From: Croceicoccus sp. YJ47
GTDB taxonomy: Bacteria; Pseudomonadota; Alphaproteobacteria; Sphingomonadales; Sphingomonadaceae
Length of the DNA: 64,000 nt
Assembly: GCF_016745095.1 (NCBI RefSeq)
Contig: NZ_CP067087.1
Coordinates: 1,414,501-1,478,500 of the forward strand
Direction: 5' to 3'
This document shows positions 1 to 64,000 of the stretch, in pieces; within the stretch, counting starts at the first letter, position 1; every line of letters starts with the position of its first letter. Under the pieces are notes generated by a model. It was not told the origin of the DNA, did not search any database, and saw only the letters and a program-made list of their open reading frames with translations. The position numbers and the translations under genes are program-made.

Positions 1-1434
1 GTCGACGATGGTGAGAAAGCCTTCCTCGTCGAGCCGGGCGATGTCGCCGGTCCGGACCCAGCCATCGACAAAGGCCTCGGCCGTCTCCTCCGGCCGGTTC
101 CAGTATCCCTTGACCACCTGCGGCCCCCGTACCCACAATTCGCCGACCGCGCCGGTGGGCAGGGGCGTCGCCGTGTCCACGTCCATGATCCTGAGATCGG
201 TCACGGGCATCGGCGGGCCGCAGCTTTCGGGCCGGTTCACGTAATCCTCTGCCCCGTGGAAGGTTACGGTCGCCGACGTCTCCGTCATGCCATATCCATT
301 GCCGGGCAGCGATTTCAGATCGCCGCCGATGCGCCGCACCAGTTCCGGCGCGGATGGCGCCCCGCCATAGGAGATGAGTTCGAGCGATGAGAGATCGTAT
401 TTTTCCCGGTCCGGATGCTCGATGATCTGCCAGGCGATGGCGGGAACGCCGCCGGTCGTGTTGACGTTCTCCCGCTCGATCAGCGCGAGCGCCTTGCCCG
501 CGTCCCATTTGCGCATCATCACGAGCCGGTTGCCCGCCATCAACGTCCCCATGAGCGAGGAATTGCAGGCCGTCACATGAAACAGCGGAATGACGAGCAG
601 CCCCGTGCGCGCGGGCTTTTCCGCCGGAACCTCGCCCCGGCGCAGCGCCGAACGCTGCGATGCGAATGCGCCGGTCAGCGTGCAGGTCAATATGTTGCGG
701 TGGGTGCCGAGCGCCCCTTTGGGCTTTCCGGTCGTGCCGCTGGTATAAAAAATCGTGGCGCCATCGTCGGGATCGGCATTTTCGTCCGGAAGATCGCGTT
801 CGGGCAGGTCGCCATAGCCCGCTGCCGGCCCGATCCGCGATTCCAGCGGCGTGGTATCGTCGGCCAAGGCGCGACCCTGCGCCCGCGCGACCCACACCTC
901 CCGCAATTCGGAAAGCTGCCCACGAAACGGGGCGATATCGCACGACCGCCGATAATCGCAGATGAGCAGCTTTGCCCCCGAATCGGCGAGACCATAGGCC
1001 AGCTCGCCCCCGGTCCACCATGCATTGAGCGGGACGGCGATGGCGCCGATGGCGGTCACGGCAAAGAAGGCGACCGGCCATTCCGGCAGATTGCGCATGG
1101 CGATGGCGACGCGGTCGCCCTTGCCCACCCCGGCATCCCGCAAGGCGAGCGCCAGTGCGCACACCGCCCGGAACCACCCGTCATAGGTGACGCGGTCGTC
1201 TTCGTAGATGATGAATTCGCGGGTGCCGAACATGTCCCGCGCGCGCCGGGCCAGCGCGGCGAGCGTGCGAGGCTGATTCTTCCACGTGCGCAGCGGCCTG
1301 CCGCCGATCTCCACGTCTTCCATTTCGAAAAGGGCGCCGGGCGCGGTCAGCGCCGCCGTCGCCTCCGCAATGGTCATCGCGGGCCAGCCGGCCGCGCCGC
1401 CCGCCGCTTCGATCCGTGCCGATTGCGCATCCAT
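1..1434 (-). CDS. Acyl-CoA ligase / AMP-dependent synthetase (3' end outside window)
   Basis: Class I adenylate-forming enzyme that activates a carboxylic acid to its acyl-CoA through an acyl-adenylate. The frame is open from ATG at 1434 to the left edge (478 codons visible), so the C-terminal lid domain is missing. Visible motifs are the P-loop FYTSGTTGKPKG, the adenine-binding YGMTETSA segment, and the hinge-proximal RTGDIARLDEEGF run near the edge. An AAGGAT ribosome site lies about 7 nt before the ATG. It is divergent from the fadB operon, which fits a supply of acyl-CoA to beta-oxidation. The acid used cannot be told; long-chain, aromatic or terpenoid acids are all possible. Confidence 0.9.
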   Translation of the reverse strand, partial: MDAQSARIEAAGGAAGWPAMTIAEATAALTAPGALFEMEDVEIGGRPLRTWKNQPRTLAALARRARDMFGTREFIIYEDDRVTYDGWFRAVCALALALRDAGVGKGDRVAIAMRNLPEWPVAFFAVTAIGAIAVPLNAWWTGGELAYGLADSGAKLLICDYRRSCDIAPFRGQLSELREVWVARAQGRALADDTTPLESRIGPAAGYGDLPERDLPDENADPDDGATIFYTSGTTGKPKGALGTHRNILTCTLTGAFASQRSALRRGEVPAEKPARTGLLVIPLFHVTACNSSLMGTLMAGNRLVMMRKWDAGKALALIERENVNTTGGVPAIAWQIIEHPDREKYDLSSLELISYGGAPSAPELVRRIGGDLKSLPGNGYGMTETSATVTFHGAEDYVNRPESCGPPMPVTDLRIMDVDTATPLPTGAVGELWVRGPQVVKGYWNRPEETAEAFVDGWVRTGDIARLDEEGFLTIVD

Positions 1435-1547
1435 GTCCCGATCCTTTTTGCAGGATTTCATAGTTCGGGTTTGCTGTTTTATCCCGAGCTTCGTTCCACA
1501 GGCTATGGCTGCGTCCGTTACGTTTCAAGTCAATTCTGCAAAGGGCA

Positions 1548-1575
1548 CTTGATTTGCTCCGTCGTATGTTAGAAT
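1548..1575 (+). promoter_or_regulatory. Candidate promoter of the fadB operon
   Basis: A CTTGAT/TTGATT -35-like hexamer (1548-1554) lies 15-16 bp before TAGAAT (1570-1575), within the 204-bp divergent spacer between the CoA ligase and fadB. Transcription would start about 55 nt before the ATG. Judged by eye only; the spacer is slightly short. Confidence 0.35.
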
Positions 1576-1638
1576 GTGAGGTATGCACCGCGCAGCCGCG
1601 CGCCAACGATAGATTCATAAATTTTCCAAGGAGAGCCC

Positions 1639-3690
1639 ATGTCCGCTGTATCCACCCGCATCGACGGCAATGTCCTGATCGTCACGAGTGACAACCCGCC
1701 GGTCAACGCACTGGGCGCCGCGGTCCGCCAGGGGCTGTCCGCCGCCATGGAACAGGCGCGCAACGACGACGCGGTCGCGGCGGTCGTCATCCGGTGCGAC
1801 GGGCGCACGTTCCATGCGGGCGCCGACATCACCGAATTCGGCAAGCCGCCGGTCGAACCCGGCCTGCCGACCGTCATCGACACGATCGAAGCTTGCACCA
1901 AGCCGGTCGTGGCGGCGATCCACGGGACCGCGCTGGGCGGCGGGCTGGAGGTGGCGCTGGGTTGCCATTACCGGATCGCGGCGAAATCGGCGAAGCTGGG
2001 CCTGCCGGAGGTGAAGCTCGGCCTGCTCCCCGGCGCGGGCGGGACGCAGCGTCTGCCCCGCGTGGTGGGGGTGGAGGCCGCGCTCGACATGATCGTGTCC
2101 GGCAATCCGATTTCCGCCACAAAGGCCGAAACGCTCGGTCTCGTCGACAGGCTCACCGATGCCGACACGCTGGAGGCGGACGCCATCGCGTTTGCCCGCG
2201 ACATCGCCGGTCGCGACAGCCACCCGGTGTCCAGCCGCCGCGACGACCGCATCCAAGCCGCACCCGACGACGTGTTCGCGCAGTTCCGGCAGAAGAACGC
2301 CCGCAAGCTCAAAGGCTTCGACGCGCCCGAAGCCTGCATCCAGACGGTCGAGGCCGCGGTCGCGAAACCGTACGAGGAGGGCGTCAAGGTCGAGCGTGAA
2401 TTGTTCATGACGCTGATGAACGGCACGCAATCGGCCGCGCTGCGCCACGTGTTCTTCGCCGAACGCGCGGCGCAGAAGATCGACGACCTGCCCAAGGATA
2501 CCGAGATCCTGCCGATCAAGAAGGTCGGCATCATCGGCGCGGGCACCATGGGCGGCGGCATCGCGATGAATTTCCTGTCCGCGGGCATCCCCGTCACCAT
2601 CGTCGAGATGAAGCAGGAGGCGCTCGACCGCGGGACCGGCATCATCCGCAAGAATTACGAGAACACCGCGAAGAAGGGCCGCATCACCGACGCGCAGGTC
2701 GAACAGGCGATGGGCCACCTCACCCCCTCGCTCAGCTATGACGATCTGGCCGATTGCGACCTCATTATCGAGGCGGTCTTCGAGCTGATGGAGATCAAGA
2801 AGGAGGTCTTCACCAAGCTCGATGCCATCGCGAAACCCGGCGCGATCCTCGCCAGCAACACCAGCTATCTCGACGTGAACGAGATCGCGGCATGCACCGG
2901 GCGCCCGGAATGGGTCATTGGCCTGCACTTCTTCTCGCCCGCGAACGTGATGAAACTGCTCGAAATCGTGCGCGGGGACAAGACCGCGGCGAACGTGCTC
3001 GCGACGTCGATGAAGCTGGCCAAGACCATCGGCAAGGTCGCGGTCATTTCCGGCGTGTGCCACGGCTTCATCGGCAATCGCATGCTGTCCGCGCGGCAGG
3101 AACAGGCCAATGCCCTGCTCATGGAAGGGGCGCTGCCCGACCAGATCGACCGGGTGCTGCTCGACTTCGGATTCCCGATGGGCCCGTTCCAGATGGGCGA
3201 CCTTGCCGGGCTGGACCTGGGCTGGAAAAAGGAAACGTCGAGCAGTTCGACCGTGCGCGAAGTGCTGTGCGAACGGGGCCGCTGGGGACAGAAGACCGGT
3301 AAGGGCTTCTACGATTACGACGAAAAACGCCAGCGCACCCCCTCGGAGGAAGTCAACGAGATCGTCCGCGATTTCGCCCGCAAATCGGGCAAGGAACTGC
3401 GCGAGATTTCGGACGAGGAAATCCGCGAACGCCTGCTCTACCCCATGGTGAACGAAGGCGCGCTCATTCTCGAGGAAGGGATCGCGCAGCGGGCCTCCGA
3501 CATCGATATGGTGTGGCTCTATGGCTATGGCTGGCCGTCCTATACCGGCGGGCCGATGTTCTGGGCCGATACGATCGGGCTGGATACCGTGGTCGCCGGC
3601 CTTGAAAAACACGGGGCTCGCATGCCGGGCCTCAAGCTGTCGCAGATGATGAAGGACAAGGCCGCCAAGGGGGAGCGGTTCAATGGCTGA
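1639..3690 (+). CDS. fadB: FadB-type 3-hydroxyacyl-CoA dehydrogenase / enoyl-CoA hydratase
   Basis: Bifunctional beta-oxidation enzyme (683 aa) that hydrates trans-2-enoyl-CoA and oxidises the L-3-hydroxyacyl-CoA with NAD+. The N-terminal crotonase domain (about 1-190) has the GADI and LGGGLE oxyanion segments and two candidate catalytic glutamates (E104, E124). A Rossmann NAD motif [11 protein letters not shown] starts near 298, and the dehydrogenase His lies in GLHFFSP (about 430). HADH C-terminal domains follow. The start is ATG with AAGGAGA just upstream. It overlaps the next gene by 8 bp, so the three genes form one operon. Length and order match the FadB/FadJ alpha subunit; the matching thiolase is not in this operon. 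Confidence 0.93.
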
Positions 3691-4870
3691 GGCCGCGCTC
3701 GACGATTTCCGCCGCGAAACGCGCCGCTGGCTGGAGGCGAACTGCCCGCCCGAAATGCGCACGCCGCCCAAAAGCGCCGACGATGTCGCATGGGGCGGGC
3801 GGCGGTTCGAACCCTCGTCGCAGGCGCAGGCCGACTGGCTGCGCATCATGGGCGAGCGCGGGTGGACCGTGCCCGACTGGCCGACCGAATATGGCGGCGG
3901 TGGCCTTGCGCCTGCTGAGGCCAAGGTGCTGAAACAGGAGATGGCCGCGCTCGGGTGCCGCACCCCGCTCTACAGCTTCGGCATTTCGATGCTCGGCCCC
4001 GCCCTGCTGAAATACGGAACCGAAGCGCAGAAGAAGGAGCACCTGCCGAAAATCGCGCGCGGCGAAATCCGCTGGTGCCAGGGATATAGCGAGCCGAACG
4101 CCTACTCCGACCTCGCCAGCCTGGCCACGCGGGCGGAGGACAAGGGCGACCATTTCCTCGTCAACGGGCAGAAGGTGTGGACCAGCTACGCGGACAAGGC
4201 GGACATGATCTTCTGCCTTGTGCGGACCGATACATCGTCGAAGCAGGGGGGCATTTCCTTCCTCCTGTTCGACATGGAATCGCCCGGCGTCTCGACCAAG
4301 CCGATCCTCCTGATCTCCGGCAATTCACCGTTTTGCGAAACGTTCTTCGACGATGTGAAAGTGCCCAAGGAAAACGTCGTCGGCGAGATCAACAAGGGCT
4401 GGAACGTGGCGAAATATCTGCTCGGCCACGAACGGGAAATGATCTCCGGCATGGGGCTTCGGGCGAGCGAACAATCGCTGCCCGAACGGGCGCTCGCCCA
4501 TCTCGGCGCGGAGGCGGACGGACGGCTCGACGATCCGATGCTGCGCGCACGGATCGCAGCATTCGAAGTCCGCGCCGCCGCGTTTCAGGCGATGTCGGAG
4601 CGGTTCATCGACATGCTGAAAGCCGGCAAGGCGGATCCGGCGCAGCCCTCGATGATGAAATATTACGGTACCGAGCTCAACAAGGACCGTCACGAGCTGA
4701 TGATGGCGGCAGGCGGCGCCGACGCGCTGGAATGGGACAGCGGGCGCAGCCATGGCGGCGCGGCCGCGCGAAGCTGGCTTCGCACGAAGGCCAATTCGAT
4801 CGAGGGGGGCACCTCCGAGATTCAGCTCAACATCATTGCCAAGCGCATCTTGAACCTGCCGGGCGCCTGA
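3683..4870 (+). CDS. Acyl-CoA dehydrogenase, subunit with YEGGT-type motif
   Basis: Flavoprotein of 395 aa that desaturates acyl-CoA at C2-C3. It has the N-terminal helical domain, the [17 protein letters not shown] beta-domain segment and the C-terminal IEGGTSEIQ motif, whose Glu (E374) sits where MCAD-type enzymes carry the catalytic base. It overlaps the fadB stop by 8 bp and is 3 bp from the next dehydrogenase, so two unlike acyl-CoA dehydrogenases are made side by side. That layout is typical of heteromeric enzymes acting on bulky or branched acyl-CoAs such as steroid side chains. This is inference; the family call is firm, the substrate is not. Confidence 0.9.
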
Positions 4871-4873
4871 CCC

Positions 4874-6010
4874 ATGCCGATGTACTGGAACGAAGATCAG
4901 GACATGCTCGCCGATAGCGCGCGCCCCTTCATCGCCGGGAATGCGCCGGTGTCGCACATGCGGGCCTTGCGCGATGCGGGCGATTCCCACGGGTTTTCGC
5001 CCGATGTCTGGCGGCAGTTCGCCGAAATGGGCTTTACCGGCATTCTGGCGGGCGAGGCCGATGACGGGCTCGGCCTCGGCCATGTCGAGGCGGGCATCGT
5101 GCTGGAGGAAATCGGCCGCAACCTTACGCCCTCGCCGTTTCTTTCGACGGCGGTCGGCGCGGTGACCGCGTTGAACATGGCGGGCGACTCTATCCGCCAT
5201 CGCTGGATGCCGGGAATCGTCGCGGGCGAAAGCGTGGCGGCGCTCGCCTTTGATGAAACCACACGCCATCGCCCGCACCGCGTGGCCGCGACCGCAACGA
5301 AAAGCGGCAATGGCTTCCGCCTCGACGGGGCCAAGCAATTCGTCGCGCACGGTCATGTCGCGGACGTGCTGCTCGTCACGGCACGCAGTTCGGGTGACGA
5401 GGGAGATCGTGACGGTATCACGCTGTTCGCCGTGCCGCGCGATGCCGATGGCGTGACGGCGGATGCCGACCGGCTTGCCGATGCGAGCATGGCGGCGCGC
5501 GTTACGTTCGATGGCGTGGAAGTCGATAGCGATGCGGTCGTGGGCGAGGTAGGGCGCGGGGCCGATGTGCTCGATCGCGTGCTCGGCGCCGTGCGCACGG
5601 GCGCGGCGGCGGAGCTTGTCGGCGTGGCCAGCGGTGCCGCCGACATGACGACCGCCTATCTGCGCGAACGCAAGCAGTTCGGCCAGATCATCGGCAGTTT
5701 TCAAGCGCTGCAACACCGGGCCGCGCATCTCTATTGCGAGATGGAGGTGGCGCGCGCCGCCGTGCTCAAGGCGCAGCAGGCGCTCGACGAAAGCGATCCG
5801 CAGGCGGAGCGGCATGTCCATGTCGCCAAGGCCATGGCTAGCAACAGCGCGGCGCTCGCGGTGCAGGAGGCGGTGCAGATGCACGGCGGCATCGGTATGA
5901 CCGACGAATATGACGTCGGCTTCTACATGAAGCGGCAGCGGGTCCTGGCCGAAATGTTCGGCGATGCGGATTACCATGCCGACCGGCTCGCGCGCCTGTC
6001 GGGCTACTGA
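4874..6010 (+). CDS. Acyl-CoA dehydrogenase, partner-type subunit
   Basis: Second acyl-CoA dehydrogenase of the operon, 378 aa, starting at ATG 3 bp after the previous stop. The fold is recognisable: KQFGQIIGSFQALQHR in the C-terminal helical domain and a MHGGIGMTDEY segment. The protein then ends on a chain (ending ARLSGY) without the EGGTxEIQ motif of its neighbour. Loss of that motif in one partner is what heterotetrameric acyl-CoA dehydrogenases show, so it may supply FAD-binding surface rather than the base. It is the last gene of the operon; hairpins follow it. Confidence 0.88.
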   Translation: MPMYWNEDQDMLADSARPFIAGNAPVSHMRALRDAGDSHGFSPDVWRQFAEMGFTGILAGEADDGLGLGHVEAGIVLEEIGRNLTPSPFLSTAVGAVTALNMAGDSIRHRWMPGIVAGESVAALAFDETTRHRPHRVAATATKSGNGFRLDGAKQFVAHGHVADVLLVTARSSGDEGDRDGITLFAVPRDADGVTADADRLADASMAARVTFDGVEVDSDAVVGEVGRGADVLDRVLGAVRTGAAAELVGVASGAADMTTAYLRERKQFGQIIGSFQALQHRAAHLYCEMEVARAAVLKAQQALDESDPQAERHVHVAKAMASNSAALAVQEAVQMHGGIGMTDEYDVGFYMKRQRVLAEMFGDADYHADRLARLSGY

Positions 6011-6028
6011 CGCGATCGACACGAAAAA

Positions 6029-6064
6029 CGGCCATGCTGCGGAGCCAGGAGCGCAGCATGGCCG
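6029..6064 (-). terminator. Rho-independent terminator for the leftward operon
   Basis: A perfect 13-bp stem (6029-6041 with 6052-6064, 10-nt loop) reads into a T5 run (6028-6024) on the minus strand. It therefore ends the operon whose last stop is at 6114. It lies between convergent operons and may also help stop rightward transcription. Confidence 0.75.
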
Positions 6065-6078
6065 ATGAGGATGGATGG

Positions 6079-6110
6079 CGAAGGGGGCGCAGTCGGCCCC
6101 CTTCGTCGTT
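6079..6110 (+). terminator. Second hairpin between convergent operons
   Basis: A perfect 10-bp GC-rich stem (6079-6088 with 6096-6105, loop of 7) is followed by TCGTT on the plus strand. It is a likely weak terminator for the fadB operon, since the T-run is poor. Confidence 0.5.
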
Positions 6111-6113
6111 ATG

Positions 6114-7214
6114 TCAGGCCGCTTTCTGACCCAGTGCGATGAAGCGTTCCAGATGCTCGTCCTCGCCGCCGAGCTCGCTGCCGATCATGATCATGCGTTT
6201 TGCATAGTGCGAGAGCGGCAGTTCCCACGTCATGCCGATCCCGCCATGCAGTTGCAGCGCCTCTTCCGCCGCGAGCACGCCCGTCTTACCGACGGTGTAT
6301 TTCGCGGCCGATGCGGCGCGGTCGCGCTTCACCGGGTCTTCATGCAGCATGGCGGCGGCATTGATCGCGGCAGAGCGCGCCTGCTCGATTTCCAGAGCGA
6401 CGGTCGCCATGCGATGCTGCAGCGCCTGAAACTTGCCGATGGGGATGCCGAACTGCTTGCGCGTCTTCATGTAATCGAGCGTGCTCGCGCGCAGCACGTC
6501 CATGACCGCGACCGCCTCCCACGACAGCGCGACCAGCCCTGCGGCGATCGCATCGTCGATGGCATCCTGCGCCGCGCCGGCCTCGCCGATCAGGCGCGCC
6601 GGCGCGTCCTTCATGGAAAGCTCGCCCGCCGATCCGCCATCGACGAGGGGGTAATCGCTGACCGTCACGCCGTCGGCGCCCCGCTCGACGAGAAAGGTCG
6701 ACAGGCCGCCGTCGGTTTCCGCGGTGACGAGGATGACGTCCGCCCCGGCGAGATAGGGCACGACCCCCTTCGCGCCGGACACCGTCCACCCCTCGCCCGC
6801 GCGGGTCGCGCTTGCCGGATCGGCCATGACGCCCTCGCCATCGATGGCGGGTTCGTGCGCGAAGGTCACGATCGTCTCGCCCGAAATCAGCGATTCGATC
6901 ACATCGGTTTCACCCGCGGCCTGCAGGACACGGCCCGCCATCAAGGTGCCGAGGAACGGGCCCAATGCGATGGCCCGACCGATTTCGCCGAACACGGCGC
7001 CAATGTCGAACGCACCGCCGCCGTAACCGCCGGCATCCTCGGTGAACAAAGCACCGATCACGCCCAGCTCGGCCAGGCCCGCCCACATGTCACGGGAAAA
7101 CCCCTCCACCGAGACGAGCGCCTTTTCGCGGGTCGAGAAATCGAAATTCGCCGACAGATATCGGCCGAGCGAATCGACCAGCATCTGCCGGTCCTGCCCA
7201 AGGGAAAAATCCAT
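6114..7214 (-). CDS. Acyl-CoA dehydrogenase, partner-type subunit
   Basis: Acyl-CoA dehydrogenase family protein of 366 aa starting MDFSLGQDRQMLVDSLGRY. It carries KQFGIPIGKFQALQHR and LHGGIGMTWEL but no EGGT motif at the C-terminus, like the partner subunit at 4874. It starts 3 bp after the stop of the 398-aa dehydrogenase upstream and is the last gene of a four-gene leftward operon. The two again look like the subunits of one heteromeric enzyme. A terminator hairpin follows at 6029-6064. Confidence 0.88.
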   Translation of the reverse strand: MDFSLGQDRQMLVDSLGRYLSANFDFSTREKALVSVEGFSRDMWAGLAELGVIGALFTEDAGGYGGGAFDIGAVFGEIGRAIALGPFLGTLMAGRVLQAAGETDVIESLISGETIVTFAHEPAIDGEGVMADPASATRAGEGWTVSGAKGVVPYLAGADVILVTAETDGGLSTFLVERGADGVTVSDYPLVDGGSAGELSMKDAPARLIGEAGAAQDAIDDAIAAGLVALSWEAVAVMDVLRASTLDYMKTRKQFGIPIGKFQALQHRMATVALEIEQARSAAINAAAMLHEDPVKRDRAASAAKYTVGKTGVLAAEEALQLHGGIGMTWELPLSHYAKRMIMIGSELGGEDEHLERFIALGQKAA

Positions 7215-7217
7215 GGC

Positions 7218-8414
7218 TCAAAGCTCCAGAATAGATTTGCTGATGATCTCGCGCTGCACCTCGTTGGAGCCGCCGAAGATCGATAGCTTGCGATAGTTGA
7301 AATATTGCGCGGATACAGGCGCAGCAAATGCCGGACCGACCGGTTCGCCGTTGAAGCCTTCCTCGAGCGCCTCGCCAATGAAGGGCTGCGCATAACGCCC
7401 GGCGGCGCGGCGCATGAGGTCCGAAATTTCCTGCCGGATCTCGGTCCCCCGGATTTTCAGCATGGAGCTTTCGGCCATCGGTGCCTTGCCCTGCCCCGCT
7501 TCGTAGAGGACGCGCAGGTTCGTCGTCTTCATGTTTTCAAGGTCGATTTCCAGCTTCGCCATGCGCGCGGCGAACATCGGGTTTTCGGCGAGCGGCTTGC
7601 CATTGCGGGTCTGGCGCTGCGCGACCTCCTTCAACTGTTCGAAGGCGGCCATACTCATTCCCACGCCCGCGATATTGGTGCGTTCGTAGGTCAGCAGATA
7701 TTTGGCGTAGGTCCAGCCCTTGTTCTCCTCGCCCACGAGATTTTCGACCGGCACCTTCACATCGGTGAAGAACACCTCGTTCACCTCCGCATCCCCGTCG
7801 AGCAGGCGGATCGGGCGCACCTCGATCCCCGGCGTCGCCATGTCGATGAGGAGGAAGGAAATGCCCTCCTGTTTCTTGCCCGAATTGTCGGTCCGCACGA
7901 GGCAGAAGATATGGTCCGCAAACTGCCCCAGCGTGGTCCAGGTCTTCTGTCCATTGACGATGTAATGATCGCCCTCGCGCACGGCCTGCGTCTTGAGGCT
8001 GGCAAGGTCGGAGCCGGCGCCCGGCTCGCTATATCCCTGACACCACCAGTCGGTCCCGTCGAGAATGCGCGGCAGCCAGTGATCCTTCTGCGCCTCGCTG
8101 CCATATTTGATGAGCACCGGGGCCAGCATCGACAGGCCGAAGGGTACGACGCGCGGCGAATGCGCCATCGCCGTTTCCACCTCGAAGATAAAACGCTGCG
8201 TGACGCTCCACCCCGTGCCGCCGTATTGTTCCGGCCAGTGCGGCGCGAGCCAGCCGCGTTCATTGAGGATGGCGTGCCATTCCTCCATGTCCTGCTTGGT
8301 CAGATGCTTGCCGGTGCGCACCTTGTCGGACAGCCGCGCGGGCAGCTTGTCCTTCAGGAATGCGCGAACCTCCTCGCGGAAGGCTTCGTCTTCGGGGGTA
8401 AAGTTCAGATCCAT
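7218..8414 (-). CDS. Acyl-CoA dehydrogenase, FAD-binding subunit with GGSNEVQ motif
   Basis: Acyl-CoA dehydrogenase of 398 aa, start chosen at ATG 8414 (MDLNFTPEDEAF), the usual N-terminus of the family. It has [18 protein letters not shown] in the beta domain. The C-terminal motif is IFGGSNEVQ, with Phe (F380) where MCAD-type enzymes have the catalytic Glu. The base must therefore come from another position, as in isovaleryl-CoA dehydrogenase-like and steroid-type enzymes (family knowledge). The next gene starts 3 bp downstream, a second unlike dehydrogenase pair. Confidence 0.9.
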   Translation of the reverse strand: MDLNFTPEDEAFREEVRAFLKDKLPARLSDKVRTGKHLTKQDMEEWHAILNERGWLAPHWPEQYGGTGWSVTQRFIFEVETAMAHSPRVVPFGLSMLAPVLIKYGSEAQKDHWLPRILDGTDWWCQGYSEPGAGSDLASLKTQAVREGDHYIVNGQKTWTTLGQFADHIFCLVRTDNSGKKQEGISFLLIDMATPGIEVRPIRLLDGDAEVNEVFFTDVKVPVENLVGEENKGWTYAKYLLTYERTNIAGVGMSMAAFEQLKEVAQRQTRNGKPLAENPMFAARMAKLEIDLENMKTTNLRVLYEAGQGKAPMAESSMLKIRGTEIRQEISDLMRRAAGRYAQPFIGEALEEGFNGEPVGPAFAAPVSAQYFNYRKLSIFGGSNEVQREIISKSILEL

Positions 8415-8433
8415 CGCGGATATCCCATTTGGC

Positions 8434-9639
8434 TTAGATGATTTCGAAAAGTCCGGCGGCACCCATGCCACCCGCCACGCACATCGACACGACGACATGG
8501 CGCACGCCGCGCCGCCGCCCTTCGATGAGCGCATGGCCGACGAGCCTGCTCCCCGTCATGCCGAAGGGGTGGCCGATGGCGATCGCGCCCCCATCGACGT
8601 TGAGCCTTTCGGGATCGATGCCGAGCCTGTCGCGGCAATAGAGCGCCTGAGACGCGAACGCCTCGTTGATTTCCCAAAGGCCGATGTCGTCCACCGACAG
8701 CCCGGCACGTTCGAGCAGGCGCGGAATGGCAAAGACCGGGCCGATGCCCATTTCCTCCGGCCCGCAACCCGCAGCCTGAAACCCGCGGAAGATGCCGAGA
8801 ATGTCCTTGCCCTCGGCCTCGGCGGTGGTGCGGTCCATGACGATCTGCGCGCTGGCCCCGTCGGACAGCTGGCTCGCATTGCCGGCGGTGACGTGGCGTC
8901 CCTCGGCAATGGTGTTGCCCCCCTTCCACACGGGTTTGAGCGCCGCCAGCGCCTCGACCGTGGTATCGGCGCGGATCCCCTCGTCATGGGTCAGCGTGAC
9001 CTCCTCGTGCCCGGTGACGGTCCCGTCCTTGGCCCGGATCGCCTTCGTCGCCGTCATCGGCACGATTTCCTGCGCGAACCGGCCCGCCTCGACGGCGGCG
9101 GCGGCGCGTTGCTGGCTCGTGGCGGCAAAACGGTCCTGCGCCTCGCGGTCGATGCCGTAACGTTCGGCGACGATTTCGGCCGTCTCGATCATCGCCATAT
9201 AGGCATCGGGTTCGGCCTCGATCACGGTGCCCGAACGCCACGACGGATCGACCAGGCCGGGCTTCATCGTGGAGGATATGGATTCGCCCCCACCCGCAAG
9301 GATGACATCGGCGTCGTTCGCCACGATCGACCGCGCGGCCAGCGCCACGGTGCTCAGCCCGCTCGCGCATTTGCGGTCGAGCGTGAAGGCCGGCACGGTT
9401 TGCGGCAGGCCGGTGGTGAACGTGCTCATCCGCCCGATATTGTAGAACTGCGTCCCGTACTGATTGCCGGTGCCGTAGAACACGTCGTCGATGCGGGCAG
9501 GGTCGATGCCGGCCCGTTCGACCACCGCATTCATGACATGCGCGGCCAGGACGTCCGGGTTGGTATCGTTGAACGCGCCGCGATGCGCGCGCCCGATCGG
9601 CGTGCGTGCGGTGGCGACGATGGCGGCTTCGCGAACCAT
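8434..9639 (-). CDS. Acetyl-CoA acyltransferase (thiolase)
   Basis: Thiolase of 401 aa that cleaves 3-ketoacyl-CoA with CoA. The nucleophilic Cys is C91 in LDRKCASGL. The acid/base motifs [10 protein letters not shown] and [12 protein letters not shown] (C387) are both present, so the active site is complete. The start is ATG at 9639. It lies 19 bp upstream of the 398-aa dehydrogenase and 20 bp downstream of the 419-aa one, so it belongs to the leftward operon and closes a beta-oxidation round there. A second thiolase in the window (19059) is interrupted. Confidence 0.92.
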
Positions 9640-9659
9640 GGCGTGTTTTCTCCTTGCGC

Positions 9660-10919
9660 TTACGGCTGCGGTTTTTTCTTCATGTCGGCGTATTTGCCGA
9701 ATTCGGCGCGGGCGATGGCGCGGGCGTGCACCTCGTCCGGGCCGTCGGCAAAGCGTAGCGTGCGGATATTCGCCCACATGCCGGCGAGCGGGAAATCGCC
9801 GCTCACCCCGGCGCCGCCGTGCGCCTGCACCGCGTCGTCGATGATCGACAGCGCCATCGACGGGGCCTGCACCTTGATCATGGCGATTTCGTTGCGGGCG
9901 GCCTTGTTGCCGGCCTGGTCCATCATGTCCGCGGCCTTGAGGCAGAGCAGCCGGCTCATCTCGATATCGATGCGGGCGCGCGCGACGCGTTCCTCCCATA
10001 CCGAATGTTCGGCGATGCGCTTGCCGAACGCAACCCGGTCGGTGAGCCTGCGGCACATCGCCTCCAGCGCAACCTCCGCCGCGCCGATGGTGCGCATGCA
10101 ATGGTGGATGCGCCCGGGGCCGAGCCGGCCCTGCGCGATCTCGAATCCGCGCCCTTCGCCCAGCAGCATGTTGTTCGCCGGCACGCGCACATTGTCGAGC
10201 ACGACCTCGCCATGGCCGTGCGGCGCATGGTCGTAGCCATAGACCGACAGCATGCGTTCGATGGTCACGCCCTTGGCATCCATCGGCATCAGGATCATCG
10301 ACTGGCTGCCATGGCGCGACCCGTCGGGATCGGACTTGCCCATGACGATGGCGAGATTGCACCGCGGATCTCCGACGCCGGAAGACCACCATTTGCGCCC
10401 GTTGATGACATATTCGTCGCCGTCGCGAATGATGGAGGCATGGATGTTCGTCGCATCGGACGACGCCACCTGCGGTTCGGTCATCAGAAAGGCGGAGCGA
10501 ATCTCGCCATTCATCAAGGGATCGAGCCAGCGGTCCTTCTGCTCCCGCGTGCCATAGCGCAGCAATACTTCCATGTTACCCGTGTCGGGGGCGGAGCAGT
10601 TGAACACCTCCGACGACCAGGGCAGCCGCCCCATCTCTTCTGCACACAGCGCATATTCGAGATTGGTCAGCTGCTCCCCTTCGAAGGCGAAGCTGTCGTC
10701 GACATGGGCACGGCCCGCGCGCGGCGGCATGAACAGGTTCCACAGCCCGGCGGCGCGCGCCCTTGGCTTCAGCTCCTCGATCACGGGGATCGTCTTCCAC
10801 GGGTCGCCTTCGTCATGCTGCGCACGATAGTCGGCATTACGCGGGCGAATCTCGCTCTCGATAAAATTCCGCACCCGGTCGCGAAATTCGCGCTGCCGGT
10901 CGCTCAGTTCAAAATCCAA
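9660..10919 (-). CDS. Acyl-CoA dehydrogenase, ACAD10/11-like, TTG start
   Basis: Acyl-CoA dehydrogenase of 419 aa, first gene of the leftward operon. The chosen start is TTG at 10919 ([12 protein letters not shown]), preceded by GGGGAGGA at 6-7 nt and matching family N-termini. An in-frame ATG at 10955 would lie at or before the predicted transcription start and adds a non-family tail. Motifs are [15 protein letters not shown] in the beta domain and [14 protein letters not shown] near the C-terminus, followed by [10 protein letters not shown] in place of EGGTxEIQ, as in ACAD10/11-type enzymes. The substrate is unknown. Confidence 0.88.
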
Positions 10920-10948
10920 GACATTCCTCCCCGCCTTTTTGGTGCGGC

Positions 10949-10977
10949 TTAACATACGCATTTTTCGATAAATGCAA
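10949..10977 (-). promoter_or_regulatory. Candidate promoter of the leftward acyl-CoA dehydrogenase/thiolase operon
   Basis: On the minus strand, TTGCAT (10977-10972), a 17-bp spacer and TGTTAA (10954-10949). The predicted start of transcription lies about 20 nt before the TTG codon at 10919, with the GGAGG site between. This placement argues for the TTG start. Hexamers judged by eye. Confidence 0.45.
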
Positions 10978-10997
10978 AATCTCACGGAATTTGGCGC

Positions 10998-11025
10998 TTG
11001 GCAAGCGTTCCGGAATCTTTATTTT
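10998..11025 (+). promoter_or_regulatory. Candidate promoter of the alcohol/aldehyde dehydrogenase pair
   Basis: TTGGCA (10998-11003), a 16-bp spacer and TATTTT (11020-11025) lie 27 bp before the GTG start at 11052. It is back-to-back with the minus-strand promoter at 10949-10977, so a regulator bound between them could control both operons. Confidence 0.35.
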
Positions 11026-11051
11026 GCGAATCAACACAAAGGGAGAAGATC

Positions 11052-12134
11052 GTGAAAGCAGCCGTCATGCGCGCCGTGGGCGCCCCGCTCGAAATCGAGG
11101 ATGTCGCCATTGCCAAACCCGGCCCGCACGAGGTGCTCATCCGCACCCATGCGACCGGCGTGTGCCATTCGGACCTCCATTTCCTGAAAGGGCATTACCC
11201 GACGAAACTGCCCACCGTGCTCGGCCATGAAAGCGCCGGCGTCGTCGAACAGGTCGGGTCCGAAGTGCGGACGGTAAAGCCGGGCGACCATGTCGTGACC
11301 TGCCTCTCCGCCTTTTGCGGGCATTGCGAATATTGCGTGACCGGGCATTTGTCGCTGTGCGAGGAACCCGATGTCGCGCGCGGCAAGGGCGAGGCCCCGC
11401 GCATCGCGAAGGGCGATGAAAAACTTGCGCAGTTCCTCAACCTGTCGGCCTTTGCCGAACAGATGCTGATCCACGAAAACGCCTGCATCGCGATCCGGCC
11501 CGACATGCCGCTCGACCGCGCCGCGCTCATCGGGTGCGCGGTGGTGACGGGCTATGGCTCGGTCGTGCACACGGCCAAGGTGCGGCCGGGCGAAACGGTG
11601 GCCGTCATCGGCTGCGGCGGGATCGGGCTTTCCACCATCAATGCCGCCGCGCTGGCGGGCGCGGGGCGCGTCATCGCGGTCGATCGCGTCGCCGCGAAGG
11701 AAAGCATGGCCCGCGCATTCGGGGCGACCGATTTCGTCGATGCGTCCGATGGCGACACGGTGAAAAAGATCCGCGACATGACGAACGGCGGCGTGGACCA
11801 CGCGCTCGAGGCGATCGGCCTGCCGGCAACGGCCGAGGATGCCTTCAAGATGCTGCGCCGCGCAGGCACGGCCACGATCATCGGCATGATCCCGGTGGGA
11901 CAGAAGGTAACGCTCAACGGATATGAATTCCTGCAGGAGAAGGTGATGCGCGGCTCCAACATGGGGTCCAACGTGTTCCCGGTTGACATTCCGCGGCTTA
12001 TCGATTTCTACATGCAGGGGAAGCTGAAGCTGGACGAGCTGATCTCCCGCCGGATCGGGCTTTCCGACATCGATTCCGCGTTCGAGGAGATGGAAACCGG
12101 CGCGATCGCGCGATCGGTCATCACGTTCGATTGA
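11052..12134 (+). CDS. Zinc-dependent alcohol dehydrogenase (MDR superfamily)
   Basis: Medium-chain NAD(P)-dependent alcohol dehydrogenase of 360 aa. The start is GTG at 11052 (MKAAVMRAVG), with AAAGGGAGAAG just upstream. The catalytic zinc ligands are C38 (GVCHSD) and the GHE motif (H59, E60). The structural zinc site is C89-x2-C92-x2-C95-x7-C103, complete. The Rossmann motif VIGCGGIGLS follows near 200. It resembles class III and aryl-alcohol dehydrogenases. An aldehyde dehydrogenase lies 26 bp downstream, so the pair can oxidise a primary alcohol to an acid, which the CoA ligase could then activate. The substrate is inferred only. Confidence 0.9.
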   Translation: MKAAVMRAVGAPLEIEDVAIAKPGPHEVLIRTHATGVCHSDLHFLKGHYPTKLPTVLGHESAGVVEQVGSEVRTVKPGDHVVTCLSAFCGHCEYCVTGHLSLCEEPDVARGKGEAPRIAKGDEKLAQFLNLSAFAEQMLIHENACIAIRPDMPLDRAALIGCAVVTGYGSVVHTAKVRPGETVAVIGCGGIGLSTINAAALAGAGRVIAVDRVAAKESMARAFGATDFVDASDGDTVKKIRDMTNGGVDHALEAIGLPATAEDAFKMLRRAGTATIIGMIPVGQKVTLNGYEFLQEKVMRGSNMGSNVFPVDIPRLIDFYMQGKLKLDELISRRIGLSDIDSAFEEMETGAIARSVITFD

Positions 12135-12160
12135 GCGGCGTGAACGCAACGGGAGAGGAT

Positions 12161-13570
12161 ATGACAATGGACGATTTCAAACTCTATATCGGCGGTGAGT
12201 TCGTCGCGGGCGCGCGCAGCATCGACGTGATCAACCCCGCGACGGGGCAGGCGTTTGCCCGCTGCCCGGTCGCGGACGAGGCGCAGCTCGACGAGGCGGT
12301 CGCGGCGGCGCGATCCGCTTTTCCCGCATGGTCCGCCCTGTCGCAGGACGAGCGTGCGGCGATGCTGATGCAGATTGCCGACACGATGCAGGAGCAGGCC
12401 GGCGAGTTTTCCCGCCTGCTCACGACCGAGCAGGGCAAGCCGCTCGAACAGGCGGGGATGGAGATCATGGGCGCCGCCTTCACGTTGAAGGCGTTTGCCG
12501 CCATGCGGATGGAGCCGCGCATCCTCAAGGATGACGGCAAGGCCCGCATTACCGAGATCCGTCGGCCATTGGGCGTGGTGGCCGCGATCTGCCCGTGGAA
12601 TTTCCCGGTGATGATGCTCGCGAACAAGATCGGCCCGGCGCTCGTTTCGGGCAATACGGTGGTGCTGAAGCCTGCGCCGACGACGCCGCTCACCGCGCTC
12701 AAATTCGCGCAGATTTGCGCCGATGTGCTGCCGGCAGGCGTCGTCAATGTCATCTGCGACGACAATGATCTGGGCGCGGCGCTCACCGCGCATCCGGGCG
12801 TGGACAAGATCGCATTCACAGGCTCCACCGCCACGGGCCGCAAGGTGATGGAGGCCGCCGCCGCCTCGATCAAGCGGGTGACGCTGGAGCTGGGCGGGAA
12901 CGATGCGGCGATCGTGCTCGACGATGCGGACCCCGTCGCCACCGCGCGCAAGGTGTTTCAGGGTGCGATGGCGAATGCAGGCCAGGTGTGCATCGCGATC
13001 AAGCGCGCCTATGTCGCCGATGCGATCTACGATGCGTTCTGCGACGAGCTGGCCCGGCTTGCCAATGCGGCGGTGGTCGACGACGGCACGAAGCAGGGCG
13101 CGCAGATGGGCCCGGTGCAGAACAAGGCGCAGTTCGAGAAGCTGAAACGACTGCTCGACGAAAGCCGCGACGAAGGCACGGTGATCGCCGGCGGCGCCGC
13201 GATCGAACGCGACGGATATTTCGTCCAGCCCACCGTCATCCGCGATGTCGGCGACGATGCCCGCATCGTGCAGGAGGAACAGTTCGGCCCCGTGCTCCCC
13301 GTGCTGCGCTATGCCGATATCGAGGAGGTGCTGGCCCGGTCGAACGACACGCGCTTCGGGCTGGGCGGGTCGGTGTGGGGCGGCGATGTCGAACGCGCGG
13401 CCAGCATTGCCGAGCGTGTCGAATCGGGCACGGTCTGGGTGAATCAGCATCTCGCGCTCAACCCCAAAGTGCCGTTCCGCGGTGCCAAGGAATCGGGCCT
13501 CGGCACCGAGCTTGGCGAGGAAGGGCTGCACGAATATACGCAGGCGAAGATCATCAACGTCGCGCTGTGA
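12161..13570 (+). CDS. NAD(P)-dependent aldehyde dehydrogenase
   Basis: Aldehyde dehydrogenase of 469 aa. The start is ATG at 12161 (MTMDDFKLYIGG) with GGGAGAGG directly upstream; an ATG at 12131 overlapping the previous gene lacks such a site. The cofactor-side motif is CPWNFPVMM, the general base E243 lies in LELGGND and the nucleophile C277 in ANAGQVCIA. Both catalytic residues are present, so the enzyme should be active. It is the second gene of a two-gene operon with the zinc alcohol dehydrogenase and likely takes the aldehyde made by it. Confidence 0.9.
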   Translation: MTMDDFKLYIGGEFVAGARSIDVINPATGQAFARCPVADEAQLDEAVAAARSAFPAWSALSQDERAAMLMQIADTMQEQAGEFSRLLTTEQGKPLEQAGMEIMGAAFTLKAFAAMRMEPRILKDDGKARITEIRRPLGVVAAICPWNFPVMMLANKIGPALVSGNTVVLKPAPTTPLTALKFAQICADVLPAGVVNVICDDNDLGAALTAHPGVDKIAFTGSTATGRKVMEAAAASIKRVTLELGGNDAAIVLDDADPVATARKVFQGAMANAGQVCIAIKRAYVADAIYDAFCDELARLANAAVVDDGTKQGAQMGPVQNKAQFEKLKRLLDESRDEGTVIAGGAAIERDGYFVQPTVIRDVGDDARIVQEEQFGPVLPVLRYADIEEVLARSNDTRFGLGGSVWGGDVERAASIAERVESGTVWVNQHLALNPKVPFRGAKESGLGTELGEEGLHEYTQAKIINVAL

Positions 13571-13578
13571 CCGAGGTT

Positions 13579-13605
13579 GGGGCCGGGTTCAGCCGATCCG
13601 GCCCC
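13579..13605. terminator. Weak hairpin between convergent genes
   Basis: An 8-bp GC-only stem (13579-13586 with 13598-13605) spans the stop codon of the leftward gene. There is no T-run on either side, so it is at best a weak bidirectional terminator. Confidence 0.3.
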
Positions 13606-14690
13606 ACACCTCGATATTGCCGCGCCGTTCCACCCGCGCGGCGCGGCGCGTGTCGAGCAGCGGCAGCAGCCCGTGCCCCGCAAACAGCGCCCGCACCGGG
13701 TCGTCGGCGGCGCCTTCATCGGCAAGCCCGGCATCGCAAAGCCGCTGCCACACGAGGAACTGGTACGGCTGCAGCCCGGCCTCGAACGGGACGCCGCGAA
13801 AACGGGTCGTGACCGCGGCGATCGTGCGGCGGTGCGGGCGGTCCGCCACGGGCGCCCCTTCGGCAGGATCGTGCGCCGCGACATGGTCGGCGAGCGCGGC
13901 GGCCTTGTCGACAAGTTCGCCGACCATTTCCTGCGCAATCAGGTCGAGCAGCGGAAGCAGCGTGTCCGGCACCGCATCATCCGCCGCAAAGCCCGCCGGA
14001 TAATCGCCGAATTCCGCCATGTCCGGCCCCGGCGCATGCATGCGTTCGGTCCAGCGGAACACGTTCGGTGCGGTCGCCTGCATGATGGCGAGAGGCACCG
14101 GATCGCGGCCCAGATGCGCGAACATCGGCCCGAAAAGCCCGTAATCGCCAAGCGACGCCTGCCCGCCGAGGAGATACGGATGCTGCGCGAAATGCGCGTC
14201 CAGAATGCGCAGCAGATCGGCCAGGCTTCGCTCGATTTCCGGGATCGTCGCCGCGGTCACGCCCAGCATCGGGAGATAGGACTGCATGCGCGCCATCACC
14301 TGTGTATCGCCGCCAAACGCATGGGTGAGAAAGCGTTGCTGCGAACCGAGATAGCTCCACCTGTAATGCATCGCATGCCGCACCAGAGTCACCACGGCGT
14401 AGAGATCGACAAGATGCGCGATCGCCCTTTGCCGGGGGCCGGGGGGCGTGGCCGAATGGCGGATCCCCGATTCTGAAATGGTCGATGATGTCGGCCGTAT
14501 CCTGGATCACCGCGCCGTCCCCGGTTTCCAGCACGGGGATGATGACGCGCCCGATCTGCGGCACGATGTCGTTGTGGAACCGGGCGTCCGCCGGGCTGCG
14601 CTCGACGAACGGAATGCCGTTCCTGCGCAGATAGGCGCGCGCCTTGCCGGAATAGAGCGAGTGCGGCAGGCCGTAGAGGACATGGGTCAT
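13589..14690 (-). pseudogene. Glutathione S-transferase-like gene with a frameshift
   Basis: The first part reads from ATG 14690 (MTHVLYGLPHSLYSGKARAY), a thioredoxin-fold domain ending in QDTADIIDHF. The continuation (ATPPGPRQRAIAHLVDLY, then MHYRWSYLG and the helical domain) is in another frame down to the stop at 13589. The shift falls at about 14462-14477. Dropping one A from the minus-strand run TTTCAGAATCGGGG joins the two frames into one chain without a stop. The ATG overlaps the stop of the thioesterase upstream by 4 bp (ATGA), so the two were translationally coupled. It is either a recent pseudogene or a sequencing error. Without the shift it would be a member of roughly 365 aa. Confidence 0.75.
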
Positions 14691-15610
14691 CGGGCAGTCT
14701 CTCCCGCCATACGCGCATCGATTGGCCCGCGCGGACGCATCAGGCTTTCCTGCATCACGGTGGCGATCATGCGCCCGGATGCGTCGAAGATATGCCCCTG
14801 GTTCAAGCCGCGCGCATGCCCCGCCCACGGGCTTTCGGTGAGGAAGACGAGCCAGTCGTTCATATCCGGCGTGTCATGGAACCATATGGTGTGGTCGAGG
14901 CTCGCCGACTGGATCGCGCCGCTGCCCGGACGCACGCCATGCGGCAGCAATGCGGTGCGCAGGAACATCAGATCCGATGCGTAGGCGAGCAGCGCGCGCT
15001 GCATCACCGGGGAATGCTCGCCCCTTTCGCGCAGGCGCATCCACCATCCCCCGCGCGGCGACGCCCGAACCGCCCCGAACGTGGCCTCCGGGTCGAGCGG
15101 CACGAGTTCGATCGGCCTCTCCGTCAGGCGCGAGACCCAGCGTGCCGCGTCGCCTGTATCCCCTGCGATCCATGTGGAAAGGCGGCGCCGCGCCTGCTCC
15201 AGTTCGCCGTGCGCGCGCGGCGGGGCGGCGTGCATCGGGCCATGCTCGGCCGCGTGGAAGGACACGATCGCGGTGAAGATCGCGCCCGATGACTGCCGCG
15301 CGGTCACCTGCCGCGCGGCAAAGCTGCGACCGTCGGACAGGTCGTTCACCGCGTAGGCAATCGGCTCGCCCACATCGCCCGCGCGCAGGAAATGCGCGTG
15401 GACGGAATGGATCGCCCGCCCCCCGCTTTCCGACGGCTCGCTTACCGAAGGCCCGCTTTCCGACGCGCCGCCCTCGGCCATGGCGGCGGCCAGCATTGCC
15501 TGCGCCACGATTTGTCCGCCAAAAACGCGGGGACCGATGCTCGGCCCGGACGCGCCGGTCATGACCCCGTCGCCGCCGCGCCGAACGCGCAATATCTCGC
15601 CAAGATTCAT
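14687..15610 (-). CDS. tesB: Acyl-CoA thioesterase II (TesB family)
   Basis: Double hot-dog thioesterase of 307 aa that hydrolyses acyl-CoA to free acid and CoA. ATG at 15610 (MNLGEILRV) is preferred to an upstream in-frame ATG because it matches the family. Motifs are PRVFGGQIVAQAM near 35, SVHAHFLRAG in the first hot-dog and SLDHTIWFHD with the catalytic Asp region in the second. The stop overlaps the ATG of the glutathione transferase gene (ATGA). Beside beta-oxidation genes it could relieve trapped CoA thioesters or release products. Confidence 0.9.
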   Translation of the reverse strand: MNLGEILRVRRGGDGVMTGASGPSIGPRVFGGQIVAQAMLAAAMAEGGASESGPSVSEPSESGGRAIHSVHAHFLRAGDVGEPIAYAVNDLSDGRSFAARQVTARQSSGAIFTAIVSFHAAEHGPMHAAPPRAHGELEQARRRLSTWIAGDTGDAARWVSRLTERPIELVPLDPEATFGAVRASPRGGWWMRLRERGEHSPVMQRALLAYASDLMFLRTALLPHGVRPGSGAIQSASLDHTIWFHDTPDMNDWLVFLTESPWAGHARGLNQGHIFDASGRMIATVMQESLMRPRGPIDARMAGETAR

Positions 15611-15962
15611 GTCGCCCGCCCCCAATCACACTCTGGTTTGCCCGCCGATCTAAACTTAGGGTATGCCCGGTCGGTCCGTTTCTGGTACGGTCATGATGTA
15701 ACACCCATTATTCGAACGCAAGCGTCGATAGGTTTACCCATTGGGCATAGAGCACCGTCATCGCCATACCCTATCTTTGATAAAGCGGTTGGCAGCGGCC
15801 CCGAGTTGGACTACGCTCGCAGGCAGAAATGATGTTCACGGTATGGTGGAACGCGAAAATGGCGGCGGCATGACCCCCCGCCCCGCGCCACCCCCCGGAA
15901 ACGCAATCGTTTCGGCGCAAGATCACGACCGGTCGAACCGGCGGACAATGGGAAGGACGATC
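15611..15962. promoter_or_regulatory. Divergent intergenic region, tesB / TonB-dependent receptor
   Basis: A 352-bp gap without a supportable gene. It must hold promoters for both directions, but no hexamer pair is convincing. A 9-bp element TAGGGTATG (15657-15665) recurs inverted as CATACCCTA (15766-15774), about 100 bp away, with partly similar flanks, a possible pair of regulator sites. An open frame reads through into the receptor gene, but its residues (15741-15962) do not resemble a signal peptide. GGAAGGA (15951-15957) serves the ATG at 15963. Confidence 0.4.
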
Positions 15963-18900
15963 ATGAAGGCGAAGCAACGGATCCTGGTTTCCGCAATGCT
16001 GGGGGTTTCGGCCAGCACGATGATGGTGGCACAAGCCTCGGCGCAGGACGCCGACCCGGCGGTCATCGCCCCGGCAGCAGAACCCGCCGACACGGCGTTC
16101 GAGCCGCAGAACACCATCGTCGTCACCGGCAGCTATATCCGCGGACAGGTCGAGGACGGCCCCCTCCCCGTCGACGTGTTCGGCGCGGAGGAACTGGAGA
16201 CGCGCGGCATCGACAGCCCGCTCGAATTCATCAAGACCTTGCCCTCGGTCGGCCCGGTGCTGGGCGATACGAACCAGTATGCCGCCGGACAATCGCAGGG
16301 CGTCGGCTCGATCAACCTGCGCAGCCTCGGGCCGGAGCGCACGCTGGTGCTGTTCAACGGGCGCCGTTTCGCGCCGCAGCCGGGCGAAGGGCTGTCGGAC
16401 ACGAACCTCATCCCGCTGTTCGCGCTGTCGCAGATCGAAATCCTGAAGGATGGGGCGGCATCGACCTATGGTTCAGATGCGATCGCCGGCGTTGCGAACT
16501 TCGTCACGAAGCGCAATTTCACAGGCCTCGAACTCGACGCCGATTATCAGTTCATCGACGGATCGGACGGCAATTACCGGCTGAGTGCGCTGGCCGGGTT
16601 CGATTTCGGCGCCGCCAATATCATGATCGGCGCCGGGTGGCAGCACCGCAGCGAACTCGCCACGACCGAGCGCGATTTCACGCAGGTGCCCTATGCCGTC
16701 AATCCGACCGGCTATTCCTTCCTGTCCAATCCGGCGACCTATATCCCGAAACTCGGCCCGATCGGCCAAGGCGTCGCGGGACAGAACCTGGGCCTTGGCG
16801 TCGACGGGCAATTGCTGAACGCGTGCTCCGCGCTTGGCGGGATCGAGGGGGGCTTCCCCACCGGGACCGCGGTGCTTCCGGTGTGCCGTTACAATTACGT
16901 CCCCTTCGCCAATCTGGTGGAGGAGGAAAACCGGTACCAGGTCTATGCGCAGATGGATGTCGACCTGTCGGACGACCTTGCCTTCTTCGCATCGGCGCTC
17001 TGGTCACGGACCGAATTGCCCAGCATCGGCTATTCGCCGAGCTATCCGCCGACACAAGGCCCCCGCGGCCCCGGCAGCACGCAGGCGTTTTTCGTGCCGC
17101 GGTCGAACCCCGGCTTCGAAACCTTTTTGCAGCAGACCTTTCCGCAGGGCAGCCCGACCGCCTTTGCCGGCTATGCCTCGATCCTGCTCGGCCGGCCCTT
17201 CGCATTGGGCGGCAATCCGACCGACCCGCGCGGCTCCGGCTTTGGCCAGGCGAAGAGCGACGCCTATCGCATCTCTGCCGGGCTTGAGAAGGATTTCACG
17301 CCCGATTTCGCAGGCTCGCTCTACGGCACGTTCATCCGCAGCGAGCGCACCGCCTTCAGCCTCGATTTCCTCGGCGGGCGGTTGCAGGATGCGCTGAACG
17401 GCTTTGGCGGTCCGGATTGTACCGGCACCACGCCGGGGCAGAACGGCTGCCTCTATTTCAATCCCTTCATCAACAGCGCACCGGGCAATCCGGCGCTCGG
17501 CCTCGACAACCCCGCCTATGTGCCGGGGCTGGAAAACGATCCCGCCTTGCTCGATTACCTGCGCCAGCCCAGCGGCACCAACGAATCGGAGGAGCAGTTC
17601 ATCGTCGATCTCGTCTTCAATGGCGAGACGGAGCTTGTCGGCCTGCCCGTCGGCTATGCGTTCGGCGGGCAATATCGCAAGACCGAGTTCGTGAGCCGGG
17701 GGATCAACCGCTTCTCCAATCCCACGCAGGTGCCCTGCGCGATCGAGGGGGATTTTTCCTGCCTCGACGATCCCAACGACAATAATTTCCCGACCGGCCC
17801 GTTCACTTTCCCCGGCCAGTTCCCCACCGCCATCTTCAATCAGAGCGTCTATGCCCTGTTTGCCGAAGCACGGGTGAACCCGTTCGACACGCTCGAGATC
17901 GTGGGCGCCGTCCGGTACGAGGATTACGGCGACCCGGTGGGCGCCACGGTCAATCCGAAGGTGTCGGCCCTGTTCGAGGCGACGGACTTTCTTTCGTTCC
18001 GCGGTTCGATCGGCACCACCTTCCGCGGGCCGCTCGCCGCCGACATCAGCCCGGCGGGCACCAGCTTTGTGCAGGGCATCGACGCGGCCGGCGGCGCGTT
18101 CAAGGCGACCGACACGGTCGGCAATCCGGAGCTGGAGCCCGAAACCGCGCTCACCTACAGCGTCGGCGCGCTCATCGATTATCGCGGTTTCAATTTCAGC
18201 GTGGATTACTGGACCTATGAATTCGAGGGCCGCTTCGCGCTGCTCCCGGTGCAGGCGATCGCCAGCGCGATTTCGAACAGCGCGGTCAGCGACGGCACGC
18301 AAAGCGTCAATTGCGCCAGCCCGTTTGCGCAATTCATCACCTTTGCCGGCGGCATATGCGACGCCAATACGGTGGCAAACGATATTTCGCGCATCCGCAC
18401 ACAGACCGTGAACGGCCCCGATGTCACGACCCGCGGCCTCGATTTCAGCATCGGTTACAGCCGCCCCGTCGGCGGGATCGACCTGTCCTTCGGCGCGAAT
18501 GCCACGCATGTCCTCGAATACAGCTTCTCCGATTTCGAATATGAAGGGCTGCTCTTCGACAATGGATACGAGGCCAGCGGATTTGCCAATTACAACCGCG
18601 ATCCGGGCACCGTGTCGCCCTGGCGGGCCAGCGCCTTTGCCAATGCGCGCATGGGGGCATTCGGGCTGAGCTATAATTTCACCTTCATCGACGGGGTGGA
18701 TGACAATCGCTGTCCCGACGACGGGCCGTGCACGCAGACGCCCGAATTCGGCCCCACCGATTTCGGCCGCACCGTGGATTCGTTTTCGAAGCACGATATC
18801 TTCGCCAATCTGACCGTGCCGATCGCGCGGGCGAAGGTGCGGTTCACCGCCGGGGTGGAAAACATCCTGGACGAGGATCCCTCGGCGGCGCGGCTCGAAT

Positions 18901-18971
18901 ACAGCTACGATCCGTTCATCGGCAATGCGCTGGGCCGGACCTACAAGCTGGGGGCGAAGGTCACGTTCTGA
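15963..18971 (+). CDS. TonB-dependent outer-membrane receptor
   Basis: Outer-membrane beta-barrel receptor of 1002 aa for energy-dependent uptake. The start is ATG 15963, giving a signal peptide (about 1-28, ending AQASA) after a GGAAGGA site. A TonB-box-like TIVVTGSYIRG follows at 51-61, then the plug domain with INLRSLGPERTLVLFNGRR and DGAASTYGSDAIAGVANFVT, and a 22-strand-type barrel ending in a terminal Phe (LGAKVTF). The type with GSAIAGV-like plug and extended loops is common in sphingomonads. It is followed at 87 bp by a thiolase gene, so uptake of a substrate degraded by beta-oxidation is likely. The substrate is unknown; siderophore use is less likely in this context. Confidence 0.92.
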   Translation: MKAKQRILVSAMLGVSASTMMVAQASAQDADPAVIAPAAEPADTAFEPQNTIVVTGSYIRGQVEDGPLPVDVFGAEELETRGIDSPLEFIKTLPSVGPVLGDTNQYAAGQSQGVGSINLRSLGPERTLVLFNGRRFAPQPGEGLSDTNLIPLFALSQIEILKDGAASTYGSDAIAGVANFVTKRNFTGLELDADYQFIDGSDGNYRLSALAGFDFGAANIMIGAGWQHRSELATTERDFTQVPYAVNPTGYSFLSNPATYIPKLGPIGQGVAGQNLGLGVDGQLLNACSALGGIEGGFPTGTAVLPVCRYNYVPFANLVEEENRYQVYAQMDVDLSDDLAFFASALWSRTELPSIGYSPSYPPTQGPRGPGSTQAFFVPRSNPGFETFLQQTFPQGSPTAFAGYASILLGRPFALGGNPTDPRGSGFGQAKSDAYRISAGLEKDFTPDFAGSLYGTFIRSERTAFSLDFLGGRLQDALNGFGGPDCTGTTPGQNGCLYFNPFINSAPGNPALGLDNPAYVPGLENDPALLDYLRQPSGTNESEEQFIVDLVFNGETELVGLPVGYAFGGQYRKTEFVSRGINRFSNPTQVPCAIEGDFSCLDDPNDNNFPTGPFTFPGQFPTAIFNQSVYALFAEARVNPFDTLEIVGAVRYEDYGDPVGATVNPKVSALFEATDFLSFRGSIGTTFRGPLAADISPAGTSFVQGIDAAGGAFKATDTVGNPELEPETALTYSVGALIDYRGFNFSVDYWTYEFEGRFALLPVQAIASAISNSAVSDGTQSVNCASPFAQFITFAGGICDANTVANDISRIRTQTVNGPDVTTRGLDFSIGYSRPVGGIDLSFGANATHVLEYSFSDFEYEGLLFDNGYEASGFANYNRDPGTVSPWRASAFANARMGAFGLSYNFTFIDGVDDNRCPDDGPCTQTPEFGPTDFGRTVDSFSKHDIFANLTVPIARAKVRFTAGVENILDEDPSAARLEYSYDPFIGNALGRTYKLGAKVTF

Positions 18972-18979
18972 TCCCTCGC

Positions 18980-19014
18980 GCGAGCCTGCGGCGAAAACCC
19001 CGGCGCAGGCTCGC
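18980..19014 (+). terminator. Hairpin between the receptor and thiolase genes
   Basis: A perfect 11-bp stem (18980-18990 with 19004-19014, loop of 13) begins 8 bp after the receptor stop. No T-run follows, so it may attenuate or protect the receptor transcript rather than fully stop transcription into the thiolase. Confidence 0.45.
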
Positions 19015-19058
19015 CGCCCTCCCGACATAGCAAGCACACAGACGAAAAGGACCACCCC

Positions 19059-20237
19059 ATGCGCGACGCCGTAATCGTATCGACCGCACGAACCCCGCTC
19101 GCCAAGGCCATGCGCGGCGCCTTCAACGCCACCCACGCCGTCGAACTGGGCAGCTTATCGGTCGCGGCGGCGGTGGAACGCGCAGGCATCGATGGCGCCG
19201 AGGTCGATGACGTGCTGATCGGTGCGGCGATGCAGCAAGGGCAACAGGCCCCCAATCTCGCCCGGCTGGTCGCGCTGCGTGCCGGGCTGCCGGTGAGCGT
19301 CGCGGGCATGACAATGGACCGGCAATGCGCGTCGGGATTGATGACCATCGCCACCGCGGCCAAGCAGATCATCGTCGACCGCATGGACATCTGCGTCGCG
19401 GGCGGGGTGGAATCGGTGTCGGCCCTGCGCGCGGGCAAGACGAATATCGTGCCGGACGAGGGGCTGATCGCGATGCACCCGGCGGCCTACATGCCGATGA
19501 TCGGCACCGCCGAGGTGGTCGCCAAACGCTACGGCATCAGCCGCGAGGCGCAGGACGAATATTCGCTGCAGTCGCAGCAACGCACGGCGGCGGCGCAGCA
19601 GGCGGGCCGCCTCGACGAGGAAATCGTGCCCGTCTCCACCCGCATGAACGTGAAGGACAAGGAAACAGGCGACGTCACGCAGCAGGACGTCACGATCGCG
19701 ATGGACGATTGCAACCGGTAGAACACCACGCTCGAAGGGCTGGCCAGGCTGGACCCCGTCATGGGCGAGGGTCACACGATTACCGCCGGCAATGCGAGCC
19801 AGCTTTCCGACGGGTCGTCCGCCGCCGTGCTGATGGAGGCGGAGGCGGCGAAGGCGCGCGGTCTCGAACCACTCGGCCGCTATGTCGGCATGGCCGTCGC
19901 GGGGACCGAGCCGGACGAGATGGGCATCGGTCCCGTCTTTGCCGTGCCGAAGCTGCTCAAGCGGTTCGGGCTTTCCGTCGGCGACATCGGGCTGTGGGAA
20001 TTGAACGAGGCGTTCGCGGTGCAGGTGCTTTATTGCCGCGACCGGCTCGGCATTCCGGACGACCGGCTCAACGTCAATGGCGGCTCGATCTCCATCGGCC
20101 ATCCGTTCGGCATGACCGGCGCACGCTGTGTTGGCCATGCACTGATCGAGGGGCGGCGGCGCGGCGTGCGCCATGTGGTGGTGACGATGTGCGTGGGCGG
20201 CGGCATGGGCGCAGCCGGCCTTTTCGAAGTCATGTAA
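19059..20237 (+). pseudogene. Acetyl-CoA acetyltransferase (thiolase) with internal amber codon
   Basis: A complete thiolase reading frame of 393 codons except for one in-frame TAG at 19719-19721 (codon 221, after DDCNR). Upstream, the nucleophile C90 (MTMDRQCASG) is intact. Downstream, still in the same frame, [35 protein letters not shown] and [12 protein letters not shown] are all present, so both halves are clean apart from the stop. A truncated product would lack the His and second Cys and be inactive. An ATG at 19761 has no ribosome site. It is a fresh pseudogene, a base error, or suppressed in vivo. It sits 87 bp after the receptor. Confidence 0.85.
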
Positions 20238-20254
20238 GCGCCTCGCTCCCCTCC

Positions 20255-20289
20255 ATTCCGCCAGTTTCGAAGCAAGGGACTGGCGGAAT
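20255..20289. promoter_or_regulatory. Inverted repeat upstream of the double TetR gene
   Basis: Perfect 11-bp arms ATTCCGCCAGT (20255-20265) and ACTGGCGGAAT (20279-20289) with a 13-bp spacer lie 58 bp before the TetR-type start. It may be an autoregulatory operator. It could instead be a terminator for the thiolase gene, but no T-run follows. Confidence 0.4.
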
Positions 20290-20347
20290 TAAACGGGCTG
20301 CTCTAGGGACGGCGCGGCCCGGATGGCCGGATACGAAGGGTCGGATG

Positions 20348-21577
20348 ATGAGCACCGCGGAAACCGAACGATTTGGCAGAAAACGGCAGGATGTCATCCA
20401 CGCCGCGTCCACTCTCATCAACGATGTCGGCGTGAAGGGCATGACCTTTTCCGACGTCGCGCAGGCTGTCGGGCTGAATGCGACCAGCATCACCTATTAT
20501 TTCGGGCGCAAGGAACGGCTCGTCACCGCGGTGTACGAAGCCACGCTCGATTTCCTCGAACAGATGGCGACAGAGGCGCTGGCGCAGCCCGATCCGCGCG
20601 CGCGGGTGCGCCATTTCCTCCACGCGCATATCGCGCTGCGCCGCCGGATCCGCGAGGGCGAGCGCGGCCTCGTCACCGTGCTGGCCGAGATCTGCACGCT
20701 GGAGGACGAGGCCCAGAAACCGCTGCTCGATCATTACCGGCGCGTGCGCAACACGGTGCGGGATTTCTTCGGCCCAACCACCGATCTCGATGCAAAGCTT
20801 TTGAACACCGCCCGCGCGCACACGCTGCTGGAGGCGGTGTTCTGGTGGCCGGTGTGGTCGACGCGCTATTCCATCCGCGATTTCGAACGGGTGGAGGATC
20901 GCTGGTTCGATATTCTGGAGCACGGGCTTGCTGGTCGCGGCAGCGAATGGGCGCCCCATCCCCTGGGCACGGAATGGCGCTCTGCCGCGAAGGAGGATCC
21001 GCAAACGCTGGACGAATTCCTGCGCGCGGCGACCACGCTCATCAATCAGCGCGGCTATCGCGGGGCGTCGGTCAACCGGATCGCGCAATCGCTGAACGTG
21101 ACGAAGGGCAGTTTCTACCATCATCACAACGCGAAGGACGATCTGGTGTCGAGCTGCTTTACCCGCAGCTATGATCGCATGTCGGCGGTGCAGATCGCCG
21201 GGATCGGAAGCGACGGCGATTACTGGACCCGGCTGTGCAACACGCTGGCCGAGCTGATCGATGTGCAGTTCTTCGACGACATGCCGCTCTTGCGCACCAC
21301 CGCGCTGCAAAGCCTGCCCGAGGCAGAGCGCGAGGATGTCGTGCTGCGCTCCAACCGGCTCGCCCGGCGGTTCGCGGGCATGTTGATCGACGGCATCGCG
21401 GATGGTTCGGTCCGGGCGATCGACCCGCTCATTGCGAGCCAGCTCATCATGTCCACGCTCAATTCCGCGTATGAGGCACGGGTATGGGCCGCGCGGTTCG
21501 ACGAACCGGCCAAGGCGGTGAAATATTACGCGTGGAGCCTGTGTGCCGGCGTGTTCGCCGATCCGCCGACGGGCTGA
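20348..21577 (+). CDS. Double-domain TetR-family transcriptional regulator
   Basis: Regulator of 409 aa built from two complete TetR units in tandem. The first helix-turn-helix spans about residues 12-58 (MTFSDVAQAVGLNATSITYYF). The second lies near 225-270 (ASVNRIAQSLNVTKGSFYHHH). Each is followed by a helical ligand-binding part. Ordinary TetR proteins are about 200 aa and dimerise, so this chain is a covalent pseudo-dimer. ATG at 20348 is 7 nt after AAGGG; an adjacent ATG at 20345 is possible. Placed beside receptor, thiolase and transporter genes, it probably senses an acyl-CoA or the substrate and controls this region. That is inference. Confidence 0.88.
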   Translation: MSTAETERFGRKRQDVIHAASTLINDVGVKGMTFSDVAQAVGLNATSITYYFGRKERLVTAVYEATLDFLEQMATEALAQPDPRARVRHFLHAHIALRRRIREGERGLVTVLAEICTLEDEAQKPLLDHYRRVRNTVRDFFGPTTDLDAKLLNTARAHTLLEAVFWWPVWSTRYSIRDFERVEDRWFDILEHGLAGRGSEWAPHPLGTEWRSAAKEDPQTLDEFLRAATTLINQRGYRGASVNRIAQSLNVTKGSFYHHHNAKDDLVSSCFTRSYDRMSAVQIAGIGSDGDYWTRLCNTLAELIDVQFFDDMPLLRTTALQSLPEAEREDVVLRSNRLARRFAGMLIDGIADGSVRAIDPLIASQLIMSTLNSAYEARVWAARFDEPAKAVKYYAWSLCAGVFADPPTG

Positions 21578-21615
21578 GGCTCACCCCACCGGCGTATCAA
21601 GCGTGGCGCGGCCCG

Positions 21616-23106
21616 CTATCGCGCCGGCCCGCCAAAGCCGCCATCGCGCACCGTCTGCTCCCGCGCGGCGGCCGCCGTCGCGCGCAGCCGGGCGATATTC
21701 TGCAGGTGCCGTTCCTCGGTGATGGGATAGAACAGCAGGAACAGGCAGCCCACGATCCACAGGCTGAGTGACGCCGGGATATAGTGGATGAGCAGGCTCT
21801 GCTCCATCGCGCGGGTCACGTCGCCAGGCACGACCTTCTCCGGAAAACCCGACGCGTTGAGCACCAGCCCGGCAACGAAAATCCCCAGCCCGGTCGAACA
21901 TTGCTGCATGAAGCTGGATGCGGAAAAGAACACGCCGGCGGCATGCTTGCCGGTGCGCACGGCATGATCCTCCACCACGTCGGCGAGCATGGAGCTGGTA
22001 TTGATCAGCGAAATGGCGATCATCGCGCCATAGACCGCGCCAATGGCGAACAGCGTGGGCAAAAGCAGCGGGTCCCCCGGTCGGAAGAACAGCCCGAGAT
22101 AGGTCAGCGCCAGCGGCGAGATGCCAAGGCAGATGCCCGCAATCGCCATGATCATCGACGTATTGCGCTTGCCCAGCCAGCGCGAGAACCGCGGCGCGAG
22201 CGGCGCCGCCAACGTCGCGGACACGAGCGATTCCAGCGTCAGCAACGCAATCTGCGGCGCGGTGAGGTCGAAGACATAGGTGCTGAAATACAAGGTCGAC
22301 GCGCTATACAGCCCGATCGCGGTATATTTGAACACGCCGAACCCGAAAATGGCGAGAAAGGCGCGATGTCCGAACGCGGACGCCATTTCGCGCACATGGT
22401 CCCTCAGCCTGGCCTTGTGCTGCGGCGTGTCGGCCTGCCGCATGTGTTGCACCTGACCGCGCGTGCCGAGCCCGCAGACCAGGATCGCGATGAAGATGAG
22501 GATTCCGCCGCTGATCGCGAAACGGACGTAGCCGGCGGGATTGAGCTGTCCCGTCGGGAACTGCGGCGTCGCCACGAAAAACACGGCGAGGCTGAAAGCC
22601 GCGAAACCGAACGTGCCGACATATCCGAACCAGTAGCGCAGCGAGAACAATCGCGTGCGTTCGGCATAATCGTCGGTCAGTTCGGGGTTCATCGCGGTGG
22701 CCGGGATTTCGAACGCGCTGATCGAAATGCGGGTCAGTGCGGCGAGCGTGAAGATCCACACCCCCATCTGCAAATCGGTCAGCCCGCCCGGCGGAAACCA
22801 TGCCACGACAAAGAAGAACGCCGTCGGCACCGCGGAGCCGAAGATGAACGGATGCCGCCGGCCCATGCGCGACCGCGTCACGTCGGACCAGCGCCCGATG
22901 AACGGATCCGCCACCGCATCGACCAGCAGCGTGAGCGCAATCGCGGTCGATACGACGACGGCGGGCACGCCGACGACCTGATTGTAGAAAAGCAGCAGAT
23001 AGGTGGAGAAGGCCGCGTTCTTCACCCCGGTCGCGACCGCGCCGAAGCCATAGCACAGGCGGGGGCCGCGCGGGATCGTGCGGGTTTCGATTTCGGCGCC
23101 GCTCAT
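21616..23106 (-). CDS. MFS transporter, glycoside-pentoside-hexuronide (GPH) type
   Basis: Inner-membrane secondary transporter of 496 aa with about 12 hydrophobic segments. The start is ATG 23106 (MSGAEIETRT), after which the membrane part begins with LCYGFGAVATGVKN. The DAVADPFIGRWSDVTRSRMGRRHPFIF segment is the cation-binding/loop 2-3 signature of the GPH:cation symporter family. The substrate need not be a sugar: sphingomonads carry many such proteins beside catabolic genes. It is a single gene, convergent with the TetR regulator (38 bp between stops), with 254 bp upstream to the gcdH stop that shows no gene. Confidence 0.87.
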   Translation of the reverse strand: MSGAEIETRTIPRGPRLCYGFGAVATGVKNAAFSTYLLLFYNQVVGVPAVVVSTAIALTLLVDAVADPFIGRWSDVTRSRMGRRHPFIFGSAVPTAFFFVVAWFPPGGLTDLQMGVWIFTLAALTRISISAFEIPATAMNPELTDDYAERTRLFSLRYWFGYVGTFGFAAFSLAVFFVATPQFPTGQLNPAGYVRFAISGGILIFIAILVCGLGTRGQVQHMRQADTPQHKARLRDHVREMASAFGHRAFLAIFGFGVFKYTAIGLYSASTLYFSTYVFDLTAPQIALLTLESLVSATLAAPLAPRFSRWLGKRNTSMIMAIAGICLGISPLALTYLGLFFRPGDPLLLPTLFAIGAVYGAMIAISLINTSSMLADVVEDHAVRTGKHAAGVFFSASSFMQQCSTGLGIFVAGLVLNASGFPEKVVPGDVTRAMEQSLLIHYIPASLSLWIVGCLFLLFYPITEERHLQNIARLRATAAAAREQTVRDGGFGGPAR

Positions 23107-23360
23107 GCCGCGCACCCGGCCCATACCGAATCTTCAGCAGGGCGGAGAATCGCACGACAATTCCCGGTGGCCGGTGCATCCGCGGGAGGAAGGCAGAACA
23201 GGCTGTCCTCGCCGCATCTGCAACAAATCCGGGAATGGACCGGTTGTTCGAAATTGCTGTGACTGTGCATCGGCCTCTCCGCCAGCCTGCTTGTGCAGGC
23301 GTTTGGAGAAACATACCCGATATATTAATGAGGGCAAGCCTTGTCCGCGGGGCGAACGAT

Positions 23361-24536
23361 TCAGAACGCGGACAACCCCGTGATCGCATGGCCGAGTATC
23401 AACGCATGCACGTCATGCGCCCCTTCATAGGTGTTGACCGTCTCCAGGTTCATCATGTGGCGGATGACCTGATATTCCTCCGAAATGCCGTTGCCGCCGT
23501 GCATGTCGCGGGCCATTCGCGCGATGTCGAGCGCCTTGCCGACATTGTTGCGCTTGACCATCGACACCATTTCGGGGGCGAAGCGATGCTCGTCCATCAA
23601 CCGCCCGACGCGCAGGCTCGCCTGCAGGCCGAAGGCGATGTCGCTCATCATCTCGGCGAGTTTTTTCTGGTAAAGCTGCGTCGCGGCGAGCGGCCGGCCG
23701 AACTGCTTGCGATCAAGGCCATATTGCCGCGCCGCGTGAAAGCAGAACTCCGCCGCGCCCATCGCGCCCCAGCTGATCCCGTAGCGCGCACGATTGAGAC
23801 AGCCGAGCGGCCCCTTCATCCCCTCCACATCGGGGAGCAGCGCATCGGACCCGACGCGCACGCCCTCCATCACGATCTGTCCGGTGGTGGATGCGCGCAG
23901 GCTCATCTTGCCGCCGATCTTCGGCGCGGAAAGCCCCTTCATCCCTTTTTCCAGGATGAAGCCGCGGACCTTGCCGCCATGCGCCTCCGACTTTGCCCAC
24001 ACCACGAACACGTCGGCGAAGGGGGCGTTGGAAATCCACGTCTTCGTCCCGTCGAGGATGAAGCCGTCGCCATCGCGCCGCGCGACTGTCCGCATCGACG
24101 ATGGGTCCGATCCGGCATCGGGCTCGGTCAGGCCGAAACAGCCGATCGCCTGCCCCGATGCCAGCGCGGGCAGGTATTTGCGGCGCTGTTCCTCCGAACC
24201 ATAGGCGTGGATGGGGTAGATCACGAGGCTGGATTGCACCGACGCCATCGAGCGATAGCCCGAATCGACCCGCTCGATCTCCCGCGCGACGAGACCGTAG
24301 GCGACATAGCTCGCGCCGACCCCGCCATATTCCTCCGGCAGCGTGACGCCGAGCAGGCCCGCCTCCCCCATCATGGGGAACAGTTCGGGGGCGTCGCGCT
24401 CCTCCCGATAGGCCGCGATCACGCGCGGCTGCAATTCGCCCTGCGCGAAAGCGCGGGCGGCATCGGCGATCATGCGCTCGTCCTCGTGCAATTGCCCGGC
24501 GAGGTCGAACGGGTCGTCCCAGTTGAAACCAATCAC
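23361..24536 (-). CDS. gcdH: Glutaryl-CoA dehydrogenase-like acyl-CoA dehydrogenase
   Basis: Acyl-CoA dehydrogenase of 391 aa. The start is GTG at 24536, overlapping the transporter stop by 4 bp (GTGA), so translation is coupled. The N-terminus [24 protein letters not shown] and the C-terminal [15 protein letters not shown] with catalytic Glu E371 are characteristic of glutaryl-CoA dehydrogenase, which oxidises and decarboxylates glutaryl-CoA to crotonyl-CoA. Crotonyl-CoA would feed the FadB/thiolase enzymes here. The coupled transporter hints that a dicarboxylate or its precursor is imported, but this is inferred. Confidence 0.87.
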
Positions 24537-25840
24537 GCTGTCTTCTCCATTTCAGGCTCGACCTCCGCCACCCAGTCACCGGGCAGCCGCCGCGCCGCCA
24601 TGACCATCAATATCGCCGCGATCACGTAGAGCAATTGCGAGCCGAGCATCGACCAGCGCAGCGCCTCCGTCCCGAAATGCGGGGTCAGCAGGTCGGACAC
24701 CGCGCCCAGCGCATAGATTCCGCCGCCCAGCCCCAGCAGGTTGTTGATGAGCAGGAACAGCGCGGAGGCCGTCGAACGCTGCGCCGGGATGACGAGATGC
24801 TGCACCGCGGTCAGCACCGGGCCGAGCCAGATATAGGCCAGCGCCTGCGGAATGAGGAACAGGAAGAACGCGAGCGTCACATTATCGGTAAGCACCGCCG
24901 CCGAGAACAGCGGCACCGCGACGATATAGGCGAGCGCAGGCAGCCGCGCATACCACGCCTTGTTCGCCTGCCCCAGCCGATCGGCGAAGAACCCGCCCGC
25001 CAGCACCCCGGAAATCCCCCCGATCAGCATCAGCGCGCCGAGGAAATAGGAGGTTTCGAGCAAGGACAGCCCGAAGCTGCGCTGCAACAGGCTGGGTTTC
25101 CAGAACAACACGCCATAGCCCAGCATCGACCCGCTCGCCGCGCCGAACGCCAGGAACCAGAACGACGGTTTCTTCGCGAGGATGCGCGCGACATGGCCGA
25201 TGGAGGCATTGTCCGACGCCGCCTGCCGCGCCGCGGCGTCCACCGGGTTCGCACGCGGAAAATCCTTTACCACATATTTGAACAGCGGGGCCAGCACGAC
25301 GCCCGCCATGCCCACGACGAAGAACGCCAGCCGCCAGTCCACCGTCGCGGCGATATAGCCGCCGACGAGCACGCCCGCCGCCGAACCGAGCGGGATACCC
25401 ATGGAGTAGATGGCGAGTGCGAAGGCGCGTTTGTTCGACGGGAAATAATCGCCGATGATCGCATAGGACGGCGCGACGCCGCCCGCCTCCCCCACCCCGA
25501 CGCCGAGCCGGGCGAGGAAGATGTGCCAGAACCCCTGCGCCAGCCCGCACAGCGCGGTGAACCCGCTCCATATCACGAGGCTGATGGTGATGACCCAGCT
25601 GCGGCTGGTGCGGTCCGCGACCGAGGCCAGCGGCACCGCGAGCGTGGAATACAACAGCGCAAAGGCGAACCCGCCGAGCAGGCCCATCTGCCCGTCGGAC
25701 AGGCCGAGATCGGCCTGTATCGGGGGGGCGAGAATGGCGAGGATCTGCCGGTCGAGGAAATTGAAGATATAGACAAGGAGCAGCATGGCGAGCACGAGCC
25801 CGCGTGGACGGGGGGTTTCACGCACAGCGGCCGTCGACAT
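24533..25840 (-). CDS. Spinster-family MFS transporter
   Basis: Major facilitator of 435 aa with 12 predicted membrane helices. ATG at 25840 ([14 protein letters not shown]) is chosen: it has GGGAGATTGGG upstream and the longer in-frame start adds a charged tail. Signatures are [26 protein letters not shown] in helix 1 and [26 protein letters not shown] around helix 4, typical of the spinster group often found in sphingomonads. It is the first gene of a two-gene operon with gcdH. The cargo is unknown; lipid-like or acidic substrates are suggested by family and context. Confidence 0.88.
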
Positions 25841-26013
25841 ACCCAATCTCCCAATTTTGTTTCTATCGGGCGATCTTCTGTCCTTTCCCGCCTTCGATGG
25901 CAAGCGTCATCATCGTGTAATCCGTTCGGCCGACCTGCGCCGATCAATGGGCGATGCCGCGCTATTCACTCGGCCTATGTGCACTGGCAGGGGTCGAAAG
26001 AACCGGAACGACT

Positions 26014-26937
26014 TCACAGGAAACGAAAATCAACCGTTCCGCGAAAATAGCTCGCGATCGGTTCGCCATCGGCATTGATGGCGGGTTCGAAGGCGACCGC
26101 GTTCATCATGCCGTGACATACCGCATCGCCGAAATCGGTATTGGGGCCGCCACCGGACTGAACATGGCATCCCGTCGCACGGCCTGCGCTGTCGACCATC
26201 ACGCGATACTCGATCAGCCCTTCCATTCTCTCGAAACTCTGCTGCTCGGGATAATTCAGCCAAGGGACGGTTTCATCGACCATCCTGACCGGGCTTCGCA
26301 GCGTGCGATGCGCAGCGACATCGAGGCCCCAGTGGGAGAGGAGGTTTTCGGAACAGGCGTTCATCGCTTTCGTCGCGGCGGCGAGCGGCCCGGTTGCGAG
26401 AATCAGATCGCCATCCGCCAGCCCTTCGAACGCAACACGGTCCGACCCTGCCAACGCATCGATGGAAAGGGCGGGCAGGTGGTAGGGCTCGTCCTGCTCC
26501 TTTTCCGTTTCCGGTCCCTGAAGGGTGGGCCGCACGGCGCTCGCCACGGTGATGAACCGTCCGTCCGCCATGCTCGCGCTCTTTACCCGCGCCTCCATCG
26601 CTTCACCGGTTTTGCCGAAACGCACGCCGATCTGCGGCGGGCTGACGCTACGCGCGGTCTTTCGATCGATCGCGTAATGGGGATAGGGCCGCACACGCAG
26701 CTGCGCATACCGGCTGATCAGAGTGATACGCACCCGCTCGGACGGCCCGAACTGTTCGATCATCAGCGCGGTTTCATCCTCGCCCTCCCCGAATATCCGG
26801 ACGAGCTGGCAGCTGTCCTCGCCATAGTTCATCGTCCATGGTTCGGTGGGGCGAAGCACGAGAGGATCGCGCGCGGCGGCCGGTTGCGCCGATGCGATGC
26901 TGGCGGCGGCGGCGGCGATGCCCAGTGTACTTCGCAT
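26014..26937 (-). CDS. Secreted protein with TonB C-terminal domain
   Basis: Exported protein of 307 aa. ATG at 26937 gives a signal peptide (about 1-23, ending AQPAAA) after a GGGGAG site. The middle part is not recognised. The last 110 residues (VPWLNYPEQQSFERMEGLIEYRV, TGCHVQSGGGPNTDFGDAVCHGM, FEPAINADGEP) form a TonB_C-like domain with two Cys that may be bonded. Unlike true TonB it has a cleavable signal and no Pro-rich spanning arm, so it is probably a periplasmic orphan. It is divergent from the rsb operon (159 bp between starts). Function unknown. Confidence 0.75.
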   Translation of the reverse strand: MRSTLGIAAAAASIASAQPAAARDPLVLRPTEPWTMNYGEDSCQLVRIFGEGEDETALMIEQFGPSERVRITLISRYAQLRVRPYPHYAIDRKTARSVSPPQIGVRFGKTGEAMEARVKSASMADGRFITVASAVRPTLQGPETEKEQDEPYHLPALSIDALAGSDRVAFEGLADGDLILATGPLAAATKAMNACSENLLSHWGLDVAAHRTLRSPVRMVDETVPWLNYPEQQSFERMEGLIEYRVMVDSAGRATGCHVQSGGGPNTDFGDAVCHGMMNAVAFEPAINADGEPIASYFRGTVDFRFL

Positions 26938-27096
26938 GGCGGTCGTTCTCCCCTTCGTCGGGCCATCGCCTATCATGCCCCGTCTGTCCCGCACCAGCGG
27001 GGAATAGTCCGCAAACGATGTCATTGCCGCTTGCCATGCTCCCGGTTTTTCACGATCAGAGGAATCGATATTCTCCGAAAAATTCGAAAGCGCTTC

Positions 27097-27990
27097 ATGC
27101 CCGAAACCAATTTGAAGACCGTGCTGGACATCCTCAAGGACGATGAGACGGGCGTCCTCACCGACTGGATCGAACAGGCCGACGAGGACGGCGCCAAGCG
27201 CAGCGACCTGTTCTCCGAACGCGAGGAACGCGACCAGGCCGCGAGCCTGCTGCGCGCGTTCCGTTCCGGCGTGCGCGACGGATATCGCGACGGCGATTTC
27301 GATCTGGAGGACGATTACTGGGCCGATCTGCGCGGGATCCTGGCGGAAATCACGTATGAACGCGTCGAACGCGGCGTGTTGCCGAGCGAGATGGCCTCCT
27401 TCGTGCTCAGCCTCAAGGCGACCATGTTCGAGCGGCTCAAGGAACGGTTGAAAGATGAGCCGGACCGGCTGGTCAGTGAAATCCTGCTCGTGACGAAGGC
27501 GATCGACGCCTTTGCCATCTACACGACCGAGGTGTTCATCCGCGAGCGCGAGCAGGTCATCGAACGCCAGCGTGACGAGATGCTGGAACTGTCGACCCCG
27601 GTCGTCGAATTGTGGGACAAGGTGCTCACCCTCCCGCTCATCGGCACGCTCGACAGCCTGCGTGCGCAGGAGGTGATGGAAAACCTGCTCGAGGCGATCG
27701 TGGCAAAGCAGGCGGAGGTCGTCATCGTCGACATCACCGGGGTCAAGACCGTGGATACGCAGGTGGCACAGCATCTGCTGCGCACCGCCGCCGCCGTCCG
27801 GCTCATGGGCGCGCAATGCATCGTGAGCGGGATCAGCCCGAAGATCGCGCAGACCATGGTGCAGCTCGGCGTGGACGTGGGCGAGGTGAAGACGCGCTCG
27901 TCGATCCGCAATGCGCTCACCGATGCGCTCACCGCCGTGGGCGTGGCCATTCTCCCGATCGAGCGGCTCGACCGCGTCACGGCAAAATGA
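27097..27990 (+). CDS. rsbR: RsbR-like stressosome sensor (RsbRD N-terminal + STAS)
   Basis: Cytoplasmic protein of 297 aa. Residues 1-145 form an all-helical RsbRD-type N-terminal sensor domain, 145-165 a charged linker helix (REQVIERQRDEM), and 168-280 a STAS domain (LSTPVVELWDKVLTLPLIGTLD). In STAS, Thr221 (KTVDT) and Thr253 (KIAQT) lie at positions matching the threonines that RsbT phosphorylates in Bacillus RsbRA. The ATG at 27097 has a weak ribosome site; the open frame upstream lacks family similarity. The next gene's ATG overlaps its stop. It should form the sensory shell of a stressosome with RsbS. The signal is unknown. Confidence 0.88.
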   Translation: MPETNLKTVLDILKDDETGVLTDWIEQADEDGAKRSDLFSEREERDQAASLLRAFRSGVRDGYRDGDFDLEDDYWADLRGILAEITYERVERGVLPSEMASFVLSLKATMFERLKERLKDEPDRLVSEILLVTKAIDAFAIYTTEVFIREREQVIERQRDEMLELSTPVVELWDKVLTLPLIGTLDSLRAQEVMENLLEAIVAKQAEVVIVDITGVKTVDTQVAQHLLRTAAAVRLMGAQCIVSGISPKIAQTMVQLGVDVGEVKTRSSIRNALTDALTAVGVAILPIERLDRVTAK

Positions 27991-28361
27991 ACGCCGCGTC
28001 CATCTATTCGGTCGAGGGCATATTGCTGGTCTCGATCCGGGCCGACATCGCCGACAGCGACATCATCGATCTGCAGGATGTCCTGTCGCAGCGGATCGCC
28101 GATACGGGCGCGCGCGGCGTGGTGATCGACATTGCCGAGCTCGACATCGTGGATACGTTCGTGGGCCGCGTGCTGGCGCAGGTGACGTCCATATCGAAGC
28201 TGCTCGATGCCGAAACCTATGTCGTCGGCATGCGGCCTGCGGTCGCCATGACGCTGGTCGAACTGGGCATGTATCTGCCCGGCAATCGCACCGCCCTCAC
28301 GCTGAGCCATGCGCTGGCCCGGATGCGTGAGGACGGGCTGACGGACGATAGCGCCGGATGA
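27987..28361 (+). CDS. rsbS: RsbS-like STAS protein
   Basis: Single STAS domain of 124 aa; the ATG overlaps the rsbR stop by 4 bp (ATGA). It has VVIDIAELDIVDTFVGRVL and ETYVVGMRPAVAMTLVELG, the RsbS signature. The phosphorylated Ser59 of Bacillus RsbS corresponds to Thr57 here (IVDTF), a conservative change. In known stressosomes RsbS anchors RsbT and releases it when phosphorylated. Its overlap with both rsbR and rsbT implies fixed stoichiometric production. Confidence 0.9.
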   Translation: MNAASIYSVEGILLVSIRADIADSDIIDLQDVLSQRIADTGARGVVIDIAELDIVDTFVGRVLAQVTSISKLLDAETYVVGMRPAVAMTLVELGMYLPGNRTALTLSHALARMREDGLTDDSAG

Positions 28362-28774
28362 TCCTCAAGGGCGGTCGCAGGATCGCGCTGCTGGACCTCG
28401 TCACCGATCGCGACGTCGCCATCGCCCGCCGGCGGGTCGGCGATGCCATGGCAAAGCGCGGATGCCGCGAATTGATGCAGACGCGTTTCGTCACGGCGGT
28501 GAGCGAGATCGCCCGCAATGCCATCGTGCACGGCGGGGGCGGGCGGCTCGCGATCTACGAGTTTCCGGGCAATCGCAAGATCGGCATCGAATGCATCGAC
28601 GAGGGGCCGGGCATCGCCGATGTGGAGCAGGCGATGACCGACGGTTTTTCGACGCGCGACAGCCTCGGTCGCGGATTGGGTGGAGCCAAAAGGCTGTCTC
28701 ATGAGTTCGAGATCGATACCCATGGAGAAACAGGCACCATTGTCCGCATGACCGGATTGCAGAACACACGATGA
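28358..28774 (+). CDS. rsbT: RsbT-like serine/threonine kinase (switch protein)
   Basis: GHKL-fold kinase of 138 aa, overlapping rsbS and the next gene by 4 bp each. Motifs are the N-box EIARNAIVHGGGG, G1 DEGPGI and G2 RGLGGAKRL, complete for ATP binding. By homology it is held by RsbR-RsbS, phosphorylates both on stress, then leaves to act on an output partner. In Bacillus the partner is phosphatase RsbU; no RsbU follows here, so the free RsbT may act on the kinase or phosphatase fusions downstream. Confidence 0.9.
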   Translation: MILKGGRRIALLDLVTDRDVAIARRRVGDAMAKRGCRELMQTRFVTAVSEIARNAIVHGGGGRLAIYEFPGNRKIGIECIDEGPGIADVEQAMTDGFSTRDSLGRGLGGAKRLSHEFEIDTHGETGTIVRMTGLQNTR

Positions 28775-29778
28775 GCGAATGGCTCAAGATCGCGGAACCC
28801 AGCACGGTTGCGGAGGCGCGCCGCCGTGCGCGCCGCCATGCGGGTGCGGCGGGGCTCGGCTCGATCGCCACCGAACATGTCGCCATCGTCGCCACCGAAA
28901 TCGCGCAGAACATCCTGCGCCACGGCGGCGGGGGCCGGATGCTGACCTGCATCACCGGTGGGGCGGGGCATGTGCGGCTGCATGTGATCGGCATCGACGA
29001 CGGGCCGGGCATCGAACGGCTCGGCCGGATGATGAAGGACGGCGTGTCCACCCGCCATTCCGCCGGGACCGGGCTCGGCGCGATCGCGCGCCTGTCCGAC
29101 CGGTTCGACATCATGACCGCGCGGGGCAAGGGCACCACCGTCATGAGCGAGTTCGTGCCCAAGACCGCCGCGATGAGCGATCTTTGCGACGAGGCCGGCA
29201 TGCGCACCCCTTTTCCGGGAGAGCGGGAATGCGGCGACCAGATCGCGATGAAGCAGGCCGGCCCGGTGAGCATCTACATGCTGTGCGACGGGCTGGGCCA
29301 TGGGGCGAAGGCCGCCGTCGCCGCGGACACCGCACGGCGCGTGTTTCTCGACACGCCGGGGGAGGATCCGGCCGCTTTGCTCGCCGCGATGGGCACAGGG
29401 CTTGCGGGCACGCGCGGGGCGGTGGCCGCGGTCGTGACCGTGGACCGGGCGCAGGGGGCGCTGTCCTATGCCGGCATCGGCAATATCTCGACGATGATCG
29501 TGCAGGGCGGCGCGATCAAGCGGCTGCCGGTGCGGGACGGCCTGCTCGGCGGGCGGGCGGCGTCCCCCCATACCGAGCAATGCGCGATTGCGCCCGATGC
29601 GACCGTGCTGATGCATTCGGACGGGGTGAGCACGCTGCGCGGACTGGAGCGGCGCGGTCCGCTGTTTTATCGCAGCGCGCCGGTCATCGCCGCGACCCTG
29701 CTGGACGAAAACACGCGCGGCCGCGACGATGCCAGCATTCTTGCCGCCCGCATGACCCCGGCGAGGGTGGGCGAATGA
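28771..29778 (+). CDS. RsbT-like ATPase fused to RsbX/SpoIIE-type phosphatase
   Basis: Two-domain protein of 335 aa. Residues 1-130 form a second RsbT-like ATPase (N-box EIAQNILRHGGGG, G1 DDGPGI, G2 GTGLGAI). Residues 150-328 form a PPM/SpoIIE phosphatase with CGDQ (154-157), DGLGHG (173-178), HSDG (282-285) and GRDDASI (317-323), the metal-site motifs of RsbX. RsbX in Bacillus resets the stressosome by dephosphorylating RsbR and RsbS. Here the reset enzyme carries a kinase-fold partner in one chain. The gene overlaps rsbT and the histidine kinase by 4 bp each. Confidence 0.87.
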   Translation: MSEWLKIAEPSTVAEARRRARRHAGAAGLGSIATEHVAIVATEIAQNILRHGGGGRMLTCITGGAGHVRLHVIGIDDGPGIERLGRMMKDGVSTRHSAGTGLGAIARLSDRFDIMTARGKGTTVMSEFVPKTAAMSDLCDEAGMRTPFPGERECGDQIAMKQAGPVSIYMLCDGLGHGAKAAVAADTARRVFLDTPGEDPAALLAAMGTGLAGTRGAVAAVVTVDRAQGALSYAGIGNISTMIVQGGAIKRLPVRDGLLGGRAASPHTEQCAIAPDATVLMHSDGVSTLRGLERRGPLFYRSAPVIAATLLDENTRGRDDASILAARMTPARVGE

Positions 29779-30959
29779 TCGACATCATCACCGTCCGCAT
29801 CGCCGCGGAGGCCGATATCGCCCGCGTCCGGCAGGTTGCCGACAAGGTCGCGCAATCCTTCGGCCTGGAAAGCTTCGCGCGCACCCGCATGGTGACCGCC
29901 GTGCTCGAAATTTCGCGCAATGCGCTTCAATACGGGGGCGGCGGGCAGGTGCGTTTTTCCGCCACGCCGAAACCGGGCGGTTCCGAAATCGGCGTGCGCG
30001 TCACCGATCAGGGCACCGGCATCGACAATCCCGCCGCATTCGAGCGCGAGCGGCGCCCCTATCTCGAAACGAAGGCCGCGACCCGCGGGCTGGGCCTGGG
30101 GTTGAGCGGGGTTAAGCGGCTCGCCGACAATTTCGACATCGCCTCCTCGCCGCAGGGGACGCGCGTGGCGATGGCCTTTTTCGTGCCCGTCCCCGCCGAC
30201 GAAATCGCCCGGCGCGCAGCCGCGGCGGCCGAAGCGGTGCTCGGCCTTGGCAGTGCGGACCCCATCGCCGAACTCTCGCGTCAGAACCGCGAGCTTGCCG
30301 CCGCGATGGCGGAGCGCGAACTGCTCATCGACGAGGTGCACCACCGCACCGGCAACAATCTCGCCCTCATCGTCAGCTTCATCCAGATGAGCAAGCGCAA
30401 GGCCGCCTCCCCCGAAACGCGGCAGGCCATGGCGGAGCTGGAGGCGCGGGTGCATTCCGTCGCCCGCGTGCATCAGGAACTCCAACGTGCACAGCAGAGC
30501 GACCGAATCGAATTGCTCCCCCTGCTCGAAAACGTGGCGAAACATGCGAGCGACGCTTTTTCCAGTGTCAATCTTTCCGTCGACATCGACGTGGTAAGCG
30601 AACCGGTGGAGGTCGTGAGCAGCACGGCCATCGATTTCGGCCTGATCGTGGGCGAATTGATAACGAATGCGTTCAAACATGCGTTCGAGGGGCGCAGCAA
30701 GGGCCGCATCGCCATCCGCTTCGATCGCACGGAGGGGACCGATCCGGGCTGGGTCCTGATCGTGCGGGACGACGGGGTCGGCACGCCGGAGGATGCGCGC
30801 CCGGACCGCCCGCAATCGCTGGGCTGGCGCATGATCCGGGCGATGTCCGCGCGCCACGCCGCCAATATCGAAACCGACGGCAGCGACGGGTTCTGCTGCG
30901 CCATCACCTTTCCCCAGTCGGTCGTGCGCGCGCCGAATACCGCCGATACGGACGGGTAA
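29775..30959 (+). CDS. RsbT-like ATPase fused to a HisKA_2 histidine kinase
   Basis: Protein of 394 aa with no membrane segment. Residues 1-138 form a third RsbT-like ATPase (EISRNALQYGGGG, DQGTGI, TRGLGLGLSGVKRL). A linker to about 180 follows, then a HisKA_2 phosphoacceptor helix LLIDEVHHRTGNNLALI with probable phospho-His H189, and a HATPase_c (GELITNAFKHAFEG, RDDGVGTPED). HisKA_2/HWE kinases are the class that feeds PhyR in the alphaproteobacterial general stress response. It is the last gene of the rsb operon (ATG overlaps the previous stop), so it is the likely output. No response regulator is adjacent. Confidence 0.87.
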   Translation: MIDIITVRIAAEADIARVRQVADKVAQSFGLESFARTRMVTAVLEISRNALQYGGGGQVRFSATPKPGGSEIGVRVTDQGTGIDNPAAFERERRPYLETKAATRGLGLGLSGVKRLADNFDIASSPQGTRVAMAFFVPVPADEIARRAAAAAEAVLGLGSADPIAELSRQNRELAAAMAERELLIDEVHHRTGNNLALIVSFIQMSKRKAASPETRQAMAELEARVHSVARVHQELQRAQQSDRIELLPLLENVAKHASDAFSSVNLSVDIDVVSEPVEVVSSTAIDFGLIVGELITNAFKHAFEGRSKGRIAIRFDRTEGTDPGWVLIVRDDGVGTPEDARPDRPQSLGWRMIRAMSARHAANIETDGSDGFCCAITFPQSVVRAPNTADTDG

Positions 30960-31037
30960 TGCCGCTTTTGCCGCCGGCGGGCTGGCATGGGGGCAGGCTG
31001 TCCTGTAGACCGGCGGCAAAACCGTTGGAGACATGCC

Positions 31038-32012
31038 TTGGCCCGACCTGCGCTATTCGATTCCCTGCGCCTTCCGCTCATCTGCGCGCCGCTTTTCATC
31101 ATCTCCAACCCGCGCACGGTGATCGCGCAATGTACGGCCGGCGTCGTCGGCTCCTTTCCCGCGCTCAATGCCCGGCCCGCCGCCATGCTGGATGAATGGC
31201 TCCATGAAATTACCGAGGCGCTGGCCGCGTGGGACCGCGACAATCCGGACCGCCCCGCCGCGCCCTTTGCCGTGAATCAGATCGTCCACCGCTCCAACGA
31301 CAGGCTGGAAACCGACATGGCGGTCTGTGAAAAGCACAAGGTGCCGATGGTCATCACCTCGCTCGGCGCGCGCGAGGAGGTCAACCAGGCCGTCCATGGC
31401 TGGGGCGGGATCACCATGCACGATGTCATCGACAACCGTTTCGCGCACAAGGCGGTGGAAAAGGGCGCCGACGGGCTGATCGCGGTGGCGGCGGGTGCCG
31501 GCGGGCACGCGGGCGCGCTCTCGCCCTTTGCCCTGATGCAGGAAATCCGCGACTGGTTCGACGGGCCGCTGGCGCTCTCGGGCGCGATTGCGACGGGCCG
31601 CTCCATCCTCTCGGCGCAGGCGATGGGGGCCGATTTCGCCTATTCGGGCTCGATGTTCATCGCGACCGAGGAAGCGAACGCGGACGAACGATACAAGCAG
31701 ATGGTCGTCGACAGCGGCGCCTCCGACATCGTCTATTCCAATCTTTTCACCGGCGTGCACGGCAATTACCTGCGCGGGTCGATCGAAAACGCCGGCATGG
31801 ACCCCGACGATCTTCCGACCAGCGACCCGTCCAAGATGGATTTCGGCGGGTCGAAGGCGAAGGCGTGGAAGGACGTGTGGGGATGCGGCCAGGGCATCGG
31901 CACGGTGAAGGCCGTCGAACCCGTCGCCGCCAAGGTCGAGCGGCTTTCGCGCGAGTATCACGCCGCGAAGGCGGAGCTGAACCGCGACGCCTATCCCGAC
32001 GCCGCCGCCTGA
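31038..32012 (+). CDS. Nitronate monooxygenase (2-nitropropane dioxygenase family), TTG start
   Basis: FMN-dependent TIM-barrel enzyme of 324 aa. TTG at 31038 (MARPALFDSLRLP) is chosen: GGAG lies 7-8 nt upstream and this N-terminus matches the family, whereas the open frame before it does not. It has GVVGSFPALNARP near the N-terminus, the GAGGHAG flavin loop, and AIATGRSILSAQAMGADFAYSGS in the phosphate-binding end. Family members oxidise nitronates or act on other substrates; those near fatty-acid genes may have different roles. It follows the rsb operon by 78 bp and shares 22 bp of tail with the convergent dipeptidase gene. Confidence 0.88.
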   Translation: MARPALFDSLRLPLICAPLFIISNPRTVIAQCTAGVVGSFPALNARPAAMLDEWLHEITEALAAWDRDNPDRPAAPFAVNQIVHRSNDRLETDMAVCEKHKVPMVITSLGAREEVNQAVHGWGGITMHDVIDNRFAHKAVEKGADGLIAVAAGAGGHAGALSPFALMQEIRDWFDGPLALSGAIATGRSILSAQAMGADFAYSGSMFIATEEANADERYKQMVVDSGASDIVYSNLFTGVHGNYLRGSIENAGMDPDDLPTSDPSKMDFGGSKAKAWKDVWGCGQGIGTVKAVEPVAAKVERLSREYHAAKAELNRDAYPDAAA

Positions 32013-32683
32013 TCCCGCGACAGATAGCGCCATTCGGGCGGCAATTGCGCATCCGAGACCGGCGCGTATCGTTCGTAATCGGCCGCTGGCAGGCGGTAAT
32101 CCCACCATTCGGAGGGAAGCCCGACGAGCGGCACGCCCGTTTCGCCCGCGGCCGCCCGCACGGCGGCGTCCAGAGCGCGGCGATTTTCCGCGATCACAGC
32201 GCGCCGGTCGGGATCGACATCGGCAAAATCATGGGCGCGATCCGATTGGCGCTGGCCTGATTCCGTGAAATCGTCGAACGGCGTGCCGAGATCCAGATCG
32301 CCTGCATCGCCGAACGGTTGAATGTCGATCGCCATGCCGCGCGGGTGCGCGCCGGTGCCCGGCACGGCGAGCAGATGGCCCGGCACATCGGGACGGAGCG
32401 CCGCCATCGCCTGCTGCGCCTCGACCGGGCGGAAACAATCGAGCACGCGTATGCGATGGCCCGTCGCCTCGTGATAGATGCGCCCGGCGACATCGAACGC
32501 GGCGAGGAAACCCGCCTCCCCCAGCATGGTCACGTCCCGCCGATAGAGCGCGCCGAAACCGTTCACCGGGCACGCCGGATCGGCATAGGCGGGAACGATT
32601 GCGAAAACCCGTGGGTTCAATATGCGGGCGCAGGGCACGAGCACGAGGCCGTCGGACATCTCGAACCGGTCCATCATCGCCAT
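31991..32683 (-). CDS. D-alanyl-D-alanine dipeptidase-like (M15D) peptidase
   Basis: Zinc-peptidase fold of 230 aa. ATG at 32683 has GGAGG 9 nt upstream and is preferred over ATG 32698. Residues follow the VanX/DdpX pattern: R85 (DCFRPVEAQ), H113 and D120 (GAHPRGMAID), and E192 (SEWWD). The third zinc ligand of the family, His in EWWH, is here Asp195 (EWWDY), unusual but possibly still metal-binding. No clear signal peptide. It would hydrolyse D-Ala-D-Ala for cell-wall turnover. It overlaps the monooxygenase end by 22 bp and is divergent from psd. Confidence 0.8.
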   Translation of the reverse strand: MAMMDRFEMSDGLVLVPCARILNPRVFAIVPAYADPACPVNGFGALYRRDVTMLGEAGFLAAFDVAGRIYHEATGHRIRVLDCFRPVEAQQAMAALRPDVPGHLLAVPGTGAHPRGMAIDIQPFGDAGDLDLGTPFDDFTESGQRQSDRAHDFADVDPDRRAVIAENRRALDAAVRAAAGETGVPLVGLPSEWWDYRLPAADYERYAPVSDAQLPPEWRYLSRDQAAASG

Positions 32684-32821
32684 GCCGCGCGCCTCCATGA
32701 TCGGGGGAATGGCAACGATCTACACGCCCCGCGCGCCTCGACGCAAGAGTGTGCAGGGCCTACACCAACGGGACGACAGGGTCGCAGCATCCCCGCCGCG
32801 CCCGCCGCACGGGGAACGCGA

Positions 32822-33685
32822 ATGGCCGACCGACTGAAAATCTGGGCACAGCATCTGATGCCGAAACGGCGCATGACGCAATTTGCCGGGCGCGTCGCCG
32901 GGGCACAGGGCGGCGCGTGGACGCAGGCGCTCATCCGCTGGTTCGTGAAACGGTACGATGTCGATATGACAGAGGCGCAGGATCCCGACCTCGCCAGCTA
33001 TGACAGCTTCAACGCATTCTTCACCCGCCCCTTGCGCAACGGGGTGCGCCCCATCGCCGATGCCCCCTTCGTCAGCCCGGTGGACGGCGCGGTGAGCCAG
33101 TTCGGCGCCATCGACGACCACCGCATGGTGCAGGCGAAGGGGCATAGCTTCACCACGACGGAACTGCTCGCCGGGGATACCGATCTCGCCGCGCGGTTCC
33201 GCCATGGCAGCTTCGCCAACGTGTACCTGTCGCCGCGCGATTACCACCGCATCCACATGCCGTGCGACGGGCGGCTGATCCGCATGATCTACGTCCCCGG
33301 CGCCTTGTTCAGCGTGAATCCCGCCACCGCGCGCGGGGTGAAGGGGCTGTTCGCGCGGAACGAGCGGATCGTCTGCGTCTTCGAATCGGTCGAGCATGGG
33401 CCGTTCGTCATGGTGCTCGTCGGGGCGACCATCGTGGGCAGCATGGCCACGGTATGGCACGGCGTGGTCAATCCCCGCCGCACCGGGCGCATGGCCGAAT
33501 GGGCCTATGGCAAGCATGACATCGTCCTCGCCAAGGGGGAGGAGATGGGCCGGTTCCTCCTGGGATCGACGGTCATCATGCTGTTCGAGGCGGACACCAT
33601 CGCCTTTAACGAGGACTGGGCGCCGGAGCATTCCGTCCGTCTCGGTGAGAAGATGGGCGATGCTCTTTCCAGCGGCGGTGCCTGA
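32822..33685 (+). CDS. psd: Phosphatidylserine decarboxylase
   Basis: Membrane-associated enzyme of 287 aa that makes phosphatidylethanolamine. The start is ATG 32822 (MADRLKIWAQ); upstream frame lacks similarity. It has FFTRPLRNGVRPI, the VSPVDGAVSQFG segment, YHRIHMPCDG and the self-cleavage motif LGST with Gly248-Ser249, which gives the pyruvoyl group at the N-terminus of the alpha chain. Length and motif order match the class I (Proteobacterial) type. It is a single gene ended by a strong terminator. Confidence 0.93.
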   Translation: MADRLKIWAQHLMPKRRMTQFAGRVAGAQGGAWTQALIRWFVKRYDVDMTEAQDPDLASYDSFNAFFTRPLRNGVRPIADAPFVSPVDGAVSQFGAIDDHRMVQAKGHSFTTTELLAGDTDLAARFRHGSFANVYLSPRDYHRIHMPCDGRLIRMIYVPGALFSVNPATARGVKGLFARNERIVCVFESVEHGPFVMVLVGATIVGSMATVWHGVVNPRRTGRMAEWAYGKHDIVLAKGEEMGRFLLGSTVIMLFEADTIAFNEDWAPEHSVRLGEKMGDALSSGGA

Positions 33686-33705
33686 CCCCGTCTCCACCAT
33701 GCCAT

Positions 33706-33745
33706 GAAAAAGCCCCGCCCCGACGATGCGGAGCGGGGCCTTTTT
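33706..33745. terminator. Bidirectional terminator between psd and mmsA
   Basis: GCCCCGC (33712-33718) pairs with GCGGGGC (33733-33739), with further CCG/CGG pairing inside. It is flanked by AAAAA on the left and TTTTT on the right, so it works in both directions for the convergent genes. Confidence 0.85.
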
Positions 33746-33766
33746 CGCGCAGACAGCCGGGCCGTC

Positions 33767-35263
33767 CTATCCCATCGTCGGGATGACGAAGGCGTTTTCG
33801 CCCGTCGCCGACCCGTCGGGCCAGCGCTGCGTCACGGTCTTCACCTTGGTCCAGAAGCGCATGCCGTCCATGCCATACTGATTATGGTCGCCGAAACCGG
33901 ACCGCTTCCACCCGCCAAAGCTGTGATAGCTGACCGGCACGGGGATCGGCACGTTGATGCCGACCATGCCGACCTGCACCCGGTTCGCGAATTCGCGCGC
34001 GGCATGGCCGTTGCGGGTAAAGATCGCGACGCCATTGCCGTATTGATGCTCGCTCGGCAGGCGGACGGCATCCTCGAAATTGTCGGCACGCACCATTTGC
34101 AGGACGGGGCCGAAAATCTCTTCCTTGTAGCTTTCCATGTCGGTGGTGACCCGGTCGATCAGCGTCGGGCCGACGAAGAAACCATCCTCGTGCCCCTGCA
34201 GGCTGAAGCCGCGGCCGTCGATGACGATCTCGCCGCCTTCCTTCTCCGCCGTGGCGATCCAGTTCTCGATCCGCTGCTTGTGCTCCGGGGTCACGACCGG
34301 GCCGTATTGCGCCTCGGGATCGTTCGACACGCCGACGCGCAGCTTCTCGATCGCGGGGATGAGCTTTTCCTTTAGCCGCTCGGCCGTATCCTCGCCCACC
34401 GGAACGACGACCGGCAATGCCATGCAACGTTCGCCCGCCGAACCGAAGGCCGCTCCGACGAGGTCGTTGACCGTCACGTCGAGGTCGGCATCGGGCATGA
34501 CGATGCCGTGGTTCTTCGCACCGCCCATCGCCTGCACCCGCTTGCCGGCGGCGACACCGCGGTTGTAGACGTAATGCGCGATGTCGGACGACCCGACAAA
34601 GCTGACCGCCGCGATGGCTTCGTGGTCGAGAATGGCGTCGACCATTTCCTTGTCGCCGTGCACGACCTGCAGGATGCCTTCGGGTCCGCCGGCCTCCACG
34701 AACAATTCGGCGAGACGCACCGGCACGGACGGATCGCGCTCCGACGGTTTCAGGATGAAGGCATTGCCCACCGCAATGGCCATCGCCGACATCCACAGCG
34801 GGATCATCGCCGGGAAATTGAACGGGGTGATGCCCGCCCCGATGCCGAGCGGCTGCCGCATGGAATAGACATCGATGCCCGGCCCCGCGCCATGCGTATA
34901 TTCGCCTTTGAGCACCTGCGGGATGCCACAGGCGAATTCGACGACCTCGAGACCGCGCTGCACGTCGCCCTTCGCATCGTCGACCACCTTGCCATGCTCG
35001 CTCGCGAGGAGTTCGGCGAGCGATTGCATGTTCTGCTCGATCAGCTCCTTGTAACGGAACATCACGCGGGCGCGGCGCTGCGGATTGGTGGCGGCCCATG
35101 CGGGCTGCGCGGCCTGCGCCGCGGCAACCGCGGCGTCGAGCACGGACTTGTCGCCCAGCTTCACCTCGGCCTGGACCTGGCCTGTGGACGGGTTCCAGAT
35201 CTTGTGCGTGCGGCCGGTGCCCTGTGGCACGGTTCCGGTGATGAAATGGTCAACGTGGCGCAA
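33767..35263 (-). CDS. mmsA: CoA-acylating methylmalonate-semialdehyde dehydrogenase, TTG start
   Basis: Aldehyde dehydrogenase superfamily enzyme of 498 aa that converts methylmalonate or malonate semialdehyde to propionyl- or acetyl-CoA (valine, myo-inositol and beta-alanine breakdown). The start is TTG at 35263 (MRHVDHFITG) with GGGAAGG about 8 nt upstream. Motifs are ITPFNFPAMIPLW, GGAKNHGIVMPDAD (typical of MmsA) and catalytic C280 (SAGERCM); the usual Glu base is absent, as expected for CoA-acylating members. It is a single leftward gene after a 323-bp spacer and shares the psd terminator. Confidence 0.92.
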   Translation of the reverse strand: MRHVDHFITGTVPQGTGRTHKIWNPSTGQVQAEVKLGDKSVLDAAVAAAQAAQPAWAATNPQRRARVMFRYKELIEQNMQSLAELLASEHGKVVDDAKGDVQRGLEVVEFACGIPQVLKGEYTHGAGPGIDVYSMRQPLGIGAGITPFNFPAMIPLWMSAMAIAVGNAFILKPSERDPSVPVRLAELFVEAGGPEGILQVVHGDKEMVDAILDHEAIAAVSFVGSSDIAHYVYNRGVAAGKRVQAMGGAKNHGIVMPDADLDVTVNDLVGAAFGSAGERCMALPVVVPVGEDTAERLKEKLIPAIEKLRVGVSNDPEAQYGPVVTPEHKQRIENWIATAEKEGGEIVIDGRGFSLQGHEDGFFVGPTLIDRVTTDMESYKEEIFGPVLQMVRADNFEDAVRLPSEHQYGNGVAIFTRNGHAAREFANRVQVGMVGINVPIPVPVSYHSFGGWKRSGFGDHNQYGMDGMRFWTKVKTVTQRWPDGSATGENAFVIPTMG

Positions 35264-35586
35264 TGTGTATTCCTTCCCTTGCTCGTTTTCGTTCGCCTCG
35301 CCCGCGTTTCGGACCCGCGTGGGGGCGAAGCGCGGGCAGCGGATATTTCATCGGGTCAGTGCGGCCGTTCTTGCAACGACCGACCGACCCGTACTCGTTT
35401 CACTGCCGTGGCGGGACAGGTTGCGATGATGATACGATGCTTCCCATACGCTAGCGTACAAAGCCTGGTCAATAACGCCACGCGCTGCGCGTCTGACGGC
35501 GGGGACATGCAGCCGCGGACCTTCCATAGTCCAGCCGGCGGCGGAACGGGAACTGGTCACTATCATAGGGTCGCGGCGTGGCACCA
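35264..35586. promoter_or_regulatory. Intergenic region upstream of mmsA
   Basis: A 323-bp gap between the gabD stop and the mmsA start, with no supportable gene. It carries the candidate mmsA promoter and palindrome described separately (35443-35472). The rest, including the 180-nt leader, shows nothing I recognise. Confidence 0.5.
35443..35472 (-). promoter_or_regulatory. Candidate mmsA promoter overlapping a 12-bp palindrome
   Basis: On the minus strand, TTGACC (35472-35467), an 18-bp spacer and TATGGG (35448-35443). The perfect palindrome TACGCTAGCGTA (35447-35458) fills the spacer end and overlaps the -10. A regulator bound there would block RNA polymerase. A TetR-type protein is a plausible ligand. 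No second copy was noticed in the window. Confidence 0.45.
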
Positions 35587-37029
35587 TCACAGCCCGATGC
35601 AGACATATTTGATCTCCAGATAATCGTCGAGCCCGTGGGAGGATCCCTCCCGCCCGAGACCCGATTGCTTCACCCCGCCAAAGGGCGCGACCGCGGTGGA
35701 GATCAGCCCGGTGTTCACGCCCACCATCCCTGCCTCCAATGCTTCGGATACACGGAACATGCGGGACAGGTCGCGGGTGTAGACATAGCTGGCCAGACCG
35801 AACTCGGTATCGTTGGCCCAGCGGATCGCATCCGCCTCGTCTGTAAAGCGGACGAGGCCCGCCACGGGACCGAAGGTTTCATCGCGCGTGATCTGCATAT
35901 CCTGCGTCACGTCCGACAGCACGGTGGGTTCGAACCATGTCCCGCCCAAGTCGGGCTGCTTCCCGCCGATGAGGACGGTGGCGCCCTTTTCCCTGGCATC
36001 GCCGAGATGTTCGTTGATCTTGGACAGCGCCTTTTCATCGATCATCGGACCGATATCGACGCCATCGTCGATACCGCGCCCGATCGTCATCGCGCGCACC
36101 CGTTCGACGAGCCGGTCGGCGAACGTGTCGTAAATGCCATCCTGCACATAGAACCGGTTGGTGCACACGCAGGTCTGCCCGCCATTGCGGAATTTCGACG
36201 CGATGGCGCCATCGACCGCGGCATCGAGATCGGCATCGTCGAACACCAGGAACGGCGCGTTTCCGCCCAGTTCGAGCGACATCTTCTTGATCGAGTCGGC
36301 GCTCTGCCGCATGAGCTCGCGCCCGACCTCGGTCGATCCGGTAAAGCTGATCTTGCGGACCGTCCTGCTCTGCGTGAGCGCGCCGCCGATGGCCGATGCG
36401 CTCCCGGTGACGACGTTGAACACGCCCGCCGGAACCCCCGCCTTTTCGGCAAGGACCGCCAGCGCCAGCGCCGAGAGCGGCGTTTGCGACGCAGGTTTCA
36501 GCACGAAAGTGCAGCCCGCCGCGAGCGCGGGGCCGAGCTTTCGCCCGATCATCGCCGACGGGAAGTTCCACGGCGTAATCGCGCCCACGACGCCGACCGG
36601 CTGACGATAGGTCAGGATGCGCTTGTCCGCGTCGTGCGGCGGGATGATCTCGCCATAGGCGCGCTTGCCCTCCTCCGCGAACCATTCGATGAAGCTGGCG
36701 GAATAGCCGATCTCGCCCACGGCCTCGGCCATCGGCTTGCCCTGCTCGCGCGAGAGCAGCTCGCCGAGTGCCTGGCTGTGCTCCATCATCAGCTCGAACA
36801 GGCGGCGCAGGATGGCGGACCGCTCGCCTGCGGTTTTCGCGCGCCATTCCGGCATCGCGGCCTCGGCTGCGGCGATGGCGCGTTTCGTTTCCGCGCTGCC
36901 CATGTCGGGGACGTGGGCGATCGTTTCGCCGGTGGCCGGATCGGTGACGGCAATGCGGCCACCGCCATCGGCGCCGACCCATTCGCCGCCGATGGGGCAG
37001 GTCTCGCGGATGAAATCGGTGTATTGCAT
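35587..37029 (-). CDS. gabD: NAD(P)-dependent succinate-semialdehyde dehydrogenase-like
   Basis: Aldehyde dehydrogenase of 480 aa with the GabD pattern: LSREQGKPMAEA, ITPWNFPSAMIGRK, general base E253 (SLELGGNAPF) and nucleophile C287 (GGQTCVCTNRF; the second Cys next to it is typical of GabD). ATG at 37029 has AGGAGG about 10 nt upstream. It would oxidise succinate semialdehyde or a related omega-semialdehyde. It is in line with the enoyl-CoA hydratase 100 bp downstream of that gene's stop. The exact aldehyde is not certain. Confidence 0.87.
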   Translation of the reverse strand: MQYTDFIRETCPIGGEWVGADGGGRIAVTDPATGETIAHVPDMGSAETKRAIAAAEAAMPEWRAKTAGERSAILRRLFELMMEHSQALGELLSREQGKPMAEAVGEIGYSASFIEWFAEEGKRAYGEIIPPHDADKRILTYRQPVGVVGAITPWNFPSAMIGRKLGPALAAGCTFVLKPASQTPLSALALAVLAEKAGVPAGVFNVVTGSASAIGGALTQSRTVRKISFTGSTEVGRELMRQSADSIKKMSLELGGNAPFLVFDDADLDAAVDGAIASKFRNGGQTCVCTNRFYVQDGIYDTFADRLVERVRAMTIGRGIDDGVDIGPMIDEKALSKINEHLGDAREKGATVLIGGKQPDLGGTWFEPTVLSDVTQDMQITRDETFGPVAGLVRFTDEADAIRWANDTEFGLASYVYTRDLSRMFRVSEALEAGMVGVNTGLISTAVAPFGGVKQSGLGREGSSHGLDDYLEIKYVCIGL

Positions 37030-37129
37030 GGGGTTTCGGTCCTCCTAAAGCGCGCGAGATCGGCGGCGTATCTGCCAAAAGCGTGCGACCGGGCCGGATG
37101 TTCCGCCGCCCGCCGTTTCCCCGCCCGTT

Positions 37130-37939
37130 TCAGATCGACCGGTAATCCGCCTTTCGCTTGTCCACGAAGGCGCCGATCCCTTCGCGCGCCTCGGCTCCGG
37201 CGCCGGCCTGCGCCATCGACCGCAGTTCGAGTTCGAGCTGCGTGGGCAAATCGTTCTGCATCCCGGCATAGAGCAGGCCGCGTGCCGCGCCCCATGCCCG
37301 CGACGGCGCATCGGCCAGCGCCTGCGCCCGCGCGGCCGCCACCTCGGCCAGTTCGTCATCGGCGACCGTTTCGGTGACGAGGCCGATCGTGGCGGCTTCA
37401 TCCGCGCCGATACGCCGGTTTTCGAACACGATCCGCTGCGCCGCGCGCAGGCCGACCAACCGCGGCAGGGTCCAGCTCATCCCCCCGTCGGGCGTCAGTC
37501 CGATCGCGCCATAGGCGGCGGTGAAATGCGCCGATTGCGCCGCGATCACGACATCGCCCGCGATCGCAAGGCTCATCCCCGCGCCCGCCGCCGGACCGTT
37601 GACGATGCACAGCAATGGCTTCTCCAACGCCGCGAGCCGCGCCACGGCAAGGTTGAGCGTGCCCACCAGCGCGCGCAGATGGGACGCCCGGCCGTCACCC
37701 GCCCCCATGATTTCCGGCAGATCGCCGCCCGCACAAAACAGACGCCCCGCACCGGTCAGCACGACGCAGCGCACATCGGGATCGTCGCCGACCGTGATCG
37801 CGGCGCGGTGCAACGCACTCGCCAGCGACAGGCCGATGGCATTGCCCGCCTTCGGCCGGTTCAGCACGAGGCGCGCCACCGCACCGTCGCGTTCGATCCG
37901 AACGGGCGCGTCGTCCGTTTCCGAATGGTCTGCCTGCAT
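37130..37939 (-). CDS. Enoyl-CoA hydratase/isomerase family protein
   Basis: Crotonase-fold protein of 269 aa. ATG 37939 (MQADHSETDD) follows AAAGGAGCGACGAGG. It has the oxyanion CAGGDLPEIMG loop, GPAAGAGMSLAIAGDVVIA and GAIGLTPDGGMSWTLPRLVG. The position of the second hydratase Glu holds Asp/Gly (TPDGG), as in PaaG-type isomerases, so isomerase or other crotonase chemistry is as likely as hydration. It may be cotranscribed with the gabD-like gene 100 bp downstream. Confidence 0.85.
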   Translation of the reverse strand: MQADHSETDDAPVRIERDGAVARLVLNRPKAGNAIGLSLASALHRAAITVGDDPDVRCVVLTGAGRLFCAGGDLPEIMGAGDGRASHLRALVGTLNLAVARLAALEKPLLCIVNGPAAGAGMSLAIAGDVVIAAQSAHFTAAYGAIGLTPDGGMSWTLPRLVGLRAAQRIVFENRRIGADEAATIGLVTETVADDELAEVAAARAQALADAPSRAWGAARGLLYAGMQNDLPTQLELELRSMAQAGAGAEAREGIGAFVDKRKADYRSI

Positions 37940-38062
37940 CCTCGTCGCTCCTTTTGCATGGGTCGTGGCCGCCCGTCGCATCGCGCGGCCCTGCAGGCGT
38001 AGACCTTTCGCTGCGCCCTCGGAAACTGCCCAACAGGTCAGCCCGCGTCGCGCATCGTGCCA

Positions 38063-38902
38063 TTATTGCGCGGGCACGACCCCTGTCCAGAGCAGCGCCA
38101 GCAGGCCGAGCCCCGCCGCCACGCGATAGATCACGAAGATGTTGAAGCTGCGCGTGGAGATATAGCGCAGGAACATCACGATCACCGCATAGCCCACGAC
38201 AAACGCCACAAGCGTCGCGAGCGCGGTTTCCCCGACGCCCAGCCGCCCGAATTCGCCCCAGCTGTCGAACAGCTTGTAAAACCCCGATGCCAGCACGGCG
38301 GGAATGGCGAGCAGGAAGGAATAGCGGGCCGCCGCCTCGCGCGTATATCCCATCGCGCGGCCCGCGCTGATCGTGCCGCCGGACCGCGACACGCCGGGGA
38401 TCAGCGCCATCGCCTGCGCAAACCCGTAAAGGATGCCGTCGCGCCAGCTCAGCCGGTCGAGCGTCTTGACCCGCGCGCCGAACCGGTCGGCAAGGCCGAG
38501 CACGATGCCGAAGCCGATGAGCATGGTCGCCGTGATGTAGAGATTGCGCAGCGACGTCTCGATCGCATCCTGAAACAGCAGGCCGAGGATCGCGATGGGC
38601 AGCGTGCCGATGATCACGAGCCAGCCCATGCGCGCCGCGTTTTCATCGCGCGCCGCATCCCCGCCGATCCCGGTGAGCGAATGGAGCCACGCCATCGCGA
38701 TGTGCCAGATGTCCTTCCAGAAATAGATGATGACCGCCGCTTCGGTACCGATCTGGCTGATCGCGGTGAAGGCGGCGCCCGGATCCTCGCCCGAGGGGAG
38801 CAGCGCGCCCGCGATGCGCAGATGCGCACTCGACGAGATGGGCAGGAACTCGGTCAGCCCCTGAATCAGGCCAAGGATGGCGGCCTCTAGCCAGCTGTTC
38901 AT
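38063..38902 (-). CDS. uppP: Undecaprenyl-diphosphatase
   Basis: Inner-membrane enzyme of 279 aa with about eight hydrophobic helices that recycles undecaprenyl pyrophosphate for peptidoglycan synthesis and gives bacitracin tolerance. The two signature regions are present: GLTEFLPISSSAHL near 15-28 and PGVSRSGGTISAGRAMG near 165-182. A full-length member starting at ATG 38902. It stands alone, with 109 bp to the ABC permease stop and 123 bp to the hydratase start. Confidence 0.95.
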   Translation of the reverse strand: MNSWLEAAILGLIQGLTEFLPISSSAHLRIAGALLPSGEDPGAAFTAISQIGTEAAVIIYFWKDIWHIAMAWLHSLTGIGGDAARDENAARMGWLVIIGTLPIAILGLLFQDAIETSLRNLYITATMLIGFGIVLGLADRFGARVKTLDRLSWRDGILYGFAQAMALIPGVSRSGGTISAGRAMGYTREAAARYSFLLAIPAVLASGFYKLFDSWGEFGRLGVGETALATLVAFVVGYAVIVMFLRYISTRSFNIFVIYRVAAGLGLLALLWTGVVPAQ

Positions 38903-39011
38903 GGTCGTCGGTTGCTTTCTGTGTCGAGAGCGAGAAGGGCCGCGTCGGCTGCGGAACGTCCTAAGCCGCGCCCGGCGCGGTGTCGAGGCGGGTTTTGCGC
39001 CGCCTCGCGGC

Positions 39012-40496
39012 TCATGCCTTGCGCTTCATCCGCTCGATCAGCTCGGCAAAACCGGCCTTCTGCCCCTGCGAAAGCAGGCTCGCGCGGAACAACCGGCCCA
39101 GCAAGATGAACTCCGCCACCAGGAACAGCGCCAGCACGATGCCCGTGCCCACGATCTGCCACGTCTCGATCCCCGTGCCGAGCCGCGCCAGCACGGTGAA
39201 CGGCGCCCAGAGCGGCACCCAGGTGAACAGCTGCACGACGAAGCCGTCATTCCCGCTGATCACGGCCTGAAGCGTGAAGAACACGGGCAGCATGATGCCC
39301 AGCATCACCGGCATGAGATAGCCCTGCGCCTCGCTCATCGAATTGGCGAGCGACCCGATCGCAAGGAACAGCATCGAGACCAGCACATAGCCCGCGATAA
39401 AGAAGTAGACGATGGCGAGCACGATCCCCGGCGAGGCCAGCGGTTCGAGCGCCGGCCCGACGAATTGCGACACCACCCCCTGCGCCGCGAAGATGGCGAT
39501 GGCCGCGCACACCACCCAGAACACGATCATCGCCAGCCCGACCGCGACCGTGCCGACAAGCTTTCCATACATCAGATCTTCGGGCCGGATGCAGGCGAGC
39601 AGCGATTCGATCAGCTTGTTGGTGCGCTCCTCGATCGAGCTTTGCAGCATCCAGCTCCCCGAAAGCAGCAGCGCCATGAGCAATACGTAGGACAGGGCCA
39701 GCGGCACGATGGAGCGCACCAGCATGGTTTCGGTGGCCCCGCCGCCCGGTGCCGGGGTGACGATGGCGATGGCGGGTGCGGCGTCCTGCACCGCGTCGGC
39801 GGCATCGGCGTTCATGCCCGCCGCCGTCATCGCGCGCGAACGCAAATCGCGGGTCAGCACGTCCTGCACCATGGTGACGAAGCTGCCGCGCGGGCGATCG
39901 CCCGAGATGATGCGGACCACCGGCTGCTGCGGCCAGCCGCTGCCGATCTCGGCGATGAGTTCGGGGCCGGTGTCGTCGTCCGTATCCTCCAGATAGGCCT
40001 GCGCCCGGTCGGCAAAGGACGCCTCCGGAGCCTCGGACAACGCGGGCGGCAAGGGCACGATCGCGTAATCGGCGGCGGGCGGTTCGTATTCGGGCGTCGC
40101 GGGCGGCTTGGCCTGTTTCAGCCGGGCCATCGCCGCGTCCATACCGCCGTCCGCCTCGAACCGGGCCACGTCGTCGCCCGTGAACCAGCGTTCGCCCATC
40201 GCCCATGGCGCCTGCGGATCGGCGGATTGCAGATCGTAGCGGGCGACGTGGCGCGACAGGTCCGCAAGCGCGGCGCGCCCCTGTTCCAGTGCGATGCGGT
40301 CCTCGATGGCCTGCCCGCCCCCGCCGCCGGCGCGGTCGACGATGGCGATGCGCGTGGGCTCGTCATCCTCCAGATATTGCGCGATGATCGGCCCCAGCGC
40401 GAGCGCCGCCGGAAGCAGCAGCAGGGTCAGCCAGAAGCTGCGCATCGATACGATCTGCCGGAATTCGCGCCCCGCGACGAGCAGGATATCCTTCAT
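39012..40496 (-). CDS. ABC-2 type exporter permease (NatB-like)
   Basis: Membrane component of 494 aa: one N-terminal helix (SFWLTLLLLPAALALGPII), a large periplasmic region of about 220 residues and five to six C-terminal helices, the ABC2_membrane_3 layout. It has the conserved SSIEERTNKLIESLLACIRPEDLMYGK segment. The ATG at 40496 overlaps the stop of the ATPase gene by 4 bp. In Bacillus NatAB exports sodium, but the cargo here is unknown. The two proteins likely form one exporter. Confidence 0.9.
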   Translation of the reverse strand: MKDILLVAGREFRQIVSMRSFWLTLLLLPAALALGPIIAQYLEDDEPTRIAIVDRAGGGGGQAIEDRIALEQGRAALADLSRHVARYDLQSADPQAPWAMGERWFTGDDVARFEADGGMDAAMARLKQAKPPATPEYEPPAADYAIVPLPPALSEAPEASFADRAQAYLEDTDDDTGPELIAEIGSGWPQQPVVRIISGDRPRGSFVTMVQDVLTRDLRSRAMTAAGMNADAADAVQDAAPAIAIVTPAPGGGATETMLVRSIVPLALSYVLLMALLLSGSWMLQSSIEERTNKLIESLLACIRPEDLMYGKLVGTVAVGLAMIVFWVVCAAIAIFAAQGVVSQFVGPALEPLASPGIVLAIVYFFIAGYVLVSMLFLAIGSLANSMSEAQGYLMPVMLGIMLPVFFTLQAVISGNDGFVVQLFTWVPLWAPFTVLARLGTGIETWQIVGTGIVLALFLVAEFILLGRLFRASLLSQGQKAGFAELIERMKRKA

Positions 40497-41431
40497 TTCT
40501 CGATCTCCGCATCGCCGACGAGCTGCACGAACACCTCGTGCAGGCTGGCCTGTCGTTCCTGGAACCGCCGCAGCGGGACGCCCTGCGCCGTGCATGCCTC
40601 CAGCACGTCGCCCGCATCGACGCCGGGTTCCAGCTCCAGCATGTAGCGGCGCCATGGTCCGTCCCCGCCGGGCCCAACCTCGCCACGCTCGTCCTGCGCC
40701 TCGGCTGCGCGAATGCCGGGAAGCGCCGCGATGCGGTCGTGGGCGATGGCCTCGATCCGGGCGGGCAGCATCGCGCGCGCCTCGCCGAGCGTGCCCTCGA
40801 AACGCTTCTCCCCTTTCTTGAGCAGGAGCAGCGTATCGCACAGCCGTTCGGCATGCTGCATCACATGGGTGGAAAACAGCACCGCGGCGCCATCGGCCGC
40901 GGCATTGAGAATCTCCCGCTCCAGCAGCCCCTGATTCACCGGGTCCAGCCCCGAAAACGGTTCGTCGAGCAGCAGGAGCCGCGGCCGGTTCACCAGCGCG
41001 GTGGCGAGCTGTACCTTTTGCGCCATGCCCTTCGACATGGCCGAAAGCTTCGTCCTGGCCCGGTCGGCAAGGTCGAACCGGTCGAGCAGTTCCATCCCGT
41101 GGGTCCGCGCATCATGCCGGTCCATACCCTTGAGCCGCCCGAAATAGACGATGGCGTCGATCGCGGACATGTTGTCGTAAAGGCCGCGCTCTTCGGGAAG
41201 GAAACCGATCGCGGCGCTGTCGCGCTTGTCGGGGGCGCATCCGGCGATCTCGATCTGCCCTTCGGTCGGGCGGATGATGTCGAGCACCATGCGCAGCGTC
41301 GTCGTCTTGCCCGCGCCATTCCCGCCCAGAAAGCCGAAAATGCGCCCCGGTTGCACCGCGAAGCTGAGATCGTGGACCGCGCGGACGTCGCCGAACCGCT
41401 TGGTCAGATGCGTGACTTTGAGAATATCCAT
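40493..41431 (-). CDS. ABC transporter ATP-binding protein (NatA-like)
   Basis: ATPase of 312 aa that powers the adjacent permease. The start is ATG 41431 (MDILKVTHLTKRF) with GGGGGAAG just upstream; ATG 41446 is an alternative. Motifs are Walker A GGNGAGKTTT, signature LSAMSKGMAQK (a variant of LSGGQ) and Walker B LLLLDEPFSGLDP, with a switch His in FSTHV. A C-terminal domain of about 90 residues (DUF4162-like) follows. A 7-bp hairpin (41449-41455 with 41462-41468) lies in the leader. Confidence 0.92.
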   Translation of the reverse strand: MDILKVTHLTKRFGDVRAVHDLSFAVQPGRIFGFLGGNGAGKTTTLRMVLDIIRPTEGQIEIAGCAPDKRDSAAIGFLPEERGLYDNMSAIDAIVYFGRLKGMDRHDARTHGMELLDRFDLADRARTKLSAMSKGMAQKVQLATALVNRPRLLLLDEPFSGLDPVNQGLLEREILNAAADGAAVLFSTHVMQHAERLCDTLLLLKKGEKRFEGTLGEARAMLPARIEAIAHDRIAALPGIRAAEAQDERGEVGPGGDGPWRRYMLELEPGVDAGDVLEACTAQGVPLRRFQERQASLHEVFVQLVGDAEIEK

Positions 41432-41591
41432 GCTTCCCCCGGACATGTGCCCTGCGCGATAGCAGGGCTTGGCGCCCCGGTTCAATGCGCATCTTCGAAT
41501 GGTGGGACGTGATGCCCGCCCTGCCGCATGCACAGGATCCATGCCGGCGCCCGGCGGTTGAACGGGTAACGACACGAATGGAGAGAGAACG

Positions 41592-41759
41592 ATGAGCAAG
41601 GACGGCAACGAACCGAAGAACACCGTGGACAAGAACCCGGCGCATCAGACCGGCGAGCAGAACGGCTCGGTCCAGCGCAGCGGCGATTTCCCCAAGGGTA
41701 CCGACACCTCGCGCGGTGCCGAGGGCGAGAACCGCCGGGGCAGCAACGGCGCGCGTTAA
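41592..41759 (+). CDS. Small hydrophilic protein of unknown function
   Basis: A 55-aa frame starting MSKDGNEPKNTVDKN and ending RRGSNGAR, with GGAGAGAG 6 nt before the ATG. It is rich in Gly, Asn, Asp, Lys and Ser and has almost no hydrophobic residues, so it is likely disordered. Such small proteins in alphaproteobacteria are often stress-linked, but I cannot name a family. It lies alone between a divergent ABC gene and a convergent membrane gene; a weak hairpin follows. Confidence 0.6.
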   Translation: MSKDGNEPKNTVDKNPAHQTGEQNGSVQRSGDFPKGTDTSRGAEGENRRGSNGAR

Positions 41760-41785
41760 CGCCAGTCCCGACGTTACATGATTCC

Positions 41786-41822
41786 AAGGCGGGTGCCGCT
41801 CAATCGAGCGCCATCCGCCTTT
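41786..41822. terminator. Weak hairpin between convergent genes
   Basis: AAGGCGG (41786-41792) pairs with CCGCCTT (41815-41821), with an inner CGCT/AGCG pairing, around the stop of the leftward gene. Only three T follow, so termination is weak. Confidence 0.4.
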
Positions 41823-42879
41823 CGCGCATGATCGCCCAGCCGGACAGGAACAAGCCCGCCAGAAGCGGTCCGACCACGATCCCCGACAATCCCATCGTCG
41901 CGATCCCGCCCAGCGTGCTGACGAGGACGAGCCAGTCGGGAATGCCCGTATCGCGGCCCACCAGGATCGGGCGCAGCACATTGTCGGCCAGCCCGATGAC
42001 CAGCACGCCCGACGCGATCACCACGAGCCCCTGCCAGATCGCACCCGTCGCCAGCAGCCAGATCGCCACCGGCACCCACACGATGGCCGGACCCAGCGCC
42101 GGCAGCAGCGAGAACAGCGCCATCAGCAATCCGAACAGCAGCGCCGACGGCACCCCCACGATCCAGAATGTCACGGCGCCCAGTGCCCCCTGTACCAGGC
42201 CGACGACGACGGATCCCTTGATCGTGGCGCGCACGATGGTGGTGAAACTATCCATCAACCGGCGCGCGATGGCGGCGTCCATCGGCAGCGAATCGCGGAT
42301 GATCGGCACCATGTGGCGCCCGTCGCGCAGCAGGAAATAGGTGACGTAGAGCCCGACCGCGAAGGTGAGGGCAAAGGAGAACGCGCTGCCCCCGATGCTG
42401 ACCGCCTGGCTGGCGATGATGCCGGCGCTCTGCCGCAGGAAATCGAGCACCTGCTCCTGTATCGCGGCGAAATCGCCATAGCCCGACTGGTCGATCATCG
42501 CGCGGATGCGGATCGGCAGGCTGTCATGCAGGATCACGTAGTAATCGGAGATGTCGACCGGATTTTCCAGCAGCGAGAAATAGATCGCCGTCGCCTGCTC
42601 CACCACGATCGTGCCGATGGCGATGGCGGGCACCACGATCGCAAAGGTGATGACGAGCAGCGTCAGGATCGCGGCACGGTTCTCCTTCCCCCCCAGATTG
42701 ACGAGGATGCGGCGGTAGAGCGGCTGAAACATGATGGCGGCCAGCATCGCCCATAGCACCGCCGACACGAACGGCCACGATACCCACACCATGGCGAGCG
42801 TGATGAGCGCGAGGAAGACGATGAAGCCGCCCCGTTCCACCCCGCGCCGATACGGACGTTTGGCATTGTCGTTGTTCAT
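41800..42879 (-). CDS. AI-2E family transporter
   Basis: Membrane protein of 359 aa with about eight hydrophobic segments. The start is ATG 42879 (MNNDNAKRPYRR), preferred over an upstream in-frame start. It has VSAVLWAMLAAIMFQPLYRRI and the C-terminal PILVGRDTGIPDWLVLVSTLGGIATMGLSGIVVGPL segment typical of the family. Members export AI-2 or move sodium/protons; the name should not be read as proof of quorum sensing. It stands alone, convergent with the 55-aa protein. Confidence 0.88.
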   Translation of the reverse strand: MNNDNAKRPYRRGVERGGFIVFLALITLAMVWVSWPFVSAVLWAMLAAIMFQPLYRRILVNLGGKENRAAILTLLVITFAIVVPAIAIGTIVVEQATAIYFSLLENPVDISDYYVILHDSLPIRIRAMIDQSGYGDFAAIQEQVLDFLRQSAGIIASQAVSIGGSAFSFALTFAVGLYVTYFLLRDGRHMVPIIRDSLPMDAAIARRLMDSFTTIVRATIKGSVVVGLVQGALGAVTFWIVGVPSALLFGLLMALFSLLPALGPAIVWVPVAIWLLATGAIWQGLVVIASGVLVIGLADNVLRPILVGRDTGIPDWLVLVSTLGGIATMGLSGIVVGPLLAGLFLSGWAIMRERRMALD

Positions 42880-43003
42880 GTCGTGCAGCCTTCTTGCCGG
42901 CAAAGTGCCCACCGGGTCACAAGGCGCGGTCTTTCACCGGACAGCCCCGCGCGTCAATGGCCAGCGACCGCTCTGTTCCCGACGGAGCTGAAAGCCGGGG
43001 CGC

Positions 43004-44797
43004 CTAACGCCCGTCCGTGTGCCGGTCGAGCCCGCGGGCCGAATCGATCCGCGCCGCCAGCCCGATAAGCGCCAGATGGGAAAGCGCCTGCGGAAAATTG
43101 CCGAGCTGGCGGTCGCCGCCGGTTTCGAGCTGTTCGGCGAGCAGGCCAAGATCGTTGGACCGTGCGCATAGCCGGTCGAGCATCGCACGCGCGTCGTCCT
43201 TGCGCCCCTGAAGATAGAGCACGTCGCCGAGCCAGCAGCACACCGCCACGAACGCGCCCTCGCCGCAGGTCAGCCCGTCGTCGGTGTCCTCGGGATCGTA
43301 GCGGCGCACGAGCCCGCTTTCGCACAGTTCCGCCTCGATCCGGGCGACGGTGGCGATCATCTTGTCATCGCATGCGTCGATGAAGCCCACTGTCGGCAGG
43401 CGCAGGACCGCCGCGTCCAGTTCGGGCCGGTCGAACGCGCCGACGAAACTGCCGCGCTCCGCGTTCCACCCTTTTTCCATCACCAGCGCCTTTACCCTGT
43501 CGGCAAGGTCGCAATAATGCGCGGACAGGTCGGGATCGTCCTCGCGGAACCAGCACGCGGCGCGGTCGAACGCGACCCAGCACATGACCTTGGAATAGGT
43601 GTGATGGCGCAGCGGCCCGCGGCTTTCCCAGATGCCGGCGTCGGGCTCCTCCCACAAATCCTCGACCCGCGCGGTGAGCAGGCGCATGAGCTGATCGCTC
43701 GTCTCGCCGTCGGCGATGCCTTCCTGTTTTGCCTGGTAAAGCGCGTCGATCACCTCGCCATAGATGTCGAGCTGCAATTGCTCCACCGCGCCATTGCCGA
43801 AGCGGACCGGCGTCGATTCCTCGAACCCCGGAAGCCAGGGCGCCTCCCATTCCAGCGTGCGGTGGTCGCCGGTGACAGTATAGAACGGCTGCACGTCGAT
43901 CGGATCGCCGCCGACCGCCCGGCGCAGCCATTCGATCCACGCGCGCGCCTCCTCGCCGAACCCCATCCGGGTGAGCGCGAGCAGCGAAAGCGTCGCATCG
44001 CGCAGCCAGCAGAAGCGATAGTCCCAGTTCCGCTCCCCGCCGAGCTCTTCGGGAAGCGACGCGGTCGGCGCGGCGACGATGCCGCCGGTGCGCCGGTGGA
44101 TCATCGCCTTCAACGTGATGAGCGATCGCACGACGATGGCGCGATGCCCGCCCTCGTAATCGAGTTCGCCGATCCAGCCGGCCCAGAACGCCTCGGTCTC
44201 GCGCAGCGCCTCGTCCGGGTCGACGCGGCAGGGCGCCTCCTCATGGCTGGGATACCAGCTCAGCACGAAGCGGCTCTTTTCGCCCTTCTTCAACCGGCGA
44301 TGGGTGCAGAAACGCCGGTCCGCAAATTCGATCGGATCGTCGAAATCGAGCGCGACGCCGTCCGGCCCGCTGATCGCGAGGGCGCGCGCGCCGTCCTCCT
44401 GCCTCACGAGCGGATGGACCCGCCCGTAATCGAAACGCAGCGCCAGTTCGCTCTTCAGCGCGACCTCGCCGTCGATGCATTCGACGATGCGGACGACATC
44501 GGGGGTGTCGCCCCGCTCCGACATGAAATCGACGATGCGGATCGTGCCGGTGTCGCAGGTGAGATCGGTTTCGAGGATCAGGCTCTCGCCGCGATAGCGC
44601 CGGTCGGTTGCGGTGATCGGGCCGTCTGGCATCATGCGCCAGCACCCGTTTTCGTGATCGCCCAGGAGTGCGGTCAGGCACGCCTCCCCGTCGAAACGGG
44701 GGAAGCACAGCCATTCGATGGCCCCGTCGCGCCCGACCAGCGCCGCCGTCTCCCCATCGCCGATCATCGCGTAATCGGCGATCCTGCGCTGGCTCAT
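43004..44797 (-). CDS. Glycoside hydrolase family 15 protein (glucoamylase/trehalase type)
   Basis: Soluble protein of 597 aa without signal peptide. The N-terminal beta-sandwich (from IADYAMIGDGETAALVGRDGAIEWLC) is followed by an (alpha/alpha)6 barrel. Motifs are APTASLPEELGGERNWDYRFCWLRDAT, the GH15 substrate-binding region, and a C-terminal GEGAFVAVCCWL with the catalytic-Glu-type segment. The start is ATG 44797 (MSQRRIADY). Bacterial cytoplasmic members hydrolyse trehalose or alpha-glucans; which one is not clear. Trehalose turnover would fit stress or osmotic adaptation. Confidence 0.88.
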   Translation of the reverse strand: MSQRRIADYAMIGDGETAALVGRDGAIEWLCFPRFDGEACLTALLGDHENGCWRMMPDGPITATDRRYRGESLILETDLTCDTGTIRIVDFMSERGDTPDVVRIVECIDGEVALKSELALRFDYGRVHPLVRQEDGARALAISGPDGVALDFDDPIEFADRRFCTHRRLKKGEKSRFVLSWYPSHEEAPCRVDPDEALRETEAFWAGWIGELDYEGGHRAIVVRSLITLKAMIHRRTGGIVAAPTASLPEELGGERNWDYRFCWLRDATLSLLALTRMGFGEEARAWIEWLRRAVGGDPIDVQPFYTVTGDHRTLEWEAPWLPGFEESTPVRFGNGAVEQLQLDIYGEVIDALYQAKQEGIADGETSDQLMRLLTARVEDLWEEPDAGIWESRGPLRHHTYSKVMCWVAFDRAACWFREDDPDLSAHYCDLADRVKALVMEKGWNAERGSFVGAFDRPELDAAVLRLPTVGFIDACDDKMIATVARIEAELCESGLVRRYDPEDTDDGLTCGEGAFVAVCCWLGDVLYLQGRKDDARAMLDRLCARSNDLGLLAEQLETGGDRQLGNFPQALSHLALIGLAARIDSARGLDRHTDGR

Positions 44798-45101
44798 CGC
44801 GGTCGTCCACCCGTCCGCCGCAGAGGATCGGGATGGCGGCGGAACGTGACGGATGGGCGGAATGCAAGGATCATGCGAGGATAAAACCCGGGCATGATCT
44901 TCGTTCCTCGGCGCCCGTTGCCGGGGCGCGGCAAATACCGCCCGCGACAGGGCCAGCGATTGCGACGGTATTATTTTACCTCTCCGCAAACCCCCGCATT
45001 CGCTTGACTTGGACATGGGAAACGGCGAAAGCGCCCCCACTTCGCGCTCGGATTCGTTCCGGCGCGATTCTCGTATTATTCCAATCGAAGGAACTGAAGC
45101 C
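44798..45101. promoter_or_regulatory. Divergent region between GH15 gene and rplM
   Basis: A 304-bp gap without a gene. It contains TTGACT (45004-45009), a good -35-like hexamer for rplM but with a poor -10 (GAAAGC) at 17 bp, and a TATTAT (45074-45079) 22 bp before the rplM ATG. GAAGGAACTGAAG precedes that ATG. A ribosomal-protein leader site could lie here; none was recognised. Confidence 0.35.
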
Positions 45102-45581
45102 ATGAAGGCGCTCAGCACCCAGACCCGGTCGATCAAGCCGGTAGAGGTCGAAAAGAAATGGCACATCATCGATGCGGACGGCCTCGTCGCCGGGCGCGTC
45201 GCGGTGATCATCGCCAATATCCTGCGCGGCAAGCACAAGCCGAGCTTTACCCCGCATGTCGATTGCGGCGACCACGTCATCGTGCTGAACGCGGGCAAGG
45301 TCCGCTTCACCGGCAAGAAGATGAACGACAAGGTCTATTACAAGCACACCGGCTATGCCGGCGGCATCAAGGAAACCACCCCGGCCAAGATCCTGGAAGG
45401 GCGTTTTCCCGAGCGTGTGCTCGAAAAGGCCGTGGAACGCATGATCCCGCGCGGCCCCCTCGGCCGTCAGCAGATGAAGGCGCTGCATCTCTACAACGGC
45501 ACCGAACATCCCCACGATGGTCAGCAGCCCGAGGTGATCGACGTCGCCGCCCGCAATCGCAAGAACAAGGTTAGTGCGTAA
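45102..45581 (+). CDS. rplM: 50S ribosomal protein L13
   Basis: Ribosomal protein of 159 aa, one of the earliest to assemble into the 50S subunit. The start is ATG 45102 ([13 protein letters not shown]) after GAAGGA. It has [35 protein letters not shown] and the [12 protein letters not shown] signature. The stop overlaps the rpsI ATG by one base (TAATG), giving coupled, equal production. Confidence 0.97.
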
Positions 45582-46105
45582 TGGCTGACAATGAAGTGAA
45601 AGACCTGTCCGATCTCAAGGATCTGACCGAAGGCACCGAGATCGCGGACACCGAAACCGCCGCGCCGACCGCGCCCGCCGCCCCGACCGCGCCGCTGCGC
45701 GAGCAGGAGCTGGACGCACAGGGCCGCGCCTACGCCACCGGCCGCCGCAAGGATGCGACCGCCCGCGTCTGGCTCAAGCCCGGCAGCGGCAAGATCACGG
45801 TCAACGGCCGCGATCAGGAAGTGTATTTCGCACGTCCCACCCTGCGTCTCGTCCTCAATCAGCCGTTCGGCGTGACCGAGCGTGAAGGCCAGTACGACGT
45901 CGTCGCCACGGTAAAGGGCGGCGGTCTTTCGGGTCAGGCCGGCGCGGTCAAGCACGGCATCGCGCAGGCGCTGTCGAAGTTCGAGCCTGCCCTGCGCAGC
46001 GCCGTCAAGGCCGAGGGTTTCCTCACCCGTGACAGCCGCGTCGTGGAGCGCAAGAAGTACGGCCGTGCGAAGGCACGCCGCAGCTTCCAGTTCTCGAAGC
46101 GCTGA
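45581..46105 (+). CDS. rpsI: 30S ribosomal protein S9 with N-terminal extension
   Basis: S9 of 174 aa. Residues 1-45 are an acidic, Ala/Pro-rich extension ([18 protein letters not shown]) seen in several alphaproteobacteria. The conserved body starts at [17 protein letters not shown] and ends in the typical [16 protein letters not shown] tail, which reaches the P-site tRNA. It is coupled to rplM and followed by a strong terminator. Confidence 0.96.
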
Positions 46106-46128
46106 TCGCTCGCGCGCCATCGCAAAAG

Positions 46129-46162
46129 AAAAGGGCCTGCCATTGCGGCGGGCCCTTTTTTC
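46129..46162 (+). terminator. Rho-independent terminator of rplM-rpsI
   Basis: GGGCCTGCC (46133-46141) pairs with GGCGGGCCC (46147-46155), with one T-G pair, followed by six T. The AAAA before the stem lets it also work for the leftward gene. Confidence 0.88.
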
Positions 46163-46198
46163 ATGCGCGAGCGACGCGCGTGGCGGATCGGCCGGGCA

Positions 46199-47044
46199 TC
46201 AATGCACAGGCGGATCGACCTTGGGCACCGCATTGGCCGGCGCGACGGGTTCGTCCGGGTCGCGCGGCGGCTTCGCATTTTCCGGCACGTCGCGGATCTG
46301 CATGTCCGGGGTGGCGAACCGCTCCAGATTGCGGACATTGACGGTGAGTTCGCCCCCGTTGTAGCGCAATTCGTTGAAACTGGGCGGCGTCGAGCGCAGC
46401 CGTTGCGACAGCGTGCCCGCACCGATCATGCGCACCGGCCCGGCGTCTGTATCCTGCACCAGATCGAACGCGTCGTGCACATGTCCCGACAAGACGGCGA
46501 GCACCCCGCGCTTCGCCAGTTCGCGCAGCGCATTGTCGCCCCCATGGGTCAGCGCAGTGCCGCGCGTCCCCACCTCCACCAGCGGATGGTGACAGGTGAC
46601 GAGCGCGCGCGTGCCCGGCGGCAGGCGGTCCAGCGCGTCAAGCGTGTGCGTCAACGCCGCATCGGTGACCCACCCCTTCGACCAGTTGAGCCGCCATTGC
46701 GCCCGCGCCGCGGTTTTCAGCGGCACGATGGCCAGCCCCGCCAGATCGAGCTCCTTTTCCAGCAGGCTCTCGATCGCGCGGAACCGCTTGTAGGGGGAAA
46801 AGAACCGCTCGATCGGGTTGAAATAGGGCATGTCGTGATTGCCGACCTCGACCGTGACGGGCACATCGAGCGCGCTGATCCATTTGCACGCCGCGTCGAA
46901 TTCGCGGTGCCGCGCGCGCATGGTCAGATCGCCGGTGATGGCGACCGCATCGGGGCGCTGGCTTTCGATCTCGTCGGCGACCCAGCGCAGCGCGGCCACG
47001 TCCTCCAGCCCGAAATGAATATCGCTCAGATGAAATAGAAGCAT
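46199..47044 (-). CDS. Metallophosphoesterase (class III cyclic-nucleotide phosphodiesterase-like)
   Basis: Calcineurin-type phosphoesterase of 281 aa. The metal-binding motifs are complete: DIHFG (8-12), GDLT, GNHD, CHHP and GHVHD. Spacing resembles CpdA-type cAMP phosphodiesterases, but other phosphoesters are possible. The C-terminal tail (about 250-281) is Pro-rich (ENAKPPRDPDEPVAPANAV). It starts 22 bp after the stop of the lipid-kinase-like gene upstream and is probably cotranscribed. The rpsI terminator serves its end as well. Confidence 0.88.
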   Translation of the reverse strand: MLLFHLSDIHFGLEDVAALRWVADEIESQRPDAVAITGDLTMRARHREFDAACKWISALDVPVTVEVGNHDMPYFNPIERFFSPYKRFRAIESLLEKELDLAGLAIVPLKTAARAQWRLNWSKGWVTDAALTHTLDALDRLPPGTRALVTCHHPLVEVGTRGTALTHGGDNALRELAKRGVLAVLSGHVHDAFDLVQDTDAGPVRMIGAGTLSQRLRSTPPSFNELRYNGGELTVNVRNLERFATPDMQIRDVPENAKPPRDPDEPVAPANAVPKVDPPVH

Positions 47045-47066
47045 GGTGTTCCCTGTTGGTGGCGTG

Positions 47067-47915
47067 TCACGCGCGCTCGCCCAATATGTCGAGATCGAGC
47101 TGCCGATGCCAGAGCGTGACCGGGCTGTCCGCTTCGCAGCGTTCGCCGTCCATCATCATCGCGATCGGCGCGCCGCCCTCGGTCTCGCAATCCAGCGTGT
47201 CGACGCAGGCGAGCGTTTCGTGCGGACCCTCGCGGAAATTGCGGGCGATGACGGCGGCCCCCTGCGCAAGGAAATCGGCCAGCGTTTCGGGGCCGTACCC
47301 CTCCACCGCGAAATCGTCGACGCGTGGAACCAGCCGCACCCCCGAATAGCCAGCCGCCTTGCCCAGTGCCGGGCGCACCAGCCGGACCATCGGCCCGTTC
47401 ACGCTCTGCCCCGCGGCGTCGAGCGCGTCCTCCACGAACTTGCCGATATCGTAGCCGCGCATGTCCTCGCGCACGTCGGCCCATTTCGCGCCGGGGCCGA
47501 GCAGCATCTCCGAAAGCGCCAGCCCCTTGTCGCAGCACACGCAGCCGATGCGCCGCCGCGACAGGTTGCCGGCGGTGAATTGCGCGACGATCCGTTCCAG
47601 ATCCACGTCGGTATAGAGCCTGTGGCACAGGAGATTGGCCGTTCCGCCCGGCAGGGGGAGCAATTGCCCGTCCCACCCCTCCACATTGGTGACCGCGCCA
47701 TTGATCGTGCCGTCGCCGCCATGCACCGCCAGCGTGCCGACGCCCGCGCCTTCGAGCGCGGCGCGATCGGGCATGCCGTCTGTCTGGCAATCGAGAATCC
47801 GGTCCGGGCCGCGCCCCGAAAGCGAGAGCCGCTCGCGCAGCATTTCGATGCGGCCCTGCTGATGGCTGCCGCTGGTTCCGTTGACCAGAAGCCATAAAGG
47901 CATGTGCGAACTCAT
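47067..47915 (-). CDS. Diacylglycerol kinase-like protein
   Basis: NAD/diacylglycerol-kinase-fold protein of 282 aa. It has the nucleotide motif VHGGDGTINGAVT and LPGGTANLL, as in YegS/DgkB lipid kinases, then a beta-sandwich with MMMDGERCEADSP near the C-terminus. The start is uncertain: ATG 47915 (MSSHMPLWLL) is used; ATG 47903 and 47933 are in frame, none with a good ribosome site. Likely phosphorylates a lipid or related alcohol. Paired with the phosphoesterase 22 bp downstream. Confidence 0.8.
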   Translation of the reverse strand: MSSHMPLWLLVNGTSGSHQQGRIEMLRERLSLSGRGPDRILDCQTDGMPDRAALEGAGVGTLAVHGGDGTINGAVTNVEGWDGQLLPLPGGTANLLCHRLYTDVDLERIVAQFTAGNLSRRRIGCVCCDKGLALSEMLLGPGAKWADVREDMRGYDIGKFVEDALDAAGQSVNGPMVRLVRPALGKAAGYSGVRLVPRVDDFAVEGYGPETLADFLAQGAAVIARNFREGPHETLACVDTLDCETEGGAPIAMMMDGERCEADSPVTLWHRQLDLDILGERA

Positions 47916-47989
47916 GCCATCACAGCGCGGCATCGCCGGGCCGGTTCCCCCCTCGCCCGAATATATTGCACCCGGCATGGCCGGATCGT

Positions 47990-48256
47990 TCACACCCGCC
48001 GCGTCACGATGAGCCAGACCGCCACCGCATTCACCGCGGTATAGCCGGCATAGACCCAGCCCGCCCACATGGCCCCGGTCCCCACCATCAGCATCGCGGC
48101 GAGCAGGATCGCAAACTCGCTGCCGAGCGCGATCCGCCCGCCCAGCTTGTGCACGAACCACGGCATCCGCCCCAGCGCCGGATGCCCGCTTTCGAGGACG
48201 GCCCGCTGCATCGCGAAATTGATCATGCCGAGGAGGAAGGGAAGGATCAGCGCCAT
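47990..48256 (-). CDS. Small membrane protein of unknown function
   Basis: A protein of 88 aa with three hydrophobic segments: MALILPFLLGMINFAMQ at the N-terminus, a middle FAILLAAMLMVGTGAMWAGWVYAG and VNAVAVWLIV near the end. A short charged loop (ESGHPALGRMPWFVHKLGGR) separates the first two. I do not recognise the family. It lies upstream of the lipid-kinase-like gene with 74 bp between and may share its transcript. Confidence 0.65.
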   Translation of the reverse strand: MALILPFLLGMINFAMQRAVLESGHPALGRMPWFVHKLGGRIALGSEFAILLAAMLMVGTGAMWAGWVYAGYTAVNAVAVWLIVTRRV

Positions 48257-48515
48257 TGCGGCCGCAGCCTACGCCCATCGCGGCGATTCGCCCACCGCCG
48301 ACACGCGCTTTGGGGAGTCGCCCCAAACCCGGCCATGTCGTTTGCCGATGCCGGTCGGTCGTTCGTCGGCCATGCTCGACGCCGGACGACCCGGATGCGC
48401 CGCTGGGCGAAGGCGGCGTGCGGCGCGGCGGGCGGCGGCATAGACCGGTCTTCGTCAACAGGCACTCGCTTCTTCCGACACCTTCGCGAGGCCGTAACGA
48501 GAAGGAACCGAAACC

Positions 48516-48863
48516 ATGTTTGCACGCACTTTCAAGAAAACGTTCGCCCCCGCCCTGACCGCCGCCGCCGTGCTGGCCGCGCCGCTGATCGCGACGCCCG
48601 CCCACGCCGGCCCCTGGGTGCAGCGCGGCGACAACGTGGGCGCCACGAAAATGGTCCAGGTGAACGACCTCGACCTGTCGACCGAGGAGGGTCAGCGCAT
48701 GCTCGAAAAGCGCGTGAAGGCCGCCGCCTACGACGTGTGCCTCTACACCGTGAGCGGCATGGTCGCCACGCCGGACGAGCAGAAAGCCTGTGTCCGCATC
48801 GCGCTTCAGCGCAGCGAGGGACAGATGGCGACCGCGATCAACAACGCCCGTTACGGCGGCTGA
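48516..48863 (+). CDS. UrcA family protein
   Basis: Exported protein of 115 aa: signal peptide 1-31 (ending ATPAHA) and a mature part with KMVQVNDLDLSTEEGQRMLEKRVKAAA and two Cys (YDVCLYT and KACVRIA) that probably form a disulfide. This pattern is the UrcA family, common in Sphingomonadales and Caulobacterales; its function is unknown. GAGAAGGAACC sits before the ATG. The 259 bp upstream hold no other gene. Confidence 0.85.
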   Translation: MFARTFKKTFAPALTAAAVLAAPLIATPAHAGPWVQRGDNVGATKMVQVNDLDLSTEEGQRMLEKRVKAAAYDVCLYTVSGMVATPDEQKACVRIALQRSEGQMATAINNARYGG

Positions 48864-48892
48864 ACGCCCCAAGCATCAGCCGTCGGCGCCCG

Positions 48893-48924
48893 GCCCGGAC
48901 CAGTCCCCCGGTCCGGGCGCTTTC
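48893..48924 (+). terminator. Terminator hairpin after the UrcA-family gene
   Basis: A perfect 9-bp stem (48893-48901 with 48910-48918, loop of 8), followed by GCTTTC. GC-rich stem with a short T-run, so moderate strength. Confidence 0.55.
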
Positions 48925-48980
48925 GCGTATCGCGCGCCCGGTCGCGCATTGCGCCGGGTTATGCGCGCATCGTGCCGGGT

Positions 48981-49778
48981 TCAACGGCCCGCCATCGCCT
49001 TTACCGCCTTTAAATAGGTCCGCCCGATGCGCACCGCGCTGTCGTCGGCAAGCTCTGCACACCATACGCCCAGCCCTTCGTGGCGCAGCCCGGCGATGAA
49101 ATCGCGGCGTAATATGGTCGAGCGATGCACGCGGATGAAATCGGCAGGCGCAAGCCTTTCCTCCAGCCCGCCAATCGTTTCGAGCAGCAGATAGCTGACC
49201 TCCCCCACATGCAGGCGGACATAATCGCGCTCCGCATCGATGCGCTGCACGTCGCGTGCCGCAATGCGCAGCAATTCGGAGCGATGCGGCACCCAGAATT
49301 CGTCGATATGGTCCTGCCCCCCCACAGGATCGGAGCGGGCACCGGCTTGCGTTTCGCGCGGCCCGTCGCCGCCCCGACCATCACCGCCGCTCCCCTCCCG
49401 CCGCGAGAGGGCGCGCGTCACCGCCCGTTCCAGCCTGTCCGCCGCCACGGGTTTCAGCACGTAATCCACCGCGTCGAGGTCGAATGCCTCCACCGCAAAG
49501 CTGTCGTGCGCGGTGACGAAGATCACCGCCGGGCGAGGCGCGTCGCCCGCCGCATCGCGCGATGCAAGGGCGATGTGGCGCGCGACCGAAAGCCCGTCGA
49601 GTTCGGGCATCGTCATGTCGAGCAGGACGAGATCGGGGCGCAGCGCGTCGATCATGCGCAGGGCGGCGGCCCCGTCGGCGGCGGTGCCCACGATCCGCAG
49701 CGTCTCGATACGCGCGCAGATGACCTGCAACCGTTCGATCGCCAGAGGTTCGTCATCGACGATCAGCGTCTGCAACAT
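48981..49778 (-). CDS. LytTR-family response regulator
   Basis: Response regulator of 265 aa. The start is ATG 49778 (MLQTLIVDDEPLA). The receiver domain (1-125) has the acidic pair DDE (8-10), phospho-Asp in LVLLDMTMPE, Thr in VFVTAHD and Lys in DYVLKP. A Gly-rich linker of about 35 residues leads to a LytTR DNA-binding domain (EFWVPHRSELLRIAARDVQRIDAERDYVRLH). It starts 14 bp after the sensor kinase stop, so the two are a two-component pair. Target genes are unknown. Confidence 0.9.
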   Translation of the reverse strand: MLQTLIVDDEPLAIERLQVICARIETLRIVGTAADGAAALRMIDALRPDLVLLDMTMPELDGLSVARHIALASRDAAGDAPRPAVIFVTAHDSFAVEAFDLDAVDYVLKPVAADRLERAVTRALSRREGSGGDGRGGDGPRETQAGARSDPVGGQDHIDEFWVPHRSELLRIAARDVQRIDAERDYVRLHVGEVSYLLLETIGGLEERLAPADFIRVHRSTILRRDFIAGLRHEGLGVWCAELADDSAVRIGRTYLKAVKAMAGR

Positions 49779-49792
49779 GCGTGCCTCCCCGC

Positions 49793-51130
49793 TCACCCCT
49801 CGGCCCGCCTGCGTGCCGGACCGACCCGTTCGAGCGGCATGCGGATCACCGTGCGCCAGCCTGCGCCGGTGCTCCCGCTGACGACGGTGGCGTTTTCGCC
49901 GTACCGGATGCGGAGCCGGTTGCGGACGTTGTCCACGCCGATGCCGCACCCTTCCGCCTTGGCGCCCGTCAGCGTGTCGCCCGGCCCGTCATCCGCGATG
50001 GTGAGGACGAGCCGGCCATATTCCTCCTCCGCCGCCACGCGGATCGTGACCGGGCGGGTGAGCGGGGCGACCGCATATTTCACGCTGTTCTCGATCAACG
50101 GCTGCAGGATCATGCCCGGCACCCGCGCATCGCCAAGCGCGTCGGGCACGTCGAAAGTCGTGTGCAGCCGTTCGGGAAAGCGCACCGATTCGATGCGGAG
50201 ATAGGCGCGCTGCAATTCGATCTCCTCGGCCAGCGGCACGTCGCCCGACGGATCGCCCGACAGGCTGCGGCGGTAAAACGTGCTGATCGACTGGATCATG
50301 GTTTCGGCCTGCTGCGCCCGGTTCGTCATGACCAGCGCGGACAGCGAGTTGAGCGTGTTGAACAGGAAATGCGGGTTGACCTGATACCGGAGCGAGCGCA
50401 GCTCCGCCGCCTTCGCCGCGCGGCGATATTCGCCCTCGCGCCGTTCGGCGGTGCGCGCGTTCTGCGCCTGCGTCAGCGCGATATAAAGCGCCGCCCACGC
50501 AATCAGGAGGAAATACCGACCGAGCGCAATATCGGTGAGCTGCCGCCACATCATCTCCTCGCGGGAGAGGCTGTCGATGGTAATGGTGCCGGAGGTCGCG
50601 TCGTCGGGCATCGGCACCGCAGGCGGCGGCGGCGCACTGGTATCGCCATCGGGCAAGGCGCTCGTATCTCCATTGGGCACAGAAGGCGCCTCGGGCGGGG
50701 CGATGTCGGAGGGCGCGCGCAGGCCCGGCAGATCGACGAGCAGATTGCCCGCCTCGTCCCGGTGCATGCGCAGGCCCTGCTTTTCCGCCATGCGCGTATT
50801 CACCCGCATCTCGACATCGGCAAACACGCGCTGATTGATCACGGCGAGGAGGAGCGCCGCCGGCAATGCCGCGAACAGCGCGATGAACACGCGCAGCCCG
50901 ATCCGCCGGTCGTCGAACCCGCGCAGCACGAGCCAGAGCAGCACCGTCACCGCAATGCTCGCCAGCGACACCGCCCCGCGCAGCGCCAGCAATTCGCCCT
51001 GATACTCCAGTTCGAGCAGCCAGCCGCGCGCGGTGACGAGCGCGAAATAGCACGCCCACAGCCCCGCCATCGACAGAAGGACGGTGGGAAGCGGTACGCG
51101 GGCAGGCCCTATCGGTGCGTCGTCATCCAT
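49793..51130 (-). CDS. LytS/YpdA-type sensor histidine kinase
   Basis: Membrane kinase of 445 aa with about four hydrophobic segments in the first 130 residues and a periplasmic or linker part to about 210. The His_kinase domain begins at LRSLRYQVNPHFLFNTLNSLSALV, where the His of NPHFLFN is the phosphoacceptor, followed by a HATPase_c (LIENSVKYAVAPLTR, ADDGPG, GIGVDNVRNRL). Partner of the LytTR regulator 14 bp downstream. The signal is not evident; in other bacteria such pairs sense cell-wall state or membrane potential. Confidence 0.9.
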   Translation of the reverse strand: MDDDAPIGPARVPLPTVLLSMAGLWACYFALVTARGWLLELEYQGELLALRGAVSLASIAVTVLLWLVLRGFDDRRIGLRVFIALFAALPAALLLAVINQRVFADVEMRVNTRMAEKQGLRMHRDEAGNLLVDLPGLRAPSDIAPPEAPSVPNGDTSALPDGDTSAPPPPAVPMPDDATSGTITIDSLSREEMMWRQLTDIALGRYFLLIAWAALYIALTQAQNARTAERREGEYRRAAKAAELRSLRYQVNPHFLFNTLNSLSALVMTNRAQQAETMIQSISTFYRRSLSGDPSGDVPLAEEIELQRAYLRIESVRFPERLHTTFDVPDALGDARVPGMILQPLIENSVKYAVAPLTRPVTIRVAAEEEYGRLVLTIADDGPGDTLTGAKAEGCGIGVDNVRNRLRIRYGENATVVSGSTGAGWRTVIRMPLERVGPARRRAEG

Positions 51131-51235
51131 ACCGGCCCTTTGCTATCGCGCCCGCACGCAATAGGCCAGCGCGCGCATGTCGCCTGTCGATGCCAGTCTG
51201 TCGCCCGTCGAATGACGCGCGCGCACCATGCCGGC

Positions 51236-52762
51236 TCAACCGGCGGTGAGAAGCCCTTCCTTCGCGATCTTCTCACGCCAGACCAGCGGGGCGAGCGTGT
51301 GCACGTTCTTGCCCTCTGCATCGACGGCGACGGTGACGGGCATGTCCTCGACCCGGAATTCGTAAATCGCCTCCATGCCGAGATCCTCGAACCCGACGAC
51401 CTTCGCATCCTTGATCGCGCGGGACACGAGATAGGCCGCGCCGCCCGTCGCCATCAGATAGGCGACCTTGTGCTTTGCGATCACGTCGACGGCGCCCTGC
51501 CCGCGCTCCGCCTTGCCGATCATGGCGAGCAGGCCGAGATCGAGCATCATGTCGGTGAACTTGTCCATGCGCGTCGCGGTGGTGGGGCCGGCGGGGCCGA
51601 CCACCTCGCCCACGACCGGATCGACCGGCCCGACATAGTAGATCGCCCGGCCCTTGAATTCGACCGGCAGCTCCTCCCCGCGCTCCAGCATGTCGGCAAT
51701 ACGCTTGTGCGCCGCGTCACGCCCGGTGAGCATGTGGCCGGAAAGCAGCAGCCGGTCGCCATGTTTCCAGCTCTGCACCTCCTCCGCGCTCAGCGTGTCG
51801 AGATCGACGCGGCGCGCCGAATCGTCCGGCTTCCAGCCGACCTTGGGCCATTCGTCGAGCTTGGGCGGATCGATAAAGCTGGGCCCGCTGCCGTCCAGGG
51901 TGAAATGCGCATGGCGGGTCGCGGCGCAATTGGGGATCATCGCGACCGGCTTGCCCGCGGCGTGGCACGGCCAGTCGAGGATTTTCACGTCGAGCACGGT
52001 GGACAGCCCGCCCAGCCCCTGCGCCCCGATGCCGAGCGCGTTGACCTTGTCGAAAATCTCGATGCGCAGCTTCTCGATATCGTTCTGCGGCCCCCGCTGC
52101 TTTAGCTGCCCCATGTCGATCGGATCCATCAGCGATTGCTTCGCCAGCTTCACGCAATGTTCCGCCGTGCCGCCGATCCCGATGCCCAGCATGCCGGGCG
52201 GGCACCAGCCGGCGCCCATCTGCGGGATCATGTCGAGCACCCAGTCGACGATATTGTCGGACGGGTTCATCATCTTGAACTTGGACTTGTTCTCGCTGCC
52301 GCCGCCCTTCGCCGCGACATCGACCGACACCGTGTCGCCCGGCACCATTTCGACCGACAGCACGCACGGGGTGTTGTCCTTCGTATTGCGGCGGGTGAAG
52401 GCCGGATCGGCGAGGATCGAGGCGCGCAGCTTGTTTTCCGGGTTGTTATAGGCGCGGCGCACCCCTTCATCCACGACCTCCTGCATGCTGCGATCCGACG
52501 CGAGGCGGCAATTCTGACCCCATTTTACGAACACGTTGACGATGCCGGTGTCCTGGCAGATCGGGCGGTGCCCTTCGGCGCACATGCGGCTGTTGGTGAG
52601 GATCTGCGCGATTGCGTCCTTGGCGGCGGGGTTCGCCTCGGCATCATGCGCCTCGCCGAGCGCCTTGATGTAGTCCATCGGGTGATAGAAGCTGATGTAT
52701 TGCAGCGCGTCGGCCACGCTGTCGATCAGGTCCGCTTCCTCGATTGTCACCATCTGCGCCAT
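51236..52762 (-). CDS. fumA: Fumarate hydratase class I (iron-sulfur)
   Basis: Class I fumarase of 508 aa, catalysing fumarate to malate in the TCA cycle with a [4Fe-4S] cluster. ATG 52762 (MAQMVTIEEADL) matches homologues better than ATG 52804. The N-terminal alpha domain has ICQDTGIVNVFVKWG with a cluster Cys (C69) and MGAGWCPPGMLGIGIGG. The C-terminal beta domain carries YYVGPVDPVVGEVVGPAGPTTATRMD. Both domains are fused in one chain, unlike the split archaeal type. It stands alone, with 229 bp upstream to the divergent methyltransferase. Confidence 0.94.
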   Translation of the reverse strand: MAQMVTIEEADLIDSVADALQYISFYHPMDYIKALGEAHDAEANPAAKDAIAQILTNSRMCAEGHRPICQDTGIVNVFVKWGQNCRLASDRSMQEVVDEGVRRAYNNPENKLRASILADPAFTRRNTKDNTPCVLSVEMVPGDTVSVDVAAKGGGSENKSKFKMMNPSDNIVDWVLDMIPQMGAGWCPPGMLGIGIGGTAEHCVKLAKQSLMDPIDMGQLKQRGPQNDIEKLRIEIFDKVNALGIGAQGLGGLSTVLDVKILDWPCHAAGKPVAMIPNCAATRHAHFTLDGSGPSFIDPPKLDEWPKVGWKPDDSARRVDLDTLSAEEVQSWKHGDRLLLSGHMLTGRDAAHKRIADMLERGEELPVEFKGRAIYYVGPVDPVVGEVVGPAGPTTATRMDKFTDMMLDLGLLAMIGKAERGQGAVDVIAKHKVAYLMATGGAAYLVSRAIKDAKVVGFEDLGMEAIYEFRVEDMPVTVAVDAEGKNVHTLAPLVWREKIAKEGLLTAG

Positions 52763-52991
52763 CGTCTTGTCCCCGTCATGCGGCGCCTCGCGCCCGTTGC
52801 TCATGCCCGTTACCTGTATTCTGGCGCCTCTACCCGCCCGTCCCGCGATTGCCAAGATGGCGTGCCACATCGGGTCTTTTACCCGCGCGCGCGATCGGGT
52901 AACGCCCGCGCTCATCGGGCGATTGCATGACTGTATTATTGTGCTAAGACAGTGCCCGAACCGGATCCTTTTGCGAAAGAAGAGAATCACC

Positions 52992-53657
52992 ATGGCGACC
53001 GCCCCCGCCGACACCGTCACTCCCCAAGATTTCGCCCGCGCCCGCCGCGCCATGATCGACAGCCAGCTTCGCCCCAGCGGCATTACCGCCGACTGGCTGC
53101 TCGACGCGATGGGCACCGCCCCGCGTGAGGATTACGTCGCCGCCGACCTGCGTTCCGTCGCCTATATGGACCGGTCGCTGCCGCTGGGCGAAGGGCGCGC
53201 GATGTCCTCCCCCTTTGCGCAGGCGCGACTGTTGCAGGAGGCACGCCCGCGCGATGACGACCGCGCGCTTCTGATCGCGGGCGGGACCGGCTATCTCGCC
53301 GCGCTGCTCGGCCCGCGTGTCGCAACGCTCGACGTGGTCGAACCCGATGCCCGCCTGTCGGGCGCCTGTCCGCACAACGGGCGCGGCAACTGGCACAATG
53401 CCCCGCTTGAAAACGGGCTGCCCGATGGCGCCCCCTACGACCTCATCGTGATCGACGGCGCGGTCGAGGCACTTCCCGCCGATTTCGCGAATCAGCTGGG
53501 CGATAATGGCCGCATCGTCATGGGCACCGTGACCCGCGGCGTGACGCGGATCGCGATCGGCCGCAAATCCGGCGATGCCATCGCGGTACAGCCGCTCGCC
53601 GAAATGGGCTTTCCGATTCTCTCCGCCTTCGCGAAACCGAAAAGCTGGAGCTTCTAA
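52992..53657 (+). CDS. Protein-L-isoaspartate O-methyltransferase-like protein
   Basis: SAM-dependent methyltransferase fold of 221 aa. The start is ATG 52992 (MATAPADTVTPQDF) after a GAAGAGAA site. It has MIDSQLRPSGI and SSPFAQARLLQEA, with LLIAGGTGYLAALLG as the SAM loop, and DLIVIDGAVEALP. The family signature is somewhat degenerate, so activity as a true Pcm is not certain. It lies 2 bp before tolC, an arrangement repeated in many alphaproteobacteria, so the pair is one operon. Confidence 0.87.
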   Translation: MATAPADTVTPQDFARARRAMIDSQLRPSGITADWLLDAMGTAPREDYVAADLRSVAYMDRSLPLGEGRAMSSPFAQARLLQEARPRDDDRALLIAGGTGYLAALLGPRVATLDVVEPDARLSGACPHNGRGNWHNAPLENGLPDGAPYDLIVIDGAVEALPADFANQLGDNGRIVMGTVTRGVTRIAIGRKSGDAIAVQPLAEMGFPILSAFAKPKSWSF

Positions 53658-53659
53658 CC

Positions 53660-55153
53660 ATGCAGCGCGGCGCGATGGGTTCGCCTCCCCGGACGGCTGC
53701 GCGCCTGCTCGTCCGCGTCGCGGCATGTTCGGCCCTGGCATTCGGCACGGCGGCGCATGCCGATACGCTGCAGGAAGCGCTGGCCAAGGCGTATCGGTCG
53801 AATCCGACGGTGCAGGCCGCGCGGGCCGATTTGCGCGCCGTGGACGCCAATGTCGCCATCAACGAGGCGGACGAACGCCCCAATGTAGCGGCAACCGGCA
53901 CCTATATCGAATTCCTGCGGCAAAGTTCGAACGCCTTCACCGCGCCCGACCGCGCGTTCAACGGCGGGCTCGAACTGTCCGTGCCGATCTATCAGGGCGG
54001 GTCGGTGCGCAATTCGATCCGCGCGGCCAAGGAACGGGTGCAGGCCGGGCGCGCCGACCTGCGCGGTACGGAAAGCACGATCTTCAACCAGGTCGTCGCC
54101 GCCTACATGGACGTGATCCGCGATTCCGCCGTCGTCCGGCTCAACCGGCAGAATGTCGATGCGCTGGGCATCAACCTGCAATCGACCCGCGACCGGTTCG
54201 AGATCGGAATCCTCACGCGCACCGATGTCGCGCAATCGGGCTCGCGTCTCGCCCTTGCACAGAGCGACCTGCTCACCGCGCAGTCGAATCTCATCGCGAG
54301 CCGCGAACGCTATATTCAGCTTGTCGGAGAGGCGCCGACCGACCTGCAACCGCCGCCGCCGCTCCCCAATCTTCCCGATAGCCCGCAGGCCGCGGTCGAG
54401 GTCGCCTTAAGCGAAAATCCCGACCTGCTCGCCGCGCGCGAACGCAGCCAGGCGGCGCAATACGACATTCGCGTGGCCGGCGTAAGCCGTCTCCCCACGC
54501 TCGAGGTCTATACCAGCGGGGCCTATCAGAATTTCTTCGGCACGCTCGGCGGGGTGAACTCCGCACTCATCCAGCAGGCCGAAACCACGGCGCAGGCAGG
54601 CGCCCGGCTCCGCGTGCCGATCTTTCAGGGCGGCCGGCCCGCCGCGCTCGAACGGCAGGCGCAGGCCCGTGCCTCCTCGCAGCTCGAAAACGAGATCGCG
54701 ATCGAGCGTGACGTGATCGCGCAGGTGCGCGCCTCCTACGCCTCGTGGATCGCGGCGCGGCAGGTGATCGACGCGTCCACCACCGCCGTCGATGCCGCGG
54801 AACTCAGCCTCGAAGGGGTGCGCGCGGAAAATACGGTCGGCAATCGCACCGTGCTCGATATTCTCGATGCCGAACGCGAATTCCTCAATGCGCAGGTGCA
54901 GCTCGTCACCGCGCGGCGCAACGCCTATGTCGCGGGGTTCTCGCTGCTCGCCGCGATGGGGAAGGCGGAGGCGGAGGATCTCGCGCTCGACGTCGGGCCG
55001 CTTTACGATCCGATCGCCGGATATGATCGCGTGACCGGCAATTGGTGGGACTGGGCCAGCGACGACGATCCGGTCGCGCAATCGACCCGCACCGTTGACA
55101 CGCCGGCACAAGACGCCAGAATCCCGGAACAGCCGGTGCTCACCCCGCAATAG
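53660..55153 (+). CDS. tolC: TolC family outer-membrane efflux protein
   Basis: Outer-membrane channel of 497 aa with signal peptide (1-34, ending GTAAHA). Two OEP repeats follow: DTLQEALAKAYRSNPTVQAARADLRAVDANV in the first and long helices with NTVGNRTVLDILDAEREFLNAQ in the second. It is the exit channel shared by RND pumps and type I secretion; no pump gene is adjacent. The C-terminal 40 residues are disordered. It is 2 bp after the methyltransferase gene. Confidence 0.93.
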   Translation: MQRGAMGSPPRTAARLLVRVAACSALAFGTAAHADTLQEALAKAYRSNPTVQAARADLRAVDANVAINEADERPNVAATGTYIEFLRQSSNAFTAPDRAFNGGLELSVPIYQGGSVRNSIRAAKERVQAGRADLRGTESTIFNQVVAAYMDVIRDSAVVRLNRQNVDALGINLQSTRDRFEIGILTRTDVAQSGSRLALAQSDLLTAQSNLIASRERYIQLVGEAPTDLQPPPPLPNLPDSPQAAVEVALSENPDLLAARERSQAAQYDIRVAGVSRLPTLEVYTSGAYQNFFGTLGGVNSALIQQAETTAQAGARLRVPIFQGGRPAALERQAQARASSQLENEIAIERDVIAQVRASYASWIAARQVIDASTTAVDAAELSLEGVRAENTVGNRTVLDILDAEREFLNAQVQLVTARRNAYVAGFSLLAAMGKAEAEDLALDVGPLYDPIAGYDRVTGNWWDWASDDDPVAQSTRTVDTPAQDARIPEQPVLTPQ

Positions 55154-55187
55154 GGTGCCTCGACCGGGCACAGCGAAAGGGATTTCA

Positions 55188-55658
55188 TTGCCACAGGACG
55201 GCGAACAATCGGTCGACGAAATTCTCCGTTCGATCAAGAAGGTCATCATCCGCGACGATCGTCACCCGTCCGGCGGCGATGCACCGATGCCGCGCCGCAA
55301 CGAACCGGCCCGCCATGATGCCGGCGCGCAGGACGCGGATTGGCACGAACGCGATAGGGCCGATCGCGCCGCGTCGAATGACATGCCGGACGACTTCGCA
55401 CAAGACGGGCGCGAGGCGGATGGCGATGCCCCCCTGATCGAGAATGCAGCGCGCGACGCCATTGGCGAATCGCTGGCCGCCTTGTCCGGTCTGTCGGCAA
55501 CGCCGCCGTCGGCGAACGGGCCGCCGAACAATGCGCTGGAGGAGATGATCCGCGAGATGCTGCGCCCCATGCTCAAGCAATGGCTCGACGACAACCTGCC
55601 CGAGATCGTCGAACGCATCGTACAGCGCGAAGTGCGTCGCATCACGGGCCGCTCGTAA
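55188..55658 (+). CDS. DUF2497 (PopZ-like) protein, TTG start
   Basis: Protein of 156 aa. The start is TTG 55188 ([12 protein letters not shown]) with AAAGGGA 6-7 nt upstream. Layout: an N-terminal helix [15 protein letters not shown] (residues 7-21), a long acidic, disordered middle and a C-terminal helical region [20 protein letters not shown] plus [12 protein letters not shown]. This is the plan of Caulobacter PopZ, the polar organiser that anchors the chromosome origin. The Pro-rich middle of PopZ is reduced here. It overlaps the ferredoxin start by one base (TAATG). Confidence 0.83.
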
Positions 55659-56080
55659 TGGGAAAGCACCCCCGGACGATGGAAGAAACCTTTGCCAGGG
55701 CGCAGGAGAAACTGCCGAAGGCGCGGGCCTGCCTGCGCTCCGTCGGGGGTGACGCGATGCAGCGGCACATTTTCCTCTGCGCGGATCAGACGAAGGCGAA
55801 GTGCTGCTCCAAAGAGGTCGGCATCGAAAGCTGGAACTATCTTAAAAAACGGCTGTCGAAGCTTGGTCTCGACCGCAAGGGCGGCGTGATGCGCACGAAG
55901 GCGAATTGCCTGCGCGTGTGTCAGTCGGGACCGCTGGCCGTCATCTATCCCGACAATGTCTGGTACTGGGGCTGCACGCCGGAAGTGCTGGAGGAAATCA
56001 TCCAGAAGCACCTCATCGGCGGCGAGCCGGTCGAGGCCTATCGCCTGCGCACACCGGATGACGCTATCGTCGAAAGCTGA
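55658..56080 (+). CDS. Thioredoxin-like [2Fe-2S] ferredoxin
   Basis: Protein of 140 aa of the (2Fe-2S) thioredoxin-fold family (Shethna type, also the NuoE C-terminal fold). The cluster Cys are C41 (IFLCADQ), C49 or C50 (AKCCSKE), C84 and C88 ([11 protein letters not shown]). ATG 55658 overlaps the previous stop; an internal ATG (MEETF) is possible. It ends 18 bp before a convergent gene. The electron partner is unknown. Confidence 0.87.
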
Positions 56081-56098
56081 TCGGCGGCGCGCCTGCGC

Positions 56099-56398
56099 TT
56101 ACCACAGATCCTTTGCATCCTCGCCGAGCCGGTCGTCCACCGCTTCGTCATGGCCGGTCCCGCTGGACAGGAAAACCAGCCCCATCAATCCCGCCATCAG
56201 CATCATGGCGAGCCCGATGCCCAGCCCCGTCGCGATGTAGAAATGGATCGAGACCAGCCCGTTGCGCCAGTACAGCAGGCCGAGCGATACGGCCACGACC
56301 ACGACGGTCACCACGACCATGAAGCGCATCAGACGCTTGTACCGGCCCCACGCGAAGGAGGAATTGTCCGGATCGTCGAGGGGGGACCGTGATGTCAT
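56099..56398 (-). CDS. Small membrane protein of unknown function
   Basis: A protein of 99 aa with two clear membrane segments (FMVVVTVVVVAVSLGLLYW and YIATGLGIGLAMMLMAGLMGLVF), a basic N-terminal stretch (WGRYKRLMR) and an acidic C-terminus (HDEAVDDRLGEDAKDLW). The start is ATG 56398. It resembles small conserved hypotheticals of sphingomonads; function unknown. Convergent with the ferredoxin gene, 18 bp away. Confidence 0.75.
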   Translation of the reverse strand: MTSRSPLDDPDNSSFAWGRYKRLMRFMVVVTVVVVAVSLGLLYWRNGLVSIHFYIATGLGIGLAMMLMAGLMGLVFLSSGTGHDEAVDDRLGEDAKDLW

Positions 56399-56476
56399 AG
56401 GCGCCAAGATGGGCGTATTGCGCGATGCTGGCAAGGGGCGGCGTTTGATGGCATGATACCCATGGGGAGAACGACC

Positions 56477-56908
56477 ATGACCATTCGCACAATCATTGAT
56501 GCCCGCAATGTCGACATCGTCACATGCCGGCCCGACATGACCGTTGCCGAGGCCGTCGCGCTGTTGTCCGCGCAAAGCATCGGGGCCATGCCCGTCATCG
56601 ACGATACCGGCGGCGTGGCGGGCATATTTTCGGAACGCGATGTGATCCGCTGTCTCGAGGTGCATGGCGCCGCGGCGATGGACCACCGGGTGTCGAGCGC
56701 GATGACCGCCCCGGCGATTACCGTGTCGCCCGACACGACCGAGGATGAGGCATTGTCGCTCATGACACAGCGGCGCTTTCGCCATTTGCCGGTAATGGAC
56801 GGGGACACGATGGTCGATTTCGTATCGATCGGCGATCTGGTGAAGGCGAAGACCGACGCGATCGAGGCCGAGGCCAAGGCGATGCGCAGCTACATCCATA
56901 ACGCCTGA
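56477..56908 (+). CDS. CBS-domain protein
   Basis: A 143-aa protein made of two CBS motifs in tandem (about 8-60 and 78-130) forming one Bateman module that binds adenine nucleotides. It has SIGAMPVIDDTGGVAGIFSERDVIR and RRFRHLPVMDGDTMVDFVSIGDLVKA. The start is ATG 56477 after GGGGAGA; ATG 56453 is less likely. It is an isolated regulator with no catalytic domain. It probably senses energy charge for an unknown partner. Confidence 0.88.
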   Translation: MTIRTIIDARNVDIVTCRPDMTVAEAVALLSAQSIGAMPVIDDTGGVAGIFSERDVIRCLEVHGAAAMDHRVSSAMTAPAITVSPDTTEDEALSLMTQRRFRHLPVMDGDTMVDFVSIGDLVKAKTDAIEAEAKAMRSYIHNA

Positions 56909-56967
56909 GGCGGCGCGGCCGCACGCGCATCTTGCCGCACGGGGCCGCGCGCCCTATCTTGGGAGGC

Positions 56968-57300
56968 ATGGAACAAGCGCCCATCAGCCTCAGCCCCGCC
57001 GCCGCGCAACGTGTCGCCGCCATCGCCAGACGGCAGGAGCAGCCCGCGATGCTGCGCCTTTCGGTGGAAGGCGGCGGATGTTCGGGGTTTCAGTACCGAT
57101 TCGGCCTCGCCGACACGCGCGAGGATGACGATATCGCGGTGGAGGAGGACGGCGTGACCCTGCTCGTCGATCCGGTCAGCCTCGATCTCGTGCGCGGCAG
57201 CACCGTCGATTTCGTCGAATCGCTCGGCGGGTCGGCGTTCCGGGTGGAAAACCCGATGGCCGCCGCCGGTTGCGGTTGCGGCTCCAGCTTCGCGGTGTGA
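56968..57300 (+). CDS. A-type iron-sulfur carrier (IscA/ErpA/HesB family)
   Basis: Scaffold/carrier of 110 aa that delivers iron-sulfur clusters. The start is ATG 56968 (MEQAPISLSP) with GGGAGG 2 nt before, close but usable. The three conserved Cys are C38 (GGGCSGFQY), C102 and C104 (AGCGCGSSF). No other isc or suf gene is nearby, so an ErpA-like role is likely. xthA starts 10 bp after it. Confidence 0.92.
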   Translation: MEQAPISLSPAAAQRVAAIARRQEQPAMLRLSVEGGGCSGFQYRFGLADTREDDDIAVEEDGVTLLVDPVSLDLVRGSTVDFVESLGGSAFRVENPMAAAGCGCGSSFAV

Positions 57301-57310
57301 TGCCGCATCC

Positions 57311-58087
57311 ATGAAAATCGCGAGCTTCAATATCAACGGGGTGAAGGCACGCCTGCCCCGCCTGCTCGAATGGCTGGACGAGACGAAGCCCGACGTCGCC
57401 TGCCTGCAGGAGATCAAATCGTCGGACGAAACCTTCCCCGGCGATGCGTTTCCCGACGTGGGATACCAGGCGATCTGGCACGGGCAGAAGGGTTTCAACG
57501 GCGTCGCCATACTGACCCGCGGGGACGAGCCGGCGCGTGAAACCATGCGCGGCCTTCCGGGCGATGACGAGGATGTGCAGTCCCGCTATCTCGAGGCGGA
57601 GGTCGGCGGCGTGTGGATCGCGTGCATCTACCTGCCCAATGGCAACCCGCATCCCGGCCCGAAATTCGATTACAAGCTGCGCTGGTTCGAACGGTTGCGC
57701 GCCCGCATGGCGGATCTGCGCGCGCAGGAAATTCCGTCCGTGGTGTTCGGCGATTACAACGTCATACCGCAGGACAAGGACGTGTGGTCCCCACAGGCGA
57801 TGGCGGGCGATGCGCTGATGCAGCCGGAATCGCGCGATGCATATTTCCGCCTGCTGCACGATGGATGGACCGATGCCATCGACACGCACCATCCGCAGGG
57901 CGGCATCTGGACGTTCTGGGACTATCAGGCGGCGGCGTGGCAGCGCGACCACGGCTTTCGCATCGACCATGCGCTGCTGTCACCCGAACTCGCCGACCGG
58001 CTGGTGGCGAGCGGCGTCGACCGGGAGTATCGCGGCCGGGAAAAGAGCAGCGACCACACGCCGGTCTGGATCGAACTGGCGGACTGA
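57311..58087 (+). CDS. xthA: Exodeoxyribonuclease III (AP endonuclease)
   Basis: DNA-repair nuclease of 258 aa acting at abasic sites and on 3' ends. Motifs are FNINGVKARLPRL (7-19), catalytic Glu34 in LQEIKS, FGDYNVIP with the Asp/Asn pair, and SSDHTPVW with the active-site His near the end. A full-length member of the XthA type (not ExoA). It is 10 bp downstream of the iron-sulfur carrier and is ended by a strong terminator. Confidence 0.95.
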   Translation: MKIASFNINGVKARLPRLLEWLDETKPDVACLQEIKSSDETFPGDAFPDVGYQAIWHGQKGFNGVAILTRGDEPARETMRGLPGDDEDVQSRYLEAEVGGVWIACIYLPNGNPHPGPKFDYKLRWFERLRARMADLRAQEIPSVVFGDYNVIPQDKDVWSPQAMAGDALMQPESRDAYFRLLHDGWTDAIDTHHPQGGIWTFWDYQAAAWQRDHGFRIDHALLSPELADRLVASGVDREYRGREKSSDHTPVWIELAD

Positions 58088-58111
58088 TCCGCCGCAGTTT
58101 GCGAACAAGGA

Positions 58112-58145
58112 AAAGGCCGCCGGGAATGCCCCGGCGGCCTTTTTG
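58112..58145. terminator. Rho-independent terminator after xthA
   Basis: A perfect 11-bp stem (58114-58124 with 58130-58140, loop AATGC), followed by TTTT and preceded by AAA. It serves xthA and may also serve the convergent wall-hydrolase gene. Confidence 0.88.
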
Positions 58146-58169
58146 CCATCGCGATGCGCCGATGCGCGT

Positions 58170-58871
58170 TCAGCGATAGAAGATGTGGTTGTCGATCTGC
58201 GCCAGCTTCGTCATGCGATTGCGCCAGCCGGGCGCGACATAGCGAGCGTGAAAATAAAGCGCGCCGTCGATTTCCGATTCCCAAGCGTCCTGATGCGCGA
58301 TGAGAGCGAGCTTCTTCGCCTTTTCCCAGGCGCGGCTCGCGGTGTTGATGCGGGGCATGCGGCCACCGCGCACGAAGCTGAACTGCGAACGCTGATAGAC
58401 GACGCCGCAATAGCTGTCGGGAAACTTGCCGCTTTCGGCGCGGGCGATCACGACGCGGCCCACGGCCAGCTGTCCGGCGAGCGATTCGCCCTTCGATTCG
58501 AAATAGATTGCCCCGGCGAGGCATTTCAGCTGCTCGTCCAGTGTGGCGGGTGCCGCCACCGAAGAGACAAGCTCGCCCAGCGAATTCGCGCCATGGGCGG
58601 CCAGGGCGGTTTCCTCGGCCGGTTCCGGCTGCGGCGGCACGGTTTGAACCATCGGTTCGGACACGAAAACGGTCTTAGTTTCGCTCTCGCCCTCGGTCGG
58701 GGTCGGAGCGGGGGCGACCATGTCGATCGCCTCTGCGGTCTGGGCCGCGACGGCCTCCGGCGCGTAATTCACGACTTCCGCATTGGCACGGGAACTCTCC
58801 GCGCCGAACATCATTACACTCAATGTTGCGACCAGCGACATCACGCTGGCACCCTTAAGCTTACGGCTCAT
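58170..58871 (-). CDS. Cell wall hydrolase (SleB/Hydrolase_2 family)
   Basis: Exported protein of 233 aa: N-terminal signal or anchor (about 1-31), a Pro/Thr/Glu-rich linker to about 105 and a Hydrolase_2 domain from LKCLAGAIYFESKGESLAGQLAVGRVV, where the Glu of YFES is the likely catalytic residue, to the end (NHIFYR). SleB-type enzymes are lytic transglycosylases; in non-sporulating alphaproteobacteria they remodel peptidoglycan. It stands alone with 204 bp upstream. Confidence 0.87.
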   Translation of the reverse strand: MSRKLKGASVMSLVATLSVMMFGAESSRANAEVVNYAPEAVAAQTAEAIDMVAPAPTPTEGESETKTVFVSEPMVQTVPPQPEPAEETALAAHGANSLGELVSSVAAPATLDEQLKCLAGAIYFESKGESLAGQLAVGRVVIARAESGKFPDSYCGVVYQRSQFSFVRGGRMPRINTASRAWEKAKKLALIAHQDAWESEIDGALYFHARYVAPGWRNRMTKLAQIDNHIFYR

Positions 58872-59075
58872 CGACTATCGATCTTGAGCGGTGAACGTCC
58901 TGCGCAATGCGTTTCGGGACAAGAGCAGCCGATCCCGCAGCTACTCGCTTGTAACTTCCCGAAATGACACTGCCGGCCATTCCCCGTCTGCGCGCTCATC
59001 GCACAGGCGGAATTGCCTGCACGACTGCCTACGCGTTTCGTCCGGGTCGCTCTTTGGGAATATGGCGCAAATGTG

Positions 59076-59417
59076 TCAAGCTTCGCGGGGCGATAGGCCG
59101 ATGAAGCGTTCAGCCCGTGCGATATCCAGCTCTATTAACCATAAATCGCGGTCCTGCGCGGACCTCCGATTCAGGTAATCATGAAATTCCTGTTTATTTT
59201 CAACATCTTCCGACTTCGTCAGGGTCCATGCCCGATTTCCGTCCAATTGGGGCATCCGTTCATAGAGACGCGAAGTTTCACCCGGGCCGCGCATCACGAC
59301 CATAATCGTGCCCGCATCGCGCTCCCCCCTTTGCAGGATCGTTGCAAAGCCGCCTTCACCATTCACGGAGCGCAGGAGGCCGGAAATTTCCAGATGGGCG
59401 GGGAGACGGCCTTCCAT
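59076..59417 (-). CDS. DUF1491 family protein
   Basis: A protein of 113 aa. The start is ATG 59417 (MEGRLPAHLEISGLLRSV); the longer open frame upstream lacks similarity. It has GGFATILQRGERDAGTIMVV, RLYERMPQLDGNRAW and DLWLIELDIARAERFIG, the DUF1491 pattern found in alphaproteobacteria. Function unknown. It begins 4 bp after the thioesterase-like gene upstream. Confidence 0.85.
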   Translation of the reverse strand: MEGRLPAHLEISGLLRSVNGEGGFATILQRGERDAGTIMVVMRGPGETSRLYERMPQLDGNRAWTLTKSEDVENKQEFHDYLNRRSAQDRDLWLIELDIARAERFIGLSPREA

Positions 59418-59421
59418 CGCC

Positions 59422-59940
59422 CTAATCGGAGCGAATCGATTCGCGCGAATCAGGATTACGGCCATCCGCGAGCCGATAGCCGGGCAGTCCGGACAGCGCG
59501 ATCTGCGACCGCATGAAGGTGCCGGTTCCGCGCCCGACTTCCACCCCGTCTTCATCGACGAGCCGCGATTCCGCGACGAGAACACGGCGGCGCCCGCTGA
59601 TCCACTGGCCCTCCGCGACGATCCGCCCGGCATGAACCGGACGGCTGAAATGCAGGTTGAACGCGGTGGTCAGCAGGAAACGGTCCGACACCATGGTATT
59701 CGCGGCGTAGAAGGCCGCGTCGTCCAGCATCTTGAAATAGAGCGTGCCATGCGCGGCGCCCGCGGCGTGGAAATGCCGCTCGTCCACATCGAACACGATC
59801 CTGGCCACGCCCTCGCCCCCGATCGTGAGCCGCGACGGAAAGGTCGAATTGATCGGCGCGGACCGGTACAGCGATTCCAGTGCGCGCCAATGCGCCGCCG
59901 CGCCGGCACCAGAATGTCCGTCGGCGCCGTGCTCCGCCAT
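59422..59940 (-). CDS. Hot-dog fold thioesterase family protein
   Basis: Single hot-dog domain of 172 aa. The start is ATG 59940 (MAEHGADGHSG). It has AHGTLYFKMLDDAAFYAAN around the active-site helix and HAGRIVAEGQWISGRRRVLVAESRLVDEDG. The PaaI-type pattern suggests an acyl-CoA thioesterase; the substrate is unknown. One base separates it from ptsN upstream and 4 bp from the DUF1491 gene, so the three are an operon. Confidence 0.85.
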   Translation of the reverse strand: MAEHGADGHSGAGAAAHWRALESLYRSAPINSTFPSRLTIGGEGVARIVFDVDERHFHAAGAAHGTLYFKMLDDAAFYAANTMVSDRFLLTTAFNLHFSRPVHAGRIVAEGQWISGRRRVLVAESRLVDEDGVEVGRGTGTFMRSQIALSGLPGYRLADGRNPDSRESIRSD

Positions 59941-59941
59941 G

Positions 59942-60403
59942 TCAGGCCGCATCCTGCGCGCTGCCATCCGACAGGAGCGCATAGGCCGCCTCGTCGTTCG
60001 GCGCATCGATCAGCCGTTCGCGCACCCGGTCGTCGCGCATCAGCCGCGAAATCGCCGCCAGCGCGTGAAGATGTTCCGCCCCCGCCCGCATCGGCGACAG
60101 CAACCCGAAGGCCAGATCCACCGGCAGCGTATCGGCGGCATCGAAATCGACCGGCGCCGCCACCCGCACCAGCGCGCACACCGGTTCCGAGATGCCCGCG
60201 ATCCGCGCATGGGGCATGGCAACGCCGCGGCCGAAACCCGTGCTGCCAAGCTTTTCGCGTTCTTTCAGCCCGGCCAGCACCTCCGCGCTGTCCAGCCGAT
60301 AGGCATGGGCAAAGCGATCGGCCAGGTCGGAGAGCAGCTGCGCCTTGGTCTGGGCGGTGCTGCGGCCGATGGCGGCGGGGGCGATGGTATAGGTCGGGAT
60401 CAT
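59942..60403 (-). CDS. ptsN: PTS IIA-like nitrogen regulatory protein
   Basis: EIIA-Ntr of 153 aa. The phosphoacceptor His is H65 in GFGRGVAMPHARI. It has PVDFDAADTLPVDLAFGLLSP and HLHALAAISRLMRDD. In the PTS-Ntr chain (PtsP-NPr-EIIA) it regulates potassium transport and stress. Here it heads a small operon with a thioesterase and DUF1491 gene and lies 177 bp downstream of hpf, an order often found near rpoN, which is not present here. Confidence 0.92.
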   Translation of the reverse strand: MIPTYTIAPAAIGRSTAQTKAQLLSDLADRFAHAYRLDSAEVLAGLKEREKLGSTGFGRGVAMPHARIAGISEPVCALVRVAAPVDFDAADTLPVDLAFGLLSPMRAGAEHLHALAAISRLMRDDRVRERLIDAPNDEAAYALLSDGSAQDAA

Positions 60404-60580
60404 CTTTTCTTGTCGAACAGCGTTTCACTCGATGGCCGGGCGAAAGGGCCCGTGATGATCAGGCGACGCGGGCCGGCGCCGTCCTGTTGAGAACGGCCGC
60501 CGCCCGCCAGACTATAGCCCGCCCGGCAACCGAAGCCTTATCAGGCTCCGGTCATGCCCCAAGAAGGCGGCACGCGGCGT

Positions 60581-61141
60581 TCAGGACGGGGAAACCCACC
60601 CGATCGAACCATCTGCGCGGCGATAGACCATATTATGCCGTCCGGTGCCAGAATTTTTGAAGAACAGCGCCGGCGTATCCTGAAGATCGAGCATCATCAC
60701 CGCGGTTGCGACCGAAGTTTCGGGAATGTCGACCCGCGTTTCGGCGACAATGGCGGGCGCATCGGAGGTGACTTCCTCCTCCTGCTCTTCCTCGAACACG
60801 GTATAGGCGGCTTCTTCGCGCTTCTGCGCCTCGCCGGCGTGCTGATGATGGTCGTTCAACCGGCGCTTGTACCGGCGCAGCTGCTTCTCGATCTTGTCGG
60901 CGGCCTTGTCCACGGCCTGATGCGCGTCCTGCGCATCGGCGTGCCCCTTGAGGATGAGACCCTGCGTCACATGGGTCACGATATCGGCGGTAAAGCTGTC
61001 GTGCGGCCCCTTGCCGATGGTGACGTTGGAGGAGATCGCTCGCTTGAAATACTTATCGACAATATCGCTTAAACGCTGGCTGGCGTGATCCTGCAAGGCG
61101 GCGCCCGTTTCGACCTGATGACCGGAAACGCGAATATCCAT
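60581..61141 (-). CDS. hpf: Ribosome hibernation-promoting factor, long form
   Basis: Protein of 186 aa. The start is ATG 61141 (MDIRVSGHQVETG) with AAGGAG about 6 nt upstream. The N-terminal ribosome-binding domain (1-105) has DKYFKRAISSNVTIG and DAQDAHQAVDKAADKIEKQLRRYK. An acidic linker (EEEQEEEV) leads to the C-terminal dimerisation domain (130-186, ALFFKNSGTGRHNMVYRRADGSIGWVSP) that makes 100S ribosome dimers. A full-length long-form HPF, as in most alphaproteobacteria. Confidence 0.94.
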   Translation of the reverse strand: MDIRVSGHQVETGAALQDHASQRLSDIVDKYFKRAISSNVTIGKGPHDSFTADIVTHVTQGLILKGHADAQDAHQAVDKAADKIEKQLRRYKRRLNDHHQHAGEAQKREEAAYTVFEEEQEEEVTSDAPAIVAETRVDIPETSVATAVMMLDLQDTPALFFKNSGTGRHNMVYRRADGSIGWVSPS

Positions 61142-61239
61142 CGATAACTCCTTTATCTTTAAAATCCCTTTGCGCCGGGACCGGGGCGCCGCCGCATGAC
61201 GCGGCGATTCGGTAATGAACGAATGCGCCGGGGCAGGCC

Positions 61240-61932
61240 TCAGGCCGTTTCCCAGAGCGGATCGTTCAATGTCGCAACAAAGGCCGCGTGGCGGGATAGT
61301 TCCGCCGCACTGGCCGCATGGGGGCGGGGCGTGCGGAAAACGCGGTCCACCCGCACCGGCATCGGCGCGCTTTCGTATGTCTGCGCCGCCTGGTCGAGCG
61401 CGGCCAGCTCCAGCCCGATCTGCCGCCCGCCGGTCAGTTCCACGTAAAGCTGCGCCAGCAATTCGGCGTCGAGCAGGGCGCCGTGCTTCGTCCGGTGGCT
61501 GCGGTCGATGCCGTAACGGGTACACAGCGCGTCGAGCGAAAGCTTCGCGCCGGGGTGCTTCTTTTTTGCAAGGGCGATGGTGTCGACCATCCGGCTGTCG
61601 CAGATGGGCGCGCGTTCGCACAGGTTCAGCTCCGCATTGAGAAAGCCGAAATCGAAGCGGGCATTATGCGCGACCAGCGGCGCATCCTCGATAAAGGCGA
61701 GGAATTCCTCGGCTCGTTCGTGGAAGCGTTCCTTTTGCGAAAGAAACCCGATCGACAGGCCGTGCACGGCCTCCGCCTCCGCCGGCATGTCGCGGTCGGG
61801 ATTGAAATAGGCATGGAACACGCGGCCCGTCGCCACGCGATTGACCATTTCCACACAGCCGATCTCGACCATGCGATCGCCGCTATGCGGGTCAAGGCCG
61901 GTGGTTTCCGTATCGAAGACGATTTCACGCAT
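61240..61932 (-). CDS. dnaQ: DNA polymerase III epsilon subunit
   Basis: Proofreading 3'-5' exonuclease of 230 aa. Exo I is FDTETTG (D7, E9), Exo II is AHNARFDFGFL and Exo III is HGALLDAELLAQLY with its His and Asp. The core exonuclease fills about 1-180; the C-terminal part (polymerase-alpha contact) is less conserved. ATG 61932. Leftward, 98 bp upstream of the hpf start, with its own promoter likely. Confidence 0.95.
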   Translation of the reverse strand: MREIVFDTETTGLDPHSGDRMVEIGCVEMVNRVATGRVFHAYFNPDRDMPAEAEAVHGLSIGFLSQKERFHERAEEFLAFIEDAPLVAHNARFDFGFLNAELNLCERAPICDSRMVDTIALAKKKHPGAKLSLDALCTRYGIDRSHRTKHGALLDAELLAQLYVELTGGRQIGLELAALDQAAQTYESAPMPVRVDRVFRTPRPHAASAAELSRHAAFVATLNDPLWETA

Positions 61933-61992
61933 GAGGCAACTATGCGACCTGCGTGCGATGCTGGCAAGTCGGCGCAGCCCCTTAGCCCGCGT

Positions 61993-62544
61993 TCAATCCT
62001 GCGGAAGGAGCGTGTCCGCCTCTCCGGAGCCGGAGCGTTCCCATTCCTCGCGGCTGATATGGCCGTCACCGTCGAGATCGCGGCGTTGAAAATTCGTGTT
62101 GGCCGCGCCGACATATTCGGCAAGCGTGAGCGTGCCGGTGTTATCCTGATCGGCGAGTTCGATCAGCCGTTCCGAGGACAATGTGCTCAGCCGCCCGATC
62201 GCGGTGCGCGCGGCGTCCAGTTCCTCGACCGTGAGCGTTCCGTCGCCATCGCTGTCCATCGCCTCGAACGTGCGGGACCATCCTTGCGCATATTCGGCGG
62301 ACGACACGAAGCCATTGCCGTCCGCGTCCAGCCCGTCGAAAGAGAACATGCGGCGCGTGCCGTCCGGATTTTCGGTCGCGGCGGGAACGGGGCTGGCAAC
62401 ATCGGGGGCGGTGGTATCGTCCACCTCGGTCTGCGGGCCGGTGTTCTTCTCGCCGCATGCGGAAAGCGCGCCCGCCAGCATCAGGGACAGCAGCAACGCG
62501 GGCGCGGCCCTTTTCCGTGTCCGGCCCTCGATTCGCCTGCGCAT
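61993..62544 (-). CDS. EF-hand lipoprotein
   Basis: Lipoprotein of 183 aa. The start is ATG 62544 (MRRRIEGRTRKR) after GAAGGA; the signal ends at LSAC with lipidated Cys30. Four EF-hand calcium loops follow: DGLDADGNGFVSSAEY, DSDGDGTLTVEEL, DQDNTGTLTLAEY and DLDGDGHISREEW. The third loop is the weakest. It is an envelope calcium-binding protein of unknown role, next to dnaQ but probably unrelated. Confidence 0.85.
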   Translation of the reverse strand: MRRRIEGRTRKRAAPALLLSLMLAGALSACGEKNTGPQTEVDDTTAPDVASPVPAATENPDGTRRMFSFDGLDADGNGFVSSAEYAQGWSRTFEAMDSDGDGTLTVEELDAARTAIGRLSTLSSERLIELADQDNTGTLTLAEYVGAANTNFQRRDLDGDGHISREEWERSGSGEADTLLPQD

Positions 62545-62717
62545 TCCTTCGATCCCTTCTTCTGCCGACCCTGCCGCCGCTATTGCGCCCATACCCCTGC
62601 GGCGCAAGATAGGACCTTCGCCCGGCGGTGCAATGGCGCGATGACGGACATCGCGGCACCGATCTTAACGCAGCGTGGCCGGAACGAATTGCCCGGCCGG
62701 TCCATTTCCATCGGACC

Positions 62718-63773
62718 ATGCCCGCCGCCTTGCCCACATCCGTATCAAGTGCCGAGCCGGCCCGCCCGTTCGGGTGGATCCGCGCCGAACCGTGGGGCAT
62801 TCACGTCGTGCCCTGCGATGCCTGGGTCGACCCCGCGCGCGAGGTCGCGACCGCTCTCGTCACCCATGGCCATGCCGATCATGCGCGCGGCGGGCACGGG
62901 CGGGTGTTCGCAACGCCGGAAACGCTGGCGATCATGCAATTGCGTTACGGCGTGGGGGCGGATGGCGGCAGCGAAGGTGTGCCGGTCCCCTTGCGCGAAC
63001 CGGTCGATCTGGGTTGCGGCGTGACGGCGACTTATTTTCCGGCGGGGCACGTGCTCGGCTCGGCGCAGATCCTGCTCGAACATAGGGGCGAACGGGTGGT
63101 GGTGACGGGCGATTACAAGCGCCGCGCCGATCCGACCTGCGAATTGTTCGAGGTGGTGCCCTGCGACATCTTCATTACCGAGGCGACATTCGGCCTGCCC
63201 GTTTTCACCCATCCGCCCATTGGCGGCGAGATCGCCAAATTGCGCGATGCGCTGGCCGCCAATCCGGACCGCTGCGTCGCGGTGGGCGCCTACGCGCTGG
63301 GCAAGGCGCAGCGCGTGATCGCCGAATTGCGCGCGGCGGGCCATGACGATCCGATCTACCTGCACGGTGCGCTCGAAAAAATGTGCGCGCTTTACGAAGA
63401 GCACGGCGTGAATCTCGGCGAATTGCGGCCCGCCACCGGCGCGACGAAGGACGCCATGCGCGGGGCGATCGTCGTGTGTCCGCCCGCCGCGCTGAACGAC
63501 CGGTGGAGCCGCCGCCTGCCCGATCCGATCACCGCGATGGCATCGGGATGGATGCGGGTGCGGCAACGCGCGCGGCAGCGCAATGTCGAATTGCCGCTTA
63601 TCATTTCGGACCATGCCGACTGGAACGAACTGACCGCGACGATTACGGAGGTGAACCCGCGCGAAAGCTGGATCACCCACGGGCGGGAGGAAGCGTTGCT
63701 GCGCTGGTGCCAGCTGCATCAGCGGCGCGCACGGGCGCTCGCCATGGTGGGATACGAGGACGAGGATGACTGA
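62718..63773 (+). CDS. Ligase-associated DNA exonuclease (metallo-beta-lactamase fold)
   Basis: A 351-aa member of the MBL/beta-CASP group linked to ATP-dependent DNA ligases. The metal motif is HGHADHARGG (near 50); GHVLGSAQILLEH and VVTGDYKRRADP follow, then DHADWNEL and the C-terminal SWITHGREEALL. The start is ATG 62718 (MPAALPTSVS). The ligase gene starts 18 bp downstream. In known cassettes, exonuclease, ligase, Lhr-type helicase and phosphoesterase act together in DNA repair. Confidence 0.9.
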   Translation: MPAALPTSVSSAEPARPFGWIRAEPWGIHVVPCDAWVDPAREVATALVTHGHADHARGGHGRVFATPETLAIMQLRYGVGADGGSEGVPVPLREPVDLGCGVTATYFPAGHVLGSAQILLEHRGERVVVTGDYKRRADPTCELFEVVPCDIFITEATFGLPVFTHPPIGGEIAKLRDALAANPDRCVAVGAYALGKAQRVIAELRAAGHDDPIYLHGALEKMCALYEEHGVNLGELRPATGATKDAMRGAIVVCPPAALNDRWSRRLPDPITAMASGWMRVRQRARQRNVELPLIISDHADWNELTATITEVNPRESWITHGREEALLRWCQLHQRRARALAMVGYEDEDD

Positions 63774-63791
63774 GCGCGGGGCGATCCGCTG

Positions 63792-64000
63792 ATGCGCGCG
63801 TTTTCCATCCTCATGGACCGGCTGACCTATACCAATGGCCGCAACATGAAGCTGTCGCTGATCGCGGATTATTTGCGCGATACGCCGGACCCCGATCGCG
63901 GCTGGGCGCTTGCCGCCTTGACCGATGCGCTCGACTTTCCGGCGGTGAAGAGCAGCACGGTGCGAAAACTGCTGACCGAGCGGGTGGACCCGGTGCTCTA
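63792..64000 (+). CDS. ATP-dependent DNA ligase, N-terminus (cut by window edge)
   Basis: The frame is open from ATG 63792 to the edge (69 codons and 2 bases). The visible N-terminus MRAFSILMDRLTYTNG, then KLSLIADYLRDTPDPDRGWALAALT and FPAVKSSTVRKLLTERVDPVL, is the adapter region of ligases paired with the exonuclease upstream. The catalytic Lys motif lies beyond the window. It starts 18 bp after the exonuclease stop. Confidence 0.87.
   Translation, partial: MRAFSILMDRLTYTNGRNMKLSLIADYLRDTPDPDRGWALAALTDALDFPAVKSSTVRKLLTERVDPVL

Follow-up and report, generated by a model that had tools for sequence, protein, structure and literature searches.

Does a stressosome-type module in an alphaproteobacterium need an output other than PhyR-NepR-EcfG, as the initial annotation of a locus in Croceicoccus sp. 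YJ47 held, or could the two systems be one circuit? In the window, the whole stretch of 64,000 nucleotides that was analysed, five plus-strand open reading frames are joined by four junctions, each an ATGA overlap of 4 bp, and coordinates, frames and Pfam matches agree with the genes read there at first (RsbR, RsbS, RsbT, an ATPase-phosphatase and an ATPase-histidine kinase, the last two here called TX and TK):

27097..27990, plus strand: rsbR, RsbRD_N and STAS domains
27987..28361, plus strand: rsbS, a single STAS domain
28358..28774, plus strand: rsbT, a stand-alone HATPase_c_2 (GHKL) domain
28771..29778, plus strand: TX, an RsbT-like HATPase_c_2 domain and a SpoIIE/RsbX-type PP2C
29775..30959, plus strand: TK, an RsbT-like HATPase_c_2 domain and a HisKA_2 kinase

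All domain calls in the five proteins lie above Pfam's own cut-offs, the HATPase_c_2 match of TK falling in two stretches. We take the genes to be real because codons that differ from Croceicoccus hydrothermalis (L051) are mostly synonymous in all five (synonymous/non-synonymous: rsbR 45/10, rsbS 19/1, rsbT 13/4, TX 54/21, TK 56/18) and because the five-gene order recurs. The genes adjoining the operon match nitronate monooxygenase and TonB_C, and scans for sigma-70 promoters and terminators gave nothing above chance. Pfam searches of the five proteins and the adjoining genes found no sigB, rsbU, rsbV or rsbW directly beside the operon, and with neither a sigma factor nor RsbU, RsbV or RsbW there, a SigB-type output was ruled out. 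The absence of these partners had been claimed outright; it holds at the locus, but a trio resembling RbaY/RbaV/RbaW is encoded elsewhere in the genome, which therefore does possess proteins of RsbV/RsbW type. None of the five proteins matched RsbU_N at E 0.1, although a highly diverged copy could escape such a search. The gene order had been likened to a Bacillus rsbR-S-T-X order; the Bacillus operon is in fact rsbRSTUVW-sigB-rsbX. The proper counterpart is the R-S-T-X module of four genes published for Proteobacteria and others (PMC9237108, in the part available to us). That RsbRST modules have varied outputs elsewhere was rightly noted, as RSTX modules of this sort are already known, and the unusual feature here is the fusion of RsbT-like domains (T domains) to the phosphatase and the kinase.

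The order R-S-T-TX-TK is kept in 36 of 80 public loci anchored on RsbR, all in alphaproteobacterial genera, so the claim stands on the very point, gene-order conservation, that had been named beforehand as its possible refutation. The same order was found in five further genomes (a set overlapping the public loci at L055, L057 and L060) and on the one plasmid read. No flanking family is common to more than 6 of 39 loci; the module is a rare accessory cassette, found in scattered bacteria. At L127 the RsbR-like gene is followed by receivers, and we did not accept it as a stressosome locus. Judged by its sequence, domain content and conserved order together, the Croceicoccus locus is a stressosome module of RSTX type whose five genes stand in an unusual yet conserved arrangement, which upholds the reading of a stressosome-type module in an alphaproteobacterium.

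The rsbR product consists of an RsbRD_N sensor-like domain (residues 11-114; Pfam 5.1e-18), a long helix (residues 122-164 in the structure model) and a STAS domain (residues 171-271; 1.8e-15). Over the STAS part, its best PDB sequence match (1.4e-43) is 7o0i_B from the Vibrio vulnificus stressosome, and the top Foldseek match of its model (pLDDT 83.6, pTM 0.54) is the Listeria stressosome 7b0u (6.9e-13, TM 0.45, rmsd 9.1). Two predicted phosphosites, S187 and T221, fall in columns kept in 80 of 80 loci; the position of S187 follows from an alignment to PDB variants that carry A, T or E there, and T221 is taken to be a phosphosite from the alignment. RsbS (Pfam STAS 2.5e-09) finds its best PDB profile matches in RsbS of Listeria, Bacillus and Moorella (2.1e-25 to 1.7e-23), and its predicted phosphosite T57 lies in a column that is S (40) or T (39) in 79 of 79 loci. 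RsbT (Pfam HATPase_c_2 2.8e-12) matches SpoIIAB best in the PDB (8.4e-11) and retains an intact N-box, with E50 and N54 present in 78 of 78 loci, as is R24. The features by which we recognise a stressosome in sequence are thus all found: an RsbR with sensor, STAS domain and two sites, an RsbS with its site, an RsbT with its N-box and a PP2C gene directly after rsbT.

TX differs from the usual RsbX-type PP2C in its extra N-terminal domain, which is RsbT-like (residues 8-124; HATPase_c_2 3e-11) and precedes an RsbX/SpoIIE-type PP2C (residues about 145-330; SpoIIE 3.7e-09); PDB matches are 3zt9 (4e-21) and Bacillus RsbX 3w40 (7.6e-19), and TX is a putative feedback phosphatase. TK, a putative output kinase, begins with an RsbT/SpoIIAB-type domain (residues 1-140), followed by a HisKA_2 DHp and an ATPase domain (residues about 244-385), with Pfam values of 6.3e-26 for HATPase_c_2 and 5.2e-17 for HisKA_2. 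Its DHp motif E187-VHHRTGNN is an HRxxN motif in which H190, R191 and N194 are invariant among 33 sequences. In the TK model (pLDDT 81.8), residues 1-140 superpose along the whole domain on SpoIIAB 1l0o_A (Z 16.0, rmsd 2.8, 133 aligned), residues 3-138 on RsbW 6m36_I (Z 15.8, rmsd 1.6, 103 aligned) and residues 175-386 on EL346 4r3a_A (Z 19.2, rmsd 6.4, 195 aligned), EL346 being nearest to the kinase core; in a PDB sequence search the T domain alone matched ATPase domains of histidine kinases, not SpoIIAB. Against PhyK (NCBIfam equivalog NF051872), TK scored 73.9 bits over the kinase core only, far below the curated cut-off of 750.

The reading that we favour, at about even chances, is an RSTX-type cassette in which both effectors carry an RsbT-like docking domain of their own and TK feeds PhyR. 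RsbR, through its RsbRD_N sensor and STAS domain, and RsbS would form the scaffold, with RsbT and both effectors' T domains docked on the STAS proteins. Upon stress, RsbT would phosphorylate RsbS (at T57) and RsbR (at S187/T221) and so loosen the docked T domains; TK, freed or re-oriented, would autophosphorylate on its HisKA_2 histidine and pass the phosphate to PhyR, either directly or via a single-domain regulator of the SdrG/MrrA type plus PhyT. Phosphorylated PhyR would then titrate NepR and release EcfG, and TX would reset the particle by removing phosphate from RsbS and RsbR. We infer that a particle assembles, that T domains dock on it, which way the switch runs and that PhyR is the target; docking of phosphatase and kinase through their own T domains is suggested by the presence of such domains on both together with the lack of RsbU_N.

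As to the target, HWE/HisKA2 kinases are published drivers of the general stress response (GSR; PMC12148442; PMC5898713), and the available text of PMC12148442 has kinases of the HisKA_2/HWE group driving PhyR and HisKA_2 kinases as typically GSR kinases. Nearly full-length PhyR was found in 36 of 36 searched genomes with a HisKA_2-type TK, in 4 of 4 Steroidobacteraceae whose sixth gene encodes a REC-HisKA_2 and in 1 of 32 genomes whose module has other kinases, a co-occurrence that is confounded by ancestry because the kinase-type label changes only two times on the module tree (about two origins; an independent-pairs test cannot reach significance) and in which absence of PhyR may be incompleteness because several non-HisKA_2 genomes are MAGs. 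Among the 32 non-HisKA_2 loci the kinase was assigned by Pfam on the fifth or sixth gene in nine (L084, L088, L092, L093, L098, L102, L105, L114 and L117) and by an in-house model in the other 23, and at L084, L087 and L090, with less than 1.3 kb after the fifth gene, a sixth-gene HisKA_2 could be present. At L093 and L098 the in-house K_HisKA2 model mislabelled the sixth gene, which is HisKA by Pfam, and both loci were counted as non-HisKA_2. The comparison leaves out loci with an incomplete or missing fifth gene, both those with PhyR (L059, L091) and those without full-length PhyR (L089, L097, L099, L108, L126, L127), and excludes L078; L076 and L072 lie in the same genome. Pfam missed NepR in 2 of the 36 HisKA_2 genomes, both Pacificimonas and both with PhyR.

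The Croceicoccus genome encodes PhyR, a CHASE-HWE kinase, NepR and an ECF sigma factor together, and its PhyR and NepR genes carry an EcfG-type promoter. No strict promoter of this type (GGAAC-N16/17-CGTT) lies within 400 bp upstream of rsbR in any of 37 loci or anywhere in the window, and an EcfG-controlled operon was accordingly rejected; looser patterns at four of the 37 loci (L052, L069, L085 and L086) were not taken as promoters. None of the 36 HisKA_2 loci has a receiver gene by the in-house receiver model, and a simple receiver-motif search found no SdrG homologue in the own-genome loci covered, which comprise part of 42 receivers. The output is most likely PhyR-NepR-EcfG, with PhyR a predicted target, and the idea that it must differ from this pathway is probably backwards, given a HisKA_2/HWE kinase and PhyR in every searched genome with the HisKA_2 version. 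The missing EcfG promoter and the 42 receiver matches of the genome also suit a T-domain-docking stressosome whose kinase feeds another regulator than PhyR, for instance the REC-SpoIIE protein of the RbaY/RbaV/RbaW-like trio (REC-SpoIIE, STAS and HATPase_c_2) at C1:2236893-2238905, a kind of trio that acts in Rhodobacter capsulatus (PMC3999984, in the part available). We hold this to be rather unlikely, as every searched genome with the HisKA_2 version also has PhyR and as this class of kinase typically serves the GSR.

Both effectors carry a T domain across the loci. It heads the PP2C gene, the fourth, in 75 of 75 loci that have one and the fifth gene in 73 of 73, with at least 40 bits in 71 and weaker scores at L093 (30 bits) and L114 (17 bits), neither of which has an N-terminal Pfam match; in the fifth gene the T domain is what stays, and the kinase behind it varies by lineage. 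The ATP-site E and N are both kept in 77 of 77 TX T domains, and in those of TK the E is kept in 73 of 73 and the N in 71 of 73; the helix-1 Arg is present throughout (R24 of RsbT, 78/78; R17/R18 of TX, 77/77; R19 of TK, 73/73). In a tree built on 99 domains of 25 loci, RsbT, the T domains of TX, those of TK and the CA domains of the kinases fall into one group each (SH-aLRT 86, 77, 72 and 91, respectively), with moderate supports, none starred, and a long-branch warning. This constancy in front of a changing kinase, and the retained helix-1 Arg and N-box residues, argue against an ordinary Vibrio-type RSTX module in which released RsbT phosphorylates or activates the kinase in trans and the T domains of both effectors bind ATP and serve in regulation or dimerisation but not in docking; GHKL domains can dimerise, which speaks for it, and we regard it as decidedly improbable. 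That RsbR and RsbS are small partner-switch proteins and form no particle at all is barely credible, as both match proteins solved in stressosomes at the values given above and the top fold match of the RsbR model is a stressosome RsbR.

The favoured docking module shares with rsbRSTX-D1-D2 of Vibrio vulnificus, source of the best solved match to its RsbR, the R-S-T-X order, the lack of a SigB cascade and a co-transcribed downstream two-component output (PMC9237108; PMC10436020). As far as the accessible parts of these papers go, the Vibrio sensor is a globin whereas here it is RsbRD_N, X of globin-type clusters is a single-domain PP2C whereas here a T domain is fused to it, and the outputs named are PP2C, c-di-GMP and HisKA/REC, with no HisKA_2 as found here. 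The stressosome of Bacillus subtilis and Listeria, which signals through RsbU-RsbV-RsbW-SigB, has homologous RsbR, RsbS and RsbT with matching phosphosite positions, but there RsbT reaches RsbU via the RsbU N-terminal domain (PMC12143880, available part), whereas our locus is devoid of RsbU_N, RsbV, RsbW and SigB. The same source cites RsbU_N-histidine kinases and RsbU_N-GGDEF proteins, likewise kinases or output enzymes within a stressosome operon, whose adaptor binds RsbT in trans, in contrast to the RsbT-like domain fused to the enzyme here. Like the PhyR-activating Paks of Sphingomonas melonis (as presented in the available text of PMC5898713) and EL346 (4r3a), TK has a HisKA_2 core with HRxxN, no adjoining receiver gene and a PhyR-NepR-EcfG genome, but an RsbT-like domain takes the sensor's place and the gene lies within a stressosome operon.

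PMC9237108 leaves open by what route stressosomes lacking RsbU_N signal to the kinases downstream, and its available text offers a proposal only and no positive interaction of RsbT with a downstream protein; a fused RsbT-like domain would be a simple answer. If the kinase feeds PhyR, a SigB-type stressosome and the PhyR-NepR-EcfG switch would meet in one circuit, and the module may link two stress systems commonly regarded as distinct. More tentatively, and with somewhat less than even confidence, we propose that adaptor-less stressosomes are widespread, RsbT-derived domains of phosphatase and kinase using RsbT's sites on the particle, which would serve as a socket for interchangeable kinases; HisKA_2 would have been added in Alphaproteobacteria and independently in Steroidobacteraceae, so that the stressosome directly drives PhyR-NepR-EcfG. 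None of the literature matches listed (titles and starts of abstracts) describes this arrangement, and the fusions may appear earlier, for example in the 2005 RsbRST survey. Finally, TK-type kinase is present on 58 Phaeobacter plasmid records; as Phaeobacter is a culturable marine genus with the kinase on its plasmids, knock-outs are practical there.

The genes at 27097-30959 run in one direction with an ATGA overlap at every junction, in agreement with the initial annotation, which had described a stressosome-type module of five genes overlapping by 4 bp, and Pfam and PDB profile matches of the five products likewise agree with that description.

27097-30959, plus strand: five-gene stressosome module, comprising in order
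Protein 1, plus strand: RsbR; Pfam RsbRD_N and STAS; best PDB profile match stressosome RsbR (7o0i, 1.4e-43), then Listeria
Protein 2, plus strand: RsbS; Pfam STAS; best PDB profile match stressosome RsbS (2.1e-25)
Protein 3, plus strand: RsbT; Pfam HATPase_c_2; best PDB profile match SpoIIAB (8.4e-11)
Protein 4, plus strand: TX, an RsbT-like domain (T domain) with a PP2C phosphatase; Pfam HATPase_c_2 and SpoIIE; PDB matches SpoIIE-type phosphatase 3zt9 (4e-21) and Bacillus RsbX (7.6e-19)
Protein 5, plus strand: TK, a T domain with a kinase; Pfam HATPase_c_2 (two stretches) and HisKA_2; PDB match EL346 (1.3e-26, kinase part)

The YJ47 genome is a single 3.35-Mb contig. All five genes differ from those of Croceicoccus hydrothermalis mostly at synonymous positions, and the closest RsbR in a pattern scan of species genomes (99% identity) comes from an uncultured Croceicoccus. 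The predicted phosphosites S187 and T221 are conserved in 80/80 RsbR proteins (the best 80 of 89 relatives) and the RsbS site, T57 here, is S or T in 79/79; we take these residues to be the Bacillus phosphosites T171/T205 and S59. PDB entries 9o3o, 9o4r and 9o5l carry A, T and E at one RsbR residue that aligns with S187, and 9o4r has Ala at the position matching T57.

According to the literature, RSTX modules lacking SigB are widespread, a globin-sensor RSTX group has eleven downstream types, including HisKA/REC phosphorelays in Ruegeria (PMC9237108), and kinases carrying RsbU_N are known (PMC12143880). The X protein of the globin-sensor clusters is described there as a single-domain protein, whereas TX combines a T domain with PP2C. 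Among the literature matches listed, we found no paper in which both enzymes carry a fused RsbT-like domain, nor one that reports a HisKA_2 output. RSTX modules as such are already known, and the T domain on both enzymes together with the HisKA_2 output is what differs here.

The T domain recurs across the relatives: an RsbT-like domain heads the PP2C gene in 75/75 loci where such a gene is seen and the fifth gene in 73/73 (71 at 40 bits or above, 2 weak), while the kinase part behind the latter is HisKA_2 in 36 loci, another kinase in 36 and cut off in 1. Pfam HisKA was found in 9/9 scanned non-HisKA_2 fifth genes (loci L084, L092, L093, L094, L098, L102, L105, L114 and L117), and a receiver often lies in the same protein or the next gene of the non-HisKA_2 type. 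In a tree built with 99 ATPase domains taken from 25 selected loci, in which no group support is starred and to which a long-branch warning applies, RsbT, the T domains of TX, those of TK and the kinase catalytic domains form one group each (SH-aLRT 86, 77, 72 and 91). Given the T domain on both enzymes, the variable kinase and the four groups, these comparisons suggest that an ancestor had already acquired the T domain on both enzymes, and that its descendants retained it while the kinase part was swapped.

The evidence best fits a particle that would accept three T-type ligands interchangeably: RsbT, the switch kinase; TX, the eraser; and TK, the output. We infer that the T domains may dock, that phosphorylation would release them and that release would activate the kinase. 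A constant T domain before a variable kinase is as expected of a docking plug. The helix-1 Arg is invariant across the T domains of RsbT, TX and TK, and in a PDB profile alignment R24 of RsbT falls opposite residue 20 of SpoIIAB, whose Arg20 contacts its partner proteins. The ATP-site E and N are kept in RsbT (78/78) and TX (77/77), and in TK the E in 73/73 and the N in 71/73. In the predicted TK model (pLDDT 81.8, pTM 0.65), SpoIIAB aligns with residues 1-140 (Z 16.0, rmsd 2.8, 133 aligned) and EL346 with residues 175-386 (Z 19.2, rmsd 6.4, 195 aligned). The match list holds one alignment per entry, so that kinase ATPase domains may fit the N-domain equally well. By sequence alone, the T domain of TK matches histidine-kinase ATPase domains in the PDB and not SpoIIAB, which speaks against a simple view. 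It is conceivable that the T domain serves only dimerisation or ATP sensing.

The TK fusion is rare and patchy. A kinase search of sampled genomes detected it at full length in 2/149 of the family, 4/396 of the order and 2/385 of the class, each count including YJ47 itself, with 2 further genomes of the order matching the kinase core only. The conservation of gene order that the initial annotation had proposed to check is borne out, as five other genomes keep the entire order (identity to the window 63-82% for RsbR, 66-76% for RsbS, 50-61% for RsbT, 43-56% for TX and 44-59% for TK), and an RsbR-anchored pattern scan across 84,980 genomes of different species, with the best 80 of 89 relatives retained, gave R-S-T-TX-TK with HisKA_2 in 36/80 loci, whose genera we take to be all alphaproteobacterial. 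No flanking gene family is common to more than 6 of 39 loci. The TK kinase also occurs on 60 plasmid records, 58 of them from Phaeobacter; on the one plasmid read, P. gallaeciensis pGal_A255 (79959-83777), all five genes lie in the same order, and their annotation goes no further than STAS or ATP-binding proteins. RsbR-like proteins also occur on plasmids outside the Rhodobacterales (Deinococcus, 17; Streptomyces, 6; few others).

PMC12148442 and PMC5898713 describe the general stress response of Alphaproteobacteria as being activated by HWE/HisKA2 kinases. In YJ47, the genes for PhyR, a CHASE-HWE kinase, NepR and an ECF sigma factor are neighbours, and strict EcfG-type motifs precede both PhyR and nepR. 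Near-full-length PhyR was found in 36/36 searchable genomes with a HisKA_2 fifth gene versus 1/32 with another kinase (the genome of L102), a comparison that leaves out L059 and L091, which have PhyR, and L089, L097, L099, L108, L126 and L127, which lack a full-length one, since in all eight the fifth gene is cut off or absent; NepR was detected by Pfam in 34/36 of the former. The module tree shows just two changes of kinase type, however, and an independent-pairs test is without power. An EcfG promoter before the stressosome operon was absent in 37/37 loci. Our best guess, from genome content, is that PhyR would be the output of TK.

Four Steroidobacteraceae genomes carry a sixth gene encoding REC-HisKA_2, and PhyR is present in 4/4; none has an EcfG-type motif before the stressosome. 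In the two genomes read (L178, G891:C2:317000-328000; L179, G893:C11:1630000-1641000), PhyR and NepR adjoin an EcfG-like sigma factor (46% identity) in clusters that also hold a HisKA2-like kinase (in-house model) and EcfG-type promoter motifs, and in the genome of L094 the PhyR/NepR cluster is on the same contig as the stressosome. S. gossypii belongs to the Gammaproteobacteria. The EcfG-like sigma factor in this gammaproteobacterial family differs from the view in PMC3892343 that EcfG is exclusive to Alphaproteobacteria. With PhyR in all HisKA_2-bearing genomes searched, Steroidobacteraceae included, the pattern is consistent with HisKA_2 having been added where PhyR exists.

The only EcfG-like motif (GGAAC-N15..18-CGTT) within the 64-kb window lies at 443 on the plus strand. 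At L048 (12312-16694, genome G313), a 1460-aa open frame about 1.7 kb past the module matches the in-house HisKA2 model, and no such frame is listed beside other HisKA_2-type modules. Apart from the stressosome, YJ47 encodes an RbaY/RbaV/RbaW-like trio (REC-SpoIIE, STAS and HATPase_c_2; L168:1894-3906, C1:2236893-2238905).
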